Assembly: GCF_025685395.1 (NCBI RefSeq) | Contig: NZ_JAGSYA010000003.1 | Span: 62,001 to 126,000 of the forward strand | Origin: Terriglobus tenax | GTDB lineage: Bacteria; Acidobacteriota; Terriglobia; Terriglobales; Acidobacteriaceae | DNA: 64,000 nucleotides | Reading direction: 5' to 3' | Part shown: positions 1-64,000 of the stretch, one piece after another | Numbering within the stretch: the stretch's first letter is position 1 | Layout of the letters: the number at the start of each line of letters is the position of its first letter | Translations under genes and position numbers: made by a program | Notes under the pieces: model-generated | Told to the model about the DNA's origin: nothing | The model's database searches: none | The model's input: only the letters and a program-made list of their open reading frames with translations

Positions 1-724
1 CATAGCGACGCTTTCCGATCGCGGCACGGCTGGTTGCAAAGGGATCGCGCGCATTGAACAGCGTGTCGGAGTCGGTCAGGAACAGTGAGCCATGAAACTT
101 GTCCTGCCCCGGCCGCGTGATGATCTCGATGCGTCCACCTTCATACGGAGGGCGTTCGTACTCGGCAGAGAACAGGTCGGGATTCACCCGCACAAACGCA
201 ATGGATGACTTCGGCGGCATGCGGCTGCCGTTTTGAAATCCGTCGACCGTGATAGTGGCCGCACCCGGCGCCCCTCCGGAGACCGCCGCCATGGCCTGCA
301 ACTGTCGCTGCAGATCGTCAGGATCGTCAGCCATCTGGGCCAGGTCCTGGCGATTGAGTGTGCGCGATCCCGCCGCCTCGCCCGCGCTGGTGTCGAGCCC
401 ACTACCGTCCAGCACGGCGTCGACCGCTGTGGTCACCGTCTCCGGCTTCAGCGTGATGTTGAACGTAGTGGCGCCATTCAGTGGCAGCGTCTCTGGCGCA
501 AAACTAATGGCCTCGACCAGTAGCGTATGTCTGCCGCTAAGGCAGCCCAGCGAGAAGCGGCCCTGCTTATCGGTGACGATGGCTGGCCGGGTGTCCACCG
601 TTACGGTGGCATCCGCGATCACCGCGCCCGTCGCATCATGCACCATGCCCGTAACGGGCGTGCACTGCTGGGCTGCGAGCGTTCCGGCGAAGAGTGTGGT
701 GAGTACGAGTGTCTTCAGGTGCAT
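1..724 (-). CDS. TonB-dependent receptor with N-terminal carboxypeptidase-regulatory domain (5' part, runs off left edge)
   Basis: Reading the minus strand from the ATG at 722-724 gives an open frame of about 241 codons that continues past the left edge. Residues 1-18 are a signal peptide ending in LAAQQ. Residues about 20-95 match a carboxypeptidase-regulatory-like beta-sandwich (VTGMVHDATGAVIADATV, then DKQGRFSL). Residues about 120-190 look like a TonB plug: a DLQRQLQAM segment followed by ITVDGFQNG and a conserved FVRVNPDLFSAEY stretch. Such Oar-like outer-membrane receptors are abundant in Acidobacteria; the ligand cannot be inferred. An AAGGAG Shine-Dalgarno lies 9 bases before the ATG. 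The gene is divergent from the ABC/two-component operon and shares with it the symmetric region centred at 816. The barrel domain is outside the window. Confidence 0.85.
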   Translation of the reverse strand, partial: MHLKTLVLTTLFAGTLAAQQCTPVTGMVHDATGAVIADATVTVDTRPAIVTDKQGRFSLGCLSGRHTLLVEAISFAPETLPLNGATTFNITLKPETVTTAVDAVLDGSGLDTSAGEAAGSRTLNRQDLAQMADDPDDLQRQLQAMAAVSGGAPGAATITVDGFQNGSRMPPKSSIAFVRVNPDLFSAEYERPPYEGGRIEIITRPGQDKFHGSLFLTDSDTLFNARDPFATSRAAIGKRRY

Positions 725-766
725 CGCTGGTTTCTCCTTGACGAGTTCAAGACTCAGGGAAGCCGC

Positions 767-865
767 GCCTGCAAAACAGTGTGAGATGTCAGCTTTTGGG
801 CATGACATTTGTCAGTGTGACAAATGTCACCTGTTGAAGATGACATCCGGCACTGTTTCGCAGGC
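767..865. promoter_or_regulatory. 99-bp concentric imperfect palindrome (candidate shared operator)
   Basis: Three nested inverted-repeat pairs share one centre at base 816. Inner arms TGACATTTGTCA (803-814) and TGACAAATGTCA (818-829) are a perfect 12-bp pair around GTG, and each arm is itself nearly palindromic. Middle arms are GATGTCA (785-791) and TGACATC (841-847). Outer arms, 767-781 and 851-865, match at 14 of 15 positions (CACTGTTTYGCAGGC read outward). The centre is about 92 bases from the receptor start and 90 from the ABC ATPase start. The TGACA/TGTCA half-sites suggest a dimeric regulator; the NarL/FixJ protein of the same operon is the obvious candidate, by inference only. Confidence 0.7.
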
Positions 866-890
866 AGCCCCGGGGCGATGCTGAGGATGC

Positions 891-898
891 AAAGGAGG
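891..898 (+). promoter_or_regulatory. Strong Shine-Dalgarno deciding the ABC ATPase start
   Basis: AAAGGAGG lies 7 bases before the ATG at 906. The in-frame GTG at 900 would be only one base away, so 906 is the better start. Confidence 0.7.
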
Positions 899-905
899 TG
901 TGGCG

Positions 906-1832
906 ATGGTGGCGGTGGACGAAATGGAACCGGTAACAACACCGGCGATGGCAGAGGTGGCCCATCTGTGCGGTGTCACCCGGCGGTATGGCGCACATAC
1001 GGCGGTGGACGATGTCTCGCTCACGCTGCGCGCGGGTGAGGTGGTTGCGCTGCTTGGCCCCAACGGCGCCGGGAAAACAACGGCAATCAAGCTGCTGCTC
1101 GGTTTGCTCGGTCCGGATGCCGGCGAGGTGCGCATCTTCGGCGGCAACCCGCGCGAGACCGCAACCCGCACCCGCATCGGAGCCATGCTGCAGGTGGCGC
1201 GCGTGCCGGAGACCTTGAAGGTCAAGGAGTACGTTGACCTGTTCCGCAGCTACTATCCCGCACCGCTCAGCGTGCAGCACATCGTGCGCGTCGCAGGCCT
1301 GGCAGGCATTGAGAACCGCATGTTCAGCCAGCTCAGCGGAGGCCAGAAGCAGCGTCTTCTTTTTGCCCTGGCCATCTGCGGCAACCCGGACCTGATCTTC
1401 CTGGATGAACCGACGCTGGGCATGGACATCGAAACGCGGCACGCTCTGTGGCAACAGGTACGCGACCTTGCCGCACAGGGAAAGACTGTTCTGCTGACTA
1501 CGCACTACCTGGAAGAGGCCGACGGCCTGGCCAGCCGCATCGTGGTCATCAACAAGGGGAAGGTGATCGCCGAGGGTACGCCTTCGCAGATCAAGGCGAA
1601 GGTCACCGGCCGCACCATCAAGTGCGTCACCGATCTGGAGGAGAGCGTGCTGTGGACCCTGCCGGAGGTCACTTCCGTGGAAGTAAAGCTCGGTGTCACC
1701 ATCGTTCGCACGGCGCAGGCTGAAGCCGTAATACGCCAGATGCTGCGGATGGATGAATCACTGCACAGCCTCGAAATCACAAGCCCCGCGCTTGAGGATG
1801 CCTTCCTTGCGCTGACCAAAGGAGAAGAGTAA
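906..1832 (+). CDS. ABC transporter ATP-binding protein (ABC-2 exporter type)
   Basis: A 308-residue ATPase that would energise the permease encoded next. Walker A is [15 protein letters not shown] (about residues 52-60), the signature is LSGGQKQRLLFALA (about residue 145) and Walker B is LIFLDEPTLGMD, followed by the switch histidine in LLTTHYLEEADG. The last 90 residues form the extra C-terminal domain usual in CcmA/DrrA-like ATPases of drug, antibiotic or lipid exporters. It is the first gene of a tightly packed operon: its TAA overlaps the ATG of the permease by one base. The start at 906 rests on the AAAGGAGG site. The substrate is unknown; exporters with a DesK/DesR-like pair often respond to membrane-active compounds. 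Confidence 0.92.
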   Translation: MVAVDEMEPVTTPAMAEVAHLCGVTRRYGAHTAVDDVSLTLRAGEVVALLGPNGAGKTTAIKLLLGLLGPDAGEVRIFGGNPRETATRTRIGAMLQVARVPETLKVKEYVDLFRSYYPAPLSVQHIVRVAGLAGIENRMFSQLSGGQKQRLLFALAICGNPDLIFLDEPTLGMDIETRHALWQQVRDLAAQGKTVLLTTHYLEEADGLASRIVVINKGKVIAEGTPSQIKAKVTGRTIKCVTDLEESVLWTLPEVTSVEVKLGVTIVRTAQAEAVIRQMLRMDESLHSLEITSPALEDAFLALTKGEE

Positions 1833-2605
1833 TGGCAACCATGACCGTAGCTCCCCGCCTCCCGCTGTTCCGCAAAGAGGCAAAGTATGAGTTTCTTCGC
1901 CTGCTGCGCGCCCGTACCTTTACCCTGGCAACCATCGGCTTTCCGCTGATGTTCTACCTGCTCTTCGGTGTGGTGAACAGCCGCGCCGGGCAGGAGAATC
2001 TTTCCGCCAGCAAGTATCTGATGGCTACCTACGCTATCTTCGGGCTGGTGGGCTCGTCGCTGTTCGGTATCAGCATTACGTTGGCCAGCGAGCGCACGCT
2101 GGGCTGGCTGGAGCTGAAGCAGGCCAGCCCGATGCCCGCCTCCGCCTACCTGGTGGCCAAGCTGCTGACCGCCTTTGCCTTCGCCATGATCATCTTTGGC
2201 CTTCTGCTGACCATCGGCCTGACAATGGGACATGTAACCATCAGCGTCCTTGAGATCCGCAACCTTGCGCTGACCATCTTCGGAGGCGTGCTGCCCTTTG
2301 CCTCCATGGGGCTGATGCTGGCCATGGTGGTGCCGCCGCAGGCTGCTCCCGGCATCATCAACCTGATCTACCTGCCCATGAGCTTCTGCTCCGGCCTGTG
2401 GATGCCCATGACTATGCTGCCCCATTGGCTGCAGACCATCGCTCCGCTGTGGCCCACGTATCACCTTGCGCAGCTTGCCATTCACGGCATCGGTTTCCCC
2501 ATGCGGGGCACCGTCGCCGGACACATTCTGGCTCTGGCAGGGTTCACCGTGCTGATGCTCACGCTCGCAATCCTGCTCTTCCGCCGTAATGCGAGCCGCG
2601 CATGA
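1832..2605 (+). CDS. ABC-2 type permease
   Basis: A 257-residue integral membrane protein with about six hydrophobic segments, spread from residue 25 to the C-terminus. They include FTLATIGFPLMFYLLFGVV near the N-terminus, a glycine-rich IFGLVGSSLFGISI segment and a PGIINLIYLPMSFCSGLWMP segment typical of ABC-2 membrane domains (DrrB/NodJ-like). It should form the channel with the preceding ATPase in the inner membrane. Translation is probably coupled on both sides: TAATG with the ATPase upstream and ATGA with a possible kinase start downstream. The family covers drug, polysaccharide and lipid exporters, and nothing in the sequence selects among them. Confidence 0.9.
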   Translation: MATMTVAPRLPLFRKEAKYEFLRLLRARTFTLATIGFPLMFYLLFGVVNSRAGQENLSASKYLMATYAIFGLVGSSLFGISITLASERTLGWLELKQASPMPASAYLVAKLLTAFAFAMIIFGLLLTIGLTMGHVTISVLEIRNLALTIFGGVLPFASMGLMLAMVVPPQAAPGIINLIYLPMSFCSGLWMPMTMLPHWLQTIAPLWPTYHLAQLAIHGIGFPMRGTVAGHILALAGFTVLMLTLAILLFRRNASRA

Positions 2606-2631
2606 ATTACACTCGCGGGCAGGAGAGGTTG

Positions 2632-3732
2632 ATGGAGACGTGTGACACGATCACGGAAGCTGCCCCGCCGCAGAAGCCGCGGCGGATGCTCCGCTACATG
2701 TCGCTGCTCTACACCGCCTTCTGCCTGATTCAGCCGATTCTCGACAACACGCGCCGCGAGTGGATCTTGCTCGCGATTGCATACAGCATCTTTCTGGCGT
2801 CGTACATCGCTGCCACGGAACTGCGTCCCGGGAAGCTCCGCGCGCTCAGCTTCGTGGTGCTCTTTGCAATCGGCTATGTGTATGTGCCATTCAATAACAG
2901 CGCCTCTGGCCTGTACGTTTATCCAACGGCGATCCTGCCGTTTACGGTCCGGTCGCCTCGGCATGTCATCTATGCGCTGTGTGCGCATTGTGCAGCCATC
3001 GTCGTTAGCATGAAGCTTCTTGGCGCGCAGCCCTGGTCGGTTGGCCTGGGACTCTTCCTCACCGTCGTCGTTTGCCTCAGCAACCTGTACTATGCGGCGC
3101 AGCAGAAGAGCGATGCCAAGCTGCGGATGGCGCATGAGGAGATTGAACACCTGGCCACGGTGGCCGAACGCGAACGCATTGCACGCGACCTGCATGACCT
3201 TCTGGGCCACACGCTCACCGTCATTGCGTTGAAAAGTGAGCTCGCGGGCAAGTTGATTGCGCAGAACCCCGACGCTGCTGCGGCGGAGATTGCGGAGATC
3301 CAGCAGACCTCGCGTCACGCGCTGGCCGAGGTGAGGGAAGCCGTGCTGGGCTACCGCTCCCAGGGGCTGAACGCCGAGGTAGATCGTGCTCGCAAGACGC
3401 TGGCGACGGCCAGCATCAAGCTGGTGTGTGACGGCCTGCCCAACGAGCTTCCTATCGCGGAGGAGACGGTTCTCTGCCTTGCCATACGCGAAAGCATGAC
3501 CAACATCATGCGTCACTCCGGCGCCACCGAGGTCTGGATGCGTTTCCGCTTTCACGATGGTCGCCTGAACATGACCGTGGAAGACAATGGCAAGGGCGGC
3601 GTTAAGGAAGAGGGCTTCGGTCTGCGCGGCATGCGTGAACGCATTGAAGCGCTGGGCGGGCGGCTCTCCATCCAGTCGGAAGCAGGAACGCGGCTGACCA
3701 TTGACCTGCCGAAGGGTGCCGCAACCGCATGA
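2632..3732 (+). CDS. Sensor histidine kinase, NarL-family (HisKA_3, DesK-like)
   Basis: A membrane kinase of 366 residues. Five or six hydrophobic segments fill the first 150 residues with no large periplasmic loop, as in DesK-type sensors that read the membrane itself. The dimerisation box ERERIARDLHDLLGHTLTV has the phosphorylated His near residue 188. The ATPase domain has an N box in ESMTNIMRHSGA, a G1 box VEDNGKGG and a G2 box GFGLRGMRERIEALGG. I chose the ATG at 2632 because AGGAGAGG (2621-2628) precedes it; an ATG at 2602 overlaps the permease stop (ATGA) but lacks such a site. Its stop overlaps the regulator start by 4 bases, so kinase and regulator are probably a cognate pair. Confidence 0.9.
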   Translation: METCDTITEAAPPQKPRRMLRYMSLLYTAFCLIQPILDNTRREWILLAIAYSIFLASYIAATELRPGKLRALSFVVLFAIGYVYVPFNNSASGLYVYPTAILPFTVRSPRHVIYALCAHCAAIVVSMKLLGAQPWSVGLGLFLTVVVCLSNLYYAAQQKSDAKLRMAHEEIEHLATVAERERIARDLHDLLGHTLTVIALKSELAGKLIAQNPDAAAAEIAEIQQTSRHALAEVREAVLGYRSQGLNAEVDRARKTLATASIKLVCDGLPNELPIAEETVLCLAIRESMTNIMRHSGATEVWMRFRFHDGRLNMTVEDNGKGGVKEEGFGLRGMRERIEALGGRLSIQSEAGTRLTIDLPKGAATA

Positions 3733-4340
3733 CGAAGATTGAAGTACTCCTGGCCGAAGACCAGGGCATGGTGCTGGGCGCTCTGGCCGCACTACTGAAT
3801 ACAGAGCCGGACATCACCGTGGTGGGCACGGCAAGCAATGGCAGCCTCGCCCTGGAGGCAATTGCGAAGAAGCCGCCGCAGGTGCTGGTCACCGACATCG
3901 AGATGCCGCAGATGACCGGCCTGGAACTGGCCGCCGCCGTGAAGGAACGCTTCCCGAAGACACGCATCGTCATCCTGACCACCTTCGCGCGCCCCGGCTA
4001 CCTGCGCCGCGCTCTCGATGCAGGGGCGCAGGGATACCTGCTGAAAGATCGTCCCGCATCGGAACTGGCCGAGGCCATTCGCCGCGTCCATCGCGGGCTG
4101 CGCGTTGTAGACCCCGATCTCGCCGCCGAAGCATGGACCGCGGACCCGGACCCGTTGACCGATCGCGAACGCCAGATCCTGCAGCGCGCCGGCGATGGCA
4201 TGTCCACAGCCGAGGTTGCGCGCGAGCTTGGCCTCAGCGAAGGCACCGTGCGCAACTACCTGTCCGAATCCATCGCGAAACTCGGCGTCTCCAACCGCAT
4301 CGAAGCCGCACGCCTGGCACGCTCCAAGGGCTGGCTGTAA
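3729..4340 (+). CDS. Response regulator, NarL/FixJ family
   Basis: A 203-residue two-domain regulator. The receiver domain has the acidic pair E10/D11, the phospho-acceptor D56 in VLVTDIEMP and the conserved Lys in GYLLKD. The C-terminal LuxR-type helix-turn-helix (about 140-203) starts at LTDRERQIL and contains AEVARELGLSEGTVRNYLS. It is the last gene of the ABC/kinase operon, overlapping the kinase by 4 bases (ATGA). LuxR-type domains bind inverted repeats as dimers, so the nested palindrome at 767-865 is a reasonable target and would give autoregulation plus control of the divergent receptor. That link is inferred. Confidence 0.92.
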   Translation: MTKIEVLLAEDQGMVLGALAALLNTEPDITVVGTASNGSLALEAIAKKPPQVLVTDIEMPQMTGLELAAAVKERFPKTRIVILTTFARPGYLRRALDAGAQGYLLKDRPASELAEAIRRVHRGLRVVDPDLAAEAWTADPDPLTDRERQILQRAGDGMSTAEVARELGLSEGTVRNYLSESIAKLGVSNRIEAARLARSKGWL

Positions 4341-4475
4341 AAGCAGTTCTTAGTTGTGAGTTGGGCTTGCGCACGCAACCGGCTTTTCTTGTCCTTTGTC
4401 ATTGTCATCCTGCAAGGATCCGCTTCTCTTCCCAACCTATGATTTTCTTTCCACTTAACCGATACACTTTTCCCC
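4341..4475. repeat. Intergenic repeat block: GTTGTGAGTTG micro-repeat plus GTCATCCTGCAAGGATC element
   Basis: Directly after the regulator stop lies a degenerate AGTTCTTAGTTGTGAGTTG run (4344-4366). It is followed at 4383-4430 by a C/T-rich element reading CTTGTCCTTTGTCATTG, then TCCTGCAAGGATCCGCTTCT. Related copies of both occur elsewhere in the window. No gene is visible here. Confidence 0.6.
4463..4468 (+). promoter_or_regulatory. Candidate leaderless promoter (-10 TACACT) for the glycoside hydrolase-like gene
   Basis: TACACT ends 7 bases before the ATG at 4476 and no Shine-Dalgarno is present, so transcription may start at or next to the start codon. Confidence 0.5.
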
Positions 4476-6029
4476 ATGAACCGCAGAGAGATGCTGAAGT
4501 CCGGCGGCGCGCTTTTGGTGGCCGGTGTGTCGACAAACAGTATGCAGGCGGCTGCCCCCGCTGCAAAAAACAGTGCAAAGGTTGAGCGCTGGGACGTCTT
4601 TGAGATCACGTTGAACGGCCCGAAGGAAGGCAATCCCTTCCTCGATGTCTGGGTCAGGGCCAGCTTCCGCAAGGGCGGCCGCGAGATGCTCATCGACGGC
4701 TTCTACGACGGTGACGGCGTCTACAAGGTGCGCTTCATGCCGGACTCAACCGGTGCCTGGAGCTACACCACTGACAGCAACAGCACCGCGCTCAAGGGCA
4801 GGACCGGCAGCTTCGAGGTGACGCCCGCAACGGCCGGCAACCACGGTCCGGTCGGCGTACGCGACACCTTCCACTTCGGCTACGCGGACGGCACTCCCTA
4901 CTACCCCTTCGGCACCACCTGCTACGCGTGGGTGCACCAGACGGAACAGCTTGAGCAGGAGACGTTGGCCGCGCTGAAGACCGGACCCTTCAACAAGATG
5001 CGCATGTGCATCTTCCCCAAGTGGTACCAGTACAACCACGGTGTTCCTCCGCGTTTTCCGTTCCCGCGCACGGGAGAGACCAACGACTACTCCCGCTTCA
5101 ATCCGGAGTTCTTCCAGCACATTGAGAAGCGCATCCTCGACCTCCGCGCCCTGAACATTGAAGCTGACCTGATCCTCTTTCACCCCTATGACCACTGGGG
5201 TTTTCAGGAGATGCCTGCCGAGGTCGACGACCGTTATCTGAAGTATGTGATCGCGCGCTTCGGAGCCTACCGCAACGTCTGGTGGTCGCTGGCCAACGAA
5301 TTTGACCTGATGAAGAAGAAGAACTCCGGCGACTGGGACCGTTATGCGGAGATCGTTACAGAGAACGATCCCTATGGCCACCTGCGCTCCATTCACTACA
5401 GCAAGGCTCCGTATGACTATGCACGTGTGTGGTGCACCCACGCCTGCGTGCAGGACTACGCCTTCGACAAGGCCGCAAGCTGGCGCGCCGCCTGGCGCAA
5501 GCCCGTCATTTTTGATGAGTGCATGTACGAGGGCAACATCAACTCGCGCTGGGGCAATCTGTCCGGCGAAGAGATGACGCGCCGCTTCTGGCTCTGCGTG
5601 GTTGCGGGCGTCTACGCAGGCCATGGTGAGACCTACGTCACCGAAAACGACATCGAGAATGACAAGGCCATTCTCTGGTGGTCGCACGGTGGCTCGCTGA
5701 AGGGCACCAGCCCCGGGCGCATCGGCTTCCTGCGCAAGCTCGTTGAGGATACGGCAGCGGCAGGCGGCGGACAGATCGGCTTCACGCAGATTGAGCCGCC
5801 CTACTATCCCAGCGCGAAGCGCAGCCAGGACGAGGCCTTCCTCTTCTACCTCGACTTCCACCAGGCGCTCTACTACGACTTCCTTCTGCCGGAGAAGGGC
5901 AAATACAAGGCGGACCTGATCGATCCGTGGGCGATGACCGTGACGCCTGTCACCGGAGAGTTCAGTGGAAAGAGCCGCGTCAAGCTGACAGGCAAACCCT
6001 ACATGGCCGTGCGCTTTACCCGCATCTAG
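4476..6029 (+). CDS. Secreted glycoside hydrolase-like protein (DUF5060 / DUF4038 / DUF5605 architecture)
   Basis: A 517-residue protein with a twin-arginine-like signal (NRREMLKSGGALL) and a cleavage region near MQAAAPA. Residues about 40-125 form a DUF5060-like beta domain (VERWDVFEITLNGP through the YTTDSNST region). Residues about 135-430 form a TIM-barrel domain of the DUF4038 kind (YPFGTTCYAWVHQT). Likely catalytic acids are in SLANEFD (near 274) and VIFDECMYEG (near 348), the positions expected for a retaining clan-A hydrolase. The C-terminal 80 residues resemble the accessory beta domain DUF5605. Relatives act on plant or microbial polysaccharides; the exact linkage cannot be read. 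Its export suggests polysaccharide scavenging in soil. It stands alone, flanked by repeat blocks. Confidence 0.8.
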   Translation: MNRREMLKSGGALLVAGVSTNSMQAAAPAAKNSAKVERWDVFEITLNGPKEGNPFLDVWVRASFRKGGREMLIDGFYDGDGVYKVRFMPDSTGAWSYTTDSNSTALKGRTGSFEVTPATAGNHGPVGVRDTFHFGYADGTPYYPFGTTCYAWVHQTEQLEQETLAALKTGPFNKMRMCIFPKWYQYNHGVPPRFPFPRTGETNDYSRFNPEFFQHIEKRILDLRALNIEADLILFHPYDHWGFQEMPAEVDDRYLKYVIARFGAYRNVWWSLANEFDLMKKKNSGDWDRYAEIVTENDPYGHLRSIHYSKAPYDYARVWCTHACVQDYAFDKAASWRAAWRKPVIFDECMYEGNINSRWGNLSGEEMTRRFWLCVVAGVYAGHGETYVTENDIENDKAILWWSHGGSLKGTSPGRIGFLRKLVEDTAAAGGGQIGFTQIEPPYYPSAKRSQDEAFLFYLDFHQALYYDFLLPEKGKYKADLIDPWAMTVTPVTGEFSGKSRVKLTGKPYMAVRFTRI

Positions 6030-6058
6030 AACTGCTTCCCGCAACGCGTGATCTGTCT

Positions 6059-6188
6059 TTGCTTTTCTTGTCTTTTGTCATTCTGCAGGGGACCTGCTTC
6101 TTAACAATCCCGTCAGGGCACGGCTTCAGCTGTACCGCAAAAAATTTCCCTGTGAAAAACCAACGCCGGCCTCGATGGCCGGCGTCCT
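6059..6188. repeat. Composite intergenic repeat block with 23-bp GC palindrome
   Basis: Three recurring units lie in a row: the GTCATTCTGCAGGGGACC element (6060-6103), a GGCACGGCTTCAGCTGTACC hairpin unit (6117-6138) and the palindrome ACGCCGGCC-TCGAT-GGCCGGCGT (6163-6185). The same palindrome recurs at 12393, 19595, 26618, 28197, 37057 and 44981. It could terminate the upstream gene. Confidence 0.75.
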
Positions 6189-6216
6189 CTCCGTACTCCG
6201 CAGTCCCACAGTCTCG

Positions 6217-6222
6217 TCTAAT
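6217..6222 (+). promoter_or_regulatory. Candidate leaderless promoter (-10 TCTAAT) for the VWA gene
   Basis: TCTAAT ends 8 bases before the ATG at 6231; no ribosome-binding site is visible. Confidence 0.45.
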
Positions 6223-6230
6223 GTGTTGCC

Positions 6231-7382
6231 ATGATCCGGAAATCTCTCGTCGCACTCGTCATTCTCGGTTCAACGTGCTTCATCCCCGCGCAGGAGACGC
6301 CAAAGCCCATCCAGGGCGTAGGCGCCAGGCTGGTGCATGTGCCCGCTGTAGTGCATGACAAGAAGGGCGCGCTCGTCCTTACGCTAAAAAAAGAAGATTT
6401 TACGCTGAAGGTCGACGGCAAGCCGCAGCAGATCCGCTACTTCACCAACGATGCCAACCTGCCCCTGACGCTGGGGTTGCTGGTCGATGTCAGCGGCAGC
6501 GTCTCCAGCCGGCTGGACGAGGAACGCAAGGCAAGTTCTGCCTTCCTGGACGACATGCTCACCTCCGACGACGACCGCGCCTTCATCATTCAGTTCGGTC
6601 GCAAGGCCGACCTTCTGGCCGACCTGACGCATGAGCGCGGCAAGCTGCAGGAAGGGTTGAAGCAGCTGGATGGCGACCGCATGGGCGGCGGTGGTGGACC
6701 GGACGACCGCAACGGACCTCCTCCCGACGATAACCGTCAGCAGAACTTCTTCCAGTGGCCCGGCGGAGGCTATCCCGGTGGTGGACGCCGCGGCGGAGGA
6801 CAGGGCAACGGCGGCCAGCGTGGCGGGCGCGGAGCGGGCGGCGGCGGTGGCGGAACGGTGCTCTACGACGCCGTCTTCCTGGGCAGCGACGAGCTGATGA
6901 AGAAGCAGGCCGGTCGCAAGGCCGTCATCCTGCTGACGGACGGGGAAGATCGCGGCAGCAAGGTAACGCTGGCCCGTGCACTTGAGGCGGCACAGCGAAC
7001 GGACACCATCCTTTACGCTATCTACTACAAAGGCGAAGAGCACGGCGGCCAGCGCGGCTTTGGCGGGCCCCGCGGCGCATGGCCCGGCCCTAGCGGCGGC
7101 GGTCCCAGCGGTAGCAGCAGCAACCGTGAAGACGGCAAGAAGGTGTTGGAACGCATGACGCAGGAGACCGGCGGCCAGGTCTTCGAGGTCAGCAAGAAAC
7201 ATCCGGTGGATGAGATTTACAAAGAGATCGCCCGCGAGCTCCGCAGCCAGTATCGCATTGAGTTCACACCGGACGAGTCAAGCGCCAGTGACGGCTACCA
7301 CCAGATTGTCCTGGAGACGAAGGACAACAAGTTGTACGTGCAGACGCGCGACGGCTACTACGTAGGTGAGCCTTCGCGGTAA
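6231..7382 (+). CDS. Secreted VWA-domain protein, Acidobacteria-type (TIGR03436-like)
   Basis: A 383-residue exported protein with a signal peptide (residues 1-20, ending FIPAQE). A short beta region carrying VHDKKGALVLTLKKEDFTL precedes the von Willebrand A domain, as in the 'VWFA-related Acidobacterial domain' family. The metal-binding DVSGSVSSR motif is near residue 86, and VILLTDGEDRGSKV is the later conserved strand. Two glycine-rich low-complexity insertions interrupt the fold: about 145-205 (GGGG, RGGG and GGGGGG runs) and about 265-290 (GGPRGAWPGPSGGGPSG). Function in this family is unknown; adhesion or envelope assembly is usually supposed. The neighbour 10 bases downstream is also secreted. 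Confidence 0.88.
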   Translation: MIRKSLVALVILGSTCFIPAQETPKPIQGVGARLVHVPAVVHDKKGALVLTLKKEDFTLKVDGKPQQIRYFTNDANLPLTLGLLVDVSGSVSSRLDEERKASSAFLDDMLTSDDDRAFIIQFGRKADLLADLTHERGKLQEGLKQLDGDRMGGGGGPDDRNGPPPDDNRQQNFFQWPGGGYPGGGRRGGGQGNGGQRGGRGAGGGGGGTVLYDAVFLGSDELMKKQAGRKAVILLTDGEDRGSKVTLARALEAAQRTDTILYAIYYKGEEHGGQRGFGGPRGAWPGPSGGGPSGSSSNREDGKKVLERMTQETGGQVFEVSKKHPVDEIYKEIARELRSQYRIEFTPDESSASDGYHQIVLETKDNKLYVQTRDGYYVGEPSR

Positions 7383-7385
7383 AGT
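7380..7385 (+). promoter_or_regulatory. Candidate leaderless promoter (-10 TAAAGT) overlapping the VWA stop codon
   Basis: TAAAGT ends 6 bases before the ATG at 7392 and includes the stop codon of the preceding gene. Confidence 0.4.
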
Positions 7386-7391
7386 TGCCGT

Positions 7392-7907
7392 ATGCGCCGT
7401 TTCTTCTGGATGCTGCTCGCTTGTGCTGCCATGGCGCAGACGCCGAACCTCTCTGTGACCAGTGGCGTGGCTTCGTCCATGGGTGCGGAGTGGACCCGCA
7501 TCAGCGTTCGCGGCGAACCGCAGAACGCCTGGCTCACGCTGCAGTGCCTTAAGACGGCGGAGGGCGCAAAGCAGGCCGACCTCTTCTTTGAGACCGCCGC
7601 GTCTCCTGCCTTCTGGATGCCGCATGACCGTGCGGCGACAGAGCCACCGCTCCACTCCGTCCGCTTATCGCTGACCTTTGATGCCTACAAGCCGCTGCGC
7701 CGCGAGTGGATCGAGGTGCGCGATAACCAGTTCCTGTATGCGCGTCCCGGACTACATTCCAGCAACACGGAGCCGGTGGCTTTCTACGTGAAGTTCATGG
7801 GCTCGACAACGACAGCGACCGTCTTCAAAGACCGCGACACCAGCTGGAGCTTTCCCACGCAGCCCCTGCTGAAGGCCATGGCCGCGCAGCCGCTATGCCA
7901 GCCATGA
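7392..7907 (+). CDS. Hypothetical secreted protein
   Basis: 171 residues with a clear signal peptide (RRFFWMLLACAAMAQ) and a mature part predicted to be mostly beta (LSVTSGVASSMGAEW, AWLTLQCLKTAEG, HSVRLSLTFDAYKPL). I do not recognise a family. Only 9 bases separate it from the VWA gene, so the two may be co-expressed, though a TANNNT hexamer also lies 6 bases before its ATG. Its 3' end overlaps the convergent VanZ-like gene by 15 bases, so both stop codons lie inside the opposite reading frame. Confidence 0.65.
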   Translation: MRRFFWMLLACAAMAQTPNLSVTSGVASSMGAEWTRISVRGEPQNAWLTLQCLKTAEGAKQADLFFETAASPAFWMPHDRAATEPPLHSVRLSLTFDAYKPLRREWIEVRDNQFLYARPGLHSSNTEPVAFYVKFMGSTTTATVFKDRDTSWSFPTQPLLKAMAAQPLCQP

Positions 7908-8423
7908 GGTCGGCTGCGGCCGCTTTCGCCAGAACAGCAGGGCAATGACGGCCAGGAAGCAAAGCCCGCCGAAGGTGTCGATACCGACGTCCACGATGGT
8001 GCCGGTGCGGTCCGGCATAAAGCTCTGGTGAAGCTCATCGCAACTGGCGACGAAGACCGTGGTGCAGATGGCCATCAGCGCGGAGCGTGCGCGCCATGCG
8101 CCGATGGGAAGAGAGCGCAGCCGGCGGGCAAAGGTCAGCATCCAGCCGCGAAGGCTGGTAATACAGAGCAGCCCGTAGCCGGTGAAGTGGCCGGTTTTGC
8201 GGATGTGATGGTGAATCTCGTCCCAGCGGGCATCGCCCTCCACGCCAAAGATGGCCTGCCAGAGCGTGCGCAGCCAGCTGGTGGTATGCGCCGCTGAAAA
8301 GGTGTGCGTGGACTCAATCGCGATGGCGACGACCATGATGAGGGCCGGAAACCATGCGTAAAAAAGCCAGCGCACACCCTTGCGGGATTCCAGATTGGTA
8401 GGCCTAGCGAGAAAGACGCCCAT
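7893..8423 (-). CDS. VanZ-like family membrane protein
   Basis: 176 residues with about four transmembrane segments (the first at FYAWFPALIMVVAIAIES). The VanZ signatures are present: RKTGHFTGYGLL in the middle and DELHQSFMPDRTGTIVDVGI near the C-terminus. VanZ proper gives low-level teicoplanin resistance, but most homologues have no known role. Its start codon follows the guaB stop without a gap (TAG then ATG), and no Shine-Dalgarno is present, so it probably depends on translational coupling to guaB. This is an unexpected partner for a purine gene and may simply be read-through co-transcription. Confidence 0.8.
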   Translation of the reverse strand: MGVFLARPTNLESRKGVRWLFYAWFPALIMVVAIAIESTHTFSAAHTTSWLRTLWQAIFGVEGDARWDEIHHHIRKTGHFTGYGLLCITSLRGWMLTFARRLRSLPIGAWRARSALMAICTTVFVASCDELHQSFMPDRTGTIVDVGIDTFGGLCFLAVIALLFWRKRPQPTSWLA

Positions 8424-9947
8424 CTACTCGACGTGGTAGTTGGGCGCTTCGCGCGTGATGATGACGTCATGCACGTGCGATTCGCGCAGGCCCGCGCCGG
8501 AGATGCGGATGAACCGGCCATTCTGCTGAAGCTCAGGAATGGTGCCGCAGCCCAGGTAGCCCATGCCGGAGCGCAAACCGCCTACCAGCTGGTACACCAT
8601 GTTCTCCAGCGGTCCACGATGCGGCACCCGGCCCTCAATGCCTTCCGGCACAAACTTGGCCAGGCGGTTGTTGTTGGAGGTTTCAGGAGCCGTGATCGAC
8701 TGGCGGTCCGAACCTGGGCCGGGCAGATCGTCCTTGCCCTGGAAGTAGCGCTCGCCCGAGCCCTGTGCCATGGCGGAAAGCGATCCCATGCCGCGGTAGC
8801 TCTTGAAGCTGCGGCCCTGGTACAGAATCGTTTCGCCCGGCGACTCGTCCACACCGGCGAACAGCGATCCCATCATCACGACGGAAGCACCGGCGGCGAT
8901 CGCCTTGGTAATGTCGCCCGAGTACTTGATACCGCCGTCGGCGATGACCGCAACGCCGCGCTCGTTGGCCGCGCGGTACGCCTCGGAGATCGCTGTGATC
9001 TGCGGCATACCTGCACCGGTCACCATGCGCGTGGTGCAGATCGAGCCCGGCCCAATGCCCACCTTCACGGCATCCGCACCGGCATCAATCAGTGCCATGC
9101 AGCCATCGTAGGTGGCAATGTTTCCGGCCAGCAGGGCTACATCCGGGAAGCGCTTCTTGCACTCGGCCACAGCCTCCAGCACGCGGCTGGAGTGGCCATG
9201 GGCAGAGTCAATGGCGAGGGCGTCGACGCGGGCCTTGATCAGCTCGGCCGCGCGCTCCAGAAAGTCGCCCGTCGCGCCAATGGCTCCGGCCACGCGCAAA
9301 CGGCCCTGGTCATCCTTGCAGGCGTTGGGGTACTTCAGCTTCTTCTGGATGTCCTTGACCGTGATCAGGCCCTTCAGCTCGTAGGCGTCATTGACGACCA
9401 GCAGTTTTTCCACGCGGTGCTGGTGCAGGATCTCTTCGGCCTGCTCCAGCGTGGTGCCCACCGGGACGGTGATCAGGTTGTTCTTGGTCATCACCTCGTC
9501 AATGCGCAGGTCAGTGCGCGAGACAAAGCGAAGATCGCGGTTGGTCAGAATACCGACCAGCTTCTTGTTCTGCGTGACAGGAACGCCGGAGATCTTGTAG
9601 CGGCGCATCACTTCGAGCGCGGCGGCGATCGGCTGGTCGGGGCCAATAGTAACCGGGTCAACGATCATGCCGGACTCCGAACGCTTGACCTTGTCGATCT
9701 CGCCGGCCTGCTGCTCAATGGAAAGGTTGCGGTGAACCACGCCAAGTCCGCCCTGCTGCGCCATGGCAATGGCCAGGCGCGACTCGGTCACGGTGTCCAT
9801 GGCCGCCGACATCAGGGGAATATTCAGCGTGATCTTCTTGGAAAGACGGGTCTGCGTGGAAACCTGCGTAGGAACGACGTCAGAGTACGCAGGAACAAGC
9901 AGGACGTCGTCGAAAGTAAGTGCCTCGGGTACGGGTGAGACGATCAT
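8424..9947 (-). CDS. guaB: Inosine-5'-monophosphate dehydrogenase
   Basis: 507 residues, the full length of bacterial IMPDH. The enzyme oxidises IMP to XMP, the committed step of GMP synthesis, in the cytoplasm. The N-terminal [16 protein letters not shown] and the catalytic loop [15 protein letters not shown] (active Cys near residue 305) are intact. The regulatory CBS pair lies at about 95-210, in the order expected between barrel strands. The barrel continues with the [20 protein letters not shown] segment and the flap with [16 protein letters not shown]. The start at 9947 matches the family N-terminus, although no Shine-Dalgarno precedes it. The VanZ-like gene follows directly. Confidence 0.97.
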
Positions 9948-10223
9948 AAGATTTTTGCGGTTCCTCTGGGCGCTGTTGCGGCCGGGTTGAGGGGGTACGA
10001 CGAAAAGGTTCCTGATAGCTTACCGCACTTGCGTCATTTGGACATGACCCCACCCAACCCCCTGGCCGTAAGTTGCTGATGCTGCGGCCCGAACAGCCAC
10101 CTTCCGTGTGTCCCCTCTCTGGCAAAGCCAGATGTGGGCTTCGAGCCAAACGCGATCCGCCTCGTCGGGACACGGCTTCAGCCGTACCGCAGAACTTCCC
10201 CAGGAAAACGACAATGCCGGCCT
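9948..10223. other. guaB upstream region with repeat units, no gene
   Basis: This spacer separates guaB from the diguanylate cyclase gene (both minus strand), so it should hold the guaB promoter; no clear -35/-10 pair is visible. It carries a small stem TCTGGC-AAA-GCCAGA (10116-10130), the ACACGGCTTCAGCCGTACC unit (10169-10188) and a half-copy of the GC palindrome (ATGCCGGCC near 10214), which runs into the last codons of the cyclase gene. Confidence 0.5.
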
Positions 10224-11408
10224 CTAAATCGAAGCCACCCGGTTCCGTCCCCTCTCCTTGGCGGCATACAGGTTGCGGTCGGCGCGCGCCAGCACCGCAA
10301 AGATGTCTCCGTCGCCCGGCATGGCGACCGCAACGCCGATGGAAACGGAGAAGTAGATCTGCTCCCCCGTCTCGGTGGTTACAGGCGTCTGGGCGGCGGC
10401 CGAGCGAATGGCTTCGGCGATCGAGAGGGCGGTTTCCGGAACCGTGTTGGGCAGCAGGATGGAGAACTCTTCGCCACCCAGCCGTCCCATGCGGTCATAT
10501 GACCGAAGGCATCCCAGCACCGCGGCGACAAACTCCAGGATGACGCGGTCTCCCGTGGCATGGCCCCAGGTATCGTTGATGGACTTGAAATGGTCCAGGT
10601 CCAGAGCCAGCATGCACGTACTTGCGCCGCTGCGTTTGGAACGAAGGAAGAGGTTGGAGCAGTCTTCCAGGAAAGCGCGCCGGTTCAGCGAACCGGTCAG
10701 GGGATCCGTTCGGGCTGCGGTAATCAGTCCGGAATAGGAAAGCTTGAGTTTCTGGAACAGGGGACGGTAAAGGAACAGCGCCTCGGACAATAACAGCAGA
10801 AGCATCAGCAGCAGCATGACCAGCATGGTGTTGCGCAAGTGCTCAATGGCCTCTTCACTGTCTTTCTGGTACGCGGCTACGGCAGCTTCCAGCCCTGGCA
10901 GTAGTTTCTGGCGCTGCAGAACGCCGATCTCAGCGATCTCCGCATTCTGCAGGGTCACATCCTTACGCGGAGTGGCGGCAAGGTGCTTGGCATGGTTCAG
11001 GAACTGGGTCCCCATTTTCTCAAGCGATTCGGGCCCATCAAAGTAGATGGTTTTCAACCGCGGCGAAGCCGGAGCCAGGATGCGGGGAGAGACTGAACCG
11101 TGCAGCAGTTGCTCACGCTCACGCTCCATCTGCGCGGCGGCGTCAATCAACTCGATTCTTGCCTGCACAAAGTCGGCTGAGCCGTCGGCCATCTGCAGGG
11201 CAATCCGGAAGACGCGCTGCGACAGCATGCGCTGGCGTCCCGCCATATTCACCGTCCCCGCCGTGGCTGCCTGGCGCTGGATGATGGCATTGGTCAGCAG
11301 GTGCGATGCGATCGAAAGACTCGCAATCACCAGCAGGGCTGTGACGTAGATTGCCGTGGTGCGTTGAGAGATGGGCGTACTGGTCGATACGGCTGGCTGC
11401 TGGACCAA
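10224..11408 (-). CDS. Membrane diguanylate cyclase with PilJ-type sensor domain
   Basis: GGDEF protein making cyclic di-GMP from two GTP. The hydrophobic segment TAIYVTALLVIASLSIASHLL is followed by a type IV pili methyl-accepting (PilJ-like) region with AGTVNMAGRQRMLSQRV, a second hydrophobic helix of leucine and methionine runs, and a GGDEF domain. The catalytic motif is GGEEF. The inhibitory site RSYD lies exactly five residues upstream, so product feedback is expected. The frame is open to 11531, but the first 40 residues look non-coding. I prefer the TTG at 11408, which has GAGGAG a few bases upstream and gives 394 residues. The stop codon sits in a partial GC-palindrome repeat. Confidence 0.88.
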   Translation of the reverse strand: MVQQPAVSTSTPISQRTTAIYVTALLVIASLSIASHLLTNAIIQRQAATAGTVNMAGRQRMLSQRVFRIALQMADGSADFVQARIELIDAAAQMEREREQLLHGSVSPRILAPASPRLKTIYFDGPESLEKMGTQFLNHAKHLAATPRKDVTLQNAEIAEIGVLQRQKLLPGLEAAVAAYQKDSEEAIEHLRNTMLVMLLLMLLLLLSEALFLYRPLFQKLKLSYSGLITAARTDPLTGSLNRRAFLEDCSNLFLRSKRSGASTCMLALDLDHFKSINDTWGHATGDRVILEFVAAVLGCLRSYDRMGRLGGEEFSILLPNTVPETALSIAEAIRSAAAQTPVTTETGEQIYFSVSIGVAVAMPGDGDIFAVLARADRNLYAAKERGRNRVASI

Positions 11409-11587
11409 TGCTGCTCCTCGGAAGGTTGGGTGCCCGGCACGAAAAGGGGGAGATGGTTTCCCCTGTAGCCTAGCGCATCCCATACGCTTCCGCCGGAGGT
11501 GTTTCATCCAGCCAAAACCAAATTGGGCCAACGTATTTCAGGGAGCCCCATCCACGCCTGCCTGGGTGGATGGGGCTCCGGTGTCTT

Positions 11588-12163
11588 TTACAGAATCCGC
11601 CCGGCGAACTCGCCGCTTTCCGTCGAAACCTTCACCTTGTCGCCTTCTTTGATGAAGAGCGGCACCTTGATGATCAGGCCGGTCTCCAGCTTCGCGTCCT
11701 TCACGGCGCCGGAGGAGGTGTCGCCTTTTACGGCAGGTTCGGTGTACACCACGTCCAGTTCGACAAATACCGGCAGAACCACGCCGATCGGGTTGCCGTT
11801 GTACTTGTGCAGTTGCAGAGCCGTGTTGTCGATCAGGTAATCCAGGGCCTCGCCATACTGGTCCGCCGTCAGCGAGACGGTCTCGTAGGTGGACTCATCC
11901 ATGAAGTACGCGCCCGATCCGTCCTTGTACAGGTAGGTGGCGTCCACATACTCCAGGTCGGGCTCCGGGAACTTGTCGCCGGCCTTGAAGGTCTTGTCGA
12001 AGACCGCGCGGGTCAGCAGGTTACGCATCTTCAGGCGGACAAGGGTCTGCCCGCCGCGCGCGGTCGGCGTGCTCACCTCCGCGTCCATGCAGTAGTACGG
12101 TGCGCCTTCAAACTCGAAGACAGATTTGCGCTTAATGTTGATTGCGTCGATCAGTGCGGCCAT
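11588..12163 (-). CDS. efp: Elongation factor P family protein, EfpL/YeiP-like tip loop
   Basis: 191 residues with the three beta-barrel domains of EF-P. EF-P rescues ribosomes stalled on polyproline stretches from the E site. The tip loop of domain I reads STPTARGGQTLV, with Arg36 at the tip. This matches the PTARG loop of E. coli EfpL (YeiP) rather than the PGKG loop of lysylated EF-P. The C-terminal LETGLIIKVPLFIKEGDKV is ordinary EF-P. An arginine tip would exclude EpmA-type lysylation; it may be unmodified as in EfpL, or rhamnosylated as in EarP systems. I cannot tell whether a second, canonical EF-P exists elsewhere in the genome. A TAAAAT hexamer lies 6 bases upstream of the ATG. Confidence 0.93.
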   Translation of the reverse strand: MAALIDAINIKRKSVFEFEGAPYYCMDAEVSTPTARGGQTLVRLKMRNLLTRAVFDKTFKAGDKFPEPDLEYVDATYLYKDGSGAYFMDESTYETVSLTADQYGEALDYLIDNTALQLHKYNGNPIGVVLPVFVELDVVYTEPAVKGDTSSGAVKDAKLETGLIIKVPLFIKEGDKVKVSTESGEFAGRIL

Positions 12164-12169
12164 AGCTCA

Positions 12170-12175
12170 ATTTTA
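12170..12175 (-). promoter_or_regulatory. Candidate leaderless promoter (-10 TAAAAT) for the EF-P gene
   Basis: TAAAAT, then TGAGCT, then ATG: the hexamer is 6 bases from the start codon and no Shine-Dalgarno fits between them. Confidence 0.55.
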
Positions 12176-12202
12176 CGGCGAGCGGGCCTCACCGAACCTC
12201 TT

Positions 12203-12420
12203 GCCTGTCATCTCGACCGGAGCATAGTGACGCGGAGAGACTTGAATTTTGCTTTCTTGTCTTTTGGCCTTCTGCAAGGATCTGCTTCTTATCTCCGCCA
12301 CACGAATCAGGTGCCCCACGTCCCGCAAAGCGCGAAGGCCCGGAGGGAACAGGGGCCTTCAGGCCCCTGAAAAACCCGCCCAGGAAACAAGGATGCCGGC
12401 CGCGATGGCCGGCGTCCCCT
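12203..12420. repeat. Composite intergenic repeat block
   Basis: The densest mosaic in the window. In order: GTCATCTCGACCGGAGC (about 12208), a TCTTGTCTTTTGGCCTTCTG element (12252-12292), GGTGCCCCACGTCCCGC, a GCGCGAAGGCCCGGAGGGA unit, the hairpin AGGGGCCT-TC-AGGCCCCT (12351-12368) and the palindrome ATGCCGGCC-GCGAT-GGCCGGCGT (12393-12415). On the minus strand the last palindrome could terminate the 12431-13060 gene. No gene is visible. Confidence 0.75.
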
Positions 12421-12430
12421 GCGGAAATCC

Positions 12431-13060
12431 CTAGTTCAACCGCTGCAGGCTGGCAATCAGCTTCTCCGCCAGCGGCTCTCCGGACTCGGTCCACAACAGC
12501 CTGCTGGAGATCCCGCAATGCTTCTCCACCGACAGGGTGAAGGCCAGCAGCTTCTCCACATTCTGCTGAATCTTCTGCTGGGCCGACTGATCCAGGCTCT
12601 CCTCGTCTTCCAGAACCCAGGGCGTGTCCAGGCCGAAGTCCACGCGGATGTGGCCGTTCTGGTCATACGCTCCGGCATCGAACTCCGGGCCGAACCCCGT
12701 CACCTTCACGGTATAGGGCTGCAGGCGCCATGCCGTGTCCAGGCCGGCGCCGGTCTCCGGCAGCCAGAGCTGCCATTTCATCTCGAACTCGTAGGCGGTG
12801 TCGTCGTGCAGCTGCTCAGTGGCTTCGCGCACAGCATTTTCAATCTTGGAGTCGTCGCTCGGCTCCGAACGCTCGTCATTGACGAAGATCCGCTGGTAGA
12901 TCGGGGCTTCCGACCAGTCAATCGGGATCGTGGAGGCGACCGAGACGCGGTCGTCGCCGGAAATACGGGCAAACTGCTGCAGCACACCAATCAGGGCAGC
13001 CGGCAGGGCTTCCAGGCGGAAGTTCGGAAACCAGAGGGAGAGGTAAAGTTGGTCAGACAT
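12431..13060 (-). CDS. Conserved hypothetical protein
   Basis: 209 residues, no signal peptide or membrane segment, acidic, with alternating strands and helices (LYLSLWFPNFRLEALPAAL at the start, YEFEMKWQLWLPETG in the middle, a helical EKLLAFTLSVEKHCG near the end). I do not recognise the family. The codon composition and the clean frame support coding. A long plus-strand frame runs antisense across it as an upstream extension of the LptC/A-like gene; I regard that extension as spurious. The gene is divergent from the LptC/A-like gene, and the 189-bp gap holds no evident palindrome or strong ribosome-binding site. Confidence 0.6.
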   Translation of the reverse strand: MSDQLYLSLWFPNFRLEALPAALIGVLQQFARISGDDRVSVASTIPIDWSEAPIYQRIFVNDERSEPSDDSKIENAVREATEQLHDDTAYEFEMKWQLWLPETGAGLDTAWRLQPYTVKVTGFGPEFDAGAYDQNGHIRVDFGLDTPWVLEDEESLDQSAQQKIQQNVEKLLAFTLSVEKHCGISSRLLWTESGEPLAEKLIASLQRLN

Positions 13061-13249
13061 ATACGATCCATTGGATGGCCGGCGACATCACGGCGATTCC
13101 TGCTCATTCTAATGACGTATCCGCAGATTTGCTCTCGAGCTGCTCCCATGCCGGGTGCCACATTCATCGCGCAGCGATGCGCGACCTGTCTTTTCTTCGT
13201 TAATTCCGCAGTCTGGATAAAGCCGAAGCCGAAGTGCACAGATGAGACA

Positions 13250-15451
13250 ATGAGAAGTGAAAGACAGGGGATGCGGATCACGGTCGAGCGTTTGCGGATG
13301 TGGCTGCTGGTCGGCGCTGGAGCATTACTCCTGCTGGTGGCCGGCTACATCGGCTATGCGCGATACCGCGTAGGCCGCTTCCTGCAGAAGCTGCCCCAGC
13401 AGCTCGGTGTGGATATCTCGCAATCCACCAACGGGTTTACCTACTCCCAGAGCGTCAAGGGCCGCACCCTGTTCACCGTGCATGCCGCCAGGGCCATCCA
13501 GCACAAGGACGGCAAGGTCACCCTGAACGATGTCAGCATCACGGTGCATGACGGCGACCGCACCGACCGCATTACCAGCAACGAATTCCTCTACGACCAG
13601 AGCAACGGCATCATCCGTGCCGACGGCGAGGTGCTGCTTGACCTGCAATCTCCCGGCGGCCAGAAGGACCAGTCGGGGGTGCATATCAAGACCAGCGGCC
13701 TGGTCTTCGCCCAGAAGCTGGGTGTGGCGGCGACCGAGAATCCGATCGAGTTTTCGGCCAAAGGAGTGACCGGCCATGCCACTGGTGCGGATTACTCCAC
13801 CGATACCGGCGTCCTGATTCTGCACTCCGCCGTGGACGCGACGATGGAGGCAGAGGGGCGGCAGGTGAAGATGTTTGCCGGATGGGCACAGCTTGACCGC
13901 AAGGGGCAGGTCGCGCAACTCAAGCAGGCGCGTGTCGTCCAGCAGGATTCCGTCGCTCAGGTGGCTGAGGCGCTCATCTACCTGCGCCGCGATGGGTCGG
14001 CAGAACGGATTGAGACCTCTGGAGGTCTGAAAGTTACCTCCACCGACGGACGCCTGCTGACCGCGCAGCGCAGCCAGACCTGGCTGACCGCCCGCAGCCA
14101 GCCGCAGAGGGCGCATCTTCTTGGCGCAGTCCACATGGAGCAGGCCGCTGACGGCCGCGTCTCCCACGGGGACGCAGCCGAGGCCCTGGTGGAGTTCGAC
14201 GGCGCCGGCAACGCAAAAACTGCCCACCTGGAGGGCGGCGTCCACCTGACGGACGAAGAAGGCAAAAAAGGCGCTCGCGACCTGCGCGCCGCGAAGCTGG
14301 ACCTGAACTTTGAGCTGGTAGAGAAGAAAGCCGTCCTGCGCCAGGCTGTCGCGCACGGAGACGCCTCCGTGCTCAGCACAGCGAATGGAACCCGCAGCCA
14401 GTTCTGGGCGGAGACGCTGACCGCGCAGTTTGCCGGGACGACGCAGTTGCACGCCTCGCAGATGCACGGTGAAGGTCACGCGCGCATGGATTCGCTCTCC
14501 GCCAAAGGCGTGCGGCAGAGCGCGTCCTCGGACCGCATGGACGTAGCTCTGAACGCCGCCAACGAGATTGATACCGGCACCATGACCGGCGCAGCCGTCA
14601 TCACGCAGTCCGGCATCACCAGGGGGAAGCCGCACGAGACGCAGGCCACCGGCGAACGGGCTGAGCTGAAGAAAGATGGCCTGGTAGAGCTGACCGGGCA
14701 CCCGCGCATCCGCGACAACGACGGCACTGTCGACGCCGACCGCATCCAGATGCAGCGGCAGACGCAGCAGGCCTGGGCCATCGGCACCGTAAAGGCCACC
14801 TACAACCGCGGCACGGACCCCATGCACCTGGTGGCCGACCGCGCCGAGTGGCGTCCGCAGGACGACACCGCAATCTTTACCGGCACCTCCCGCCCGGCTC
14901 GCATGTGGCAGGCGCAGTCTCAGGTGGAGGCGCCGGAGATCCGTCTGGACCGCGCGAAGCAGGCGGCCATTGCTTCGGCTGGAAGCGGAGCAGTGGTGCA
15001 TGCGGTGCTGGTTTCGGCGGCAACCCCGAAGCATCCCTCGGCGGTCTACCGCATCACGGCACGGCAGATGGACTTCAGCGAGACCCAGCACCAGGTGGAG
15101 TTTACCGGTCCTGTTCGCATGGACAGCGCGGACGGTCACATCGCGGCGCGGCAGGCGACCGTTTACCTTGCGGCCGCCAAAGCGAAAAACTCTGACTTCA
15201 GCGGCAGCGTGGAGCGTGTAGTCGCCCGCGAGGATGTCGTTATCGAGCAAGGCCAGCGCCGGGGAACCGGCGGGCAACTGGTGTACACCGCGGCGGATGG
15301 TCTGGCCGTTCTGACAGGATCGCCGAAGGTCGTGGACCCCGAGCAGGGCACCATCACCGGGGCACAATTGAGCTTCCACGCCGGCGATGGTAGCGTGGTG
15401 GTAACGGGCGCAACCGACCGGCGTGTGCGCACCGAAACGCAGGTGAAGTAA
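13250..15451 (+). CDS. lptC: Large LptC/LptA-like (OstA) lipopolysaccharide export protein
   Basis: About 733 residues: one N-terminal membrane anchor ([25 protein letters not shown]), then an entirely periplasmic beta-rich part. The first 200 residues are LptC-like ([20 protein letters not shown]). The rest carries repeated OstA/LptA-type units, such as ISTNGR-like turns in [26 protein letters not shown] and [22 protein letters not shown]. coli LptC and LptA together make only about 375 residues, so this is a fusion with extra jellyroll repeats that could span much of the periplasm. Start choice is uncertain: ATG 13250 or 13271, neither with a good Shine-Dalgarno. The stop overlaps lptB (TAATG), which supports a shared complex. 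Confidence 0.82.
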
Positions 15452-16179
15452 TGCGCAGGCTGTCCACAGACGAAATTGGGAAGAGTTACAGCGGGCGGCC
15501 GGTTGTTCGGGGTGTAAGCCTGAACGTCAGCCAGGGTGAGGTGGTCGGTCTTCTCGGCCCCAATGGCGCCGGAAAGACCACAAGCTTCTACATGATGGTG
15601 GGCCTGGTAAGGCCAGACATGGGCCGTGTCCTGTCCGATGGCGAAGACATTACCCGCGTGCCCATGTACATGCGTGCCCGCAAGTTCGGCATCAGCTACC
15701 TGCCGCAGGAACCCTCTGTCTTCCGCAAGCTAAGTGTGGAAGAAAACATTATGGCGGTGCTGGAGGCGCAGCAGCTCGCTCCGGAGACCCGCCGTACCCG
15801 CCTGGAAAGACTGATTGAGCAGTTGAATCTTGGTCCGGTGCGCAAGACGCAGGGCTACGCCCTCTCCGGCGGTCTGCGCCGCCGCGTGGAGATCGCCCGC
15901 TGCCTGTGTATCCAGCCGGCCTTCATCCTTCTGGACGAGCCTTTTTCCGGGATCGATCCCATCGCCGTGCTGGACCTGCAGGAGATCATCTTCGACCTGA
16001 AGACCAGCGGCATCGGCGTGCTCATCACCGACCACAATGTGCGCGAAACTTTGAGCGTGACCGACCGCGCGTACATCATCGCCGAAGGCAAGATCTTCCG
16101 CGAAGGAACTCCGGGCGAGTTAGGCCGCGATCCTGAGGTCAAGCGCATCTACCTGGGTGAGGGGTTTTCGCTTTCCTAA
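15451..16179 (+). CDS. lptB: LPS export ABC transporter ATP-binding protein
   Basis: 242 residues, the usual length of LptB. It powers extraction of lipopolysaccharide from the inner membrane together with LptF/LptG (not in this window) and the LptC-like neighbour. Walker A is [16 protein letters not shown], Walker B is [16 protein letters not shown] and the switch histidine is in [11 protein letters not shown]. The signature reads [13 protein letters not shown], whereas the family normally has [13 protein letters not shown], so the fifth signature residue is Leu instead of Glu. It follows the LptC/A-like gene with a one-base overlap and precedes rpoN, the classic order. Confidence 0.95.
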
Positions 16180-16306
16180 GCCGAGTTTCACTTCGGGAAG
16201 GGTGTGATCGCGGTCGTATCCGGGGCGTTTGTGCCGGTGTAGACTACGGCACACGGCAGGGGAGAGTCCCCGGCGCGAGTTACAGAGAAGGGATCCGGAA
16301 GTAAGA

Positions 16307-17887
16307 GTGCTTCTTCAGCCAAAGCTAAACGTCAAGATCTCGCAGCGCCAGGTGCTGACGCCCGGTCTTATGCAGATGGTCAGCGTGCTTGCGCTGAACA
16401 AACTTGAGCTGAAGGAGATGATCAATACCGAGATCATCGAGAACCCGGTGTTGGAAGAGATCGAGATCAGCGATCCCACCTTTGAAGAGCTGGCCGGTCG
16501 CGAAGGCGACCGCGAGCTCAGCGCCGAGGAGGCCACGCACAAGGACGAAAAAGACCCCTTCGAAGAGATCGACTTCGGCAGCTACTTCCAGGAGTACCTG
16601 GACCCCGGCTTCCGTACCGGCTCCTCCAGCGAGGAGCTGGATAAGCCCTCCTTTGAAAACTTTCTTTCGCAGCCCAGCACGCTGACTGACCATCTGCACT
16701 GGCAGCTTGGAGCCATGACGCTGCCCGAGGATGTGCGCGCGGCCACGGAGCTGATTGTCGGGAACCTGGACGAAAACGGCTACCTCTCCGCTACCGACGA
16801 AGAGCTTCTTGCCGCTCTGCGGCAGGACGGCCATGATCAGCCCGAAACCCTACTTGCGGCCGCCCGCAAGGTCATCGGCCAGCTTGATCCGGCCGGAGTC
16901 GGTTCGCGCGATCTGAAGGAATGCCTGCGCGTGCAGCTCTGCGCCCGCCAGCGTGAGGCCGAAGTGGCCACCGAACGCCGCACCGCCTACCTGGCGCAGA
17001 AGAAGCGCCACTATGACGAAGCGGCGGTCGACGCAGCCATAGCCGCCGAAGAAGCAGAAGCTCAGGAAGCGCAGCACCGCGCGCAGGTCATGCAGACCGC
17101 CGACCTCATCGTCGACAAGCACCTCGCCCTTCTGCAGAAAAAGGACATGCGCGAGCTGGTGAAGGAGTGCGCGCAGCCGCAGGAGATTGTGCAGGAGGCA
17201 GTGGACCTGATCCGCACCCTGGACCCACGTCCCGGCCAGCGCTACAACCAGGCAGAGACGCGGCTGATTGAGCCCGACGTTGCCTTTGTGAAGCGCGGCG
17301 ATGAATATGTGGTCGCGATGAACGAGGAGGACATGCCTTCTCTGCGGCTGAACGCCGGCTACCGCCGCATGATGCACCAGAAGGACGCCGACCGCGACCT
17401 GAAGGAGTACGTCAAGGAGCGCTACCGCTCCGCCATTCAGTTGCTCCGCAATATTGAGCAGCGCAAGAACACCATCGTACGCACCTGCGAGGCTATCGTG
17501 CGCCGCCAGCAGGAGTTCCTCGAAAAGGGGCTGGAAGGCCTGCGGCCCATGATGATCAAGGAGGTTGCCGAGGAGATCGGCGTCCATCCCTCCACCGTCA
17601 GCCGCGCGGTGTCGAATAAGTATGTCCACACGCCGCAGGGCGTCTATGAACTGCGCTTTTTCTTCTCAGAAGGCGTGAACGGCCCCGAGGGCGGAGACCT
17701 TCCGCTGGTCCTGCTCAAGCGCAAGGTGAAGAAGCTGATTGACGACGAAGACCCGCGTCAGCCGTACACCGACGATTATCTTGCCGCGGAATTGCAGCGC
17801 CAGGGCATCCAGATTACACGCCGCACCGTCGCAAAGTACCGGGAGGAAATGCAGATTCCCAGCACGCACAAACGCAGAGTACGATAG
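16307..17887 (+). CDS. rpoN: RNA polymerase sigma-54 factor
   Basis: 526 residues. Region I starts at LLQPKLNVKISQRQVLTPGLMQ (its first part) with the Gln/Leu-rich activator-response sequence. An acidic region II follows, then the core-binding domain (DHLHWQLGAMTLPEDV) and the -12/-24 recognition part, ending in the RpoN box TRRTVAKYREEM. The frame is open to 16229, but the family N-terminus matches the GTG at 16307, which has GGAAG 6 bases upstream. A charged, Ala/Glu-rich helical insertion sits at about residues 222-280 (RTAYLAQKKRHYDEAAVDAA). Sigma-54 needs AAA+ activators, none of which is in this window. Downstream are hpf and rapZ, as in many Proteobacteria. Confidence 0.95.
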   Translation: MLLQPKLNVKISQRQVLTPGLMQMVSVLALNKLELKEMINTEIIENPVLEEIEISDPTFEELAGREGDRELSAEEATHKDEKDPFEEIDFGSYFQEYLDPGFRTGSSSEELDKPSFENFLSQPSTLTDHLHWQLGAMTLPEDVRAATELIVGNLDENGYLSATDEELLAALRQDGHDQPETLLAAARKVIGQLDPAGVGSRDLKECLRVQLCARQREAEVATERRTAYLAQKKRHYDEAAVDAAIAAEEAEAQEAQHRAQVMQTADLIVDKHLALLQKKDMRELVKECAQPQEIVQEAVDLIRTLDPRPGQRYNQAETRLIEPDVAFVKRGDEYVVAMNEEDMPSLRLNAGYRRMMHQKDADRDLKEYVKERYRSAIQLLRNIEQRKNTIVRTCEAIVRRQQEFLEKGLEGLRPMMIKEVAEEIGVHPSTVSRAVSNKYVHTPQGVYELRFFFSEGVNGPEGGDLPLVLLKRKVKKLIDDEDPRQPYTDDYLAAELQRQGIQITRRTVAKYREEMQIPSTHKRRVR

Positions 17888-17923
17888 CCGCGTCTAACAA
17901 CACCTGAGAAAGAGGTGCTAAAC

Positions 17924-18577
17924 ATGCAAGTGGAATACACCGCACGAAAGATCGTCGTCACCAAGAAACTCAAGGCCCAGGCAGAAGAGGGGCTGAAGCG
18001 TATTGAGAAACTGGTCGATGGCTCGGCTAAGATCCACATCTTTTTCAACTGCGAGAAATACCGCTGCAGCGTGGAAATCTCCCTGAAAACCAAGCTGAAG
18101 GATATTGCAGCGCAGTGTGTTTCTCCTGAGGCGGAAACAGCTCTGCACGATGCGCTCGACAAGATCGAGAAGCAGGTGCTCAAGCTGAAGAAGACCATCG
18201 TCACTAAAAAGCGCCATCCCAAGGGGGAGAAGGCGACCGCCGGCACCATCCGCCTGAGCGGAGACGAGGCCCGCGCCGCGACCGACAATGTAAAGGCCGC
18301 GCCGGGGCCGAAGAAGTCCAAAGCCAACGGCAGCGCCAACGGAAAGCTGTCTGTCGTGACCCATAGCTTTCCGCAGACCGGCGCCAGCCTGCCGGAACCC
18401 CACGTCATCCGTTCCCTGGATTCCATGGCCATGCGTCCCATGACGCTGGAAGAGGCGCTGAAAGAAGCCGCCTACCGCGATAAGGATGTCTTTGTCTTCC
18501 GCAACCGCGGCGGACAGTTGCTCGTCCTGCACCGCATGCGCGACGGCAAGATGGAGCTGATCGAGACTCCGGCGTAG
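17924..18577 (+). CDS. hpf: Ribosome hibernation-promoting factor, long form
   Basis: 217 residues. The N-terminal ribosome-binding domain (about 1-100; MQVEYTARKIVVTKKLK) occupies the mRNA/tRNA channel of the 30S subunit, and the C-terminal dimerisation domain (about 165-215; MTLEEALKEAAYRDKDVFVF) pairs two ribosomes into 100S particles. A Lys/Ala linker connects them. The ATG at 17924 has GAAAGAGG 9 bases upstream; an in-frame GTG at 17915 is too close to that site. The gene follows rpoN by about 36 bases and precedes rapZ by 12, so it is probably part of the same operon. Confidence 0.93.
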   Translation: MQVEYTARKIVVTKKLKAQAEEGLKRIEKLVDGSAKIHIFFNCEKYRCSVEISLKTKLKDIAAQCVSPEAETALHDALDKIEKQVLKLKKTIVTKKRHPKGEKATAGTIRLSGDEARAATDNVKAAPGPKKSKANGSANGKLSVVTHSFPQTGASLPEPHVIRSLDSMAMRPMTLEEALKEAAYRDKDVFVFRNRGGQLLVLHRMRDGKMELIETPA

Positions 18578-18589
18578 TAGCATCTCTCC

Positions 18590-19492
18590 ATGCCGAAGAA
18601 GGCTGCTCGCGTTTCCTCGAAGAAGAAAAAGCCGGACACAAAGGACGAGCTCGTCATCCTGACGGGCTTGTCCGGTTCCGGCAAGCTCAGCGCACTCAAG
18701 ACCTTTGAAGACCTTGGCTTCTACTCCGTAGACAACCTCCCCCTGGAGCTGGTGCCGCGATTTGCCGATCTTGTCCGGCAGTCGCATGAGATCACCCGCG
18801 CCGCTCTGGTCGTGGACGTGCGCGAGGGCATGAAGCTCGAGGCCTTTCCCGCCATCCTGAAAGACGTCCGCAAAGTGCTGGAGACGAAGGTCGTCTTCCT
18901 GGAAGCCACCGACGAGGTGCTTCTGCGCCGCTTCAGCGAGACCCGCCGTCCGCATCCTCTGGGCCGCAACGATACCGTGCTGCAGTCCATCCAGCGCGAG
19001 CGTCAGCGGCTGGATCCTGTGCGTAACGTCGCCGACATCATCCTGGACACCAGCAAGTTCAATGTCCATGAGCTGCGCGCACATATCAACCAGCAGTTTG
19101 ACCGCGACGCCCACGGGCAGAGCCTGCTGATCAGCTCCATCAGCTTCGGCTTCAAGAACGGCGTCCCGCCGGAGGCCGACCTGGTCTTCGACGTCCGCTT
19201 CCTGCCCAATCCGCACTTCATCCCGGAGTTCCGCAAGGAGACGGGCCTCAACCCCAAGGTCGCCCGCTACGTAAAGCGCTTCCCCCAGACGAAAGAGTTC
19301 CTGGACAAGACCTCGGACCTGCTGAAGTTTCTTCTGCCCTTCTATGTGAAGGAAGGCAAAAGCTACCTGACCATCGCCTTCGGCTGCACGGGAGGCCAGC
19401 ATCGCTCCGTTGCCATTGCCGAAGAGATGAAGAAGCGCCTGGAATCCGAAGGCTACCGCGTCAAAAGCGGCCACCGCGACATGCCCCGCTAG
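18590..19492 (+). CDS. rapZ: RNase adapter protein / nucleotide-binding protein RapZ
   Basis: 300 residues. In E. coli RapZ delivers the small RNA GlmZ to RNase E and so controls glucosamine-6-phosphate synthase. The C-terminal signature FGCTGGQHRSVAIAEEM and the final HRDM are well conserved, as is the N-terminal ALKTFEDLGFYSVDNLPLEL. The Walker A motif is altered: GLSGSGKLSA, with Leu where the family has Ser. That residue normally helps bind magnesium, so nucleotide hydrolysis may be weakened or lost. TAGCAT lies 6 bases before the ATG, inside the hpf-rapZ junction. Confidence 0.94.
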   Translation: MPKKAARVSSKKKKPDTKDELVILTGLSGSGKLSALKTFEDLGFYSVDNLPLELVPRFADLVRQSHEITRAALVVDVREGMKLEAFPAILKDVRKVLETKVVFLEATDEVLLRRFSETRRPHPLGRNDTVLQSIQRERQRLDPVRNVADIILDTSKFNVHELRAHINQQFDRDAHGQSLLISSISFGFKNGVPPEADLVFDVRFLPNPHFIPEFRKETGLNPKVARYVKRFPQTKEFLDKTSDLLKFLLPFYVKEGKSYLTIAFGCTGGQHRSVAIAEEMKKRLESEGYRVKSGHRDMPR

Positions 19493-19494
19493 TT

Positions 19495-19625
19495 GCTGGT
19501 GGTTGGATAGTCGGATGGTGGGCCTCGCGCAGAGCGCGACCCGGAGGGAGTAGGGGCGGCCTTCAGGCCTCTGAAAATGTTTAAGCAAAGAAGAACGCCG
19601 GCCTCGATGGCCGGCGTCCCTGCTT
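19495..19625. repeat. Composite intergenic repeat block
   Basis: After the rapZ stop come a GGTGGTTGGATAGTCGGATGG micro-repeat (reverse of the CCAACCA type), a GCGCGACCCGGAGGGAG unit, a GGCCTTCAGGCC stem (19558-19569) followed by TCTGAAAA, and the palindrome ACGCCGGCC-TCGAT-GGCCGGCGT (19595-19617). The order matches the blocks at 12300-12420 and 44905-45015. Confidence 0.75.
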
Positions 19626-19653
19626 TCTCAAATCCAACCGTTCCACCCCTCGT

Positions 19654-19659
19654 TAGAAT
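19654..19659 (+). promoter_or_regulatory. Candidate -10 element (TAGAAT) upstream of the MsbA-type exporter
   Basis: TAGAAT ends 8 bases before the ATG of the 13-codon ORF at 19668. The run TAGAATAGAAAACA closely resembles the one at 55952 before the rplM leader. Confidence 0.5.
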
Positions 19660-19667
19660 AGAAAACA

Positions 19668-19709
19668 ATGTTTCTCAAGCTGATCTCCGGTAGGGCGGTG
19701 CGCGTTTGA
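19668..19709 (+). CDS. Possible 13-residue leader peptide
   Basis: ATG at 19668 opens a frame encoding MFLKLISGRAVRV. Its TGA (19707-19709) overlaps the TTG start of the exporter gene (TTGA). With TAGAAT 8 bases before it, this ATG could be the first codon of a leaderless transcript, and the exporter would then be translated by re-initiation. It is too short to support from codon usage, and chance cannot be excluded. Confidence 0.3.
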   Translation: MFLKLISGRAVRV

Positions 19710-21553
19710 AGCGTATCTGGCGGCTGATGCTCTATGCGCGGCCTTATCTGCTGTACTCGCTCGCTTCGGTCGTGCTCATGGCGGTCGTCGGAGCCATGGC
19801 GGCCTTCCGCATCCTTCTGGTCAAGCCCATCTTTGACAGCGTGCTGACGCCCGATGCTCCTCCGGGCAACGTCCTGCTCTTTCATATTCCGTACTGGAAC
19901 CTGACTCTCAACCTCCAATGGCTTGTTCCCAGCCACTTCCATAACGCATGGACGGTCGTCGCTTACGCGCTGGTCTGCTCGGCGGTGCTCAAAAGCGTCT
20001 GCGATTACATCGGCACCTACCTGGTCAACTACGCCGGCTTCGGCATGATCACGGATCTGCGCAACGACCTCTACAACGCCGTCCTGCGCCGCAGCGTCGC
20101 CTTCTTCCAGAAGCACACCACCGGCACCCTGCTCTCCACGCTCATCAATGACATCGAGCGCGTGCAGATGGCCATGTCCACCGTCCTCAGCGAAATGCTG
20201 CAGCAGTTCTTTACTCTGGTTTGGACCATCGTCGTTGTCATCCTGATGGGCGGCAAGCTCAGCTGGATCCTGTTGATCTTCGTCCCGGTTGTCATCAGCT
20301 CCGCGCGCCGTATCGGACGCAGCGTACGCACCACCACCCGCAAAGGCCAGGACAAGCTGGCCGAAATCCAGAACATCCTGCACGAGACCATCACAGGCAA
20401 CCGCATCGTCAAGGCCTTCGGCATGGAACTGTGGGAGATGAACCGCTTCCGCCGCGCCGCGCGCCGTCTCTTCCGCGCCAACCTCAAGAGCGTCAGCGTG
20501 CAGGCCATCAGCTCGCCGTTGATGGACGCCATCGGCTCGGTCGCCATCGCTTCGCTTCTGCTGCTTGGCCGCGGCCGCATCCTGCACCATGAGATGACCG
20601 CCGGCTCATTCATCTCGTTCCTTGTCGCTACCTTCACCCTGTATGATCCGGTGCGCAAGTTCGCCATGTTCTACAACAGCTTTCAACAGGCGCTCGGAGC
20701 CAGCGAAGAGATCTTCCGCTTCATGGACGCGCAGGACGATGTGCGCGAGAAGAAGAAAGCGCTTCCGCTGCCGGGCTTTGAGAACGAGATCCGCTTCGAC
20801 AACGTGGGCTTTGCCTACGACGCGGATGAGGGCAAGAAGCAGGTGCTTGGCGGCATTCAGCTTGAGGTAAGACGCGGCGAGGTCATTGCTTTTGTCGGTC
20901 CCAGCGGAGCCGGCAAGTCCACGCTGGTGAACCTGATTCCGCGCTTCTTCGACGTGACCGAGGGCGCCATCACGGTCGACGGCCACGACCTGCGCGACGT
21001 CACCATCGCCTCTCTGCGTACGCTGATCGGCAAGGTGACGCAGGAGACCGTTCTGTTCAACGACACGGTTCGCAACAACATTGCCTACGGCCAGCCGGAC
21101 GTCCCTCTGGAGCGCGTGCAGCAGGCGGCAAAGGCCGCCCTGGCGCATGACTTTATTGAGCGCATGCCCCACGGTTACGACACGATGATCGGTGAAAAAG
21201 GAACGCGCCTCTCCGGCGGAGAGCGTCAGCGCCTTGCCATTGCGCGCGCCATCCTGAAGGACGCTCCCATCCTCATCCTCGACGAGGCGACCTCCGCTCT
21301 GGACACCGAGAGCGAGTCGCTGGTGCAGGCCGCGCTGGCCAACCTGATGCAGGGCCGTACTGTCTTCGTCATCGCCCACCGGCTCAGCACCGTGCGCCGC
21401 GCTGACCGCATTGCTGTCATCGATCGCGGACAGATTACCGAGATCGGCTCGCATGATCAGTTGCTGCGCAGCAACGGCACCTACAAACGGCTCTACGACC
21501 TGCAATTTGCCAACGACCCGGCTCCGGAGACCGGAACGGAAGGAATCGCATGA
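19706..21553 (+). CDS. msbA: ABC transporter, transmembrane plus ATPase (MsbA-like lipid A flippase)
   Basis: 615 residues fusing six membrane helices (about 1-320) to an ATPase domain. Walker A is GPSGAGKSTLVNL (about 400), the signature LSGGERQRLAIARAI (about 505) and Walker B ILILDEATSALD, with the switch His in FVIAHRLSTVRRAD. The architecture is that of MsbA, which flips lipid A-core, and the location next to lptC/A-lptB favours this; a peptide or drug exporter of the same family is possible. The start is TTG 19706, weakly supported and perhaps coupled to a short upstream ORF. The stop overlaps yicC by 4 bases. Confidence 0.85.
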   Translation: MKRIWRLMLYARPYLLYSLASVVLMAVVGAMAAFRILLVKPIFDSVLTPDAPPGNVLLFHIPYWNLTLNLQWLVPSHFHNAWTVVAYALVCSAVLKSVCDYIGTYLVNYAGFGMITDLRNDLYNAVLRRSVAFFQKHTTGTLLSTLINDIERVQMAMSTVLSEMLQQFFTLVWTIVVVILMGGKLSWILLIFVPVVISSARRIGRSVRTTTRKGQDKLAEIQNILHETITGNRIVKAFGMELWEMNRFRRAARRLFRANLKSVSVQAISSPLMDAIGSVAIASLLLLGRGRILHHEMTAGSFISFLVATFTLYDPVRKFAMFYNSFQQALGASEEIFRFMDAQDDVREKKKALPLPGFENEIRFDNVGFAYDADEGKKQVLGGIQLEVRRGEVIAFVGPSGAGKSTLVNLIPRFFDVTEGAITVDGHDLRDVTIASLRTLIGKVTQETVLFNDTVRNNIAYGQPDVPLERVQQAAKAALAHDFIERMPHGYDTMIGEKGTRLSGGERQRLAIARAILKDAPILILDEATSALDTESESLVQAALANLMQGRTVFVIAHRLSTVRRADRIAVIDRGQITEIGSHDQLLRSNGTYKRLYDLQFANDPAPETGTEGIA

Positions 21554-22455
21554 GCACCGCTTATTCCATGACCGGCTTTGCCCGCATTCAGGGCAGCATT
21601 CAGGAGGGCATCGGCTTCACGCTCTCCCTCAAAAGCGTCAACCACCGCTTCCTTGACCTGCACATGCGCCTTCCCAACGGCTGCGACGCTTTGGAGATGC
21701 AGCTCCGCAGGCTGCTGAAGGAGCAGCTTCGCCGCGGCCACGTGGAGATCACCCTGCAGATCGACCGGCAGCGCCAGCGCACGCTGCAGTATGACCGCGC
21801 CGTGGTCGCCGCCTATGTTGAGACGTATCGTCGCGCCGCGGAAGAGAACAACCTCCCCGGCGATCCCGATCTTGCCAGCATCCTGCGCATGCCCGGCGTC
21901 TTTTCGGCTGAAGCGGAAGATAATGAGCTGAAGCCCGAACAGATTGAAGCCGCGGTGGTAGCCGAGGTCGCTCCCCTGATCGCCTCGCTCAAAGACATGC
22001 GGGCCCTGGAAGGCGCTGCCCTGGTTGCCGATCTGGACGCCTGCATGGTGCGCATTGCCGCCGTGGCCGATGAGGTGAACACGCTGCGCACCGATGTCCG
22101 CGCCAGCTACTACGAGCGCATTCGCACCCGCATCGCGGAGCTGACAGAAGGCACCGGCGTCAGCGAGGAGCGCCTGCTTTCGGAAGCCGCCGTGCTGGCC
22201 GAACGCAGCGATGTGGAAGAAGAGATCGTCCGCCTGAAGACCCACGTCGACCACTTCCGCGGACTCCTGGCTGCCGGCGGCGAACTCGGCAAAAAGCTCG
22301 ACTTTCTGCTGCAGGAACTCAACCGCGAGGCCAACACCCTGCTCTCCAAGACCAGCGGAGCAAACACCGCCAATGGCCTGCGCATCACCGAACTCGGCCT
22401 GGAACTGAAGACCGTCATCGAAAAGGCAAGAGAACAGGTACAGAACCTCGAGTAG
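21550..22455 (+). CDS. yicC: YicC/YloC-family endoribonuclease
   Basis: 301 residues. The N-terminal SMTGFARIQG and KSVNHRFLDLHMRLP motifs and the C-terminal DFLLQELNREANTLLSKT segment are those of the YicC family, shown in E. coli to be an RNA endonuclease acting in small-RNA decay. It overlaps the exporter by 4 bases (ATGA) and precedes gmk, the usual neighbour of yicC in many bacteria. The middle of the protein (about 95-230) is a long helical region, as in the family. Confidence 0.93.
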   Translation: MSTAYSMTGFARIQGSIQEGIGFTLSLKSVNHRFLDLHMRLPNGCDALEMQLRRLLKEQLRRGHVEITLQIDRQRQRTLQYDRAVVAAYVETYRRAAEENNLPGDPDLASILRMPGVFSAEAEDNELKPEQIEAAVVAEVAPLIASLKDMRALEGAALVADLDACMVRIAAVADEVNTLRTDVRASYYERIRTRIAELTEGTGVSEERLLSEAAVLAERSDVEEEIVRLKTHVDHFRGLLAAGGELGKKLDFLLQELNREANTLLSKTSGANTANGLRITELGLELKTVIEKAREQVQNLE

Positions 22456-22545
22456 TTGCGTGGTGTGAGTTGTGTGCTGTGAGTGCCCTGTATCTGCGCA
22501 CAACACTCAACTCACAACTCACAACCTCAAGTAAACTTTCCCAAG
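22456..22545. repeat. Inverted GTTGTGAGTTG micro-repeat between yicC and gmk
   Basis: The left arm (22460-22483) is G/T-rich, with TGTGAGTTGTGTGCTGTGAG. The right arm (22499-22526) is its approximate reverse complement, with CAACACTCAACTCACAACTC. The same units flank the terminator at 40927. The gap also holds two candidate -10 hexamers, TAAACT (22532) and TACCCT (22550). Confidence 0.6.
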
Positions 22546-22549
22546 GCAC

Positions 22550-22555
22550 TACCCT
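22550..22555 (+). promoter_or_regulatory. Candidate leaderless promoter (-10 TACCCT) for gmk
   Basis: TACCCT ends 7 bases before the ATG at 22563; no Shine-Dalgarno is present. Confidence 0.35.
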
Positions 22556-22562
22556 CACCATC

Positions 22563-23225
22563 ATGGCTGGCATTCTTTTCATCATCTCTGCGCCTTCGGG
22601 CTCTGGTAAGTCCACGCTGGTTTCCGGTGTGCGTTCCATCGTCGCCGGACTCGAGTTCTCCGTCTCCTACACCACGCGCTCCCCGCGCGGGTCCGAGGTC
22701 GACGGGGAGGCCTACCACTTCACCACGCGCGAAAACTTTGAAGCCATGATCGCCCGCGGCGAGTTTCTGGAATACGCCGAGGTCTTCGGCAATTACTACG
22801 GCACCGCCCGCTCCGCCCTGGACCAGGCCCGCAAAAACGATCACGACCTCCTGCTCGACATCGACGTGCAGGGCGCCATGCAGGTGATGGAGAAGATGCC
22901 TGAAGCCGTCTCCATCTTCATCCTTCCGCCCAGCCCGCAGGTGCTGGAGATGCGCCTGCGCAATCGTTCCGCCGCAGAGAACATGCGCGACGAGTCCGTC
23001 ATCCAGCGCCGCCTGACCGAGGCCCGCAACGAACTGCAGTACCTCACCCGGTACAAGTACGCCGTCGTCAATGACGTGCTCGATCAGGCCATCACCGAGC
23101 TGCGCGCCATCGTCGTTACCGAGCGCGGGGAAGAAGGCCGGTTCCTCGGCGACCTATCGCAGTCCTGCCGCACCTCCATCATGTCTGACCGCCTGAAGAG
23201 CTCCCTCGTCAGCTTCACCCACTAA
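22563..23225 (+). CDS. gmk: Guanylate kinase
   Basis: 220 residues. Phosphorylates GMP to GDP with ATP. The P-loop SAPSGSGKSTL is at residues 9-18, the GMP-binding segment YTTRSPRGSEVDGEAYHF follows, and the DLLLDIDVQGAMQV and LRNRSAAENMRDESVI segments match the lid and base-binding regions. The frame is open from 22470, but the preceding 31 codons lie in a repeat, and the family N-terminus fits MAGILFIISAPSG at 22563. The order yicC-gmk-rpoZ is conserved widely. GuaB, the other GMP-pathway enzyme in this window, is unlinked. Confidence 0.95.
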   Translation: MAGILFIISAPSGSGKSTLVSGVRSIVAGLEFSVSYTTRSPRGSEVDGEAYHFTTRENFEAMIARGEFLEYAEVFGNYYGTARSALDQARKNDHDLLLDIDVQGAMQVMEKMPEAVSIFILPPSPQVLEMRLRNRSAAENMRDESVIQRRLTEARNELQYLTRYKYAVVNDVLDQAITELRAIVVTERGEEGRFLGDLSQSCRTSIMSDRLKSSLVSFTH

Positions 23226-23280
23226 TGCCGGGTTTGCTTTTCGTGTCTTTTGTCATCCTGCAGGGATCCGCTTCTTCCCA
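23226..23280. repeat. GTCATCCTGCAGGGATC repeat copy after gmk
   Basis: Reads TTTTCGTGTCTTTTGTCATC, then CTGCAGGGATCCGCTTCTTC (23238-23277). CTGCAGGGATC contains a small palindromic core. Related to 4383, 6060, 12252 and 49158. Confidence 0.6.
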
Positions 23281-23390
23281 GCGAAATTTCGCCCCCGGTT
23301 ATCCACACCCCGAGATTCCTTCCAACCTGCAAGATTCCATCTTGGCGACTTCCATGGGAGCGGGTACATTGCTTGCATACGGAGGCAGCA

Positions 23391-23594
23391 ATGGATCCTA
23401 AGCTCGTCAATAAGTACAGCCTGGTCAAGGGTGCGGCCCGTCGTGCGCGTCAACTGCAGTCCGGCGCCACGCCGCTGATCGCATCCAAGTCGATGAAGGC
23501 CTGCCGCGTCGCGCAGGATGAAATCAATGCCGGGCATGTAAAGTTCATCGTTCCCAAGACTGAGCTGAAGCCCGACATCCAATCCGTGCTTTAA
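23391..23594 (+). CDS. rpoZ: DNA-directed RNA polymerase subunit omega
   Basis: 67 residues. The start ATG 23391 has GGAGG 5 bases upstream (23381-23385). The motifs NKYSLVKGAARRARQLQSG and CRVAQDEINAGHVKF fit the omega fold, which chaperones beta-prime in the core enzyme. The position directly after gmk is the standard one. The protein is shorter and more divergent than proteobacterial omega, so the assignment rests on both motifs and location. Confidence 0.85.
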   Translation: MDPKLVNKYSLVKGAARRARQLQSGATPLIASKSMKACRVAQDEINAGHVKFIVPKTELKPDIQSVL

Positions 23595-23597
23595 GAT
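23592..23597 (+). promoter_or_regulatory. Candidate leaderless promoter (-10 TAAGAT) for the uracil-DNA glycosylase
   Basis: TAAGAT overlaps the rpoZ stop codon and ends exactly 6 bases before the ATG at 23604. Confidence 0.5.
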
Positions 23598-23603
23598 CGT
23601 TGT

Positions 23604-24512
23604 ATGAGTGTTACGCCTGAGGCAGCTGCGCGGCTGCGAGCCTATCTTGCCTACTTCCGCGACCTCGGCGTACATGAGTTCTACCGCTGGAGCGAGCCCG
23701 CCGCACAGGCGCTTGAACCTGCTGCGGCCGTTGAAGCGCCCGCGCCCTCCATCGCTGCTGCCACCGGCGTTCTCCCGCCTGCCACGCCTCCTGTTGTTGC
23801 TCCCCCGCTGGAGATCGACGACCGCGAGCTGCAACCGGCACACATGCTTCCACCGTCGCTGCGCGAGCCTCCTGCGCCTGCGCTGCGTTCTTTTGACGAT
23901 CTGGTTCCTCTGCCCGCCACAACCATTCCCGCGGCCGATCGCCCCGCTGCCCTGAAGGTTATCCAGGACGAGATTGGCGACTGCACACGCTGCCCGCTGG
24001 CCTACGGTGGACGCCGTAAGATCGTCTTCGCGGACGGCGACCCGAACACGGAGTTGATGTTTATCGGCGAAGGTCCCGGAGCGGATGAAGATGCGCAGGG
24101 CTTGCCCTTCGTCGGCAAGGCCGGTCAGTTGCTCAACAACATGATCAACGCCATGGGCCTGAAGCGCGAGCAGGTGTACATCGCGAATATCGTGAAGTGC
24201 CGTCCCCCGGCCAACCGCACTCCGGAGTACGTGGAAGCCTCCACCTGCTCCCAGTTCCTGATCAAACAAATTGACGTGGTGCAGCCAAAGGTCATCGTCG
24301 CTCTCGGCTCCACCGCCGCAACCTACCTTCTGGGACGCAAGCAGGCGCTGGCCGGGCTGCGCGGCAGCTTCCACTCCGCGCGTGGTGCTAAGGTGGCTGT
24401 GACCTATCACCCCGCTTTTCTGCTGCGCGAGCCGCGCATGAAGGGCGAGGCATGGAAAGACCTGCAGATGGTCATGCGCGAACTGGGCCTGAAGCCGCCC
24501 GTCAAACAGTAA
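23604..24512 (+). CDS. Uracil-DNA glycosylase, iron-sulphur type (family 4-like)
   Basis: 302 residues. It removes uracil from DNA to start base-excision repair. The iron-sulphur cysteines begin in DCTRCPLAYGGRRKIVF. Motif A is FIGEGPGADEDAQGLPFVG, the HPAFLLR motif near the C-terminus is the DNA-intercalating loop, and NIVKCRPPANRTP holds another cluster Cys. The catalytic region occupies only residues about 110-300. The first 100 residues are a proline/alanine-rich, probably disordered extension (PPATPPVVAPPLEIDD). It sits between rpoZ and a hydratase gene. Confidence 0.93.
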   Translation: MSVTPEAAARLRAYLAYFRDLGVHEFYRWSEPAAQALEPAAAVEAPAPSIAAATGVLPPATPPVVAPPLEIDDRELQPAHMLPPSLREPPAPALRSFDDLVPLPATTIPAADRPAALKVIQDEIGDCTRCPLAYGGRRKIVFADGDPNTELMFIGEGPGADEDAQGLPFVGKAGQLLNNMINAMGLKREQVYIANIVKCRPPANRTPEYVEASTCSQFLIKQIDVVQPKVIVALGSTAATYLLGRKQALAGLRGSFHSARGAKVAVTYHPAFLLREPRMKGEAWKDLQMVMRELGLKPPVKQ

Positions 24513-24530
24513 ATCCTGGAGAACGCCGCA

Positions 24531-25319
24531 ATGTCGCAGAACGTCCTTACCGCCGCCCGTGAGTCTGAGCTGCTTTCGCTTGCCAACCTGCTTCTGGATG
24601 CCCGCCGCACCGGCAGGACCATCGACGCTCTGCCGGAGAATCTTGTCCCCACTTCGCAGCAGGAAGCTTACTTCGTGCAGGACCAGATGGCCGAGGCCTA
24701 CGGTGAGATTGGCGGCTACAAGGTCGGCGCTCCCTCGCCCACCGCGGAGCCCTTCTTCGCACCCATGCCGGCAGCCTGGATGTCCGAGTCCAGCGTAACG
24801 CTGACGGGGCCAGGCCACCGCCTGCGCATCCTCGAAGGCGAGGTCGCCTTCCGCTTCGGCAAAGACCTGCCGCCGCGCAGCACACCGTACACCTACGACG
24901 AGATTGCGGCGGCGATCGCCTCCGCAAACGCGGTCATTGAAATTCTGGAGTCGGCTTTCACCGATCCGAAGACCACGCCGAGCCTCGCCGTCTCCGCCGA
25001 CATGCAGTACCACGGAGCCTTTGTGCATGGGCCCGCCTTTGAAAACTGGCAGACCATTGACTGGGCTACCGAATCCGTCGAGCTCGTCGTCGATGGCGTC
25101 GTGCGCGAACAGCGCACCGGTTCCAACCCCGGCGGTACGGATCTCTTCCGCCTGCTCTCCTATGTCGTGAATGAAGGCGCAGCCCGTACCGGTGGCCTCC
25201 GCGCCGGGCAATGGGTGACCACTGGCTCATGGACGGGCAACACGCCTGCCTCCTCAGACGCTGAGGCCTCCGTGAAATTCACGCATTCAGCAAGGGTTAA
25301 GCTTTATTACGCAAGCTAG
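24531..25319 (+). CDS. Fumarylacetoacetate-hydrolase superfamily protein (2-keto-4-pentenoate hydratase-like)
   Basis: 262 residues with the MhpD/2-oxopent-4-enoate hydratase layout: helical N-terminus (LANLLLDARRTGRTIDAL), YKVGAPSP, the metal ligands in ILEGEVAFRFGKDLP, and an AIEILESAF-like VIEILESAFTDP segment. Members hydrate 2-hydroxypentadienoate in meta-cleavage of aromatics or act as related hydrolases or decarboxylases. No other aromatic-degradation gene is nearby, so the substrate is open. A GGAG site precedes the ATG, and the gene starts 18 bases after the glycosylase stop. Confidence 0.82.
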   Translation: MSQNVLTAARESELLSLANLLLDARRTGRTIDALPENLVPTSQQEAYFVQDQMAEAYGEIGGYKVGAPSPTAEPFFAPMPAAWMSESSVTLTGPGHRLRILEGEVAFRFGKDLPPRSTPYTYDEIAAAIASANAVIEILESAFTDPKTTPSLAVSADMQYHGAFVHGPAFENWQTIDWATESVELVVDGVVREQRTGSNPGGTDLFRLLSYVVNEGAARTGGLRAGQWVTTGSWTGNTPASSDAEASVKFTHSARVKLYYAS

Positions 25320-25325
25320 CTGTCT

Positions 25326-25865
25326 ATGCGCCCCGCCCTTGCTCTCGGTCTCGGAATCGTACTCGGCATTCTGGTTGTGCCGGCAGCCATCTACCTCTAC
25401 TTCGCTCTGGGCAATCCTCCGGTAGCTGTCGCGGATGATGCGTTTCCGTTTGAGAAGCAGATCGTCCGCGTGCCGCTGCATGCCCGCATCGAAGCCGAGA
25501 TGCCGAAAGAGCCCGCAATTCCGGCCACGGATGAAAATCTTGTCGCGGGTGCGTCAATCTACCGCGAGCAGTGCGCCTCCTGCCACGGCTTGAAGGGACG
25601 CAAATCCAGCTTCGGCGCGGCCATGTATCCCAGCACGCCACAGCTGTGGGAGAAGCACCGCAACGGGGTGGTCGGCGTCAGCGACGACCCCGCCGGCATG
25701 ACCTACTGGCGCGTCAAGAACGGCATCCGTCTCACCGGCATGCCGTCGTATCAAAAGCTCCTGAACGAGACCCAGATGTGGCAGGTCTCACTGCTGCTCT
25801 CCAAAGCCGACAAACCTCTGCCCGCCGCCGCGGAAGAGGCCGTCTCCAAACCCATCGGCCAATAG
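25326..25865 (+). CDS. Membrane-anchored c-type cytochrome
   Basis: 179 residues. An N-terminal hydrophobic anchor (LALGLGIVLGILVVPAAIYLYFAL in part) is followed by a single class I cytochrome c domain with the haem site CASCHG at about residue 80 and the probable axial Met in LTGMPSYQKLL. It would carry electrons on the periplasmic side. It starts 6 bases after the hydratase stop. The nearest redox partner that could use it is the sorbosone dehydrogenase-like protein at 26795, on the other strand; that link is only a guess. Confidence 0.87.
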   Translation: MRPALALGLGIVLGILVVPAAIYLYFALGNPPVAVADDAFPFEKQIVRVPLHARIEAEMPKEPAIPATDENLVAGASIYREQCASCHGLKGRKSSFGAAMYPSTPQLWEKHRNGVVGVSDDPAGMTYWRVKNGIRLTGMPSYQKLLNETQMWQVSLLLSKADKPLPAAAEEAVSKPIGQ

Positions 25866-25892
25866 CCCCAGGAAGCCGGATACCCCTAACTG

Positions 25893-25935
25893 TCTGTCAT
25901 ACCGACCAGAGCGCAGCGCAGCGGAGGGATCGGTA
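25893..25935. repeat. GTCATACCGACCAGAGCG-type repeat
   Basis: Copy of the GTCATCTCGACCGGAGCG unit seen at 12208 and 60463, here with GCAGCGCAGCGGAGGGATCG after it. It lies between two convergent genes (cytochrome c and LysE). Confidence 0.55.
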
Positions 25936-25948
25936 TCGCGGTGGTGGC

Positions 25949-26566
25949 TTAATCGCCGAAGGCGACCTTCAGGCCGAGGCCGATGAAGGTGGTTCCGGCG
26001 AGGCGGTCAAGCCATACACCTGCACGCGGATTGCGCTTGAGCCAGGCTCCAACAGTCCCTGCGAAGATGCCGATGGTGCTGAAGACGACGAAGGCCATCA
26101 GCATGAAGATGGCGCCAAGGATCATCATCTGCACGGCTGGGCGAGGTCCGTTGGATTGAACAAACTGCGGCAGGAAGACGAGGAAGAAGAGAGTCACCTT
26201 GGGGTTGAGCACGTTGCCGATGACGCACTGCCGGAAGACCAGCCAGAGCGATTTCTTCGGTGCGTCGGAGGCGACGGAGAGTGCGCCGCCGCGCATGCTC
26301 TTGATGCCGATCCAGATGAGATACGCCGCGCCCGCGTACTTGATGAGCATGAAGGCGAGGTGCGAGGCACGCAGCACAGCCGCCAGTCCAATGGCCGCGA
26401 TGGTGGTGTGGAAGATGACACCGAAGGCGAATCCGCACGCGGCGACAAAACCGGCCATGCGGCCCTGCGAGATACCGCGAACGAGAACCTGGATGTTATC
26501 CGGTCCCGGTGCGATGGCGAGGATGAAGACCGTGGCGATGTAAAGGCCGAGTTGCGACGCGTGCAT
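25949..26566 (-). CDS. LysE/RhtB-family amino acid exporter
   Basis: 205 residues and about six transmembrane helices. The N-terminal FILAIAPGPDNIQVLVRGISQG is the family signature, followed by GFAFGVIFHTTIAAIGLAAVL. Members export basic amino acids, homoserine, threonine or other small metabolites by proton antiport. TAACTT lies exactly 6 bases before the ATG with no Shine-Dalgarno, so the mRNA is probably leaderless. Substrate unknown. Confidence 0.9.
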   Translation of the reverse strand: MHASQLGLYIATVFILAIAPGPDNIQVLVRGISQGRMAGFVAACGFAFGVIFHTTIAAIGLAAVLRASHLAFMLIKYAGAAYLIWIGIKSMRGGALSVASDAPKKSLWLVFRQCVIGNVLNPKVTLFFLVFLPQFVQSNGPRPAVQMMILGAIFMLMAFVVFSTIGIFAGTVGAWLKRNPRAGVWLDRLAGTTFIGLGLKVAFGD

Positions 26567-26572
26567 GGGACG

Positions 26573-26578
26573 AAGTTA
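26573..26578 (-). promoter_or_regulatory. Candidate leaderless promoter (-10 TAACTT) for the LysE-family gene
   Basis: TAACTT, 6 bases, then the ATG at 26566. Confidence 0.5.
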
Positions 26579-26790
26579 ACAGTTCTCAGTTGTTCGTTGC
26601 TAGTTGAAAAAGCTGAGACGCCGGCCATCGAGGCCGGCGTTGTTTGGTTTCGAAAGGGCTTCTCTTGGCACGGCTGAAGCCATGCCCTGACGAAAGGGGA
26701 CTCGCGTTGAGGGTACCCCACCCTTCGGTTTCGCCGAAGCATGGGGCAAAAAAGCGGGTCCCCCATTTTGCTCAAAATGACATCCGGCAG
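26577..26790. repeat. Composite intergenic repeat block
   Basis: From left to right: CAGTTCTCAGTTGTTCGTTG micro-repeat (26580-26605), palindrome ACGCCGGCC-ATCGA-GGCCGGCGT (26618-26640), GGCACGGCTGAAGCCATGCC unit (26667-26686) and a GGGTACCCCACCC stem with TTCGG-TTTCG-CCGAA inside (26711-26746). The GC palindrome, read on the minus strand and followed by CTCAGCTTTTTC, could terminate the gene at 26795. Confidence 0.7.
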
Positions 26791-26794
26791 AGTG

Positions 26795-28078
26795 TTACTT
26801 TTTGCCGGTGTAGCTGACGCGCCAGATGGTCCGGGAGCCGTCGTCTGCGACCAATAAGGAGCCGTCCTTTGCGGTGGTGACGCCGACGGGGCGGCCCCAG
26901 ACTTGGCCTTCGGCGGTGACGAAGCCGGTGAGGAAGTCTTCATACTCGCCGGTGGTGGGCTTGCCGTTCTTCATGGGAATGCGGATGACCTCGTAGCCGG
27001 CGCGGACTTTGCGGTTCCAGCTGCCATGCTCGGCGGCGAAGATGTCTCCGGTGGCGCCGGGGAACTGCTTGCCTTCGTAGAACATCATTTCAAGCGAGCC
27101 CATGTGGGGCTGTACCAGTACGTCGGGCGTGAGGACCTTCGCCTTCAGCTCAGGGTGCTTGCCTTCGTGGCGCGGGTCCTGGTGGCCGCCCATGTAGAAC
27201 CATGGCCAGCCGTAGAAGCCGTCTTCCTTCACACTGGTGATGTAGTCGGGCACGAGGTTGTTGCCAAGGTTGTCGCGCTCGTTGGTGGAGCACCACAGGG
27301 CTCCGGTGACGGGGTTGATGGCCTCTCCCACGCAGTTGCGGATGCCGGCGGCATAGACCTTGACGAACTTGCCCTCGGGGGTGAACTCCAGCACATCGGC
27401 GCGGTGCTCTTCCTGCGGATGCGTGTCCATGTCGTCCACATTGGAGCCGGAGCCGACGGAGACGAACATGCGCTTGCCATCCTTGGAGAAGACAACGTCG
27501 CGGGTGGAGTGGCCGGTTCCGGGGGCGACGGGATAGAGCTTGTCGATCAGCAGCTCGCCCTGTGCCGTGGCCTTCAGGTCGCCGTTTTTATACGGGAAGC
27601 GGTACATCGACTTGGTGGTGGCCACGTAGACGTACTGCGGGTTCGGTCCCAGCGGATAGAAGGCTATGCCGAAGGGCTGGTCCAGGTGGCTGGCGAAGGT
27701 CTCCACCGTGCTGGCTTTGCCATCCGCACCGACTCCGCGCAGCACCTTGATGGTACCGGCGCCGGTGTCTGCCAGGAAGACATCTCCGTTGGGCGCGGTG
27801 CGCATCAGGCGAGGAATCTCAAAGCCCTGCGCGTAGACCTCTACCTTGTAGCCGGCCGGAGCGACGGGCCATGCGTTCTGCGGGCGTTCGACCAGATGCG
27901 GTCCGTTGCCGACAGCTTCACCCGGGTTGGGCTCGGGCAGGTCGGCGAGGGTGACCTTCCAGCGCTGGCCGGGTTTTTCATCGGCATAGCCAGCCCAGGC
28001 CTGCTGCCCGGTGCGGACCTGCTGCGCGATTGCGCCTGAAGTGAAGAGTGCCAATACGAGCAAGGAGGTGCGCTTCAT
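26795..28078 (-). CDS. PQQ-dependent sugar dehydrogenase-like secreted protein (sorbosone dehydrogenase family)
   Basis: 427 residues with a signal peptide (SLLVLALFTSGAIAQQ) and a six-bladed propeller. Blade motifs include PRLMRTAPNGDVFLADTGAGT, STRDVVFSKDGKRMFVSVGS, CSTNERDNLGNNLVPDYI and AEHGSWNRKVRAGYEV, as in the GDH-B/L-sorbosone dehydrogenase family. Such enzymes oxidise sugars in the periplasm with PQQ and calcium. No PQQ synthesis gene lies in the window, so cofactor use is inferred from the family. GGAG lies about 9 bases before the ATG. Confidence 0.85.
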   Translation of the reverse strand: MKRTSLLVLALFTSGAIAQQVRTGQQAWAGYADEKPGQRWKVTLADLPEPNPGEAVGNGPHLVERPQNAWPVAPAGYKVEVYAQGFEIPRLMRTAPNGDVFLADTGAGTIKVLRGVGADGKASTVETFASHLDQPFGIAFYPLGPNPQYVYVATTKSMYRFPYKNGDLKATAQGELLIDKLYPVAPGTGHSTRDVVFSKDGKRMFVSVGSGSNVDDMDTHPQEEHRADVLEFTPEGKFVKVYAAGIRNCVGEAINPVTGALWCSTNERDNLGNNLVPDYITSVKEDGFYGWPWFYMGGHQDPRHEGKHPELKAKVLTPDVLVQPHMGSLEMMFYEGKQFPGATGDIFAAEHGSWNRKVRAGYEVIRIPMKNGKPTTGEYEDFLTGFVTAEGQVWGRPVGVTTAKDGSLLVADDGSRTIWRVSYTGKK

Positions 28079-28390
28079 CGGGAGTGTCTCCGGGGGGATA
28101 TTTTTAGAGCGAAACTATTCTCGCCTGAAGGAAGGATGCTCGTCACCCTGTTGCGGTCTCAGGTGGGGGATCTGGCGGTTTTTGCGGGGGGATGAGACGC
28201 CGGCCATCGAGGCCGGCGTTGGTTGAGTGTATGGGCGGAGGGAGCAGCGGCCTGAAGGTCGCTGCTCCCTCCGGGGTCGCGCTTTGCGTGACGCGGGCAC
28301 CCGGAGTTGTAGTGGTTTTAGAAGCAGGTCCTTGCAGGATGGCAAGGACAGGAAAGACTAAAGCGAGAAGCGAGTTCTTCGCTTCTCGCT
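28079..28390. repeat. 312-bp spacer with three repeat units, no gene
   Basis: Holds the palindrome ACGCCGGCC-ATCGA-GGCCGGCGT (28197-28219), a 13-bp perfect stem GGAGGGAGCAGCG / CGCTGCTCCCTCC with a 10-base loop (28237-28249 and 28260-28272), a GCGCTTTGCGTGACGCGGGC unit and a reversed GCAGGTCCTTGCAGGATGG element (28324-28342). The promoter of the sorbosone dehydrogenase-like gene should lie in 28079-28180, but I see no clear hexamers. Confidence 0.7.
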
Positions 28391-28395
28391 TTAGT
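28357..28395 (-). terminator. Long hairpin at the msrP 3' end
   Basis: Perfect 17-bp stem (28357-28373 with 28379-28395) and a 5-base loop. The msrP stop codon lies inside the stem. On the minus strand it is followed by CTTTCCTGTCCTT, a weak U-rich tail. Confidence 0.7.
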
Positions 28396-29332
28396 AGAAC
28401 TTGTCGAGGTTCATGCCGTTGTACAGGCTGGCGACATCGTTGGCGTAGCCGTTGAAGGGCAGCGTGGCCACCTGTTTGGGAAAGAGCGAAGCGTCAATTT
28501 TGCGCTCGCTGGCCTGGCTCCAGCGCGGATGGCTGTGCTTTGGATTGACGTTGGCGTAGAAGCCGTACTCCTCCGGCGCGAGGTCGTTCCACGAGGTGCG
28601 TGGCATCTTATCGAGGAAGCGGATCTTCACAATGGACTTGGCCGACTTGAAGCCGTACTTCCACGGCACGATGATGCGGATAGGGGCACCCTGCTGTGGC
28701 TCGAGCGTCTGGCCGTAACTGCCGAAGGTGAGCAGGGTGAGCGGGTGCATGGCCTCGTCCATGCGCAGGCCTTCGGAGTAGGGCCAGTTGATGCCGGAGG
28801 AGTCCGGCAGGTCCATCTGCTTGCGGTCGGCCAGCGAGAGGAACTGGATGTACTTGGCGCTGGGCAGCGGGCTGCACGCCTTCACGAACTCCGAGAAGGA
28901 ATAGCCAACCCAGGGGATAACCATGCTCCACGCCTCGACGCAACGGAAGCGGTAAACGCGGTCTTCCAGCGGGCGGTAGTTCTGTACGGTGTCGATATCG
29001 AAGGTCAGCGGCTTCTGGATAGCGCCTTCGACGGCGATGGTCCAGGGGCGGGGCTTGAGTTTGTGGGCGTTGGCGGCGGGGTCGCCCTTGTCAGTGCCGA
29101 ACTCGTAGAAGTTGTTGTAGCTGGTGGCCTTCTTGAGAGGAGTCGGTGTCTCGCTGACTGAGAACTTGCCGGGCGTGGTGCTGAGTTTGGTCGCGGCCCA
29201 CAGGCCCTGCGGCGCGATGATCCCGGCTCCGGCGACGGCGGCGGCCCCGGTGAGGAAGCTGCGGCGGTTGAGGAACGTGTCCTGGGGAGTAATCTCAGAG
29301 GACGGGATCGCGGTGGTGGTTTTGATCAGCAT
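28391..29332 (-). CDS. msrP: Protein-methionine-sulfoxide reductase catalytic subunit MsrP (YedY)
   Basis: 313 residues. MsrP is a periplasmic molybdopterin enzyme that repairs oxidised methionines in envelope proteins. The twin-arginine signal NRRSFLTGAAAVAGAG is intact, as needed for export of the folded cofactor enzyme. The molybdenum-ligating Cys lies in RFRCVEAWSMVIPWVGY (near residue 130), and further family motifs are PYSEGLRMDEAMHPLTLL and IIVPWKYGFKSAKSIVKI. The usual membrane partner MsrQ is not adjacent. The start is supported by GAGGA 7 bases upstream. A strong hairpin overlaps the stop codon. Confidence 0.95.
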   Translation of the reverse strand: MLIKTTTAIPSSEITPQDTFLNRRSFLTGAAAVAGAGIIAPQGLWAATKLSTTPGKFSVSETPTPLKKATSYNNFYEFGTDKGDPAANAHKLKPRPWTIAVEGAIQKPLTFDIDTVQNYRPLEDRVYRFRCVEAWSMVIPWVGYSFSEFVKACSPLPSAKYIQFLSLADRKQMDLPDSSGINWPYSEGLRMDEAMHPLTLLTFGSYGQTLEPQQGAPIRIIVPWKYGFKSAKSIVKIRFLDKMPRTSWNDLAPEEYGFYANVNPKHSHPRWSQASERKIDASLFPKQVATLPFNGYANDVASLYNGMNLDKFY

Positions 29333-29439
29333 GATGTTTCCTCACTCGGTTGTCTGACGCTCTGGACAGCTTTTTTGTTACAGGCAGCAGGAACACGGAT
29401 TGGATGTCACCAAAGTCGCCCGCAGACCATTATGCTTGT

Positions 29440-30906
29440 ATGGGTTCTGTCATGCTTTCCGCACAGATTCTTTCCGAATTTCGCCAGATTGTTGGGCCGC
29501 GCGGCCTGATTACCGCCCAGAACCAGTTGCAGACCTATGAGTGCGACGGCCTGACGGCGTTTCGCGAGGCTCCCGCGGCGGTTCTGCTGCCGGAGACGAC
29601 GGAGCAGGTGCAGGCGATTCTGCGGCTGTGCACGCGGCACAAGGTGCCGTTTGTGGCGCGCGGCGCGGGCACGGGCCTTTCGGGCGGAGCGCTGCCCACG
29701 CCGGGGTCGGTGGTGATTACCTTCTCGCGCATGACCAGGATTCTGAACATTGACTATGCCAACCACCAGGTAACGGTGCAGCCGGGCGTGATCAACGCCA
29801 ACGTGACGGCGGCGGTGGCAGGAGCGGGATTCTTTTATGCGCCCGATCCGTCGTCGCAGACAGTGTGCACGCTGGGCGGCAATGTGGCGGAGAATGCCGG
29901 TGGAGCGCACTGCCTGAAGTACGGATTCACAGTGACCCATGTGCTGGAGGCCAAGGTGGTGCTGCCGAGCGGTGAGCTGGTGACGCTGGGCGGGAAGACC
30001 CCGGACGCTCCCGGCTATGACCTGCTGGGGGTCTTCATCGGTAGCGAGGGCACGCTGGGCATTGCGACGGAGATGACGCTGCGCATTGTCCGCAAGCCGG
30101 AGGCGGTGCAGGTGCTGCTGGCGGCGTTTGACTCGATCCAGGCGGCGGCGCAGACGGTGAGCGACATTATTGCGGCGGGCCTGTTGCCGTCGGCGATGGA
30201 GATTATGGACCGGCTGTCGATTGTGGCGGCGGAGGCTGCGGTGCATCCGCACTACCCCATGTGCGATGGGCTGCTGATCGTGGAAGTAGATGGACCGCTG
30301 GCCGAGGTGAAGCTGCAGGCGGCGCAGGTACTGGAGCTATGCCGCAAGAACGGTGCGACCGAGACCCGCCACGCAGTGGATGAGGCCGACCGGCTGCTGA
30401 TCTGGAAGGGGCGCAAGGCGGCGTTTGCGGCAGCAGGGCGGCTGAGCCCGAACTACATTGTGCAGGACGGCGTGATTCCGCGGACGGCTCTGCCCGTGGT
30501 GCTGGACAAGATTGGACAGATGGCGAAGGCGGAGAAGCTGCGGGTGACCAATGTCTTCCATGCCGGGGACGGCAACCTGCATCCAATTGTGCTGTACAAC
30601 CGCGAGAATCCGGGCGAGGAAGATCGCGCGATTGATCTGTCGATGCGCATTCTTGACCTGTGCGTAGAGACCGGCGGGTCGATTACGGGTGAGCACGGTG
30701 TTGGCCGCGAGAAGCAGTGCAGCATGAGCTACATGTACGCTCCGGTGGACCTGGAGACGATGCAGCGGGTACGGCGTGCGTTTGATCCTGAAAACCTGGC
30801 GAACCCGGAAAAGCTGTTCCCGACTCCGAGACTATGCGGCGAGCAGAGCCGCGGGCACTACGTGCCGCACCCGGTGGAAGCATCGGGCATTGCGGAGGTG
30901 TTTTAG
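29440..30906 (+). CDS. glcD: Glycolate oxidase FAD subunit GlcD
   Basis: 488 residues from the ATG at 29440; E. coli GlcD has 499. It holds the FAD-binding PCMH domain (VPFVARGAGTGLSGGALP, CTLGGNVAENAGGAHCLKYG) and the C-terminal FAD-oxidase domain, ending with HGVGREKQCSM. With GlcE and GlcF it oxidises glycolate (or D-lactate-like 2-hydroxyacids) to glyoxylate at the membrane. The frame opens at 29350, but the residues before 29440 do not match the family; ATG 29452 is an alternative. TAG and the GTG of glcE overlap by one base. Confidence 0.92.
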   Translation: MGSVMLSAQILSEFRQIVGPRGLITAQNQLQTYECDGLTAFREAPAAVLLPETTEQVQAILRLCTRHKVPFVARGAGTGLSGGALPTPGSVVITFSRMTRILNIDYANHQVTVQPGVINANVTAAVAGAGFFYAPDPSSQTVCTLGGNVAENAGGAHCLKYGFTVTHVLEAKVVLPSGELVTLGGKTPDAPGYDLLGVFIGSEGTLGIATEMTLRIVRKPEAVQVLLAAFDSIQAAAQTVSDIIAAGLLPSAMEIMDRLSIVAAEAAVHPHYPMCDGLLIVEVDGPLAEVKLQAAQVLELCRKNGATETRHAVDEADRLLIWKGRKAAFAAAGRLSPNYIVQDGVIPRTALPVVLDKIGQMAKAEKLRVTNVFHAGDGNLHPIVLYNRENPGEEDRAIDLSMRILDLCVETGGSITGEHGVGREKQCSMSYMYAPVDLETMQRVRRAFDPENLANPEKLFPTPRLCGEQSRGHYVPHPVEASGIAEVF

Positions 30907-32096
30907 TGGCGGAGTTGCTGGAGCATCTGAAGCCTTTGGTAGGCGAAGAGCATATTGCGGTCCGCGAGGGCGTGGTGGTGGTCTCGCCGAAGAACACCAG
31001 CGAGGTGGCCGCGGTGCTTGGCTTTGCGGACCGGCATGGGGTGAAGGTGCGCCCGGTGGGTGGACGCACGAAGCTGGGCTGGGGCGCAGCGTGCGAGGCA
31101 CAGATCGAGCTATCCCTGCTGCGGCTGAACCGGGTGGTGGATCATCCATGGCAGGATTTGACCTGCACGGTACAGGCAGGATGCACGTGGCAGGCGCTGG
31201 AGGATACGCTGGCGCGGCACGGGCAGTTTGTGGCGCTGGATGCGCTATGGCCGGAGAAAGCGACCGTGGGCGGCGTATGCGCGACGAATGATTCGGGTGC
31301 GCTGCGGCACCGGTATGGATCGCTACGCGACCAGGTGCTGGGTATGACGATTGTGCTGGCAGACGGCACCATTGCAAAGACCGGCGGGCGCGTGGTGAAG
31401 AATGTGGCTGGGTATGACCTGCCGAAGTTGATGGTGGGGTCGATGGGGACGCTCGCCGTGATCACCGAGGTGACCTTCCGGTTGTACTCGCTGCCGTTGC
31501 ACAGCAGGAGCTTTACGGTTGCCGCAGATACTGCCGCGAAGCTGGCTCCGTTGATGCAGGCGATTCGCGATAGTCACCTGGCGGTGCAGGTGCTGCAGAT
31601 GCGTGGAGATGCGAGCGGGTTTGCGCTGGATGTGGAGATCAATGCGCATCCGGATGCAGGGCAGGATGCGATGCTGGCAGAAATTGTAGTGAAGAATGGC
31701 CTTTCGTTACAGCCGGGGTTCTGGCTTTACGCGGAACGTGACAAGCTGTGGGAACACGAAAGGCTGATTCTGAAGGCGACAATTCGGCCGAATGATCTCG
31801 CCAGCTACGCGCAGGAGATTGTTGATAAAGACGGAAGCTTTGTGGCCCAGTCAATCGGCATTGTGTATGCCGCCTTTGCCCGGGATGAGACCACTGTCCG
31901 GCTGGCTGAAGAGTTCCGCTATCATCTCGATCTGCAGGGCGGCACGAGTACGGTACTGAAGGGAAATTCCGAGATGGATCCGGTCGTGGGTATGAGCAAT
32001 ATCGGCCCGTTGATGCAGGCGATCAAAGTTCAGTTCGACGCGAACAATACTCTCAACCCGCTGGTGAACCAGACATCCAGCCAACCAGCCATCTAG
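30906..32096 (+). CDS. glcE: Glycolate oxidase FAD-binding subunit GlcE
   Basis: 396 residues from the GTG at 30906, which overlaps the glcD stop (TAGTG) and has GGAGG at 30894-30898. The PCMH fold is visible in VKVRPVGGRTKLGWGAACE, ALWPEKATVGGVCATNDSG and GGRVVKNVAGYDLPKLMVGS. It pairs with GlcD in the glycolate dehydrogenase complex. The C-terminus is unusual: after FDANNTLNP the protein ends LVNQTSSQPAI, encoded by a 25-base sequence that is repeated almost exactly inside glcF. This suggests a small repeat inserted near the original stop codon. Confidence 0.9.
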   Translation: MAELLEHLKPLVGEEHIAVREGVVVVSPKNTSEVAAVLGFADRHGVKVRPVGGRTKLGWGAACEAQIELSLLRLNRVVDHPWQDLTCTVQAGCTWQALEDTLARHGQFVALDALWPEKATVGGVCATNDSGALRHRYGSLRDQVLGMTIVLADGTIAKTGGRVVKNVAGYDLPKLMVGSMGTLAVITEVTFRLYSLPLHSRSFTVAADTAAKLAPLMQAIRDSHLAVQVLQMRGDASGFALDVEINAHPDAGQDAMLAEIVVKNGLSLQPGFWLYAERDKLWEHERLILKATIRPNDLASYAQEIVDKDGSFVAQSIGIVYAAFARDETTVRLAEEFRYHLDLQGGTSTVLKGNSEMDPVVGMSNIGPLMQAIKVQFDANNTLNPLVNQTSSQPAI

Positions 32097-32098
32097 CC
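32074..32098 (+). repeat. 25-base repeat, copy 1 (glcE 3' end)
   Basis: CATCCAGCCAACCAGCCATC followed by TAGCC; 24 of 25 bases match 32682-32706. It contains the glcE stop codon. Confidence 0.8.
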
Positions 32099-32102
32099 AG
32101 CT

Positions 32103-33485
32103 ATGTCCAATTTTCACCAGATCGAAGCCGCTCCCAAGCCCTCCGCCTTTGACGGGCATCATCCTCCGCAGAAGGATCTGCTGGCCGACTGCGTTCACTG
32201 CGGTTTCTGCCTGCCTGCCTGTCCTACGTATGTGTTGTGGGGCGAGGAGATGGATTCGCCGCGTGGGCGTATTTACATGATGGCCAAGGCGGCGCAGGGT
32301 GAGGCGGAGCTGGACCAGAACTTCCGTCAGCATATGGACAACTGCCTGGGGTGCATGGCCTGCATGACGGCGTGTCCTTCAGGCGTGCAGTACAACAAGC
32401 TGATTGAGGACACGCGGGCGCAGGTGGAGCGGCATATTCCGCGCTCGACGGATGATTCCCTCTTCAGGAAGATGCTGTTTGCTACATTTCCGCACCCGGC
32501 GCGGCTGCGGATGATGGCGTATCCCATGCTGGCGTATCAGAGGCTGGGATTGCAGAAACTGGTACGGGCGACGGGGTTGCTGAAGCTGCTCCCGAAGCGG
32601 TTGCAGGCAATGGAAGCGTTGTTGCCCCGGGTTCCGGATTCGTTGTTTCATTCGCTGCCAACAAGTGTTGCTGCTACCAGTCATCCGGCCAACCAGCCAT
32701 CTAGCCCACCCTCCAACCCACCCCGCGTGGGCATGCTTACCGGCTGCGTACAGCAGGTCTTCTTTCAGCATGTGAATGAGGCGACGGCGCGGGTGTTGGC
32801 GGCTGAAGGTTGCGAGGTGGTGATCCCCGAGAGCCAGCAGTGCTGTGGTGCGCTGATGGTGCACACCGGCGTCGAAGAAGAGGCCATGCGGATGGCCAGG
32901 CAGATGATTGCCCAGTTTGAAGCGGCGAAGGTGGACTATATCGCCATCAACGCGGCGGGCTGCGGGTCGACGATGAAGGAGTACGGTTACATCCTTCGCG
33001 ATGATCCGCAATGGGCGGAACGGGCGGCGGTGTTCAGCGCAAAGTGCCGCGATATCTCGGAGATTCTGACGATGCTTCCGTTGCGGAGCGAGCGGCATCC
33101 GTTGCCGCTGCGCGTGGCGTACCAGGATGCGTGCCATCTGAGGCATGCGCAGGGCATCCATGCGGAGCCGCGGACGCTGCTGCGGGGCATTCCCGGGCTG
33201 GACCTGCGGGAGGTGCCGGAGGCGAACCTGTGCTGCGGGTCGGCGGGCATCTACAACCTGGTGCAACCGGAGCCTGCGGAGGTGCTGGGCGACCGCAAGG
33301 TGGACAACCTGCTGTCGACCGAGGCCGAGGCGCTCATTTCGGCGAATCCCGGCTGCCTGCTGCAGTTGCAGGCGGGGCTGCGCCGGCGGGGCCATGCGGA
33401 GATTCCCACCTTCCACATGGTGGAGTTGCTGGACGCGAGCATCCGGAATATACCGGCGGAAGAATTGCTGCATCGCCGCGCCTGA
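32103..33485 (+). CDS. glcF: Glycolate oxidase iron-sulphur subunit GlcF
   Basis: 460 residues. Two 4Fe-4S ferredoxin motifs, CVHCGFCLPACPTY (near 35) and CLGCMACMTACPSGVQY (near 83), are followed by two cysteine-rich CCG domains (ESQQCCGALMVHTG and NLCCGSAGIYN). The subunit passes electrons from GlcD/E to the quinone pool. E. coli GlcF has 407 residues; much of the excess is a low-complexity linker at about 190-213 (HPANQPSSPPSNPP), encoded by the second copy of the 25-base repeat found at the end of glcE. It starts 7 bases after the glcE stop. Confidence 0.93.
   Translation: MSNFHQIEAAPKPSAFDGHHPPQKDLLADCVHCGFCLPACPTYVLWGEEMDSPRGRIYMMAKAAQGEAELDQNFRQHMDNCLGCMACMTACPSGVQYNKLIEDTRAQVERHIPRSTDDSLFRKMLFATFPHPARLRMMAYPMLAYQRLGLQKLVRATGLLKLLPKRLQAMEALLPRVPDSLFHSLPTSVAATSHPANQPSSPPSNPPRVGMLTGCVQQVFFQHVNEATARVLAAEGCEVVIPESQQCCGALMVHTGVEEEAMRMARQMIAQFEAAKVDYIAINAAGCGSTMKEYGYILRDDPQWAERAAVFSAKCRDISEILTMLPLRSERHPLPLRVAYQDACHLRHAQGIHAEPRTLLRGIPGLDLREVPEANLCCGSAGIYNLVQPEPAEVLGDRKVDNLLSTEAEALISANPGCLLQLQAGLRRRGHAEIPTFHMVELLDASIRNIPAEELLHRRA
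32682..32706 (+). repeat. 25-base repeat, copy 2 (inside glcF)
   Basis: CATCCGGCCAACCAGCCATC followed by TAGCC, read in a frame without stop as part of the proline-rich GlcF linker. Confidence 0.8.
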
Positions 33486-33512
33486 GCCCCGGTAAACCGG
33501 CTCCGGGTCGGC

Positions 33513-33518
33513 TACAAT
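33513..33518 (+). promoter_or_regulatory. Candidate -10 element (TACAAT)
   Basis: TACAAT 24 bases before the ATG of the MASE1-GGDEF gene; no convincing -35 hexamer is visible. Confidence 0.4.
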
Positions 33519-33542
33519 CCCTGTAAGTTTCGCTGCCATTAC

Positions 33543-35393
33543 ATGAGCCGATCGACAGGAATGCCGCGCATCCGCAGTCTTCTTCCTTCGTTGACCATGC
33601 TCGTATCGACCTTTGCCGTGACGTGGCTCACGCTCGGCCTGGTGGAACGCGCCAATGGGCTGCTTTACCTTTGGCCGTTGACGGGACTGCAGTTAGGGCT
33701 GCTGCTGCCGATGTGGCAGACAGGCTGGAGTGCGCTTTTGCCGCCGCTGGCTTCGGGTGCAATCGGGATTATGCTGGGGGCAACGGCGGCTGGCATGCCC
33801 GGCGGCGCGGCCGTGATGGTGGGGTTGATCAGCGCGTGCGACGTTACCCTGGCGGCCTGGATCATGAGCCCCGGCATTCTTCGTTTTGATGACCTGAAAG
33901 AACGCAGCAAGGTCCTGCGCTTTGGCATCGCCTCCCTGGTGGCTCCACTGATCATGGGGACAGCGGCGGCGCTGGCCACAATCCCGGTAACGCACGAGCC
34001 GTTTGGCCGCATTGTGACCGCCACCGTGCTTGCAGACTCGCTGGGGATTGCCATTGTCCTGCCGGCCATTCTCTTTCTGACCAGTGGTGAATATCGCGAT
34101 CCAGGGAAGCTGCGCCCCTTCCTGCTGCGCGGCACAATCGCCGGGGTCGTCTTTGTTGCGATGGCCTGCTATGCCTTCTGGCAGAACAGAAACCCCATTC
34201 TCTACGCGGTCTTTCCGCCGATGGTCATGATGGTGCTGGCGATGGGGCTGGAGGGCGCAACCTTTACCGGTGTGGCGCTGACCGTGATTGGCTGCACCGC
34301 AACCCACCTGCACCATGGGCCTATCTGGCTTGCGGTAGGGGCCAGTAACGAGCACCGCATGGTGATGATGCAGACGTTCCTGTGGGTTGGTGCGGCGACT
34401 GCGCTGCCCGTCGGCGCGCTGCTGGACGAACGCCGACGGGCGGAGCGCTCCACCAACGAGGCCCGCTCCATTTACCAGACGCTGCTGCAGAATGCCGAGG
34501 ACATGATCATTCTGTCGTCGATGGATGGAAACCGGAGGTACATTTCGCCGGCGGTGAAGAGCCTGACCGGGTGGACTCCGGAAGAGTTTATGGCGCTGGA
34601 CCGCCTGCAGACCTTTCATCCGGATGACCGCGACCTGGCCGGCCTGGTGATGGAGAGCATGGCAAGCGGTAAACAGGAACATGTCTTCCGCTATCGCATG
34701 GCGCAAAAAAGCGGAGGCTACCGCTGGGTAGAGGCTGTAGCCCGCGCCTACTTTGACGAAAAAACCGGGCAGGTGCGCGGCTATGTGGGAACGATCCGCG
34801 ATATCTCGTCCCTGAAGCAGTATGAAGAGACCTGGGAGCAGGAGCGCGAGACGCTGACCCGGGAAAAACAGGCCATGGCGAAGCTGGCGCATACAGACGC
34901 TCTGACGGTTCTGCCGAATCGCCGCGCGTTTGACGATGCCCTGTATATGGAACTGAACCGCTCCGTTGCCATGACGGTGATGATGATCGACGTGGACTTC
35001 TTCAAGGCCTACAACGACAGCTATGGTCACCAGGCCGGAGATGAATGCCTGCGCAAGATTGCGCGTGCCCTGGAGGGCCAGGTGGGGCGCGGCAATGACC
35101 TTGTGGCTCGCCTGGGTGGAGAAGAGTTTGGCGTGCTGCTGCCGGGCGCCGATCTGGAGGGCGCTCGCCGCGTGGCGGATGCAATGCTGAACGCCGTGTG
35201 GGGACTGGCCGTGGAGCACAAGGCATCCCCCATGGGCCGCCTGAGTGTGAGCATTGGCATTGCAAGCTGGGACGATGCCCGCGGACGGAATACAGCGTTG
35301 CTGATCCAGCAGGCGGATCGCGCGTTGTATGTCAGCAAGCGGTCCGGCAAGAACCGCATTACGGTCGCCGGCGCCATGCCGGTCGCCGTTTAG
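33543..35393 (+). CDS. Membrane diguanylate cyclase with MASE1 and PAS domains
   Basis: 616 residues. The N-terminal 300 residues form eight or more membrane helices of the MASE1 type (LLYLWPLTGLQLGLLLP, ADSLGIAIVLPAILFLTSG, AVFPPMVMMVLAMGLEGATF). A PAS/PAC module follows (about 315-435; LQNAEDMIILSSMDGNRRYI, GYVGTIRDISSLKQ), then a GGDEF domain. GGEEF is the catalytic motif, and RGND five residues upstream is a complete inhibitory site. It makes cyclic di-GMP in response to an unknown membrane or small-molecule signal. It is one of three GGDEF proteins in the window, each with a different sensor. Confidence 0.92.
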   Translation: MSRSTGMPRIRSLLPSLTMLVSTFAVTWLTLGLVERANGLLYLWPLTGLQLGLLLPMWQTGWSALLPPLASGAIGIMLGATAAGMPGGAAVMVGLISACDVTLAAWIMSPGILRFDDLKERSKVLRFGIASLVAPLIMGTAAALATIPVTHEPFGRIVTATVLADSLGIAIVLPAILFLTSGEYRDPGKLRPFLLRGTIAGVVFVAMACYAFWQNRNPILYAVFPPMVMMVLAMGLEGATFTGVALTVIGCTATHLHHGPIWLAVGASNEHRMVMMQTFLWVGAATALPVGALLDERRRAERSTNEARSIYQTLLQNAEDMIILSSMDGNRRYISPAVKSLTGWTPEEFMALDRLQTFHPDDRDLAGLVMESMASGKQEHVFRYRMAQKSGGYRWVEAVARAYFDEKTGQVRGYVGTIRDISSLKQYEETWEQERETLTREKQAMAKLAHTDALTVLPNRRAFDDALYMELNRSVAMTVMMIDVDFFKAYNDSYGHQAGDECLRKIARALEGQVGRGNDLVARLGGEEFGVLLPGADLEGARRVADAMLNAVWGLAVEHKASPMGRLSVSIGIASWDDARGRNTALLIQQADRALYVSKRSGKNRITVAGAMPVAV

Positions 35394-35493
35394 TTCTCCG
35401 TTCTCAGTTCGATTAAGAGTCGGTGAATGGGTACGGCTGCCGTGTTCCGGGTCGTGGATACTGAGATCAACAGAACAGTTTGAAGGAGTATCC

Positions 35494-37038
35494 ATGCGTA
35501 AGTTGGGGACGTGGTGCGTGGCCGCGCTTCTGGGGGCGTCGGCGTTACAGGGTTGGGCACAGAAGCCCGTGGCCAGGCGGGTATTTGTATTTGTGATTGA
35601 CGGTCTGCGACCGGACCAGATCACCCAAGAGAAGATGCCGAACCTGTACCGCTTCCAGAAGGAGAGCGCCGTGTATCTGCAGGCGCACTCCACGCTGCCG
35701 ACGGTGACGCGCGTGAATGCATCGACGCTGTCGACGGGCGTGTATCCGGAGACGCATGGCATTGTGTCGAACTCGATCGATGCACCGACGCTTTCGGCCA
35801 AGCCGCTGAACACGGGGTCAGAGGCGGACCTGGTGAAGATGGCATCGTTGCAGGGCGATCGTATTCTGCTGAAGGATTCGCTGAGCGAGCTGCTGACGAA
35901 GCAGGGCAGGAAGTTTGTGGTCATCAGCTCGGGCTCAACCGGCGGCGCAACGCTGCTGGCTCCGGAGGCTCGTCATGGCGTGGCCACGGTGATCAACGGC
36001 AGCCTGGGCGACGGCAAGCTGGTGGCGTATCCGCAGGCGGTGGATGCAGCGGTAAAGGCGAAGTTCGGCCAGGTGGGTTCGGACCACGGGGTGGACTCGC
36101 TGGTATGGGCCGAAAAGGTGCTGCATGAGTATGTGCTGCCGGAGCTGAAGCCGGATGTGCTGTTTGACTGGATGACGGAGCCGGATACCTCGCAGCACCG
36201 CTATGGTGTCGGTTCGCCGGAGGCTCTGCATGCGCTGAAGATGGTGGATGAGAACTTTGGTGAGTCGTTGAAGGTGCTGAAGGCTTTGGGAGAGCTGGAG
36301 ACGACGGATGTGATTGTGACCGCCGACCATGGCTTTGCAGGTAATACCGGCACGCTGATTGGGCTGAAGCCGGCACTGGAGAAGGCGGGGCTTACGGCGG
36401 AGTCGGTTGGAATTTTGAATGATGGGCAGACGGTTTCGTTCTTCCTGCGCGAGAAGGATGATGCGAAGAAGAAGGAACTGATTGCGAAGCTGGCCGCGGC
36501 GTTGCACGAAGATACGCAGGTGGCGGCGGTGTTTACGCGCGGCGGCGGGGCAAGCTGCAAGGCTGGAACGACGAAGGGATTTGTACCGGGAACGATGGCG
36601 CTGGAGACGGCGCATCTGTGCAGTGAGAAGGCCGCGGACCTGGTGGTGACCTCGGTCTGGAACGATGGGAAGAATCCGTTTGGCGAGCCCGGGAAGAATG
36701 CCTTCTTTGGCATGAATGCGATGGAGCAGAAGGGCAACGGCGCGGGCCATGGCGGATTCGCGGAGTGGACGATCCATATCCCCATGATGCTGCGCGGGCC
36801 GGACTTTGTGACGGGCAAGGAGCTGGATCTGCCATCGGCGAATATCGATCTTCCGGCGACGATTGCGTATGTGGTGGGACTTTCCTTCCCGCAGGCGCAG
36901 GGGCGGGTGTTGAAGGACGGCATGAAGGGTGCGAAGGTTCCTGCCAGGCCGGTGAAGGGCGAGGTGCGTGTGGGCGATGCGGTGTTACACACGACATCTT
37001 ATGGTGGCGAGACGTATGTGGATTCTGTGACGAAGTGA
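35494..37038 (+). CDS. Secreted alkaline phosphatase-superfamily phosphodiesterase/pyrophosphatase
   Basis: 514 residues with a signal peptide (CVAALLGASALQGWAQ). The nucleotide pyrophosphatase/phosphodiesterase fold shows the metal ligand in VFVIDGLRPDQ, the nucleophile Thr in STLPTVTRVNAS, the GVYPETHGIVSN segment, and later metal ligands in MTEPDTSQHRYG and VTADHGFAGNTG plus a final His in GAGHGGFAEWT. Such enzymes cleave phosphodiester or pyrophosphate bonds in nucleotides or phospholipid head groups outside the cytoplasm. The ATG at 35494 has GAAGGAG upstream; the open frame to 35329 runs antisense-like through the cyclase gene. It ends at a GC-palindrome terminator. Confidence 0.9.
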   Translation: MRKLGTWCVAALLGASALQGWAQKPVARRVFVFVIDGLRPDQITQEKMPNLYRFQKESAVYLQAHSTLPTVTRVNASTLSTGVYPETHGIVSNSIDAPTLSAKPLNTGSEADLVKMASLQGDRILLKDSLSELLTKQGRKFVVISSGSTGGATLLAPEARHGVATVINGSLGDGKLVAYPQAVDAAVKAKFGQVGSDHGVDSLVWAEKVLHEYVLPELKPDVLFDWMTEPDTSQHRYGVGSPEALHALKMVDENFGESLKVLKALGELETTDVIVTADHGFAGNTGTLIGLKPALEKAGLTAESVGILNDGQTVSFFLREKDDAKKKELIAKLAAALHEDTQVAAVFTRGGGASCKAGTTKGFVPGTMALETAHLCSEKAADLVVTSVWNDGKNPFGEPGKNAFFGMNAMEQKGNGAGHGGFAEWTIHIPMMLRGPDFVTGKELDLPSANIDLPATIAYVVGLSFPQAQGRVLKDGMKGAKVPARPVKGEVRVGDAVLHTTSYGGETYVDSVTK

Positions 37039-37054
37039 GAGTTGTGGTGTGAGG

Positions 37055-37085
37055 GGACGCCAGCCATCGAGGCCGGCGTCCTTTT
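37055..37085 (+). terminator. Rho-independent terminator formed by a GC-palindrome repeat
   Basis: GGACGCCAGCC-ATCGA-GGCCGGCGTCC with one mismatch, followed by TTTTTGC. It is the best example of the recurring 23-bp palindrome acting as a terminator. Confidence 0.8.
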
Positions 37086-37100
37086 TGCTTAAGCATTTTT

Positions 37101-37120
37101 CAGGGGCCTGACGGCCCCTG
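37101..37120 (-). terminator. Hairpin downstream of malate synthase
   Basis: CAGGGGCC-TGAC-GGCCCCTG. Read on the minus strand it follows the aceB stop by about 16 bases but has an A-rich, not U-rich, tail, so it is at most a weak terminator. It belongs to the AGGGGCCTTCAGGCCCCT repeat type. Confidence 0.45.
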
Positions 37121-37135
37121 CTCCCGGAGGGGTGA

Positions 37136-38740
37136 CTATGCGAAGGTTTCTTCGGCCAGCACCTGCGTGTAGGCGGGCAGGGTGAGGAAGTCCGGGAACT
37201 TCTCGGCGCGGATCAGGTCGCGCATCAGGACGGCGGCCTTGTCGTAGCTTTCTTTGCGGACTTCGTCGAGCGTCGGTGCGAGTTCTGCCAGCACCTGGTC
37301 AATGGTCTGGTCGATCAGCTCCACCGTGACGGCGCGGCCGTCGTTCAGCTTCGCGTGGTGGTGCACCCACTGCCAGAGCTGCGCGCGGGAGATCTCTGCC
37401 GTCGCCGCATCTTCCATCAGGTTGAAGAGCGGGACGCAGCCGATGCCGCGCAGCCAGGCTTCCACGTAACCAAGGCCGACGGCGACGTTCTGGCGGAGAC
37501 CGGCTTCGGTGATCTCGCCCGTGGGCACCTGCAGCAGGTCGGCGGCGGTGGCGGTGTAGTCGGGCAGCTGCTTGTCGATCTGGTTAGGCTGCGGCATCAC
37601 GCGGTTGAAGACCTCAAGCGCGACCGGCACGAGCCCCGGGTGCGCGACCCAGGTGCCATCGTGTCCGTCGGTGGCTTCGCGCTCCTTGTCGGCGCGCACC
37701 TGCGTCAGCGCTTTCTCATTGGCGACGGGATCGCTCTTGATCGGGATGAAGGCCGACATGCCGCCCATGGCGTGAATCTGGCGGCGATGGCAGGTCTTGA
37801 TGCAGAGCTTCGAGTAGCTGCGCATGAAGTGCGTGGTCATGGTGACCTGCCCACGGTCAGGCAGGACGATGGACTCGTCGGCGGCCAGCTTCTTGATGAA
37901 GCTGAAGATGTAATCCCAGCGGCCGCAGTTCAGGCCGGCGGAGTGATCGCGGAGTTCGTAAAGAATCTCGTCCATCTCAAAACTGGCGAGGATGGTCTCA
38001 ATCAGCACCGTGGCGCGGATGGTGCCCTGCGGCACGCCGAGCAGGCCCTGCGCCTTCACAAAGATCTCATTCCACAGCCGGGCTTCAAGATGCGACTCCA
38101 TCTTGGGCAGGTAGAAGTAGGGACCGCTGCCGCGCGCGACCAGTTCCTTCGCGTTGTGGAAGAAGTAGAGACCGAAGTCGAAGATGGAGCCGGACATGGG
38201 CTCGCCGTCGACGAAGATGTGCTGCTCCACCATGTGCCAGCCGCGGGCGCGGATGAAGAGCACGGCGGGCTGCTCGTTAAGCTTGTAGCTCTTGCCCGTC
38301 TTTGCATCCTCAAAGGTGATCGTCCGGCGGATAGCGTCGCGCAGGTTTAGCTGGCCGTCGAGCAGGTTGTTCCACAACGGTGTGGAGGAGTCCTCGAAGT
38401 CGGCCATGAAGACACGCGCGCCGGAGTTGAGCGCGTTGATGATCATCTTGCGGTCGACGGGGCCGGTGATCTCGACGCGACGGTCCTGGATATCGGCCGG
38501 GATGGGAGCGCAGCGCCAGTCCCCGGCGCGGATGTGCGCGGTCTCGGGCAGGAAGTCGGGCTTCTCGCCGGAGTCGATACGAGCCTGCCGCGCGACGCGT
38601 GCGGCGAGCAGTTCCTTGCGGCGCGGGTTGAAGGCGCGTTGCAGCTCCACCAGGAACGCGAGCGCTTCCGGTGTGAGGATTTCGGCGTGGGCGGCGGTGA
38701 GAGGGGCGTTGATCGAAACGCCTGGAAGGCTCTGATTCAT
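37136..38740 (-). CDS. aceB: Malate synthase A
   Basis: 534 residues from the ATG at 38740, close to the 533 of E. coli AceB. It condenses glyoxylate with acetyl-CoA to malate. The family motifs [59 protein letters not shown] and [16 protein letters not shown] are intact, and the late [17 protein letters not shown] carries the catalytic Asp. The frame extends to a GTG at 38764, but the family starts at MNQSLPG. TACCAT lies 9 bases upstream and no Shine-Dalgarno is present. No isocitrate lyase is nearby; the glyoxylate source could be GlcDEF, 4 kb away. Confidence 0.95.
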
Positions 38741-38794
38741 GACTTGGATATGGTATAGCTCCACAGACTATGATGCAGTGGCAAAGGAGAGCGG

Positions 38795-40006
38795 ATGAAT
38801 CGACGGCAGTTTGTGGCGGGTTCGGGCGTTGCGCTGGCGGTGGGGATGACACGGGGCGAGGCAGTTGCGGCCTCCGCGGAGAAGAACGTGCGCGGAGCGT
38901 GGATCAGGACCGTGGAAAAGACTGCCGGGCCGGTGCTGACTGCGCTGAGTCAGCGACGCCTGAAGCTACAGATGCCGGTGGAATGCAAGCCGGGGCAGGA
39001 GGAGAGCCGCCGCCAGTGCACCTATCTTGAGGCACTGGGGCGTACGCTGTGTGGCATCGCTCCGTGGCTGGAGAGCGGTGGCGATGCTGGGCGCTATCCC
39101 GAACTGGCGCGGGAGGCGATTGCCGCCGGGGTCGATCCCGCCTCGCCGGATTACCTGAACTTCGGCACCACGGCCCAATCCCTGGTGGACGCGGCGTTTC
39201 TAGCCCTGGGCATTCTGCGCGCACCGGTGGAGTTGAACCAGAAGCTGCCCGCGAAGGTGAAGGAGCAGCTCATCACCGCTCTTGAAAAAACGCGTGTACA
39301 GAAGGCCGGAATGAACAACTGGCTGCTGTTCGCCGCCACGGTAGAGGCCGCTATCGCTGTGCTGGGTGGCAAGTGGCTGAAGGCTCCGGTGGAACTGGCG
39401 CTGACCAGGCACAGGGAGTGGTACCTGGGTGACGGCGTCTATGGCGACGGACCGCACTTTCACGCGGACTACTACGACAGCTTTGTGATTCACCCCTTCC
39501 TGCTGGCCGTGCTGGAGAGCCCTGTGGGCGAGGTGGACAAGGACCTGGAGCTGACCGAAGTGGAGCTGCAGCGGGCGATGCGGTACGCCGCCATCCAGGA
39601 GCGCATGATTGGCCGCGACGGAACGTGGCCTGTGGTGGGGCGGTCGATTGCATACCGCTGCGGCGCCTTTCACCTGCTGGCAGAGATGGCCCGGCGCCAG
39701 CACCTGCCGCAGCATGTATCGCCCGCACAGGTGCGCGGCGCGTTGACGGCGGCGATGAACGTCTCGCTGGGTGCGCGTGGCAGCTATGACGCGAAGGGGT
39801 GGCTGACAATTGGGCTGGCCGGACATCAGCCAGGGCTGGGAGAGCCGTATATCTCTACCGGAAGCCTGTACCTGTGCCTGGAGGCGTTTCTGCCGCTGGG
39901 GCTGACGGACCGTGCCCCCTTCTGGAGCGATGTCGCGGAAGACTGGACAGCGAAGAAGGCGTGGGCGGGCGTGGATATGCCGGCGGACCATGCTGTGGAT
40001 GGATAA
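38795..40006 (+). CDS. DUF2264-family protein, exported
   Basis: 403 residues with a twin-arginine-like signal (NRRQFVAGSGVALAVG). The mature part matches the DUF2264 family: YLEALGRTLCGIAPWLE, FGTTAQSLVDAAFLALGILR, NNWLLFAATVEAAIAVLG, WYLGDGVYGDGPHFHADYYDSFVIHP and GRSIAYRCGAFHLLAE. The alpha/alpha-barrel character and the acidic/aromatic pocket residues suggest a polysaccharide-acting enzyme, but no activity is established to my knowledge. AAAGGAG lies before the ATG. It is divergent from aceB, with 54 bases between the starts. Confidence 0.85.
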   Translation: MNRRQFVAGSGVALAVGMTRGEAVAASAEKNVRGAWIRTVEKTAGPVLTALSQRRLKLQMPVECKPGQEESRRQCTYLEALGRTLCGIAPWLESGGDAGRYPELAREAIAAGVDPASPDYLNFGTTAQSLVDAAFLALGILRAPVELNQKLPAKVKEQLITALEKTRVQKAGMNNWLLFAATVEAAIAVLGGKWLKAPVELALTRHREWYLGDGVYGDGPHFHADYYDSFVIHPFLLAVLESPVGEVDKDLELTEVELQRAMRYAAIQERMIGRDGTWPVVGRSIAYRCGAFHLLAEMARRQHLPQHVSPAQVRGALTAAMNVSLGARGSYDAKGWLTIGLAGHQPGLGEPYISTGSLYLCLEAFLPLGLTDRAPFWSDVAEDWTAKKAWAGVDMPADHAVDG

Positions 40007-40121
40007 GCGTTGAAGCGGTCGCGCTTTGAACGACGGTCTTGCATCCCGCTCACACTTTTCATGAAACTTCTAACTTCCACCATGATCTAACTGTTCGAAG
40101 ACCGTAAAAAGGAGATCTCCC

Positions 40122-40862
40122 ATGGCAGACACGAAGGTTGCACTGATTACTGGCGCCAATAAAGGCATTGGATTTGAAACTGCGAAGCAGCTTGGCGAGC
40201 AGGGCATTACCGTCGTCGTGGCCGCGCGCGATGAGAAGAAGTCCGGTGAGGCTGTCGCGAAGCTGAAGGCCGCTGGCATTGATGCGTATCCGCTTGTGCT
40301 TGATGTCAACGACAGCGCTGGTTTCCCCAGGGCCTATGACTTCCTGGACAAGACCTTCGGCAAGCTTGACATCCTCATCAACAACGCTGGTGTGGCGGAA
40401 CCCGGCGACGACTGGGCCATCAACACTGCCACGACCGTCACGCAGAAGACACTCCGCGAGATCTTCGACACCAACTTCTTCGGCCTCATCGAACTGACGC
40501 AGACCCTTCTTCCGCTCATCCGGAAAAGCCCCGCCGGACGCATCGTGAACCTGTCCAGCATCCTCGGCTCATCTACCCTGCATGCCGATCCGTCCTCGCC
40601 CATCTACGGCACCAAGACGGCGGCCTACAACGCGTCGAAGGCCGCGTTGAACTCCTACACTATCGCTCTTGCCGCGGCACTGAAGGACACGCCGATCAAG
40701 GTCAATGCCGCTCACCCCGGCTGGGTCAAGACCGACATGGGCACCAGCGCCGCACCGATGGAAATCCCCGACGGCGCAAAGACCTCCGTCCTGCTGGCCA
40801 CCCTTCCCCCGGACGGCCCCACTGGCGGCTACTTCCACATGGACCAGACCCTGCCCTGGTAA
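40122..40862 (+). CDS. Short-chain dehydrogenase/reductase
   Basis: 246 residues with the classical SDR fold: nucleotide-binding TGANKGIGFETAKQLG at the N-terminus, NNAGVAEPG, the catalytic Ser in NLSSILGS and the YNASKAALNSYT motif carrying Tyr and Lys. The sequence resembles carbonyl-reductase-like plant/bacterial SDRs that use NADPH. The substrate is not predictable. AAGGAG lies before the ATG. It ends at a strong bidirectional terminator shared with the convergent glycosyltransferase. Confidence 0.88.
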   Translation: MADTKVALITGANKGIGFETAKQLGEQGITVVVAARDEKKSGEAVAKLKAAGIDAYPLVLDVNDSAGFPRAYDFLDKTFGKLDILINNAGVAEPGDDWAINTATTVTQKTLREIFDTNFFGLIELTQTLLPLIRKSPAGRIVNLSSILGSSTLHADPSSPIYGTKTAAYNASKAALNSYTIALAAALKDTPIKVNAAHPGWVKTDMGTSAAPMEIPDGAKTSVLLATLPPDGPTGGYFHMDQTLPW

Positions 40863-40926
40863 GGGAAAGGCAGTTGTCGGAAAAGCAGTTGTGAGTTGCT
40901 AGTTCTGAGTTCTTAGTTGAAACAGA

Positions 40927-40969
40927 AAGCCGTGGCGAGGATGGATTGCTTCCTCGCCACGGCTTTTGT
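40927..40969. terminator. Bidirectional terminator flanked by micro-repeats
   Basis: Perfect 15-bp stem AAGCCGTGGCGAGGA / TCCTCGCCACGGCTT with a 9-base loop, A-run before and T-run after, between two convergent genes. On its left is GTTGTGAGTTGCTAGTTCTG (from 40884) and on its right CAACTCACAACTC (40980-40992), an inverted pair. Confidence 0.9.
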
Positions 40970-40989
40970 CTTTCCTCGCAACTCACAAC

Positions 40990-41748
40990 TCAAGACCGCC
41001 TTTTTTCCCACGCCTTGGCATACTTCCAGCTTGCATACGCCGCGTGGTACAGGTGCAGCATCAGGCCCTCGCGTCCGTCCAGAAAGCCCAGCCGGAAAAA
41101 GAAGTTCCACACAAACTGCAGCAGTGGGCGCAGCACCGTGTTCCACACGAACGCAAGGTAGTTGCGGCTCACCACGCCTTTCTCGACCAGCATCTCGGCG
41201 CCCAGCGAACTATAGCGATTCATGTGATCGACGAAGTCTTCAATCGTCGGGTAGGGGTAGTGGATCAGCGCGCCTTCCAGCTCGTCGGACTCCCCCGCAA
41301 AGCTGATCGTCTCATGTACCAGCCGCGCTCCGAAGGAAGCAGCGCCACGGCGGAAGAGCCTCAGCTTGCTGTCCGGATAAAAGCCGCCATGCTTGATCCA
41401 GCGGCCAAAGATGATGTTCCTGCGCGGCAGGTAGTACGCATCATGCGGAGGATTCGACGGCAGCAGAATGCGCAGTTGTTCCGCCAGGTCAGCGCTCACC
41501 TCTTCATCCGCATCCAGCGAAAGAATCCAGTCGCCCGTGCACTTGGCAATGGCGGAGTTCTTCTGCCCGGCGTAGCCCTTCCACGGCTCCTCGTACACCT
41601 TCGCGCCAAAGCTGCGTGCCAGCTCCACGGTTTTGTCAGTGGACCCGGAGTCCACCACAACGACCTCGTCGGCGAACTTCAAAGAGGGAAGTGTCCGCCG
41701 CAGGTTCGCTTCTTCATTCAGGGTAATGATGGCGACAGAAAGCGTCAT
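40990..41748 (-). CDS. Glycosyltransferase family 2 (WaaE/KdtX-like)
   Basis: 252 residues. The GT-A nucleotide-binding start SVAIITLNEEANLRRTL, the VVVDSGSTDKTVELA segment and the metal-binding SLDADEEVS motif are clear. KGYAGQKNSAIAKCTGDWIL matches the lipopolysaccharide core glucosyltransferases related to WaaE/KdtX. It probably adds a hexose to the LPS inner core on the cytoplasmic face. Its stop lies within the right-hand micro-repeat next to the shared terminator. Confidence 0.88.
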   Translation of the reverse strand: MTLSVAIITLNEEANLRRTLPSLKFADEVVVVDSGSTDKTVELARSFGAKVYEEPWKGYAGQKNSAIAKCTGDWILSLDADEEVSADLAEQLRILLPSNPPHDAYYLPRRNIIFGRWIKHGGFYPDSKLRLFRRGAASFGARLVHETISFAGESDELEGALIHYPYPTIEDFVDHMNRYSSLGAEMLVEKGVVSRNYLAFVWNTVLRPLLQFVWNFFFRLGFLDGREGLMLHLYHAAYASWKYAKAWEKRRS

Positions 41749-41793
41749 CGTATGCCCAGACTAACCGCGGATTCCCATTCTGGCGAATAAAAG

Positions 41794-42123
41794 TTAGCCA
41801 AGCGTGATGGACTCGTCGCTCAGGTGCTCGCGCAAAAGCCGTTGCGTCAGCGGTGTCAGAGCCTCGCCCGTCTTCGGCAAAACGAACGCATCGTCCTTCC
41901 ACTCCAGCTTGAAACTGGTCGACAGCGCCGAAATCCAGATCTGGCGCACCGGCGTATTCGGCGTAAAGACAAACTTTGCGCTGCCGTCTTCAAACAACAC
42001 ATTCAGCACGCCGTTCTTCTCTTCCACCTCAAAGCCGCCATCTTCCTCGGCATCAATCAGTGCCTGCTTCAGCTTCTCGAGAGCCAGATCGCTCTCTTTC
42101 CGAAATCCCGCTTCATCCAGCAT
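41794..42123 (-). CDS. cyaY: Frataxin/CyaY-like protein
   Basis: 109 residues from the ATG at 42123. The pattern fits the frataxin fold: an acidic first helix (LDEAGFRKESDLALEKLKQAL), acidic strands (EEKNGVLNVLFEDGSAKF) and the family core TPNTPVRQIWISALSTSFKLEW, with the Gln-Ile-Trp characteristic of CyaY/frataxin. Frataxins bind iron at the acidic helix and modulate Fe-S cluster assembly by the cysteine desulfurase. The final helix (GEALTPLTQRLLREHL) also matches. No isc genes are nearby. TAGACT lies exactly 6 bases before the ATG. Confidence 0.8.
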   Translation of the reverse strand: MLDEAGFRKESDLALEKLKQALIDAEEDGGFEVEEKNGVLNVLFEDGSAKFVFTPNTPVRQIWISALSTSFKLEWKDDAFVLPKTGEALTPLTQRLLREHLSDESITLG

Positions 42124-42129
42124 GATCAC

Positions 42130-42135
42130 AGTCTA
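42130..42135 (-). promoter_or_regulatory. Candidate leaderless promoter (-10 TAGACT) for the frataxin-like gene
   Basis: TAGACT, GTGATC, ATG; no Shine-Dalgarno. Confidence 0.5.
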
Positions 42136-42149
42136 CCAACCCGCTCCTC

Positions 42150-42182
42150 CGGGTGCCCCATGTCCGGATTCTAGGACAGGGG
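42150..42182. repeat. GGGTGCCCCATGTCC hairpin repeat
   Basis: CCCCATGTCC-GGATTCTA-GGACAGGGGG forms a stem. A related unit is at 45568-45598 (GGGTGCCCATATCCGGCATC, then GCCCGATGTGGG). Confidence 0.55.
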
Positions 42183-42239
42183 GCCTCGAGCAAAGCGATC
42201 CGACTCGACGACTGGCGTCGCCGACGCCTTCAAGCCATC

Positions 42240-42341
42240 ATGAGCCTCATCCGGCTCACCCTTTTGCTCGCCGCGCTTCCAGCCATGGCTCAGAATCCTC
42301 ACATCCCTCATGGATTTTCCCACCGCTATGTCGGGTGGTAA
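42240..42341 (+). CDS. Possible small secreted peptide (33 residues)
   Basis: ATG 42240 opens a short frame: MSLIRLTLLLAALPAMAQ looks like a complete signal peptide with an Ala-x-Ala-type end, followed by only 15 residues (NPHIPHGFSHRYVGW). It may be a small secreted peptide or the remnant of a truncated secreted protein. No ribosome-binding site or -10 is convincing, so confidence is low. Confidence 0.3.
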   Translation: MSLIRLTLLLAALPAMAQNPHIPHGFSHRYVGW

Positions 42342-42416
42342 ACTCAGCCATCTTCACGACACTGAAAGCCACGCATTCATTGGCGAAAGTGCGCATTCCA
42401 GCTCGAGGAACTATTC

Positions 42417-42845
42417 ATGCGTCAGACAAAATGGCAGTGTGGCGGGTGCCCTCCCGACCCAACGACTCCACCTCCCCGTCAAATCCAGGACTGGGAGATG
42501 CATCCCTCCTGGATCGCAGGTATTGAAGCCTTGAACGCCTACAGCCATTGGGTCAGCGCGGTGGTTATGCCAATCGCCTTTCAATGGATCGAGGAGCACA
42601 AGCCGGAAGTCTATGCGACTGTGCCGGATAACCTGAAGGACGATGTCGGTACGGTCTTTGCCGCCGCGTTCAAATTGATAAAAGAGTTGCCGGCCTACCA
42701 GAATGCTCCCATCGCTGCGTACGAAGCGGCTGTGGCCAGCGGGAATACCGCCGCCATCAACCCGGTGTGGACCAGCGTCGTCCAAAAGGTCCGCACAGAG
42801 ACCGAAGCCGCCTTTGCCCAGCAGCCATCACTCTCCATCGATTGA
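42417..42845 (+). CDS. Hypothetical protein
   Basis: 142 residues, family not recognised. The ATG has GAGGA (42401-42405) at a rather long distance. The N-terminus is Cys/Pro-rich (CGGCPPDPTTPPPRQ). The rest is helical and amphipathic (HPSWIAGIEALNAYSHWVSA, TVFAAAFKLIKELPAYQN, NPVWTSVVQKVRTETEAAFA). No signal peptide or membrane helix. A GC hairpin separates it from the convergent cyclase gene. Confidence 0.55.
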   Translation: MRQTKWQCGGCPPDPTTPPPRQIQDWEMHPSWIAGIEALNAYSHWVSAVVMPIAFQWIEEHKPEVYATVPDNLKDDVGTVFAAAFKLIKELPAYQNAPIAAYEAAVASGNTAAINPVWTSVVQKVRTETEAAFAQQPSLSID

Positions 42846-42889
42846 CGCTTCGTCCATTAGCCGGCGTTGAACAAATTCGATGAATCTCC

Positions 42890-42917
42890 CTGCGGCCGGA
42901 GCATCTCCCGGCCGCAG
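42890..42917. terminator. GC hairpin between convergent genes
   Basis: CTGCGGCCGG / CCGGCCGCAG, a perfect 10-bp stem with an 8-base loop. Neither side has a U-run, so intrinsic termination is uncertain. Confidence 0.45.
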
Positions 42918-42920
42918 CGG

Positions 42921-44840
42921 CTATGCTTCCCCGGGCATATCAGCCCGGACAACACAATTCCGGCCATTGCTCTTGGCCTTGTAAAGGGCTTCATCCACCG
43001 CCCGAATCACTGCTTCAGCGTCGCAATCATCCCGGGCAGGTGAAGCTACCCCAAAGCTCGCCGTCACCTGCAGCTGTGTCTCCCCATCCATAAAGCACTC
43101 CGACTCCACCGCCATGCGCAGTTGCTCAGCGCGGCCAAGTGCGGCTTCTATCCCGCAGTTCGGCAGAATCAGCAGAAACTCTTCGCCACCATATCTGCCT
43201 ACAGAGTCATAAGAACGCAACGATCGCATGAAGATCGCGCTGATCTCGCGCAACACCACGTCGCCCGCCATGTGGCCATAGCTATCGTTGATCTTCTTGA
43301 AGTGATCCACGTCGATCAGGGCAACGCTGAGCTGCATCCCTTCACGAAGCGAGCGATCCATCTCCTGCCTCAGCCGTTCCACAATGAAGCGGTGGTTCCA
43401 CAAACCGGTCAGGCCATCATGCTCAGCTTCGTGGCGCATGCGGTCGCTTTCGTGCAGAAGTGCAATCTTCTCCCGCTCCAGGGCATCACTGCGGCGCTGG
43501 TCCTCTCGAATGCTGTTGTAAACCGCGTAGACAATCGCGATAAAAAGAAGTGCACTGGCTACTGCCGGTAATGAGACCCCTGTTCCTCCGACAGAGAAAA
43601 GAGGCAGGTCAATGGTGTCGGCAATCGCCCAATCCGTGAATTGCCGGCCTTGTTTCACAATGTTGCCGGCCAGGATCAGCAACTGGTAAAACAGGGCACA
43701 CACCGCGAGCAGCAGACTGGCCGAATCAAACTGTCTCCTCTTCCTCAGCGCATACATCAGAAGAAGCAGAGGGTAGGCCTCAAGAATGATCCAGAAGATC
43801 GTAGAGATCGCATCCGCAAGCTGAACCAGACCGACCCGCTGCGGTTGCCAGCTCAACGCCACCAGAAATCCATCCAGCACGGCATTAGCCATGTAAACAA
43901 TCGCCAGAATGCGGGTAAGGCGGCTGAGCCTCTGGTTCTCGTGAAGAGAAAGAAGCCACAGCAGAAGAAACCACAACGACACATCCTGCACGGCGACCAG
44001 CGGTTGGGAAGCTCCCATGGCCAGCACATACGGCAGCCCCAGGTGGGCTTGCAATAGAAGCAGTTCGGCAGGTGCAGCGAGCGCAAAACCCCCTGTCCAG
44101 AACAGCACCCACCTGCTGGGGACCCGCAGCCATAGAAGAAAACTCAAAATCGCGACTGTGCCGCAAAGCAGGTTCACCCCGAATAGAAACTGCTGGTGAC
44201 GCAACCATTGGAACTCTCTCGCATCTCTCGCCGTAGCAATGTCCGCGCTGCCCCCAATCAGGGGCGTCTCCCAGAAGCCACCCGCGCCGCTGGAATCGTC
44301 CGAGAGCAGCGGCGCTTTCCATACACGAACAGCCAGTACACCCTGCTTCACTGCTCCAAGCTCAAACGTCTGCGCCGGCTGCGAAAAATACTGGACCGGA
44401 TGAGGCGGGACTTTGCCGTTCTGCCCAATCAGCGTTCCATTCCAATACACTTCGTACGCGTCTTTGATCCGCGGAATCATGATGGAGAATCGCGGCGTTA
44501 TGCCAGGCGCGGGGCTCAGCACAAGGTTGCATCGGTACCACGCAAACCCGGTCAGGTTGGCATGCCCCTGTTTGCCCCAGGGTCTATCCGCACTCAGTTG
44601 TTCCCACGTAGAACTGTCAAACGCAGGGTTCGCCCATGCCAGGTCATCGCCCACATGGAATTGCCACGGCCCATTCAGAGCAAACGTGCCTCTCCCAAGA
44701 CCCTCAATCACAATCGATGAAGCTGGTTGTGTCTCAGGATGTACTTGTTCTGCCCGGATCACCAGGGCTGCCAAACCAAGCAGAAGCAAAGCTGCAATGC
44801 AGCGAAGATCACGTCGGGACGAACGCATACTGCTCAACAT
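42921..44840 (-). CDS. Membrane diguanylate cyclase with sugar-binding-like extracytoplasmic domain
   Basis: 639 residues. A first hydrophobic segment (CIAALLLLGLAALVIRA) leads into a periplasmic beta domain (about 30-195) with the look of a galactose-binding jellyroll (NGPWQFHVGDDLAWANPAFD, YEVYWNGTLIGQNGK). Seven or so membrane helices follow, then a coiled coil and a GGDEF domain with GGEEF and the inhibitory RSYD site five residues before it. The layout is that of 7TMR-type cyclases. The ATG at 44840 is chosen because AAGGAG lies 6 bases upstream; the open frame continues to 44906. The ligand could be a carbohydrate, by inference from the domain. Confidence 0.9.
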   Translation of the reverse strand: MLSSMRSSRRDLRCIAALLLLGLAALVIRAEQVHPETQPASSIVIEGLGRGTFALNGPWQFHVGDDLAWANPAFDSSTWEQLSADRPWGKQGHANLTGFAWYRCNLVLSPAPGITPRFSIMIPRIKDAYEVYWNGTLIGQNGKVPPHPVQYFSQPAQTFELGAVKQGVLAVRVWKAPLLSDDSSGAGGFWETPLIGGSADIATARDAREFQWLRHQQFLFGVNLLCGTVAILSFLLWLRVPSRWVLFWTGGFALAAPAELLLLQAHLGLPYVLAMGASQPLVAVQDVSLWFLLLWLLSLHENQRLSRLTRILAIVYMANAVLDGFLVALSWQPQRVGLVQLADAISTIFWIILEAYPLLLLMYALRKRRQFDSASLLLAVCALFYQLLILAGNIVKQGRQFTDWAIADTIDLPLFSVGGTGVSLPAVASALLFIAIVYAVYNSIREDQRRSDALEREKIALLHESDRMRHEAEHDGLTGLWNHRFIVERLRQEMDRSLREGMQLSVALIDVDHFKKINDSYGHMAGDVVLREISAIFMRSLRSYDSVGRYGGEEFLLILPNCGIEAALGRAEQLRMAVESECFMDGETQLQVTASFGVASPARDDCDAEAVIRAVDEALYKAKSNGRNCVVRADMPGEA

Positions 44841-44904
44841 ACAAAACTCCTTACCCGTTTGTTCAGGAATTCGCAAACCAGCTTCTTCTGCCTGTAACTC
44901 GTCC

Positions 44905-45015
44905 ATGAAGCCTCACGCAAAGCGCGCGCCGGAGAGAGCAGGTGCCTTCAGGCTTCTGAAACTCCCCAATAAAAACAACAACGCCGGCCTCGATGGCCGG
45001 CGTCCCTGCTTCTTA
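44905..45015. repeat. Composite repeat block and probable ssb terminator
   Basis: Contains CACGCAAAGCGCGCGCCGGAG, GTGCCTTCAGGCTTCTGAAA and the palindrome ACGCCGGCC-TCGAT-GGCCGGCGT (44981-45003). Read on the minus strand after the ssb stop, the palindrome is followed by TGTTGTTTTTATT, a good intrinsic terminator. Confidence 0.75.
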
Positions 45016-45026
45016 CCAAAATCAAA

Positions 45027-45494
45027 CTAGAACGGAATATCGTCGTCCGTAATTCCCGTCCCGGCAAAATCATCCACCGGAGCAGGCGAGCTCGACCCAA
45101 AGCTCGCCGTGTTGCCGCGCGAGTAGCCGCCACCCTGTCCGCCGCCGGAGCCACCCTCACGGCCGCCCAGCAGCGTCATCTCGTTCACCAGGATCTCGGT
45201 GCGGTACTTCTTCTGTCCGCTCTCCTTGTCGTCCCAGCTGCGCGTCTGGATCTTGCCTTCGATAAACAGCTGTGTACCCTTCTTCACATAGTCGCGGACG
45301 ATCTCCGCGGTGCGGCCAAAGCAGACCATGTTGTGCCACTCGGTCTTGTCCACCCAGTTGCCGGTCTGGTCCTTGGCGCGCTCGGCCGTGGCCAGGCTGA
45401 AGGTGCCCACCATGGTGCCGCTCGGGGTCGAGCGGATTTCCGGGTCCTTGCCCACATTGCCCAGCAGAATCACTTTATTTACGCCACGCGCCAT
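45027..45494 (-). CDS. ssb: Single-stranded DNA-binding protein
   Basis: 155 residues. OB-fold residues 1-105 (NKVILLGNVGKDPEIRSTP, WVDKTEWHNMVCFGRTAEI, KGTQLFIEGKIQTRSWDDKE), a glycine-rich linker (GGREGGSGGGQGGGYSRGN) and the acidic C-terminal tip ITDDDIPF, which recruits repair and replication proteins. GGAG lies upstream of the ATG. It acts in replication, recombination and repair; no such partner gene is adjacent. Confidence 0.97.
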   Translation of the reverse strand: MARGVNKVILLGNVGKDPEIRSTPSGTMVGTFSLATAERAKDQTGNWVDKTEWHNMVCFGRTAEIVRDYVKKGTQLFIEGKIQTRSWDDKESGQKKYRTEILVNEMTLLGGREGGSGGGQGGGYSRGNTASFGSSSPAPVDDFAGTGITDDDIPF

Positions 45495-45612
45495 CGCACA
45501 CTCTCCATCGCAAAAAATCTATCCACGTCAGCTTATCAGGTGGCCTTCGAACCGTCAGGGTCCCGCCGGGTGCCCATATCCGGCATCGCCCGATGTGGGA
45601 AAATCCAAGGCC

Positions 45613-45837
45613 CTACTCCCGCATATCCTTCAGCCACTTCGCCATGCCCAGCAGGAACAGGAACACCCCCATTGGCAGGCAGCACATGGCCACCATCAGC
45701 CCCAGCCAGCCCATGTTGGTGTGCGGACCCTGCCGCGTCAACCCGCCGAAGACAGTCGCCGTCAGCAAAGCAGCCAGAATCCCCGTCAGCAGAATGCCGC
45801 CGCCGTACTGCAACAGAATGCGCGTGTCTTTCTTCAT
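45613..45837 (-). CDS. Small two-helix membrane protein
   Basis: 74 residues with two hydrophobic segments (GGGILLTGILAALLTATVF and WLGLMVAMCCLPMGVFLFLL) and a charged C-terminus (KWLKDMRE). Family not recognised. It lies downstream of the DUF420 and ctaB genes on the same strand, about 97 bases from DUF420, so a role near cytochrome oxidase assembly is possible but unproven. Confidence 0.55.
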   Translation of the reverse strand: MKKDTRILLQYGGGILLTGILAALLTATVFGGLTRQGPHTNMGWLGLMVAMCCLPMGVFLFLLGMAKWLKDMRE

Positions 45838-45849
45838 CGACCTATGCTT

Positions 45850-45934
45850 TCCCGTTTGTCATCCCGAGCGACGCGAAGGATCTACTGTTGCCTTTCACCA
45901 GCCAACGATCCAACCATCCATCCAGCCAACTGTT
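45850..45934. repeat. Repeat units between small membrane protein and DUF420 gene
   Basis: TTGTCATCCCGAGCGACGCG (45856-45875), with AAGGATCTACTG after it, belongs to the GTCATC family. It is followed by CCAGCCAACGATCCAACCATC (from 45899), related to the CCAACCAGCCATCTAGCC repeat of glcE/glcF. Confidence 0.6.
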
Positions 45935-46489
45935 TTACCGCCGGATCGCCGCCTGCATCAGGTACACCACTACACCCGTCACGCTCACATACATCCACAG
46001 CGGATAGGTAAACTTCGCCAGCTTCCGGTGCTGCGGAATCCGCCCGCTCAGCGACAGGAAGAACGTGATCAGCACAATCGGCAGCGCCACAATGCTGGTC
46101 AGGATGTGGCTCACCAGTAGCAGCAGGTACGTCCACCACACGCCGCCTGTATGCGCAATCGGCAGCTTCGTCTCACCATGCAGCGCAAAGTTGCCCAGGT
46201 AGCTCACCAGGAACAGCGTCGAAAACAGAAACGCCGCAAACATGGCGTTGCGATGCTTCTGAATCTGCCGGGCCAGAATGTAGCGCACGCCCACAAACAG
46301 GCAAATGGCGCTCAACCCGTTCAGCAGCGCATTCAGCGCGGGCAGAAAGGCAAGCTGCGTTCCGGCCACATCTACCGGTTGATGGAAATACACCAGCCAG
46401 AAGATAAAAGCGCTGGCCGCGGCGCTCACCGCGATGATGGCCCACACCACGCTCGCCGGCGTATGAATCTTGTCCGTAGTCTCTGTCAT
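45935..46489 (-). CDS. DUF420-family membrane protein (CtaM/YozB-like)
   Basis: 184 residues with five predicted transmembrane helices (VVWAIIAVSAAASAFIFWLVY, LNALLNGLSAICLFVGVRYI and others) and conserved histidines in KHRNAMFAAFLFS, HGETKLPIAHTGG and LLLVSHILTSI. DUF420 proteins include CtaM (YozB), needed for haem-copper oxidase maturation in Firmicutes. The start codon follows the ctaB stop without a gap, so the two genes are translationally linked, which supports a cytochrome oxidase assembly role. Confidence 0.85.
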   Translation of the reverse strand: MTETTDKIHTPASVVWAIIAVSAAASAFIFWLVYFHQPVDVAGTQLAFLPALNALLNGLSAICLFVGVRYILARQIQKHRNAMFAAFLFSTLFLVSYLGNFALHGETKLPIAHTGGVWWTYLLLLVSHILTSIVALPIVLITFFLSLSGRIPQHRKLAKFTYPLWMYVSVTGVVVYLMQAAIRR

Positions 46490-47446
46490 TTAGAAGAAGA
46501 TCCTCCCCTGCGCGTTCAGCATCATCGCCGCCAGCAACAGCGGCAGGTAGATCACCGACGCCTTCAACAAGTCACGAGCGTACCCGCGCGACTTCAGCGG
46601 GTCCGTCTCCTTCAGAATCCTGGCAAAGCGGATCGTGTACCAAAGGTACCCGCAGCTCAGAATGGTTGCGGCGATGGCATAGGGAATTCCCGTCACCCCC
46701 AGCCAGCTCGTCCACAAGCTCACCGGAATCATTATCACGGCGTAAAACAAACTCTGCGCCACGGTCGTAAACCCGTTGGGGCTCACCACCGGCGTCATCT
46801 TGATGCCCGCCATCGCGTAGTCCTCGCGATACATCCAGGCAATGGCCATAAAATGCGGAAACTGCCACACGAACAGCACGGCAAACAACGCCACCGCTGG
46901 CCACTCAATCACGCCGCGCGCCGCCGTCCACCCAATCAACGGAGGCAGCGCCCCCGGAAATGCCCCTACAAAGGTCGCCAGCGTCGTCATCCGCTTCAGC
47001 GGCGTGTAGATGCCCACATATCCCACGGCGGTAATCAGCGTCAGCGTGCCGGTCAGCAGGTTGGTGGTGTGCGCCAGGAACATCGATCCAAAGAAAACCG
47101 CCGCAAACCCCAGCAGCAGCCCATGCACCAGGCCGATCCGGCCTGTGGCCATCGGCCTGCGCGAGGTGCGCCGCATCCGGGCATCGCTGCGCCGCTCCAG
47201 CGCCTCGTTCAGAGCGGCCGACCCACCGGTCACTACCGCCATGCCGCCCAGCGTGTACAGCAGACCCATGTGGAATGGGCTGATACCCGACCGCAGCGAG
47301 CCAAGATAAAATCCCGCTCCGCCCGTAATGACAACCAGCAGCGTCACGCGAGCCTTGAACAGCTCGGCATAGTCCATCATCCATTCCCGCAGCCGTGAAG
47401 CTGAGGCGGCGTTGGACATCTCCTGGGTTGTCGCACGGGATTGCAC
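46490..47446 (-). CDS. ctaB: Protohaem IX farnesyltransferase (haem O synthase)
   Basis: 318 residues, UbiA superfamily. It attaches a farnesyl group to haem b to make haem O for terminal oxidases. The first prenyl-binding motif reads ALNEALERRSDARMRRTSRRP, and the later HFMAIAWMYREDYAMAGIKM carries the second. About nine transmembrane helices. The GTG at 47446 is one possible start; ATG 47419 is the other, but its AGGAG lies too close. It heads a minus-strand group with DUF420 and a small membrane protein; hemE and hemH lie about 3 kb away. Confidence 0.93.
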   Translation of the reverse strand: MQSRATTQEMSNAASASRLREWMMDYAELFKARVTLLVVITGGAGFYLGSLRSGISPFHMGLLYTLGGMAVVTGGSAALNEALERRSDARMRRTSRRPMATGRIGLVHGLLLGFAAVFFGSMFLAHTTNLLTGTLTLITAVGYVGIYTPLKRMTTLATFVGAFPGALPPLIGWTAARGVIEWPAVALFAVLFVWQFPHFMAIAWMYREDYAMAGIKMTPVVSPNGFTTVAQSLFYAVIMIPVSLWTSWLGVTGIPYAIAATILSCGYLWYTIRFARILKETDPLKSRGYARDLLKASVIYLPLLLAAMMLNAQGRIFF

Positions 47447-47602
47447 GTTCCCTCTAGAATACCGCGCCGGGGCTCCAGCCTAACGATTACCGGCCACCTC
47501 TCTGCTGCCCCGTCTTTCGGAACTGCTTCTCAAACAGTCACAACCCTGGGTGCCCCACCGGCACAAGGGAACCCCCGCCGCTCCATCTGCGTATGCAGCT
47601 CC

Positions 47603-48691
47603 ATGACCTTCACCGGCTCCCTGGACCGCCGCCGCTTCCTGCAGACCGCCGCCTTTGCCTCCTGCTCGCTGATCTCCTCGCACGAACTCTTCGCCGCGCC
47701 GGACAACGCGGCCTGTGCCCAGGTCGTCGACAGCTATGTGCGCGATCACCAGTTTCAGGGAGTCGTCGCTCTCGGGCGCCACGGAAAGCCCTTCTTCTGG
47801 AAGACAAACGGTTTCGCCAACGTTGAGACCAGGCAGCCGATCGGCCAAAATTCAGTCTTCGGCGTCGCGTCCATCTCCAAGATGTTGACCGCGGTGACCG
47901 TGCTTCGCCTGCAGGAACAAAGCCTCCTGCAGCTTGACCAGCCCATCGCTGCCTATCTGCCGTACTTCCGCAAAGACCTCGGCGGCAAACTTACCCTGCG
48001 CCGCCTGCTGGCCAATAACAGCGGCGTTCCCAATCTCTTTTCCTCGTCGGTAAAAGCCGATCCTGCCCTGGTAGAGCAGCCTTTCACCACCCAGCAGGCG
48101 GTGCATCGCTTCTGCGAAGGCGACCTGATTTTTACGCCCGGAGAGCGCTTCGACTACTCGGCCTCCAACTGGATTCTGGTCACTGCCATCATTGAAGCCG
48201 TGACCGGGCAGCCATACGCGACCGCAATGCAAAGACTCACCGTGAACCCGCTTGGCCTCAAGGCAACCACCGCCGACGTCAACGCAACGGGAGTTGCGGC
48301 CTACGACAACGCAACTCCGCCCACCCCCAGAACGCACAAGCGGCAGCCCTACCTGGCCGCCGGTGGAGGCTACTACAGCAACGCCACTGACCTGATGCGC
48401 GCGGCCCACCTCATCTTCGATACAGGCTTCCTCTCTGCCGCATCGAAAAAAGAACTCACCACCATCGAAGTTCCCTCCGACCACTACGCCCTCGGCGGAC
48501 GCATCCGCGAGCTAACCATCGGCGCGCAGACCGTCCATGCCGCATGGGACACCGGCAATACCTCGGGTTACCGCTCCGTGCTGGGACATCGCCTCGACGG
48601 CAAAGCCACCGTCGTCGTGCTGAACAACACCTCCATGTCTCAAAAGACCCTGGATGAGTTCAGCGACGCGCTCCTGGCAGCCTTCGCCTAG
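47603..48691 (+). CDS. Serine hydrolase, beta-lactamase class C / penicillin-binding-protein-like
   Basis: 362 residues from the ATG at 47603, with a twin-arginine signal (DRRRFLQTAAFASCSL). The nucleophile is in FGVASISKMLTAVTVL (SxxK). The second motif, normally YxN, reads RFDYSASNWILV, so Ala takes the usual Asn position or the motif is shifted. The region AAGGGYYSNATDLMR and the C-terminal DTGNTSGYRSVLGH complete the fold. Such proteins are esterases, D-aminopeptidases or peptidases more often than true beta-lactamases. The open frame to 47441 has no family match. Confidence 0.85.
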   Translation: MTFTGSLDRRRFLQTAAFASCSLISSHELFAAPDNAACAQVVDSYVRDHQFQGVVALGRHGKPFFWKTNGFANVETRQPIGQNSVFGVASISKMLTAVTVLRLQEQSLLQLDQPIAAYLPYFRKDLGGKLTLRRLLANNSGVPNLFSSSVKADPALVEQPFTTQQAVHRFCEGDLIFTPGERFDYSASNWILVTAIIEAVTGQPYATAMQRLTVNPLGLKATTADVNATGVAAYDNATPPTPRTHKRQPYLAAGGGYYSNATDLMRAAHLIFDTGFLSAASKKELTTIEVPSDHYALGGRIRELTIGAQTVHAAWDTGNTSGYRSVLGHRLDGKATVVVLNNTSMSQKTLDEFSDALLAAFA

Positions 48692-48708
48692 GGCGGCTTG
48701 GTCTGGCG

Positions 48709-49074
48709 TCAATTCTCTGCTACAGGCTGCCACAGCTCAACCCGGTTTCCCTCCGGGTCGATGAACCAGCCGAACTTGCCAAAGTCATAACTCTCGCGCT
48801 TCGGATCGACCGTGACGCCCGCGGCGATCAAACGGTCCAGGACTCTATCCAGGTCGTCTACATGAAGGTTGATCATCACTTTCTGCGCCGGAGGAAAGTA
48901 CGCATCCTCCTGCTTGAAGAAAGCGAAAACCACCTGGGCTTGCTGCGCCGAAGCAGGAAACGAGAATGACCCGTGAGACCTCACCAGGCCAAGGTGCTGC
49001 TCATACCAGCGATACAAACCCTCCGGATCCTTCGCCCGAAGAAACGCACCGCCAAAGCCCGTGATTGAAGCCAT
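48709..49074 (-). CDS. VOC (glyoxalase/bleomycin resistance) family protein
   Basis: 121 residues with the paired beta-alpha-beta-beta-beta repeats of the vicinal-oxygen-chelate superfamily: FGGAFLRAKDPEGLYRWYEQ at the N-terminus and GKFGWFIDPEGNRVELWQPV at the C-terminus, the latter holding the usual Glu metal ligand. Function ranges from glyoxalase to antibiotic binding and is not predictable. AGGAGG precedes the ATG. Confidence 0.88.
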   Translation of the reverse strand: MASITGFGGAFLRAKDPEGLYRWYEQHLGLVRSHGSFSFPASAQQAQVVFAFFKQEDAYFPPAQKVMINLHVDDLDRVLDRLIAAGVTVDPKRESYDFGKFGWFIDPEGNRVELWQPVAEN

Positions 49075-49157
49075 GCAAACCTCCTGCCGGAAATATTTGT
49101 CCCTAGCTTACGCCTGAAAAACTACACGCAGCCTGGCAAAGAAATCTTCTTCTGCCT

Positions 49158-49190
49158 TTTTGTCATCCTGAAAGGATCTGCTTCTTTTCG
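49158..49190. repeat. GTCATCCTGAAAGGATC repeat copy
   Basis: TTTTTGTCATCCTGAAAGGA followed by TCTGCTTCTTTTC, upstream of the VOC gene stop region and downstream of DUF2306; the reverse type (GATCC...) occurs at 49865-49905. Confidence 0.55.
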
Positions 49191-49199
49191 CAGGACGCT

Positions 49200-49829
49200 T
49201 CAGGCCACGTTTCTCCGCGTGGTAAGTTCGCGCCAGTTGAAATAGATGGACGGCAGGAAAAGATACGCGACGTGAAAGGTCAGCAGGACAGCGACAAACT
49301 GGCCGTCTGTCAGGCGGGCCCAGATGGGAAACGGGTTGAAGATGCGCGTCATGATGAAGTTCAGCGTAAAGAGATAGGAACGTACCACCCACTGGCGATG
49401 CACGGCGATCTGCCGGTTGCGCGCGGTCAGGTAAGCACAGAAGGTGCAGGCGCCCCACAGGAGGGCTCCAACAGCGTTGGCCAGGTTGGGCCGCAGAAGG
49501 TAGGCTCCGGGCAGAGCGCAGGCAATGGCCAGGACGTAGATACGGCCCAGAATGCGATGCCGCTTGAGATGCCGCTGACGAAAGCGCGTTGAGAAGAGAA
49601 ACGGACCCAGCACGGTGGCGATGACCCCGCCGGTGGCGTGTGGCACCAAAAGGAAGATCTGCCGGAGCAGGTGCTCGCGCGCATGGAACGGGTCAGAGCC
49701 GAGAAAGATAGGGTATTCCGTGAAGGCGAGCACGGAGAGGCCCAGAATGCCGAGCACGATCCAGAGAACGTGGTGCGATCGCAGGCGGCGCGTAGATGCG
49801 CCTGCATTCACCGGGGACAGTGTGGGCAT
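49200..49829 (-). CDS. DUF2306-family membrane protein
   Basis: 209 residues with six or so transmembrane helices. The family pattern is visible in HATGGVIATVLGPFLFSTRF, RHRILGRIYVLAIACALPGAY and IAVHRQWVVRSYLFTLNF, with conserved His/Arg pairs in the membrane loops. Function unknown. TACAAT lies exactly 6 bases before the ATG, without a Shine-Dalgarno, one of the clearest leaderless arrangements in the window. Confidence 0.8.
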   Translation of the reverse strand: MPTLSPVNAGASTRRLRSHHVLWIVLGILGLSVLAFTEYPIFLGSDPFHAREHLLRQIFLLVPHATGGVIATVLGPFLFSTRFRQRHLKRHRILGRIYVLAIACALPGAYLLRPNLANAVGALLWGACTFCAYLTARNRQIAVHRQWVVRSYLFTLNFIMTRIFNPFPIWARLTDGQFVAVLLTFHVAYLFLPSIYFNWRELTTRRNVA

Positions 49830-49835
49830 GCGGGG

Positions 49836-49841
49836 ATTGTA
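49836..49841 (-). promoter_or_regulatory. Candidate leaderless promoter (-10 TACAAT) for the DUF2306 gene
   Basis: TACAAT, CCCCGC, ATG at 49829. Confidence 0.6.
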
Positions 49842-49908
49842 GCGTTAACGGCTGCTCCGAAAGGAGAAGCAAATCCTTCCAGGGATGACAAACAAGAAAA
49901 GCAAAAAA

Positions 49909-50844
49909 CTATCTGGTCGCCAACTCTGCCAGGGCTTCAATCAGCAAGGGGTGATCGTTGAGTGACTCCGGGCGGGAGATCTTCAGGCCGATCTCCTTTG
50001 CATACTGCTGGAAGCTGATGTCGATGTCGTAGAGGATTTCGACGTGGTCGCAGACGAAGCCGATGACGTGCAGGACCACCTCTTCGTAGCCCATCTCTTT
50101 CAGCGCCTTCAGTGTGTCTTCCACGGTGGGTCCAAGCCACGGGCCGCGGCTTGCGCCCTGCGACTGGAAGGCGAAGAACCATTCTGGGATGCCGGCCTTT
50201 TCTGCAACCAGGGCGGCGGTATGTTTGGCCTCCTGCGCGTAGGGGTCGGGTGTCTCGCCCTGGATCGTGCTGCAGGGGACGCTGTGCGCGGTGAAGAGGA
50301 TGGCTTGCTTCTCACTCATCTTCGCTTCGCTCGATGAATGGGGCACCCGGTCTGCGGGAACGCGCGTGTGCAGCAGGCGATCGGAGAGGGCTTCGATCAG
50401 CTTGGGGTGGTCGTGCCAGCCTTCGACGAACTCCACCTGCATGAAGGGATCTTCACCGAGCGCCTTCATCAAATCGCGCTTGTAGAGGCCGATGCTCGTG
50501 CGGGAATTCTGCGGGGCCAGGCAGATAACGCGGGCGGAGGTGATGCCGTCGGCCTTCATCTGCTCCACGGCGGCGGCGATCATTGGCTTCCAGTTGCGCA
50601 TGCCGACGTAGACCGGGTAGCTGATCTTCTGGCGCAGAAGATCAGCCTGTTTCAGTGTCCAGCGCGTGAGCGGCGGCGGCTCTTCGCCGGGAGTGTCGCG
50701 CAGGCCGATCTCGGCGTAGCGGTGCTGCAGCTCTTCCACCACGTGGTCAGGAACGCCGCGTCCGCTGGTGACCAGGTCAAGATAGGCTTTCATCTCGCCG
50801 AGAGTGTCGGGAGTTCCGTGGGCGAGCAGAAGAATCGCGTGCAT
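49909..50844 (-). CDS. hemH: Ferrochelatase
   Basis: 311 residues. It inserts ferrous iron into the porphyrin ring. The N-terminal AILLLAHGTPDTLGEM, the catalytic His in AILFTAHSVPCS, the QSQGASRGPWLGPTVED segment and the Glu in FVCDHVEILYDIDI are as in the family. Whether it acts on protoporphyrin IX or coproporphyrin III (CpfC) is not clear from the motifs. It lies 43 bases downstream of hemE on the same strand, but has its own TACAAT 8 bases before the ATG. Confidence 0.95.
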   Translation of the reverse strand: MHAILLLAHGTPDTLGEMKAYLDLVTSGRGVPDHVVEELQHRYAEIGLRDTPGEEPPPLTRWTLKQADLLRQKISYPVYVGMRNWKPMIAAAVEQMKADGITSARVICLAPQNSRTSIGLYKRDLMKALGEDPFMQVEFVEGWHDHPKLIEALSDRLLHTRVPADRVPHSSSEAKMSEKQAILFTAHSVPCSTIQGETPDPYAQEAKHTAALVAEKAGIPEWFFAFQSQGASRGPWLGPTVEDTLKALKEMGYEEVVLHVIGFVCDHVEILYDIDISFQQYAKEIGLKISRPESLNDHPLLIEALAELATR

Positions 50845-50852
50845 ACAGCTCT

Positions 50853-50858
50853 ATTGTA
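50853..50858 (-). promoter_or_regulatory. Candidate near-leaderless promoter (-10 TACAAT) for hemH
   Basis: TACAAT ends 8 bases before the ATG at 50844. Confidence 0.5.
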
Positions 50859-50859
50859 G

Positions 50860-50895
50860 CGATTGGCTAAAGGCTAGAAGCTAACAGCTAAAGGC
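50860..50895. repeat. GGCTAAAGGCTAGAAGCTAAC micro-repeat at the hemE stop
   Basis: Degenerate GCTAAAG/GCTAGAA units, with period of about 8, run through the hemE stop codon into the hemE-hemH spacer. Confidence 0.5.
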
Positions 50896-51928
50896 CAAAC
50901 TCCTTCACCCACTGGGCGACAGCAATGACGTTATCGACCGGCGTGCCGGGAACGATGCCGTGGCCCAGGTTGAAGATGTGTCCCGGCTGGCCGTTGTTCA
51001 GTCGAAGAATTTCATCGACGCGCGCCTTCAACACATCCTGGGGAGCGAAGAGGGTGATGGGGTCCAGGTTCCCCTGCACGGCGACGTTCGGCCCGAGCAG
51101 CGTGCGGGCCTTGTCGACAGGGATGCGCCAGTCCAGGCCGAGGACGTCGGCGCCTGTCTGCTTCATGCTGGGTAGAAGGGTAGCGGAGTCGACTCCGAAG
51201 TAGATGACCGGGACGCCCATGCCCTGCACGGCCTGGACAAGGCGCGTGGTGGCGGGGAGGACGTACTCGCGATAGTCGGTGACGGAGAGCGCTCCGGCCC
51301 AGGAGTCGAAGATCTGGATGACGTCAGCACCGGCGTCGACCTGCTGCCGCGCGTAGGGGATGAGGACGGTGATGAGCTTGTCCATCAGCATGTCCCACGC
51401 GGCACGGTCGGAGTACATGATCTTTTTGGCTTCGATGTAATTGCGCGAACCGCCGCCTTCGATCATGTAGCTGGCGAGGGTGAAGGGCGCTCCGATGAAG
51501 CCGATGATGCCGAGTTCGTCGCCGTCGGGGCGCGGTGCGGCGAAGTGCTTGACGACCTTCTCGATGGCCTGTGCGACGTAGATGAGTTCGCCGGCGCGGT
51601 CGGTCTGGAGGGCGGCGATCTGCTCGGCGGCGCGGATAGGCGTGTGGACGACGGGTCCTTCGCCGTTGACGAACTCGAAGTCCAGTCCCATGGGCGTAAG
51701 CGGCAGCAGGAGGTCGGCGAAGATGATGGCGGCGTCGACGCCGAGGCGCTCGGCGGCAGTGATGGTGACCTCGGCGGCGACCTCCGGCGTGCGGCAGATC
51801 TCAAGCAGCGAGTGGTGCTTGCGTACGGCCATGTACTCCGGCATATAGCGGCCGGCCTGGCGGAGGAACCAGACGGGGGTACGGTCAACGGGCTGACGAA
51901 GGCAGGCTCTTACAAAACGGCTGGACAT
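50888..51928 (-). CDS. hemE: Uroporphyrinogen decarboxylase
   Basis: 346 residues. It removes four acetate carboxyls from uroporphyrinogen III to give coproporphyrinogen III. The N-terminal VWFLRQAGRYMPEY motif with its two Arg and the catalytic Asp segment AAIIFADLLLPLTPMGLDFEF are intact, as are FIGAPFTLASYMIEGGGS and VIQIFDSWAGALS. It precedes hemH. TAGAAT lies 9 bases before the ATG. The other haem genes (hemG/hemY, hemN) are not here. Confidence 0.97.
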   Translation of the reverse strand: MSSRFVRACLRQPVDRTPVWFLRQAGRYMPEYMAVRKHHSLLEICRTPEVAAEVTITAAERLGVDAAIIFADLLLPLTPMGLDFEFVNGEGPVVHTPIRAAEQIAALQTDRAGELIYVAQAIEKVVKHFAAPRPDGDELGIIGFIGAPFTLASYMIEGGGSRNYIEAKKIMYSDRAAWDMLMDKLITVLIPYARQQVDAGADVIQIFDSWAGALSVTDYREYVLPATTRLVQAVQGMGVPVIYFGVDSATLLPSMKQTGADVLGLDWRIPVDKARTLLGPNVAVQGNLDPITLFAPQDVLKARVDEILRLNNGQPGHIFNLGHGIVPGTPVDNVIAVAQWVKEFGL

Positions 51929-51937
51929 GCAGGTTTG

Positions 51938-51943
51938 ATTCTA
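51938..51943 (-). promoter_or_regulatory. Candidate near-leaderless promoter (-10 TAGAAT) for hemE
   Basis: TAGAAT ends 9 bases before the ATG at 51928; no Shine-Dalgarno. Confidence 0.5.
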
Positions 51944-51960
51944 AGGGAAAGCCGGGCCTG

Positions 51961-52290
51961 CTAGTGAGCGACGGATTTGGAGTAGAGGTTCAGCACCAGG
52001 ACTCCGGCAATGATGAGAGCCATACCGAGGACGGCTGCACGATCCAGCGTCTGGCGGTAGAGAAAGACGCCGACCAGGGCGATGAGCACGGTGCCGACGC
52101 CGGACCAAATGGCGTAGGCAAGACCGATAGGTACGGTTTTCAGCGTCTGCGAGAGGCAGTAGAAGGCCGCTCCGTAACCAAGCACGACGAAGACCGACGG
52201 CAGCGGCCGGGTGAAGCCGTTGGAGGCCTTGAGGCAGGAGGTCGCAATGACTTCTGTCACGATCGCCGCTGCGAGCCAGTAGAAATTCAT
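51961..52290 (-). CDS. Small multidrug resistance (SMR) family transporter
   Basis: 109 residues and four transmembrane helices. The membrane-embedded Glu lies in WLAAAIVTEVIATSCLKAS (Glu14), as in EmrE, and GLAYAIWSGVGTVLIALVG is the family's third-helix motif. It should export cationic or guanidinium compounds by proton antiport as a dimer. EmrE-like and Gdx (SugE-like) members are hard to separate by eye; the AIWSGVG motif fits the EmrE side. TAAGAT lies 9 bases before the ATG. Confidence 0.92.
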   Translation of the reverse strand: MNFYWLAAAIVTEVIATSCLKASNGFTRPLPSVFVVLGYGAAFYCLSQTLKTVPIGLAYAIWSGVGTVLIALVGVFLYRQTLDRAAVLGMALIIAGVLVLNLYSKSVAH

Positions 52291-52299
52291 GGTCTGGCT

Positions 52300-52305
52300 A
52301 TCTTA
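52300..52305 (-). promoter_or_regulatory. Candidate near-leaderless promoter (-10 TAAGAT) for the SMR gene
   Basis: TAAGAT ends 9 bases before the ATG at 52290, and overlaps the 3' end of the upstream membrane protein gene. Confidence 0.45.
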
Positions 52306-53721
52306 TCGATTCGGACGGAAGAGCACGGCCCCATCGCGTGTAAGCGCCGGGCGATAGTTGGCACGGATCAGCTCCAGCATCTCCGGTGTGAAGCGGTTGG
52401 CATCGACGTCGGCCCGGGTCAGGGCGATGGAGTTGTTCAGCTGGATGATAGAGAAGTGGCGCTGCGTGAGCTGAAGGTAGAGAGGCGCGGGGTCCAGCTT
52501 GCCGAGCTGAATGAAGCGGGTTGCGTTGAATGGATCGTAGAGATAGGGCTTGCCGGCTTCGGCGCAGAGCAGAAGGGACTCGCAGATAGCCGGGCCGGGT
52601 GTTTGCTGCAGGAAGGCGAGCGCTTGCCGGTGGCTTAGCTGCCGCTGGCGCAGATGCTGCAGGTCACGCCCGGGAAGGCTGGTTTCATTCGTAATAAAGA
52701 GCGGCAACAGCGGCCATAGAGCCAGCGCGACGGGAAGATGTTGCTGTGGCCCTGTAACGAACCGGATTCGATGGATAAAGATTCCGAGCAGGAGAACGGT
52801 TGCCAGCAAGGTGTCAAACAGTGCGTTGCTGGCAACGCCAGCTCCACCGGCGAAGAAGATGTTCAGAACAACAGCGCAGGCGAGCCACAGAGTTGCTATC
52901 CGCAGAGCCGGGTTATCGCGTAAACGCCATGCGGCGAGGCAGGCGATGGCGAAGGGCGGAATCAACGGCCCGAGGGTGCCGATGGTGTTATCAAAGGCGT
53001 GACGCAGCGAGTATCCACGGCCTGTGAGCAGATTGCTGAGAAAGGCGGGGCCGGCGAAGTGCTGGTTCATCCAGAGCGAAAGCGCGGCTGCGGGTATGGC
53101 TGTGCCGAGAAAGAATGCGAGCGAGCGTCCGCGGCGCGCAAGCAGCAGGTCAAGCGCGACGGCCAGAGGGATATCGATGAGGTTGTGCTTGATGTTGCCT
53201 GCAAGTATGAAGAGCAGGGCGACGAAGACCATGGCGATAGTCCGGTCGCGAGAACGCAAGTACAAATACAGCGCCGCGAGGAAAAAGGGAGTGGCGAAGA
53301 TTTGCGGATCGTACTGGCCGATGTATCCCGGTGCCGAGGCGCACATCACGCTGACCGTGAGCAGTGCCGTGAAGATGGCTGCATGGCGCGAGCCGGTCAT
53401 CCGGTGAACCATGGCGGCAAGCAGCAGAGCGGAGCCGAGCAGGCCCAGTAGAGAGAGCATGCGGCCGGTGTAGAGCAGATCGCCGGTCAGGTGCGAAAGC
53501 CATGCCGAGATGTAGAACGAGAGCGCGGGATAGTTAACCGTGTGCCAGCCAAACTTCTCTGCATAAAGCGGCTGGTGCGCCAGCACGGCCTGCGCGTTGT
53601 AAAGGTTCCAGCCTTCGTTGTAGCCCACCTCCAGATGCATGCCTGAGCGCACGACAGGGACAAAGGCGGTGTACGCGGCAATGAGGGCCGCAGCGAGAAG
53701 CTGCTTTGAGGTACGGTGCAT
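52303..53721 (-). CDS. Polytopic membrane protein, glycosyltransferase-39-like (GT-C fold)
   Basis: 472 residues from the ATG at 53721. About ten transmembrane helices, with a first periplasmic loop HLEVGYNEGWNLYNAQAVL that carries the acidic pattern of GT-C enzymes, and YAEKFGWHTVNYPALSFYI. It resembles dolichyl-phosphate-mannose-type transferases that move a sugar from a polyprenyl phosphate to an acceptor. It starts 14 bases after the DPM1-like gene, which would make the lipid-linked donor, so the two probably form one pathway. The frame runs on to 54138 inside the neighbour, which I reject. Confidence 0.75.
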   Translation of the reverse strand: MHRTSKQLLAAALIAAYTAFVPVVRSGMHLEVGYNEGWNLYNAQAVLAHQPLYAEKFGWHTVNYPALSFYISAWLSHLTGDLLYTGRMLSLLGLLGSALLLAAMVHRMTGSRHAAIFTALLTVSVMCASAPGYIGQYDPQIFATPFFLAALYLYLRSRDRTIAMVFVALLFILAGNIKHNLIDIPLAVALDLLLARRGRSLAFFLGTAIPAAALSLWMNQHFAGPAFLSNLLTGRGYSLRHAFDNTIGTLGPLIPPFAIACLAAWRLRDNPALRIATLWLACAVVLNIFFAGGAGVASNALFDTLLATVLLLGIFIHRIRFVTGPQQHLPVALALWPLLPLFITNETSLPGRDLQHLRQRQLSHRQALAFLQQTPGPAICESLLLCAEAGKPYLYDPFNATRFIQLGKLDPAPLYLQLTQRHFSIIQLNNSIALTRADVDANRFTPEMLELIRANYRPALTRDGAVLFRPNR

Positions 53722-53735
53722 GGCCTTGGAGAAGT

Positions 53736-54884
53736 CTAGTGGATGCTGACGGCACGCCGCGCCTGCGGCATCTGCCAGGTGAAGATCTGGGTCATGGCAT
53801 AGTTCCATACTGAGCCAATCGCAATGCCTGCCAGTGCCGCCAGAGACCACGGTGTTCTTGTGATGTGCAGATAGTTGGCGTAGGAGACGGAGAAGATGGC
53901 GCCAAGCCCGCAAAGGGTCGTAAAGCGCATATAGCCGGTCCAGGCACGGCGCCCGCGAAGGCGGCTCTGCTGCAGAGCATTGTTCACCGTGAAGTTGGTG
54001 CTCATGGCGACGAAGGCAGCAGCGGCCTGTGCGGTCAAAAAGCTCCAGTGCAGGCCGAGATAGAGCGCGGTGAGAATGGCAAAGTGGGTCGCCAGCCCGG
54101 TGGCGCCTGTCAGGGCGAAGAGTGCGAAACGCGGGCACAGGCGGCCGCCTGCAAGTTTGTTCAGCAACAGGAAGAAGTATTCGCCGGCGACATTCAGCGT
54201 GAGCTTGGACTGGCCGTGGACGCGTGTGCGGAAACGGTAGCCAACCTCGCCGATGCGCGGCGTTTGCTCGCAGGAAGCAAGAAGGTCGAGCAGGATTTTG
54301 AAGCCGCCTGTCTGCAGCTTCGGCGCGGCGCAGCGGAAGAACTCATCGCGTACCAGGAAGAAGCCGCTCATGGGGTCGGAGACATTGCAGCGGCATACGG
54401 AGCGCGACAGCCGTGCGCTGAGCTGGCTGATCAAAACACGTGGCCGGGCAAAGCTGCCCATGCTGCCGCCGTTGGCATTGCGCGTGCCGATGACGATGTC
54501 CAGGTTTTCACGACGCATGGTTTCAATCATGCGTGGAAGTGCGGCTTCATCATGCTGCATATCGGCATCCATCACCGCCAGCATGGGCGCGGTGGAGGCC
54601 ATCATGCCTTCGATAATGGCGGAGGAGAGGCCTCGGCGCCCGATGCGATGCAGAATGCGGATGCGCGTGTCCTGACGGCCAAGCTGCCGGACGATATCTG
54701 CGGTGCCGTCCGGAGAGTTGTCGTCGACCACGATGATCTCGTGCGGTGTGTTGCCAAGTACAGCCTGTGTGCGTCGAATGGCTTCCGCAATGTTGGCGCG
54801 CTCGTTGTAGGTCGGCAGAATGACGGCAAGCTCAACGGCCTGCGCGGCAACCTGCGGATCGAGTTGGACGGCAACTGTGCTCAT
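53736..54884 (-). CDS. Polyprenyl-phosphate glycosyltransferase fused to a GtrA-like membrane domain
   Basis: 382 residues. Residues about 15-240 form a DPM1-like GT2 domain: LAVILPTYNERANIAEAI, IIVVDDNSPDGTADIV, LAVMDADMQHDEA and IGTRNANGG. Residues about 255-375 form a GtrA-like domain of four helices (FALFALTGATGLATHFAIL, AMSTNFTVNNALQQSRL). The product should transfer a hexose to undecaprenyl phosphate and help flip it across the membrane. The downstream GT-C protein is a likely user of that donor, for LPS or glycan modification. Confidence 0.88.
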   Translation of the reverse strand: MSTVAVQLDPQVAAQAVELAVILPTYNERANIAEAIRRTQAVLGNTPHEIIVVDDNSPDGTADIVRQLGRQDTRIRILHRIGRRGLSSAIIEGMMASTAPMLAVMDADMQHDEAALPRMIETMRRENLDIVIGTRNANGGSMGSFARPRVLISQLSARLSRSVCRCNVSDPMSGFFLVRDEFFRCAAPKLQTGGFKILLDLLASCEQTPRIGEVGYRFRTRVHGQSKLTLNVAGEYFFLLLNKLAGGRLCPRFALFALTGATGLATHFAILTALYLGLHWSFLTAQAAAAFVAMSTNFTVNNALQQSRLRGRRAWTGYMRFTTLCGLGAIFSVSYANYLHITRTPWSLAALAGIAIGSVWNYAMTQIFTWQMPQARRAVSIH

Positions 54885-54998
54885 CTTCAGGTTTCGCGGG
54901 TGGGCTCGGAGTGTCTAACCCGCTGTACCTGTTTTGGTTGCGTGCCGTCAGGATTTGGTTACATCCGGCCCTGTTATTTGGTGGGTTCCCGTTCGTAT

Positions 54999-55871
54999 CT
55001 AGCGGATTTCAAAGCGGACAGCGGTGCCGATCTGCATGGACTGCGGTTTTCCGTCCACTGTGCCCGGAGAGAAACGATACTGCAGCACGGCGGCAATGGC
55101 TGCCTCATCCAGGCCAAGTCCCGCGGGCTGGATGATCTGCGGATTGGCAACCGTCCCATCCGGATTGACGGTGAACTGCAGCACAACAACCGAGGCATAC
55201 TTCAGCCGCCGCGCCGCCGGTGTGAAGTCCGGGTTCACGCCGGAGAGCAATGCTGGCTGCACTGTATTGCCGGTGGAAGGCTGAGGCCGCCCCTGCCCGG
55301 TGAAGGAACCAAGGCTCGCGTAACTCTTCAGATCGGGCCCGTGAAGCCATTGCGCAGAGGGAATCAGCTGGTTGTCCAGACCGAAGAACTGCTTGGCCGC
55401 CGACCGCCAATAGGCGGGCAGGAGAGGAGCCAGGTCGTTGACGGAGTCGGCAAAGATGGCGTCCAGAGAGGAGGTGTAATCTCCGGAGGGCGGCGGGCTG
55501 ATGTGCAGATGCAGGCTCTCCGCGCCGGTGCGGTCGTTGGGAGTATCCGCCAGGGCGATGGGGACCCAGCGGACAGCGCCATGGTGTTTTGCGTCAACCT
55601 GCAGCCCCATGCGATGGGCCTCCAGATCGAGGCCGTTCTTTTGCAGCTTGAGGTGGTCGATTTTTACGCCGGAGAGGGTGAAGGGAAGCTCGGGGTAGTC
55701 GTTCAGCGGCCGCCCGTCGGCGGTGAACCACAGGTTTGCGCCCTGCCAGCAGCCGCGGAGCAGGAACTGGCGGTTGAGCAGGCGTTTGCCCAAAGCGGCG
55801 TCGGTGGACTGGCCGAAGGCAGGGGAAAACAAAGACAGCAGGACGAGCGCAAGGGGAAGAAAACGGCGCAT
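54999..55871 (-). CDS. TonB C-terminal domain protein, exported
   Basis: 290 residues with a signal peptide (LPLALVLLSLFSPAFGQS) and a C-terminal TonB fold (about 205-290): YASVVVLQFTVNPDGTVANP, IQPAGLGLDEAAIAAVLQY and RFSPGTVDGKPQ. The middle (about 25-200) is not recognised. It lacks the N-terminal membrane helix and proline-rich arm of a true energy-coupling TonB, so it may be a secreted TonB-domain protein of the kind common in Acidobacteria. TACCCT lies 6 bases before the ATG. Confidence 0.82.
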   Translation of the reverse strand: MRRFLPLALVLLSLFSPAFGQSTDAALGKRLLNRQFLLRGCWQGANLWFTADGRPLNDYPELPFTLSGVKIDHLKLQKNGLDLEAHRMGLQVDAKHHGAVRWVPIALADTPNDRTGAESLHLHISPPPSGDYTSSLDAIFADSVNDLAPLLPAYWRSAAKQFFGLDNQLIPSAQWLHGPDLKSYASLGSFTGQGRPQPSTGNTVQPALLSGVNPDFTPAARRLKYASVVVLQFTVNPDGTVANPQIIQPAGLGLDEAAIAAVLQYRFSPGTVDGKPQSMQIGTAVRFEIR

Positions 55872-56328
55872 GAAGGCAGGGTACTGGATTTTGCGGGACA
55901 GGGGTGGGAATCCCCCTGTGATGTCTGCACCGGTTATGGTGCAAAACGGGGTAGAATAGAGAACAGGCCTGGTTTGCCCACGGACGGGGTGGAAATGCCC
56001 GTGTTCCTGGGAGGTATCTTCGTTGACTCCTCCTAAAAAGTGGGTTACTGTTAAGGCTCGCGCAGTTCCGCGTCTTCATGGCGGGGGAACTACGCCGTGG
56101 ATCCACCTGGGGCAGCCTGGGGGTGAGGGGCAAAAGGCCGGGAAACCGGCGTTGTGGCCCGGCCTTCCGGTAACGTTCGCATAGCCGGACGAGGACCCCG
56201 AAAGCACCCACTGCATTGAGCGCATACTCCACCTGGCGTGTCCGGGAGCGGCATTTTCGCCCCGCTTTGGCCGTGTGGAAACAAGGTTTTGGTCGTTTCG
56301 AAGGATTTTGGTTTCAGGAGAAGCAGCA
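55872..56328 (+). promoter_or_regulatory. 457-bp region: divergent promoters and structured rplM leader
   Basis: No ORF of note. TAGAAT (55952-55957), in the run TAGAATAGAGAACA, is a candidate -10 for rplM. Downstream of it several hairpins can form: CACGG/CCGTG (55979-56003), AAGGCCGGG/CCCGGCCTT (56134-56166), TCCGG/CCGGA (56166-56189) and AGCGG/CCGCT (near 56250-56270). A leader of about 365 bases is long for an L13-S9 operon and may carry a feedback-control element or a small RNA. I could not match it to a known RNA family. Confidence 0.5.
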
Positions 56329-56763
56329 ATGTCGACGTTTGTGCCCGGCGCAAAGGACATCAATCGCAAGTGGTTTGTAGTAGACGCAGCCGACAAGACG
56401 CTTGGACGTCTTGCCAGCAGTGCGGCGAATATCCTCACGGGCAAGAACAGCCCGAAGTACACCCCGTACATTGATACGGGCGATCACGTCATCGTGATCA
56501 ACGCGGAGAAGATCAAGCTGACCGGTCTGAAGAGCCAGCAGAAGATCTACCGCCGCTACACCGGTTTCCCGGGCGGTCTGCGTGAGGAAGAGTTCTCGAA
56601 GCTGATCGAGCGCAAGCCCGAGGCGATCGTGGAGCAGGCCATCAAGGGCATGTTGCCCAAGAGCAAGCTGGGCCGCCAGATGGCGACCAAGCTGAAGGTT
56701 TACCGCGGAGATAAGCATCCGCACCTGGCACAGCAGCCTGAGGCTGTTGAGCTGTCGGCATAA
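56329..56763 (+). CDS. rplM: 50S ribosomal protein L13
   Basis: 144 residues. The L13 core is clear: [57 protein letters not shown] and [20 protein letters not shown]13 is an early assembly protein of the large subunit. The ATG at 56329 is preceded by CAGGAG. The usual partner rpsI follows after 24 bases. The long leader before it is described separately. Confidence 0.97.
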
Positions 56764-56787
56764 ACGGTTTAGGGGATTAGAGAGATT

Positions 56788-57183
56788 ATGGCGGATTTGG
56801 TTCAGTACTATGGCACGGGTCGCCGCAAGTCGGCGATCGCTCGTGTTTTCCTGCGTCCGGGTACGGGCGAGTTCAAGGTCAACGGCAAGGCGCTTGACGT
56901 CTATTTCGTGACCGAGCAGCAGCGTGCCAGCGCGAAGCGCACGATGCAGACGGCCCAGCTTGAGGGCCAGTTCGACGTACTGACCACGGTGCGTGGCGGC
57001 GGCGTTGCTGCCCAGGCCGATGCCGTGAAGATGGGCATCGCCCGCGCCCTGCTCGAGGTAAACCCCGAGCTGCGCAAGACCCTGAAGGCCGATGGCCTGC
57101 TGACCCGCGACGCTCGCGCCAAGGAGCGTAAGAAGTACGGTCAGAAGGGCGCCCGCAAGCGCTTCCAGTTCAGCAAGCGCTAA
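56788..57183 (+). CDS. rpsI: 30S ribosomal protein S9
   Basis: 131 residues, with [40 protein letters not shown] and the basic C-terminal tail [18 protein letters not shown] that reaches the P-site tRNA; the final Lys-Arg is conserved. Co-transcribed with rplM. A stem with a UUCG loop follows the stop codon. Confidence 0.98.
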
Positions 57184-57218
57184 TCGCTGGCTGCTGGTTT
57201 GGATCTGGATGTACCTGG

Positions 57219-57240
57219 TGGCGGTCCTTCGGGGCCGCCA
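57219..57240 (+). terminator. UUCG-capped hairpin after rpsI
   Basis: TGGCGGTCC-TTCG-GGGCCGCCA, with a single G-T pair in an otherwise perfect 9-bp stem. No U-run follows, so it may be an RNA-stabilising 3' end or a weak terminator before rpsB. Confidence 0.55.
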
Positions 57241-57324
57241 TCAGGCAAGTAGTTAAATTTCCCACGAACGGGATCAATCGGCCGCTCTGTTGTACTGGCC
57301 TGATGACCTGAATAAGGAGCCGAA

Positions 57325-58236
57325 ATGGCAAGCATTACGATGAAGGAGCTGCTCGAAGCAGGCGTACACTTCGGGCACCAGACCAAGCGTTGGAACCCGA
57401 AGATGAAGGAGTACATCTTTGGCGAGCGCAACGGCATTTACATCATTGACCTGCAGAAGACCTTGAAGATGTTCAAGGAAGCCGCGAAGTTCGTCACCGA
57501 TATGACGAGCTCGGGCAAGGTGGTTCTGTTTGTCGGCACCAAGCGCCAGGCGCAGGATGCCGTGGCAGAGGAAGCCGAGCGCGCAGGCATGCCGTTCATC
57601 AACAACCGCTGGCTTGGCGGTCTGTTGACCAACTGGGTCACCGTGCAGAAGAGCGTCAAGCGCCTGCAGGAGCTCGACGAGATGTCGACCGACGGACGCT
57701 ATGAGCTGATGACGAAGAAGGAAGTCATCAAGCTGGAGCGCGAGCGCAAGCACCTGAACGCCAACCTGCGCGGCATCAAGAACATGCGGCGCCTGCCGGA
57801 CGCGATCTTCATCGTCGACTCGAACAACGAAGCCATTGCCGTCTCCGAAGCCCGCAAGCTCGGTATCCCGGTTGTCGCCGTTGTCGATACGAACTGCGAT
57901 CCGACCGTTGTGGACTACGTGATCCCCGGCAACGATGACGCCCTGCGCGCCATCCGCCTGTTCACGACCAAGATTGCCGATGCCGCCTATGAGGGCGTGC
58001 AGATGGTTGGCGACAAGGCCTTTGCCGATGAGTACACCGACGTGACCCCGGTCACGACCGAGTCGCACTTCATCGCTGAAGAAGGCGAAGAGGGCGAGGC
58101 CGTTGAGGCTGTTGCCGCTGCGCCTGCCGCTGAGGAAGAGGAGACTGTGGATCTGGAAGCTGCCCTGGGCGGCGGAATCCGCAAGACCGAAACCGAGAGC
58201 GAGCCGGAGCCTGCTGCAGCCGAAGCCGGCGCATAA
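57325..58236 (+). CDS. rpsB: 30S ribosomal protein S2
   Basis: 303 residues. S2 landmarks are [55 protein letters not shown] and [20 protein letters not shown]. Compared with E. coli (241 residues) it has a C-terminal extension of about 60 residues, rich in Glu and Ala ([20 protein letters not shown]), probably disordered. AAGGAG precedes the ATG. It is followed by tsf after a candidate intercistronic terminator. Confidence 0.98.
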
Positions 58237-58261
58237 AAGCAGACACGAACTTTCACAAGGG

Positions 58262-58300
58262 GAGCGTGGCTGCCGGGGTATTGGCGACCACGCTCTTTTT
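58262..58300 (+). terminator. Intercistronic terminator between rpsB and tsf
   Basis: GAGCGTGG (58262-58269) pairs with CCACGCTC (58288-58295), followed by TTTTT. It could reduce read-through into tsf and set the S2 to EF-Ts ratio. Confidence 0.75.
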
Positions 58301-58383
58301 GTATGTCAGCCGCGTAACCGGACATTGATGTCCGCCGGCTGCTAAATCAACGAAGATTTGAACTGTAACGAAGGGAACTGACA

Positions 58384-59049
58384 ATGGCGACTGAGACTGC
58401 AAAGATTGATGCAAAGCTGGTAAAGGAACTCCGCGAGAAGAGCGGCGCGCCGATGGGCGACTGCCTCAAGGCTCTGCAGGAGTCCAAGGGCGACATGGAA
58501 GAGGCGTTCGTTGTGCTGCGCAAGCGCGGCATGGCGTCGGCTGCCAAGAAGGCTTCGCGTTCGACCAACGAAGGCCTGGTCTCGAGCTATATCCATGCCG
58601 GCGGCAAGATCGGCGTTCTGATCGAGGTCAACTGCGAGTCGGACTTCGTTGCCCGTACCGACGAGTTCCAGGAGATGGTGAAGGACATCGCGATGCACAT
58701 CGCCGCCACCGATCCGCGCTATGTTACGCGCGAAGAGGTTTCGGAAGAGGACATCGAGCGCGAGAAGGACATCTTCCGCGCGCAGGCTGCCGCCAGCGGC
58801 AAGCCGGCCAACATCATCGAGAAGATGCTTGAGGGCAAGATGGGCAAGTTCTACGAGGAGTTCTGCCTCCTGGATCAGCCCTTCATCAAGGAGCAGTCGA
58901 TGACCATCGGCCAGCTGATCGGCCAGAAGGTCGGCAAGATGGGCGAGAACATCTCCGTCCGCCGGTTCGCCCGCTTCAAAGTAGGCGAGTCCAACTGGAC
59001 CGTAGCCACCACCAAGATCGCCGCTTCGACGGAGGAAGCTCAGGCATAA
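58384..59049 (+). CDS. tsf: Elongation factor Ts
   Basis: 221 residues. It recycles EF-Tu by displacing GDP. The N-terminal UBA-like domain (KLVKELREKSGAPMGDCLKAL), the TDFV-type motif SDFVARTDEFQEMVKDIAMH and the C-terminal RRFARFKVGE are present. It is shorter than E. coli EF-Ts (283): only one core subdomain is complete, as in many non-proteobacterial forms. Its own Shine-Dalgarno (GAAGGGA) and the terminator before it suggest partly independent expression. Confidence 0.96.
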   Translation: MATETAKIDAKLVKELREKSGAPMGDCLKALQESKGDMEEAFVVLRKRGMASAAKKASRSTNEGLVSSYIHAGGKIGVLIEVNCESDFVARTDEFQEMVKDIAMHIAATDPRYVTREEVSEEDIEREKDIFRAQAAASGKPANIIEKMLEGKMGKFYEEFCLLDQPFIKEQSMTIGQLIGQKVGKMGENISVRRFARFKVGESNWTVATTKIAASTEEAQA

Positions 59050-59074
59050 GTCTGACTTCGGATCCGCACTTACG

Positions 59075-59106
59075 AGGCCCGGGCGACAGCCCGGGCCTTT
59101 TATTTT
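59075..59106 (+). terminator. Intrinsic terminator after tsf
   Basis: AGGCCCGGGC-GACA-GCCCGGGCCT, a perfect 10-bp stem, then TTTATTTT. Confidence 0.9.
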
Positions 59107-59194
59107 GCCGTTAACGCGAGTTGCGCCGAGACGGCACTCAACCACGTTCCTGCGCACTTGCTCGCGTGCAGAGATCAGAAAGGAAGGAGAGCAA

Positions 59195-60376
59195 ATGCAA
59201 TTTGTAGAAAAAATCCCGGTATGGGGAAAGCATGAAGAGAACACGCTGGAACAGGCGAAGGTCTGCGCCCGCCATGCGGATTACATGGCCCTGATGGCCG
59301 ACGGGCACCTTGGATATGGTGTGCCGATCGGTGGTGTGATTGCAGCGGAGGGACGTATCAGCCCTACGGCCGTAGGCTTTGATATCGCGTGCGGCAATAA
59401 GGCCGTGCGGCTGGATATCCCGGCGGCGGAAGTGCGGCAGAACATCACGAAGATTATGGACGATGTCTGGCGTACGCTCTCCTTCGGTATGGGTCGTAAG
59501 AACAACGAGGATGTGGACCATGCGATCTTTGCGAAGGATGGCCATCCGGGTTGGGACACGGAAGCTGCGAAGCCGCTGAAGCGCAAGGCACAGTCGCAGC
59601 TTGGCACCATTGGCAGCGGCAACCACTACGTCGACATCTTTGTCGACGAGCAGGACTGCGTGTGGGTTGGCGTTCACTTCGGTTCGCGCGGGCTGGGCCA
59701 TGGCATTGCAACGTGGTTCCTGAAGGCTGCGGGGGCGAAGGACGGCATGATGGTTGATCCCGTGTTTCTGGATGTGACCAGCGACCTGGGAGCGCAGTAC
59801 ATCCACGCCATGCAGTTGGGCGGAGCGTACGCGTACGCCGGACGTGACTGGGTATGCGACCGTGTCGCTCGTCTGCTGGGTGCCAACGTGGTGGAGGAGA
59901 TCCACAACCACCACAACTTCGCCTGGCTGGAGGAGCACGACGGAAAGCAGATGTGGGTTTGCCGTAAGGGAGCCACACCAGCCTTCCCGGGGCAGAAGGG
60001 CTTCGTCGGAGGCACGATGGGCGAGCAGTCGGTGATTCTGGAGGGCGTTGATTCTCCGGACTCAAAGACGGCTTTGTACTCCACTGTGCACGGTGCAGGC
60101 CGCGTGATGGGACGTAAGCAGGCAGCCGGTGTGTACGACCGCAAGACCGGTGAATGCAAGCGTCCGGGGCTTGTGACCTCGCAGATGATGAACGAGTGGA
60201 TGCAGGGTTCTGGCGTCGTGCTGCGTGGTGGTGGTCTGGATGAGAGCCCGCACTGCTACAAGCGCCTGCACGAAGTCATCGCAGAACATGGCGAGACCGT
60301 CCGTGTGCTGCACACACTCACCCCGCTGGGCGTAGCCATGGCAGGAGCGAACGAGTTCGATCCGTATAAGGATTGA
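59195..60376 (+). CDS. rtcB: RNA ligase RtcB family protein
   Basis: 393 residues from the ATG at 59195 (AGGAAGGAG upstream). RtcB joins 2',3'-cyclic phosphate (or 3'-phosphate) and 5'-OH RNA ends with GTP and Mn. Conserved parts are GHLGYGVPIGGVIA, VGFDIACGNKAVRL with the metal-binding Cys, LGTIGSGNHYVDIF, VGVHFGSRGLGHGIA, and the histidine that receives GMP in STVHGAGRVMGRKQA. It is about the length of E. coli RtcB (408). No rtcA, archease or sigma-54-dependent rtcR gene adjoins it. The open frame to 59105 overlaps the tsf terminator and is rejected. Confidence 0.95.
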   Translation: MQFVEKIPVWGKHEENTLEQAKVCARHADYMALMADGHLGYGVPIGGVIAAEGRISPTAVGFDIACGNKAVRLDIPAAEVRQNITKIMDDVWRTLSFGMGRKNNEDVDHAIFAKDGHPGWDTEAAKPLKRKAQSQLGTIGSGNHYVDIFVDEQDCVWVGVHFGSRGLGHGIATWFLKAAGAKDGMMVDPVFLDVTSDLGAQYIHAMQLGGAYAYAGRDWVCDRVARLLGANVVEEIHNHHNFAWLEEHDGKQMWVCRKGATPAFPGQKGFVGGTMGEQSVILEGVDSPDSKTALYSTVHGAGRVMGRKQAAGVYDRKTGECKRPGLVTSQMMNEWMQGSGVVLRGGGLDESPHCYKRLHEVIAEHGETVRVLHTLTPLGVAMAGANEFDPYKD

Positions 60377-60386
60377 GCCACAACAG

Positions 60387-60415
60387 AAAGGCCCGGCGAT
60401 AAGCCGGGCCTTTCG
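60387..60415 (+). terminator. Intrinsic terminator after rtcB
   Basis: AAAGGCCCGGC-GATAA-GCCGGGCCTTT, a perfect 11-bp stem ending in a short T-run. Confidence 0.85.
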
Positions 60416-60460
60416 TCTTGCTTAAGGACACGGTTCATCCGTGCCAGAACCGCCACACAA

Positions 60461-60505
60461 CTTGTCATCTCGACCGGAGCGAAGCGGAGTGGAGAGACCT
60501 GCATT
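60461..60505. repeat. GTCATCTCGACCGGAGCG repeat copy
   Basis: CTTGTCATCTCGACCGGAGC, then GAAGCGGAGTGGAGAGACCT. Same unit as near 12208; a reversed relative lies at 62247-62297. Confidence 0.6.
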
Positions 60506-60577
60506 GCCGCACCGTCTCTACCTCTTGTAGTCGAAAGAAGAAGAAGCCGCGCGGAAAGATGAGACACTAGCTAACGC

Positions 60578-61276
60578 ATGCTGGAGCACTCGCGCATTGT
60601 CTGGAACTCGTTTCTTATTGCCTTCAGTGCATTGTTGCCGCTGATCAATCCACCCGGGTCCGCGCTGGTGTTTCTCGGGCTGGTGGGCGAGGCGCCGGAC
60701 CAGGTGTACCGCAGGCTGGCGCGCAAGATCGCCACCAACACCATCATCTTCCTTACCATCTTTGAGTTGTTGGGCTCGTCCATCCTGAACTTCTTTGGCA
60801 TCTCGTTGCCCATTGTGCAGGTGGCCGGAGGCATTGTCATCGCCGCCATCGGCTGGTCCGTGCTGCAACAGAAGGACTCCACCGCAGCGGCCAACGACAA
60901 GATGGAAGAGGTCCGCATGGAAAGCGAGACGCGGGTGCGCGGCCTGGAGGACAAGGCCTTTTATCCCTTCACCTTTCCCGTCACCGCCGGACCGGGAACT
61001 CTGGTGGTGCTGCTGACGCTCACCGCGCGTTTCTCGGGTGGCTTCGATACGGAAGCGGTGCTTGGGCATGTCGGCCTGTTCCTCGCCATTGTGGTGCAGT
61101 GTGTCCTGGTGTACTTTTTTTACGCCCATGCTGCGAAGATTACGGCGAAGGTTTCTCCTTCCACCACGCACGGCATTCTGCGGGTGATCTCGTTCATCCT
61201 GCTCTGCATCGGTGTACAGATTGCCTGGAACGGCGCGCGGCAACTGCTGCTCTCTGTGCTGAAGCTGGCGCACTGA
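60578..61276 (+). CDS. MarC-family membrane protein
   Basis: 232 residues with six hydrophobic segments. The MarC pattern shows in FLIAFSALLPLINPPGSALVF, IVQVAGGIVIAAIGWSVLQQ, AFYPFTFPVTAGPGTLVVLL and a final ILRVISFILLCIGVQIAWNG. Despite the name, MarC proteins have no proven role in multiple antibiotic resistance; transport of small metabolites has been suggested for some. It starts 22 bases before no other gene of the same pathway and appears to stand alone. Confidence 0.88.
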   Translation: MLEHSRIVWNSFLIAFSALLPLINPPGSALVFLGLVGEAPDQVYRRLARKIATNTIIFLTIFELLGSSILNFFGISLPIVQVAGGIVIAAIGWSVLQQKDSTAAANDKMEEVRMESETRVRGLEDKAFYPFTFPVTAGPGTLVVLLTLTARFSGGFDTEAVLGHVGLFLAIVVQCVLVYFFYAHAAKITAKVSPSTTHGILRVISFILLCIGVQIAWNGARQLLLSVLKLAH

Positions 61277-61378
61277 CGGCGTGTTGAAAAAAGAGTTGCA
61301 TCGTTCTCTGGGCCCGCTCCATCAATTAGATGTGCGTCGAATTGTCGAAGTGATGACGAGGCGACGAAGGAGAAAGTC

Positions 61379-62125
61379 ATGGGACGTCTGGCGAATAAAG
61401 TGGCAGTGGTAACGGGAGCTTCCAAGGGCATTGGAGCAGCGATTGCAAAAGATCTGGCCAAAGCCGGAGCAACGGTTGTGGTGAACTATGCCAGCAGCCG
61501 CGAGGGTGCGGAAAAGGTTGTTGCCGAGATTACGAAGGCTGGCGGCAAGGCAGTCGCCATTGGCGGCCGCGTGGAGAACAAGGCCGAGGTGGAGACCCTG
61601 TTTGCCGAGGTGAAGAAGCAGTTCGGCAAGGTGGACGTACTCGTAAACAACGCCGGTGTGTATGGTTTCTCGCCGCTTGAAGCGATTACGGCCGAGGAGT
61701 TCCAGCGCCAGTACGGCGTCAATGTGCTTGGCCTGTTGCAGGTCACGCAGGCAGCGGTTCCGCTGTTCCCGGCTGAGGGCGGCAGCATTGTGAACATCAG
61801 CTCGGTGGTGAAGACCGGCGGAGCTTCTGCTTCGGTATATGCCGGCACCAAGGGCGCTGTGGATACGATCACCTTCTCGCTGGCCAAGGAGCTTGCGCCG
61901 AAGAAGATCCGCGTGAACTCCGTCAACCCGGGCCTGGTGGAGACGGAAGGTACGGCCGGATTCATGGGAAGCGACTTTGAGAAGGATGTGGTTTCTAAGA
62001 CGCCGCTTGGCCGCGTTGGCCAGCCGGACGATATCGCCCCCGTGGTCACCTTCTTCGCATCGGATGATGCGCGCTGGGTAACCGGTGAGACGCTGTTCGT
62101 CTCCGGTGGTGTCGTGAACGTGTAA
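61379..62125 (+). CDS. Short-chain dehydrogenase/reductase (FabG / glucose dehydrogenase type)
   Basis: 248 residues. NAD(P)-binding VTGASKGIGAAIAKDLAKAG, NNAGVYGF, the catalytic Ser in NISSVVKTGG, the YAGTKGAVDTITFSLA motif with Tyr and Lys, and the final SDDARWVTGETLFVSGG of classical SDRs. The best guess is a 3-oxoacyl-ACP reductase-like or glucose 1-dehydrogenase-like oxidoreductase. GAAGGAG precedes the ATG. A very strong terminator follows. Confidence 0.9.
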   Translation: MGRLANKVAVVTGASKGIGAAIAKDLAKAGATVVVNYASSREGAEKVVAEITKAGGKAVAIGGRVENKAEVETLFAEVKKQFGKVDVLVNNAGVYGFSPLEAITAEEFQRQYGVNVLGLLQVTQAAVPLFPAEGGSIVNISSVVKTGGASASVYAGTKGAVDTITFSLAKELAPKKIRVNSVNPGLVETEGTAGFMGSDFEKDVVSKTPLGRVGQPDDIAPVVTFFASDDARWVTGETLFVSGGVVNV

Positions 62126-62142
62126 GACCCACGTTAGGCAGG

Positions 62143-62180
62143 GCAGACAGGTCCGGCAGATGCCGGACCTGTCTGCTTTT
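62143..62180 (+). terminator. Intrinsic terminator after the SDR gene
   Basis: GCAGACAGGTCCGGC paired with GCCGGACCTGTCTGC (15 bp) and a 4-base loop, then TTTT. Confidence 0.9.
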
Positions 62181-62246
62181 GCGAATGGCTGCGAAGACAG
62201 GAATCCATCGGTGGTGTCTTGAGCATCCTATCGATAAGCCTTCAAA

Positions 62247-62297
62247 ATGCAGGTCCTTCCACTACGGCACAAGGCGCCTCCGGTCGGGATGACAAGT
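62247..62297. repeat. Reversed GTCATCCCGACCGGAG repeat copy
   Basis: On the minus strand: ACTTGTCATCCCGACCGGAG, later GGAAGGACCTGCATTTTG. Upstream region of the aldo/keto reductase gene. Confidence 0.55.
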
Positions 62298-62355
62298 CTT
62301 CGAAACGATCCGGGCCCTTTCTAAACTTTCAAACACAACCACAGGAGCGAGAACG

Positions 62356-63207
62356 ATGAGCACACCCGTGAAGACATTCAAACTTGGCGGCGATATGGAA
62401 GTGAACCGGCTGGGATTCGGAGCGATGCGAATCACAGGCCGCGGTATCTGGGGTCCTCCGAAGGATGCCGACGAGGCAAAGCGTGTTCTGAAGCGTGCCG
62501 TGGAGCTGGGCGTGAACTTTATTGACACGGCGGACAGCTATGGCCCGGCAGTAAGCGAGCCGCTGATTGGTGAGGCACTGGCCCCGTATCCCAAGGGCGT
62601 CGTAGTGGCCACCAAGGGCGGACTCACGCGTCCTGGGCCGGATGTGTGGCTGCCGGTTGGACGTCCGGAGTATCTGAACCAGCAGGTGGAGATGAGCCTG
62701 CGGTTCCTGAAGACCGATGTGATCGATCTATGGCAGCTGCATCGTTTTGATCCGAAGGTGCCGGTGGAAGAGTCGCTTGGCGTGATTGCGAAGCTGCAGA
62801 AGCAAGGTAAGATTCGCCATGTTGGGTTGAGTGAAGTGAAGCCGCACCAGATCGACCAGGCACGCAAGGTGATCGAGGTTGTGAGCGTGCAGAACATGTA
62901 CAACGTCGGCGATCGCCAGCATGAGGATGTGCTGGAGTACTGCGAGAAGCACAACATTGCGTTCATCCCGTGGTTTCCTGTAGCTGCTGGAAAACTGGCG
63001 CAGCCGGGCGGCAAGCTGGACGAGGTCTCAAAGCGCCATGGTGCGACGGTGGCGCAACTGTCAGTAGCATGGCTGCTGCATCGCAGCCCGGTGATGTTGC
63101 CGATCCCTGGAACATCTTCGGTGGAGCATCTTGAAGAGAATATGAAGTCCGCGGAGATTACGCTTTCCGAGTCTGAGATGAATGAGATCGAAAGCGCTGT
63201 GAAGTAA
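62356..63207 (+). CDS. Aldo/keto reductase
   Basis: 283 residues with the (beta/alpha)8 AKR fold: GVNFIDTADSYGPAVSEPLIG carries the catalytic Asp and Tyr, VATKGGLTRPGPDVW the Lys, and VDLWQLHRFDP (as VIDLWQLHRFDP) the His. The C-terminal LLHRSPVMLPIPGTSSVEHL matches the NADPH-binding end. A broad-specificity carbonyl reductase is likely. AGGAGCGAGAACG precedes the ATG. It ends at a bidirectional terminator shared with tex. Confidence 0.92.
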   Translation: MSTPVKTFKLGGDMEVNRLGFGAMRITGRGIWGPPKDADEAKRVLKRAVELGVNFIDTADSYGPAVSEPLIGEALAPYPKGVVVATKGGLTRPGPDVWLPVGRPEYLNQQVEMSLRFLKTDVIDLWQLHRFDPKVPVEESLGVIAKLQKQGKIRHVGLSEVKPHQIDQARKVIEVVSVQNMYNVGDRQHEDVLEYCEKHNIAFIPWFPVAAGKLAQPGGKLDEVSKRHGATVAQLSVAWLLHRSPVMLPIPGTSSVEHLEENMKSAEITLSESEMNEIESAVK

Positions 63208-63222
63208 GTTGTTGTGGATGCG

Positions 63223-63250
63223 AAAAGGCCCGGCGAGAGCCGGGCCTTTT
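63223..63250. terminator. Bidirectional intrinsic terminator
   Basis: AAAAGGCCCGGC-GAGA-GCCGGGCCTTTT, a perfect 12-bp stem between convergent genes. Confidence 0.92.
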
Positions 63251-63281
63251 CTGTGCGCGTCAGACCAGGATTATGGCTGCA

Positions 63282-64000
63282 CTATCGTGTCTTCCACTTG
63301 CCACTCAGTGCGGCGAGCTTGTCTTCCATCGTTTGCGGCGGTGGGGGAGCGGACTTCGGTTTGTTGTTCCGATTGTCGGGACGGTTGTTGCCGTTCTTGA
63401 TCTTCGGTCCGGCAGGTGCTTCCAGTTGCTTAATGGAGAGTGCGATGCGCTTGGTCTTGGCATCGGCGCTCAGCACCTTCACTTTCACAATCTGGCCAGT
63501 CTTCACGGCCTCAGACGGCTCCTTGATGAACTTGTTCGAGAGCTCGCTGATGTGGACCAGGCCGTCCTGGTGGACGCCGATGTCCACGAAGGCTCCGAAC
63601 TTGGTGACGTTGGTGACAACGCCTTCCAGCACCATGCCTTCCTGCAGATCGCTGAGTTCGTTGACGCCTTCGGCAAAGCTGGGAGCGATGAACTTCTCGC
63701 GCGGATCGCGGCCCGGCTTGCGCAGCTCTTCCAGGATGTCGTTCAACGTGAACGCGCCCGCATCCAGCTTGGCTTTATCAACCTTTTCCAGTAGTTGCGG
63801 ATTTCTGATCACATCTTCAATCGGCGTACCGATAGCGGAAGCAATCTGCTCCACGATCTTGTAGCTCTCCGGGTGCACGGCGGTGGAGTCCAGCGGATTG
63901 ACGCCGCCGCGAATGCGCAGGAAGCCCGCGGCCTGCTCGAAGGTTTTAGGTCCAACACCGGAGACCTCCAGCAATTGTGCGCGCGAGTTGAACTTGCCGT
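63282..64000 (-). CDS. tex: Tex-family RNA-binding transcriptional accessory protein (C-terminal part, runs off right edge)
   Basis: The minus-strand frame enters from the right edge (KFNSRAQLLEVSGVGPKTF) without a start codon in the window, and covers the last 239 residues or so. A helix-hairpin-helix segment (LLEVSGVGPKTFEQAAGFLRI in part) is followed by an S1 RNA-binding domain (GMVLEGVVTNVTKFGAFVDIG, DGLVHISELSNKFI) and a basic, Asn/Pro-rich tail (NGNNRPDNRNNKPK). Tex proteins bind nucleic acid and affect transcription and toxin or stress gene expression. The tail is longer and more disordered than in E. coli YhgF. The TTG at 63974 is internal, not the start. Confidence 0.93.
   Translation of the reverse strand, partial: GKFNSRAQLLEVSGVGPKTFEQAAGFLRIRGGVNPLDSTAVHPESYKIVEQIASAIGTPIEDVIRNPQLLEKVDKAKLDAGAFTLNDILEELRKPGRDPREKFIAPSFAEGVNELSDLQEGMVLEGVVTNVTKFGAFVDIGVHQDGLVHISELSNKFIKEPSEAVKTGQIVKVKVLSADAKTKRIALSIKQLEAPAGPKIKNGNNRPDNRNNKPKSAPPPPQTMEDKLAALSGKWKTR

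Follow-up and report, generated by a model that had tools for sequence, protein, structure and literature searches.

Organization of the locus

The window, that is, the whole stretch of 64,000 nucleotides analyzed here, is part of a 4.36-Mb genome (G000:C3:62001-126000). Positions 1-724 carry, on the reverse strand, the 5' part of a gene for an outer-membrane receptor of 880 aa with domain matches to CarboxypepD_reg and the OMP_b-brl_4 barrel; the remainder of the gene lies beyond the window. Four genes are read in the opposite direction, on the forward strand: an ABC exporter ATPase (906-1832), whose best NCBIfam match is DrrA at a score below the cut-off, an ABC-2 permease (1832-2605; ORF list and domain match), a membrane histidine kinase with a HisKA_3 domain (2602-3732), and a response regulator with a receiver and a GerE/LuxR-type DNA-binding domain (3729-4340). 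The hydropathy profile of the kinase contains three to four clear membrane stretches within residues 53-166. The permease is 83% identical to that of Terriglobus albidus DSM 26559 (L091), the nearest named species, in which the locus is arranged in the same way, and 85% identical to those of two other acidobacterial assemblies. These matches place the genome in the Acidobacteriaceae, probably in Terriglobus. The mechanical ORF list gives GTG 900 as the start of the ATPase, while the ribosome-binding-like sequence AAAGGAGG at 891-898 fits ATG 906.

The region between the receptor and the ATPase contains three nested inverted repeats with one exact centre at base 816, their arms lying where the original prediction had placed them. 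The inner arms (803-814 and 818-829) pair at 12 of 12 positions, the middle arms (785-791 and 841-847) at 7 of 7, and the outer arms (767-781 and 851-865) at 14 of 15. Three further pairs, 793-795 with 837-839 at a distance of 21-23 from the centre, are added here. The predicted distances of 92 and 90 bases from base 816 to the start codons also agree with ATG 724 of the receptor and ATG 906 of the ATPase. Around base 816, 36 of 49 pairs are complementary, the maximum over all odd and even centres of the 64-kb window, the runner-up reaching 28. The binomial probability of this count at centre 816 is 1.5e-12, or about 2e-7 after multiplication by 128,000 centres.

Structure of the predicted promoter module

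The feature consists of two copies of a directional module, TGACAnnTGTCA-N11-TGACR-N5-CACT followed by a -10-like element, placed back to back with 3 bp between them. In the leftward module, which faces the receptor on the reverse strand, the predicted primary operator is the 12-bp palindrome TGACAAATGTCA at 803-814 (the forward strand at 802-814 reads ATGACATTTGTCA). It is followed after 11 bp by a third, direct half-site TGACA (787-791), by CACT in about the -35 region (778-781), and by the predicted -10 element GAGTCT (750-755), with a predicted start near 743. The rightward module, on the forward strand, faces the exporter/two-component operon and has its predicted primary operator TGACAAATGTCA at 818-829, the direct half-site TGACA, again 11 bp past the palindrome, at 841-845, CACT at 851-854, about the -35 region, and the predicted -10 element GATGCT at 877-882, with a predicted start near 889. 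The gap GTG (815-817) between the two primary operators includes the symmetry centre. The predicted leaders are 17 nt (from 889) and 19 nt (from 743) long and contain the ribosome-binding-like sequences AAAGGAGG and AAGGAG, respectively. Relative to the predicted start, the palindrome lies at about -71 to -60. The footprint of DesR, reportedly about -77 to -28 in work of Cybulski et al. from 2004, would fit the module.

A logo of 56 non-redundant regulon modules places TGACR at positions 24-28, CACT at 34-37 (each base in 48-54 of the modules) and the -10-like element [GC]A[TA][GT][CA]T at 60-65, where A61 and T65 are each present in 50 of 56. The base before the palindrome (-1) is A in 37 of the 56 modules, and position +13 is T or C in 52. 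The search pattern fixed TGACRnnYGTCA and TGAY, with CACT and the -10 element outside it. Since the downstream dimer site is degenerate in its second half, a lone half-site plus a promoter element is equally compatible with the data. Two other assignments were rejected. The third half-site is not a sigma-70 -35 box, because the conserved -10 is 36 bases away and CACT lies nearer to the expected place. The sequence GGCAC..GC of the outer arms, considered by eye as a sigma-54-type promoter, has a spacing from GG to GC one base short of the sigma-54 consensus. Instead of being DNA sites, the repeats might act in RNA as a hairpin, attenuator or terminator, since long inverted repeats can form hairpins once transcribed; this is very improbable, because on either side the predicted start falls beyond the arms, positions 1-5000 gave no Rfam match at gathering score, and conservation falls on the half-sites and promoter elements, with only 0.05-0.33 bit in the spacer (positions 14-23).

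The nested repeats share a single centre because a module of fixed spacing is laid back to back twice. As a control, 1175 back-to-back pairs were formed from 49 regulon modules sharing less than 75% identity, with the pair of the window excluded; these match at 26.3 ± 3.0 of 49 positions, and 5 of the 1175 reach 36. About 26 of the 36 symmetric matches thus follow from the double use of one module. Natural pairs gave 36 matches in the window, 29-32 in four sister species and 23-28 in the other nine pairs with a 3-bp gap. The excess lies mainly outermost: at module positions 38-49, 10 of 12 match in the window, compared with 5-7 in each of the four sister genomes and on average 3.4 (maximum 9) in the control pairs. 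It includes the outer part of the left outer arm (767-777, partner 855-865), where the symmetry exceeds the module consensus and is strongest in the window's genome. This outer-arm excess is the sole part of the symmetry that the module leaves unexplained, and it points to local homogenization or a younger inverted duplication in the lineage of the window. Gene conversion between the two promoters is possible at 767-777/855-865. The same excess beyond the module would suit a chance or mobile-element palindrome with no regulatory role, but this explanation is hardly credible: it is contradicted by conservation, both in the sister species and at greater distance, and the symmetry is the best in the window, with no second copy found in the genome when up to 3 mismatches are allowed.

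Conservation in orthologous operons

Orthologues of the exporter operon were collected by a protein search of 61 genomes; a permease of at least 45% identity was found in 17, the window's included, and one operon (G015) is cut by a contig end, leaving 16 evaluable. The 12-mer TGACxnnxGTCA-N11-TGA is present upstream of 14 of these 16 (window included), so that the half-sites stood up to the check proposed with the original prediction, their retention upstream of orthologous operons. This protein-found set is the unbiased support for the direct half-site, since the DNA pattern itself demands TGAY at N11. Among the 14 operons, eight have a single module toward the ATPase, five a mirrored pair (window, G002, G009, G013 and G016) and one two separate copies (G007). 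The two exporter operons without the module (G004 and G011) had no kinase match at E ≤ 1e-20 among the 6 candidates scored in each; a regulator orthologue was absent from both at E ≤ 1e-45 and from G004 also at E ≤ 1e-25. The best regulator match in G011 is 34% identical, against 69-76% for the orthologues in G008, G205 and G001. In G004 and G011 (L021 and L022) the exporter is retained and its ATPase starts about a dozen bases past another gene, a natural deletion experiment.

The module is also found upstream of the kinase operon and of the receptor gene where these sit apart from the exporter. The kinase-regulator operon is separate from the exporter and faces the receptor in G005, G012, G015 and G018, with gaps between the modules of 3, 3, 224 and 23 bp. 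In G010, which is 70% complete and gave no permease match, the receptor stands opposite the kinase. Two divergent modules are separated by 233 bp in G007 and by 87 bp in G010, and G001 has a single module before the receptor alone. The single modules in relatives, and the loss of the module together with kinase and regulator, argue that the module is a unit in itself, of which the window has two in inverted orientation. A single-dimer NarL-type operator, with one palindrome for both genes, was rejected because of these lone modules; the window has two palindromes, and a direct half-site, CACT and a -10-like element go with each of them. The conservation of the module, and its lone and separated copies, instead support the earlier proposal that a promoter-operator, duplicated in inverted form, serves the receptor on one side and the exporter/two-component operon on the other. 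That proposal also had the element possibly bound by two or more dimers of the operon's own NarL-type regulator.

Among 398 family genomes, 18 contain two palindromes separated by 0-30 bp, with 0 control matches. Sixteen of these pairs are two-sided, with a gap of 3 bp in 14 (G000, G002, G005, G009, G012, G013, G016, G236, G237, G324, G344, G366, G373 and G412, representing five genera), 2 bp in G319 and 23 bp in G018; the remaining two are one-sided (G133) and tandem (G272). A receptor, kinase or ATPase was matched on 29 of the 32 sides of the two-sided pairs; the other three sides, one apiece in G237, G324 and G373, had no match to the reference set. The 3-bp gap, kept in five genera and in both receptor/kinase and receptor/exporter pairs while spacers and central dinucleotides vary, would be expected of one large symmetric operator, in which dimers cooperate across the centre in a single nucleoprotein complex that needs the exact 15-bp spacing between palindrome centres. 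Such a complex is possible but rather unlikely, because gaps of 2, 23, 87, 224 and 233 bp, shared palindromes (G113 and G292) and lone modules all occur before the same gene types. The gap may also be inherited, since the sampled kinases directly facing a receptor, except that of G010, belong to one clade.

This clade (100/100) was recovered in a midpoint-rooted tree of 41 kinases and also contains those of G001 and G292; the G010 kinase groups with that of G007. Most kinases of exporter operons stand apart from it, and the clade of the window (100/99) is placed beside it with weak support (80/60). The mirrored pair may represent an old receptor/kinase arrangement that was later entered by exporter genes.

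Distribution of the module and the kinase

The pattern TGACRNNYGTCA-N11-TGAY has 43 matches in the 61 genomes, where the reversed control has 4, and 335 in 300 family genomes, where the control has 20. In the latter, kinase and module are both present in 118 genomes and both absent from 151; 2 have the kinase only and 29 the module only (Fisher p 2e-52, a descriptive value that ignores relatedness). The kinase was counted as present at E ≤ 1e-40, a threshold set after a gap between about 1e-45 and 1e-25 had been seen; because scoring stopped at 6 candidates or fewer in many of the genomes, a kinase-negative call may in some cases be wrong. Both genomes with the kinase only do contain the palindrome, and their TGAY differs from the pattern by a single base. 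The 180 kinase-negative genomes contain 43 pattern matches against 13 for the control; some of this excess is likely due to chance or to incomplete genomes, but not all of it is explained. A regulator match at E ≤ 1e-45 was absent from 28 of the 29 kinase-negative genomes with a module, with up to 54 candidates scored in each and misses possible.

Positions were compared for 124 module places and 54 kinase places among the matches listed, all from genomes for which one or more modules are listed. Of the 54 kinases, 47 have a module on their own strand no more than 6 kb upstream, a count that is no independent test of presence since it is drawn from genomes with listed modules. The distance is 128-154 bp for 3 of these kinases and 1.9-4.5 kb, the operon form, for 44. 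For six of the seven kinases without a module, the gene starts less than 1.8 kb from the beginning of its contig; that of G314 has room upstream and no listed module.

Relation to known regulatory systems

The best match of the regulator among solved structures is DesR (4ldz), with E 4.7e-58 over residues 4-202, and GTVRNY in the DNA-binding domain is identical in the two proteins. Where the original prediction spoke of a NarL-type regulator, a DesR/YvfU type can now be named on the strength of this match and of the published motif. According to the available text of PMC11034029, the motif of DesR is [ATGACA]-N2-[TGTCAT] and that of RR11 is [ATGACATTTGTCAT]-N7-[AGTGACA]; the 12-mer of the window equals the motif given there for Bacillus DesR and pneumococcal RR11, and the authors state that predicted motifs still need biochemical assays. 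Both copies in the window contain the 12-bp inverted repeat ATGACA-N2-TGTCAT of DesR-type promoters, and the third direct half-site of such promoters is present on both sides, as TGACA at N11. As in the DesR group, the regulator is encoded inside the cluster that it would control (3729-4340).

The locus shares the 12-bp palindrome ATGACA-N2-TGTCAT with the des promoter of the Bacillus subtilis DesK/DesR system (PMC11034029, accessible part) and, as far as the excerpt of PMC7726353 goes, also the combination of an inverted and a direct repeat. The gene order of ABC ATPase, ABC permease, kinase and regulator is that of the yvfRSTU-type clusters described in the same excerpt. Unlike the des system, in which DesR drives a desaturase gene in a Gram-positive organism, the genes concerned here are an exporter/two-component operon and an outer-membrane receptor, and the modules are mirrored. 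Pneumococcal TCS11 (RR11) likewise has a palindrome and then a direct half-site, after 10 bp, and the specific target found for it in the available text was only its own operon (PMC11034029), whereas here the divergent receptor has a module copy of its own. The present module also differs from the RR11 site in its spacing of 11 bp, followed by CACT and a -10-like element at fixed distance. LnrLMN consists of one ATPase and two membrane proteins, and such a set of three transporter genes was not found here, where one ATPase and one permease precede the kinase. The LnrJK-LnrLMN system of B. subtilis, which responds to linearmycin and amphotericin, is similar in that a two-component system adjoins and controls an ABC exporter, but its kinase and regulator genes precede the transporter genes, and no binding site is named (PMC7472640, portion available).

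Proposed regulation

Taken together, the sequence comparisons make it very probable that the region holds two complete DesR-type activator sites with their promoters, inverted and with 3 bp between the primary operators, and that they activate transcription on both sides. The 12-bp palindrome of each module would seat one regulator dimer, and the direct half-site TGACR, 11 bp further on and running into CACT at the -35 region, would form a second, weaker dimer site; the -10 element at fixed distance would complete the module. A DesK-like kinase would sense one membrane signal, and the phosphorylated DesR-like regulator encoded in the rightward operon would bind both palindromes and both direct sites and activate both promoters. 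A single signal could thereby switch on the ABC exporter with its own two-component genes and, simultaneously, the outer-membrane receptor. Binding and activation by the phosphorylated regulator, the dimer stoichiometry and the start sites are inferred, and so is the idea that receptor and exporter are supplied together. The signal is presumably membrane or envelope stress, as for DesK and LnrJK in the available portion of the literature, to which the analogy is drawn.

The sites could also belong to another regulator, or the regulator could repress instead of activating. Either is compatible with the sequence, and the window's genome contains 32 regulator matches at E ≤ 0.001, the present one included. 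Both possibilities are improbable nonetheless: the presence and loss of the module track this kinase and regulator, the motif is that of the closest solved relative, described as an activator in the text available, and a palindrome some 60-71 bases upstream of the predicted start would be typical of an activator.

It is conceivable, if doubtful, that the mirrored pair works as one switch, with four dimers at a fixed 15-bp phasing co-activating the barrel receptor and the inner-membrane exporter. If so, a Gram-negative DesKR-type membrane-stress system would control a trans-envelope route of export or sensing and not the inner membrane alone. The DesR-type operator itself is already known; the variant seen here is a divergent DesR-type regulon in Acidobacteriota whose modules are mirrored and which includes an outer-membrane receptor. 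No such regulon in Acidobacteria was found in the titles and abstract beginnings of a partly covered literature, which only weakly suggests that none has been described. The DesR/YvfU operator, known from Firmicutes, is hereby tied to a regulon that occurs in more than 100 of the 300 genomes sampled from a single acidobacterial family, and the regulon gains a defined, testable DNA code. An outer-membrane receptor, impossible in the Gram-positive DesR systems, is repeatedly part of the regulon, and the purpose of the exporter in Gram-negatives thus becomes directly testable. The natural variants, with lone, shared, separated or mirrored modules, allow tests of spacing dependence in divergent activation.

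Regulon extent and further occurrences of the module

In the window's genome, no further TGACANNTGTCA-N11-TGACR-N5-CACTG was found at up to 3 mismatches, except for one self-overlapping register, so the regulon here probably comprises just the receptor and the exporter/two-component operon. Two other TGACANNTGTCA sites in the genome, at G000:C3:1061488 and G000:C4:1488470, were rejected, as neither has TGAY at N11; the former lies inside a repetitive, apparently coding stretch (by eye). The latter (L014) is a lone TGACATTTGTCA before an MFS-like gene (by eye), without a direct half-site. Three looser 12-mers in the window (5941, 52248 and 58043) were likewise set aside, none having TGAY at N11 on the forward strand.

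Of the 115 distinct modules, 34 precede an ATPase, 16 a receptor, 10 a kinase and 6 an FtsX-type permease (L101, L204, L207, L208, L209 and L211), while 49 were assigned to none of these four classes. Of the last group 25 were inspected, and several are followed by genes for HlyD-like adaptors, alpha/beta hydrolases or amidohydrolases (identified by eye); further ones are probably due to chance. Three gammaproteobacterial records (L093-L095) have TGACAAATGTCA-N11-TGACACTT before the exporter, with regulators 56-57% identical. A more compact bidirectional form, in which a single palindrome has N11-TGAY to its left and right, occurs at G113:C1:3143092-3143133 and G292:C4:110909-110950 (L178 and L179), between a kinase (a weak match in G113) and a divergent gene for a small membrane protein. 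Three tandem TGACATTTGTCA palindromes followed by a single N11-TGAC are present at G272:C66:4640-4707 (L240). By eye, the module precedes two small, probably secreted proteins at L206 and HlyD-like adaptors at L135, L138, L197 and L213 (genus g79). At L193, L214, L215 and L216 it stands before an alpha/beta hydrolase gene followed by a deoxyhypusine-synthase-like gene (again by eye), an unexpected pairing.
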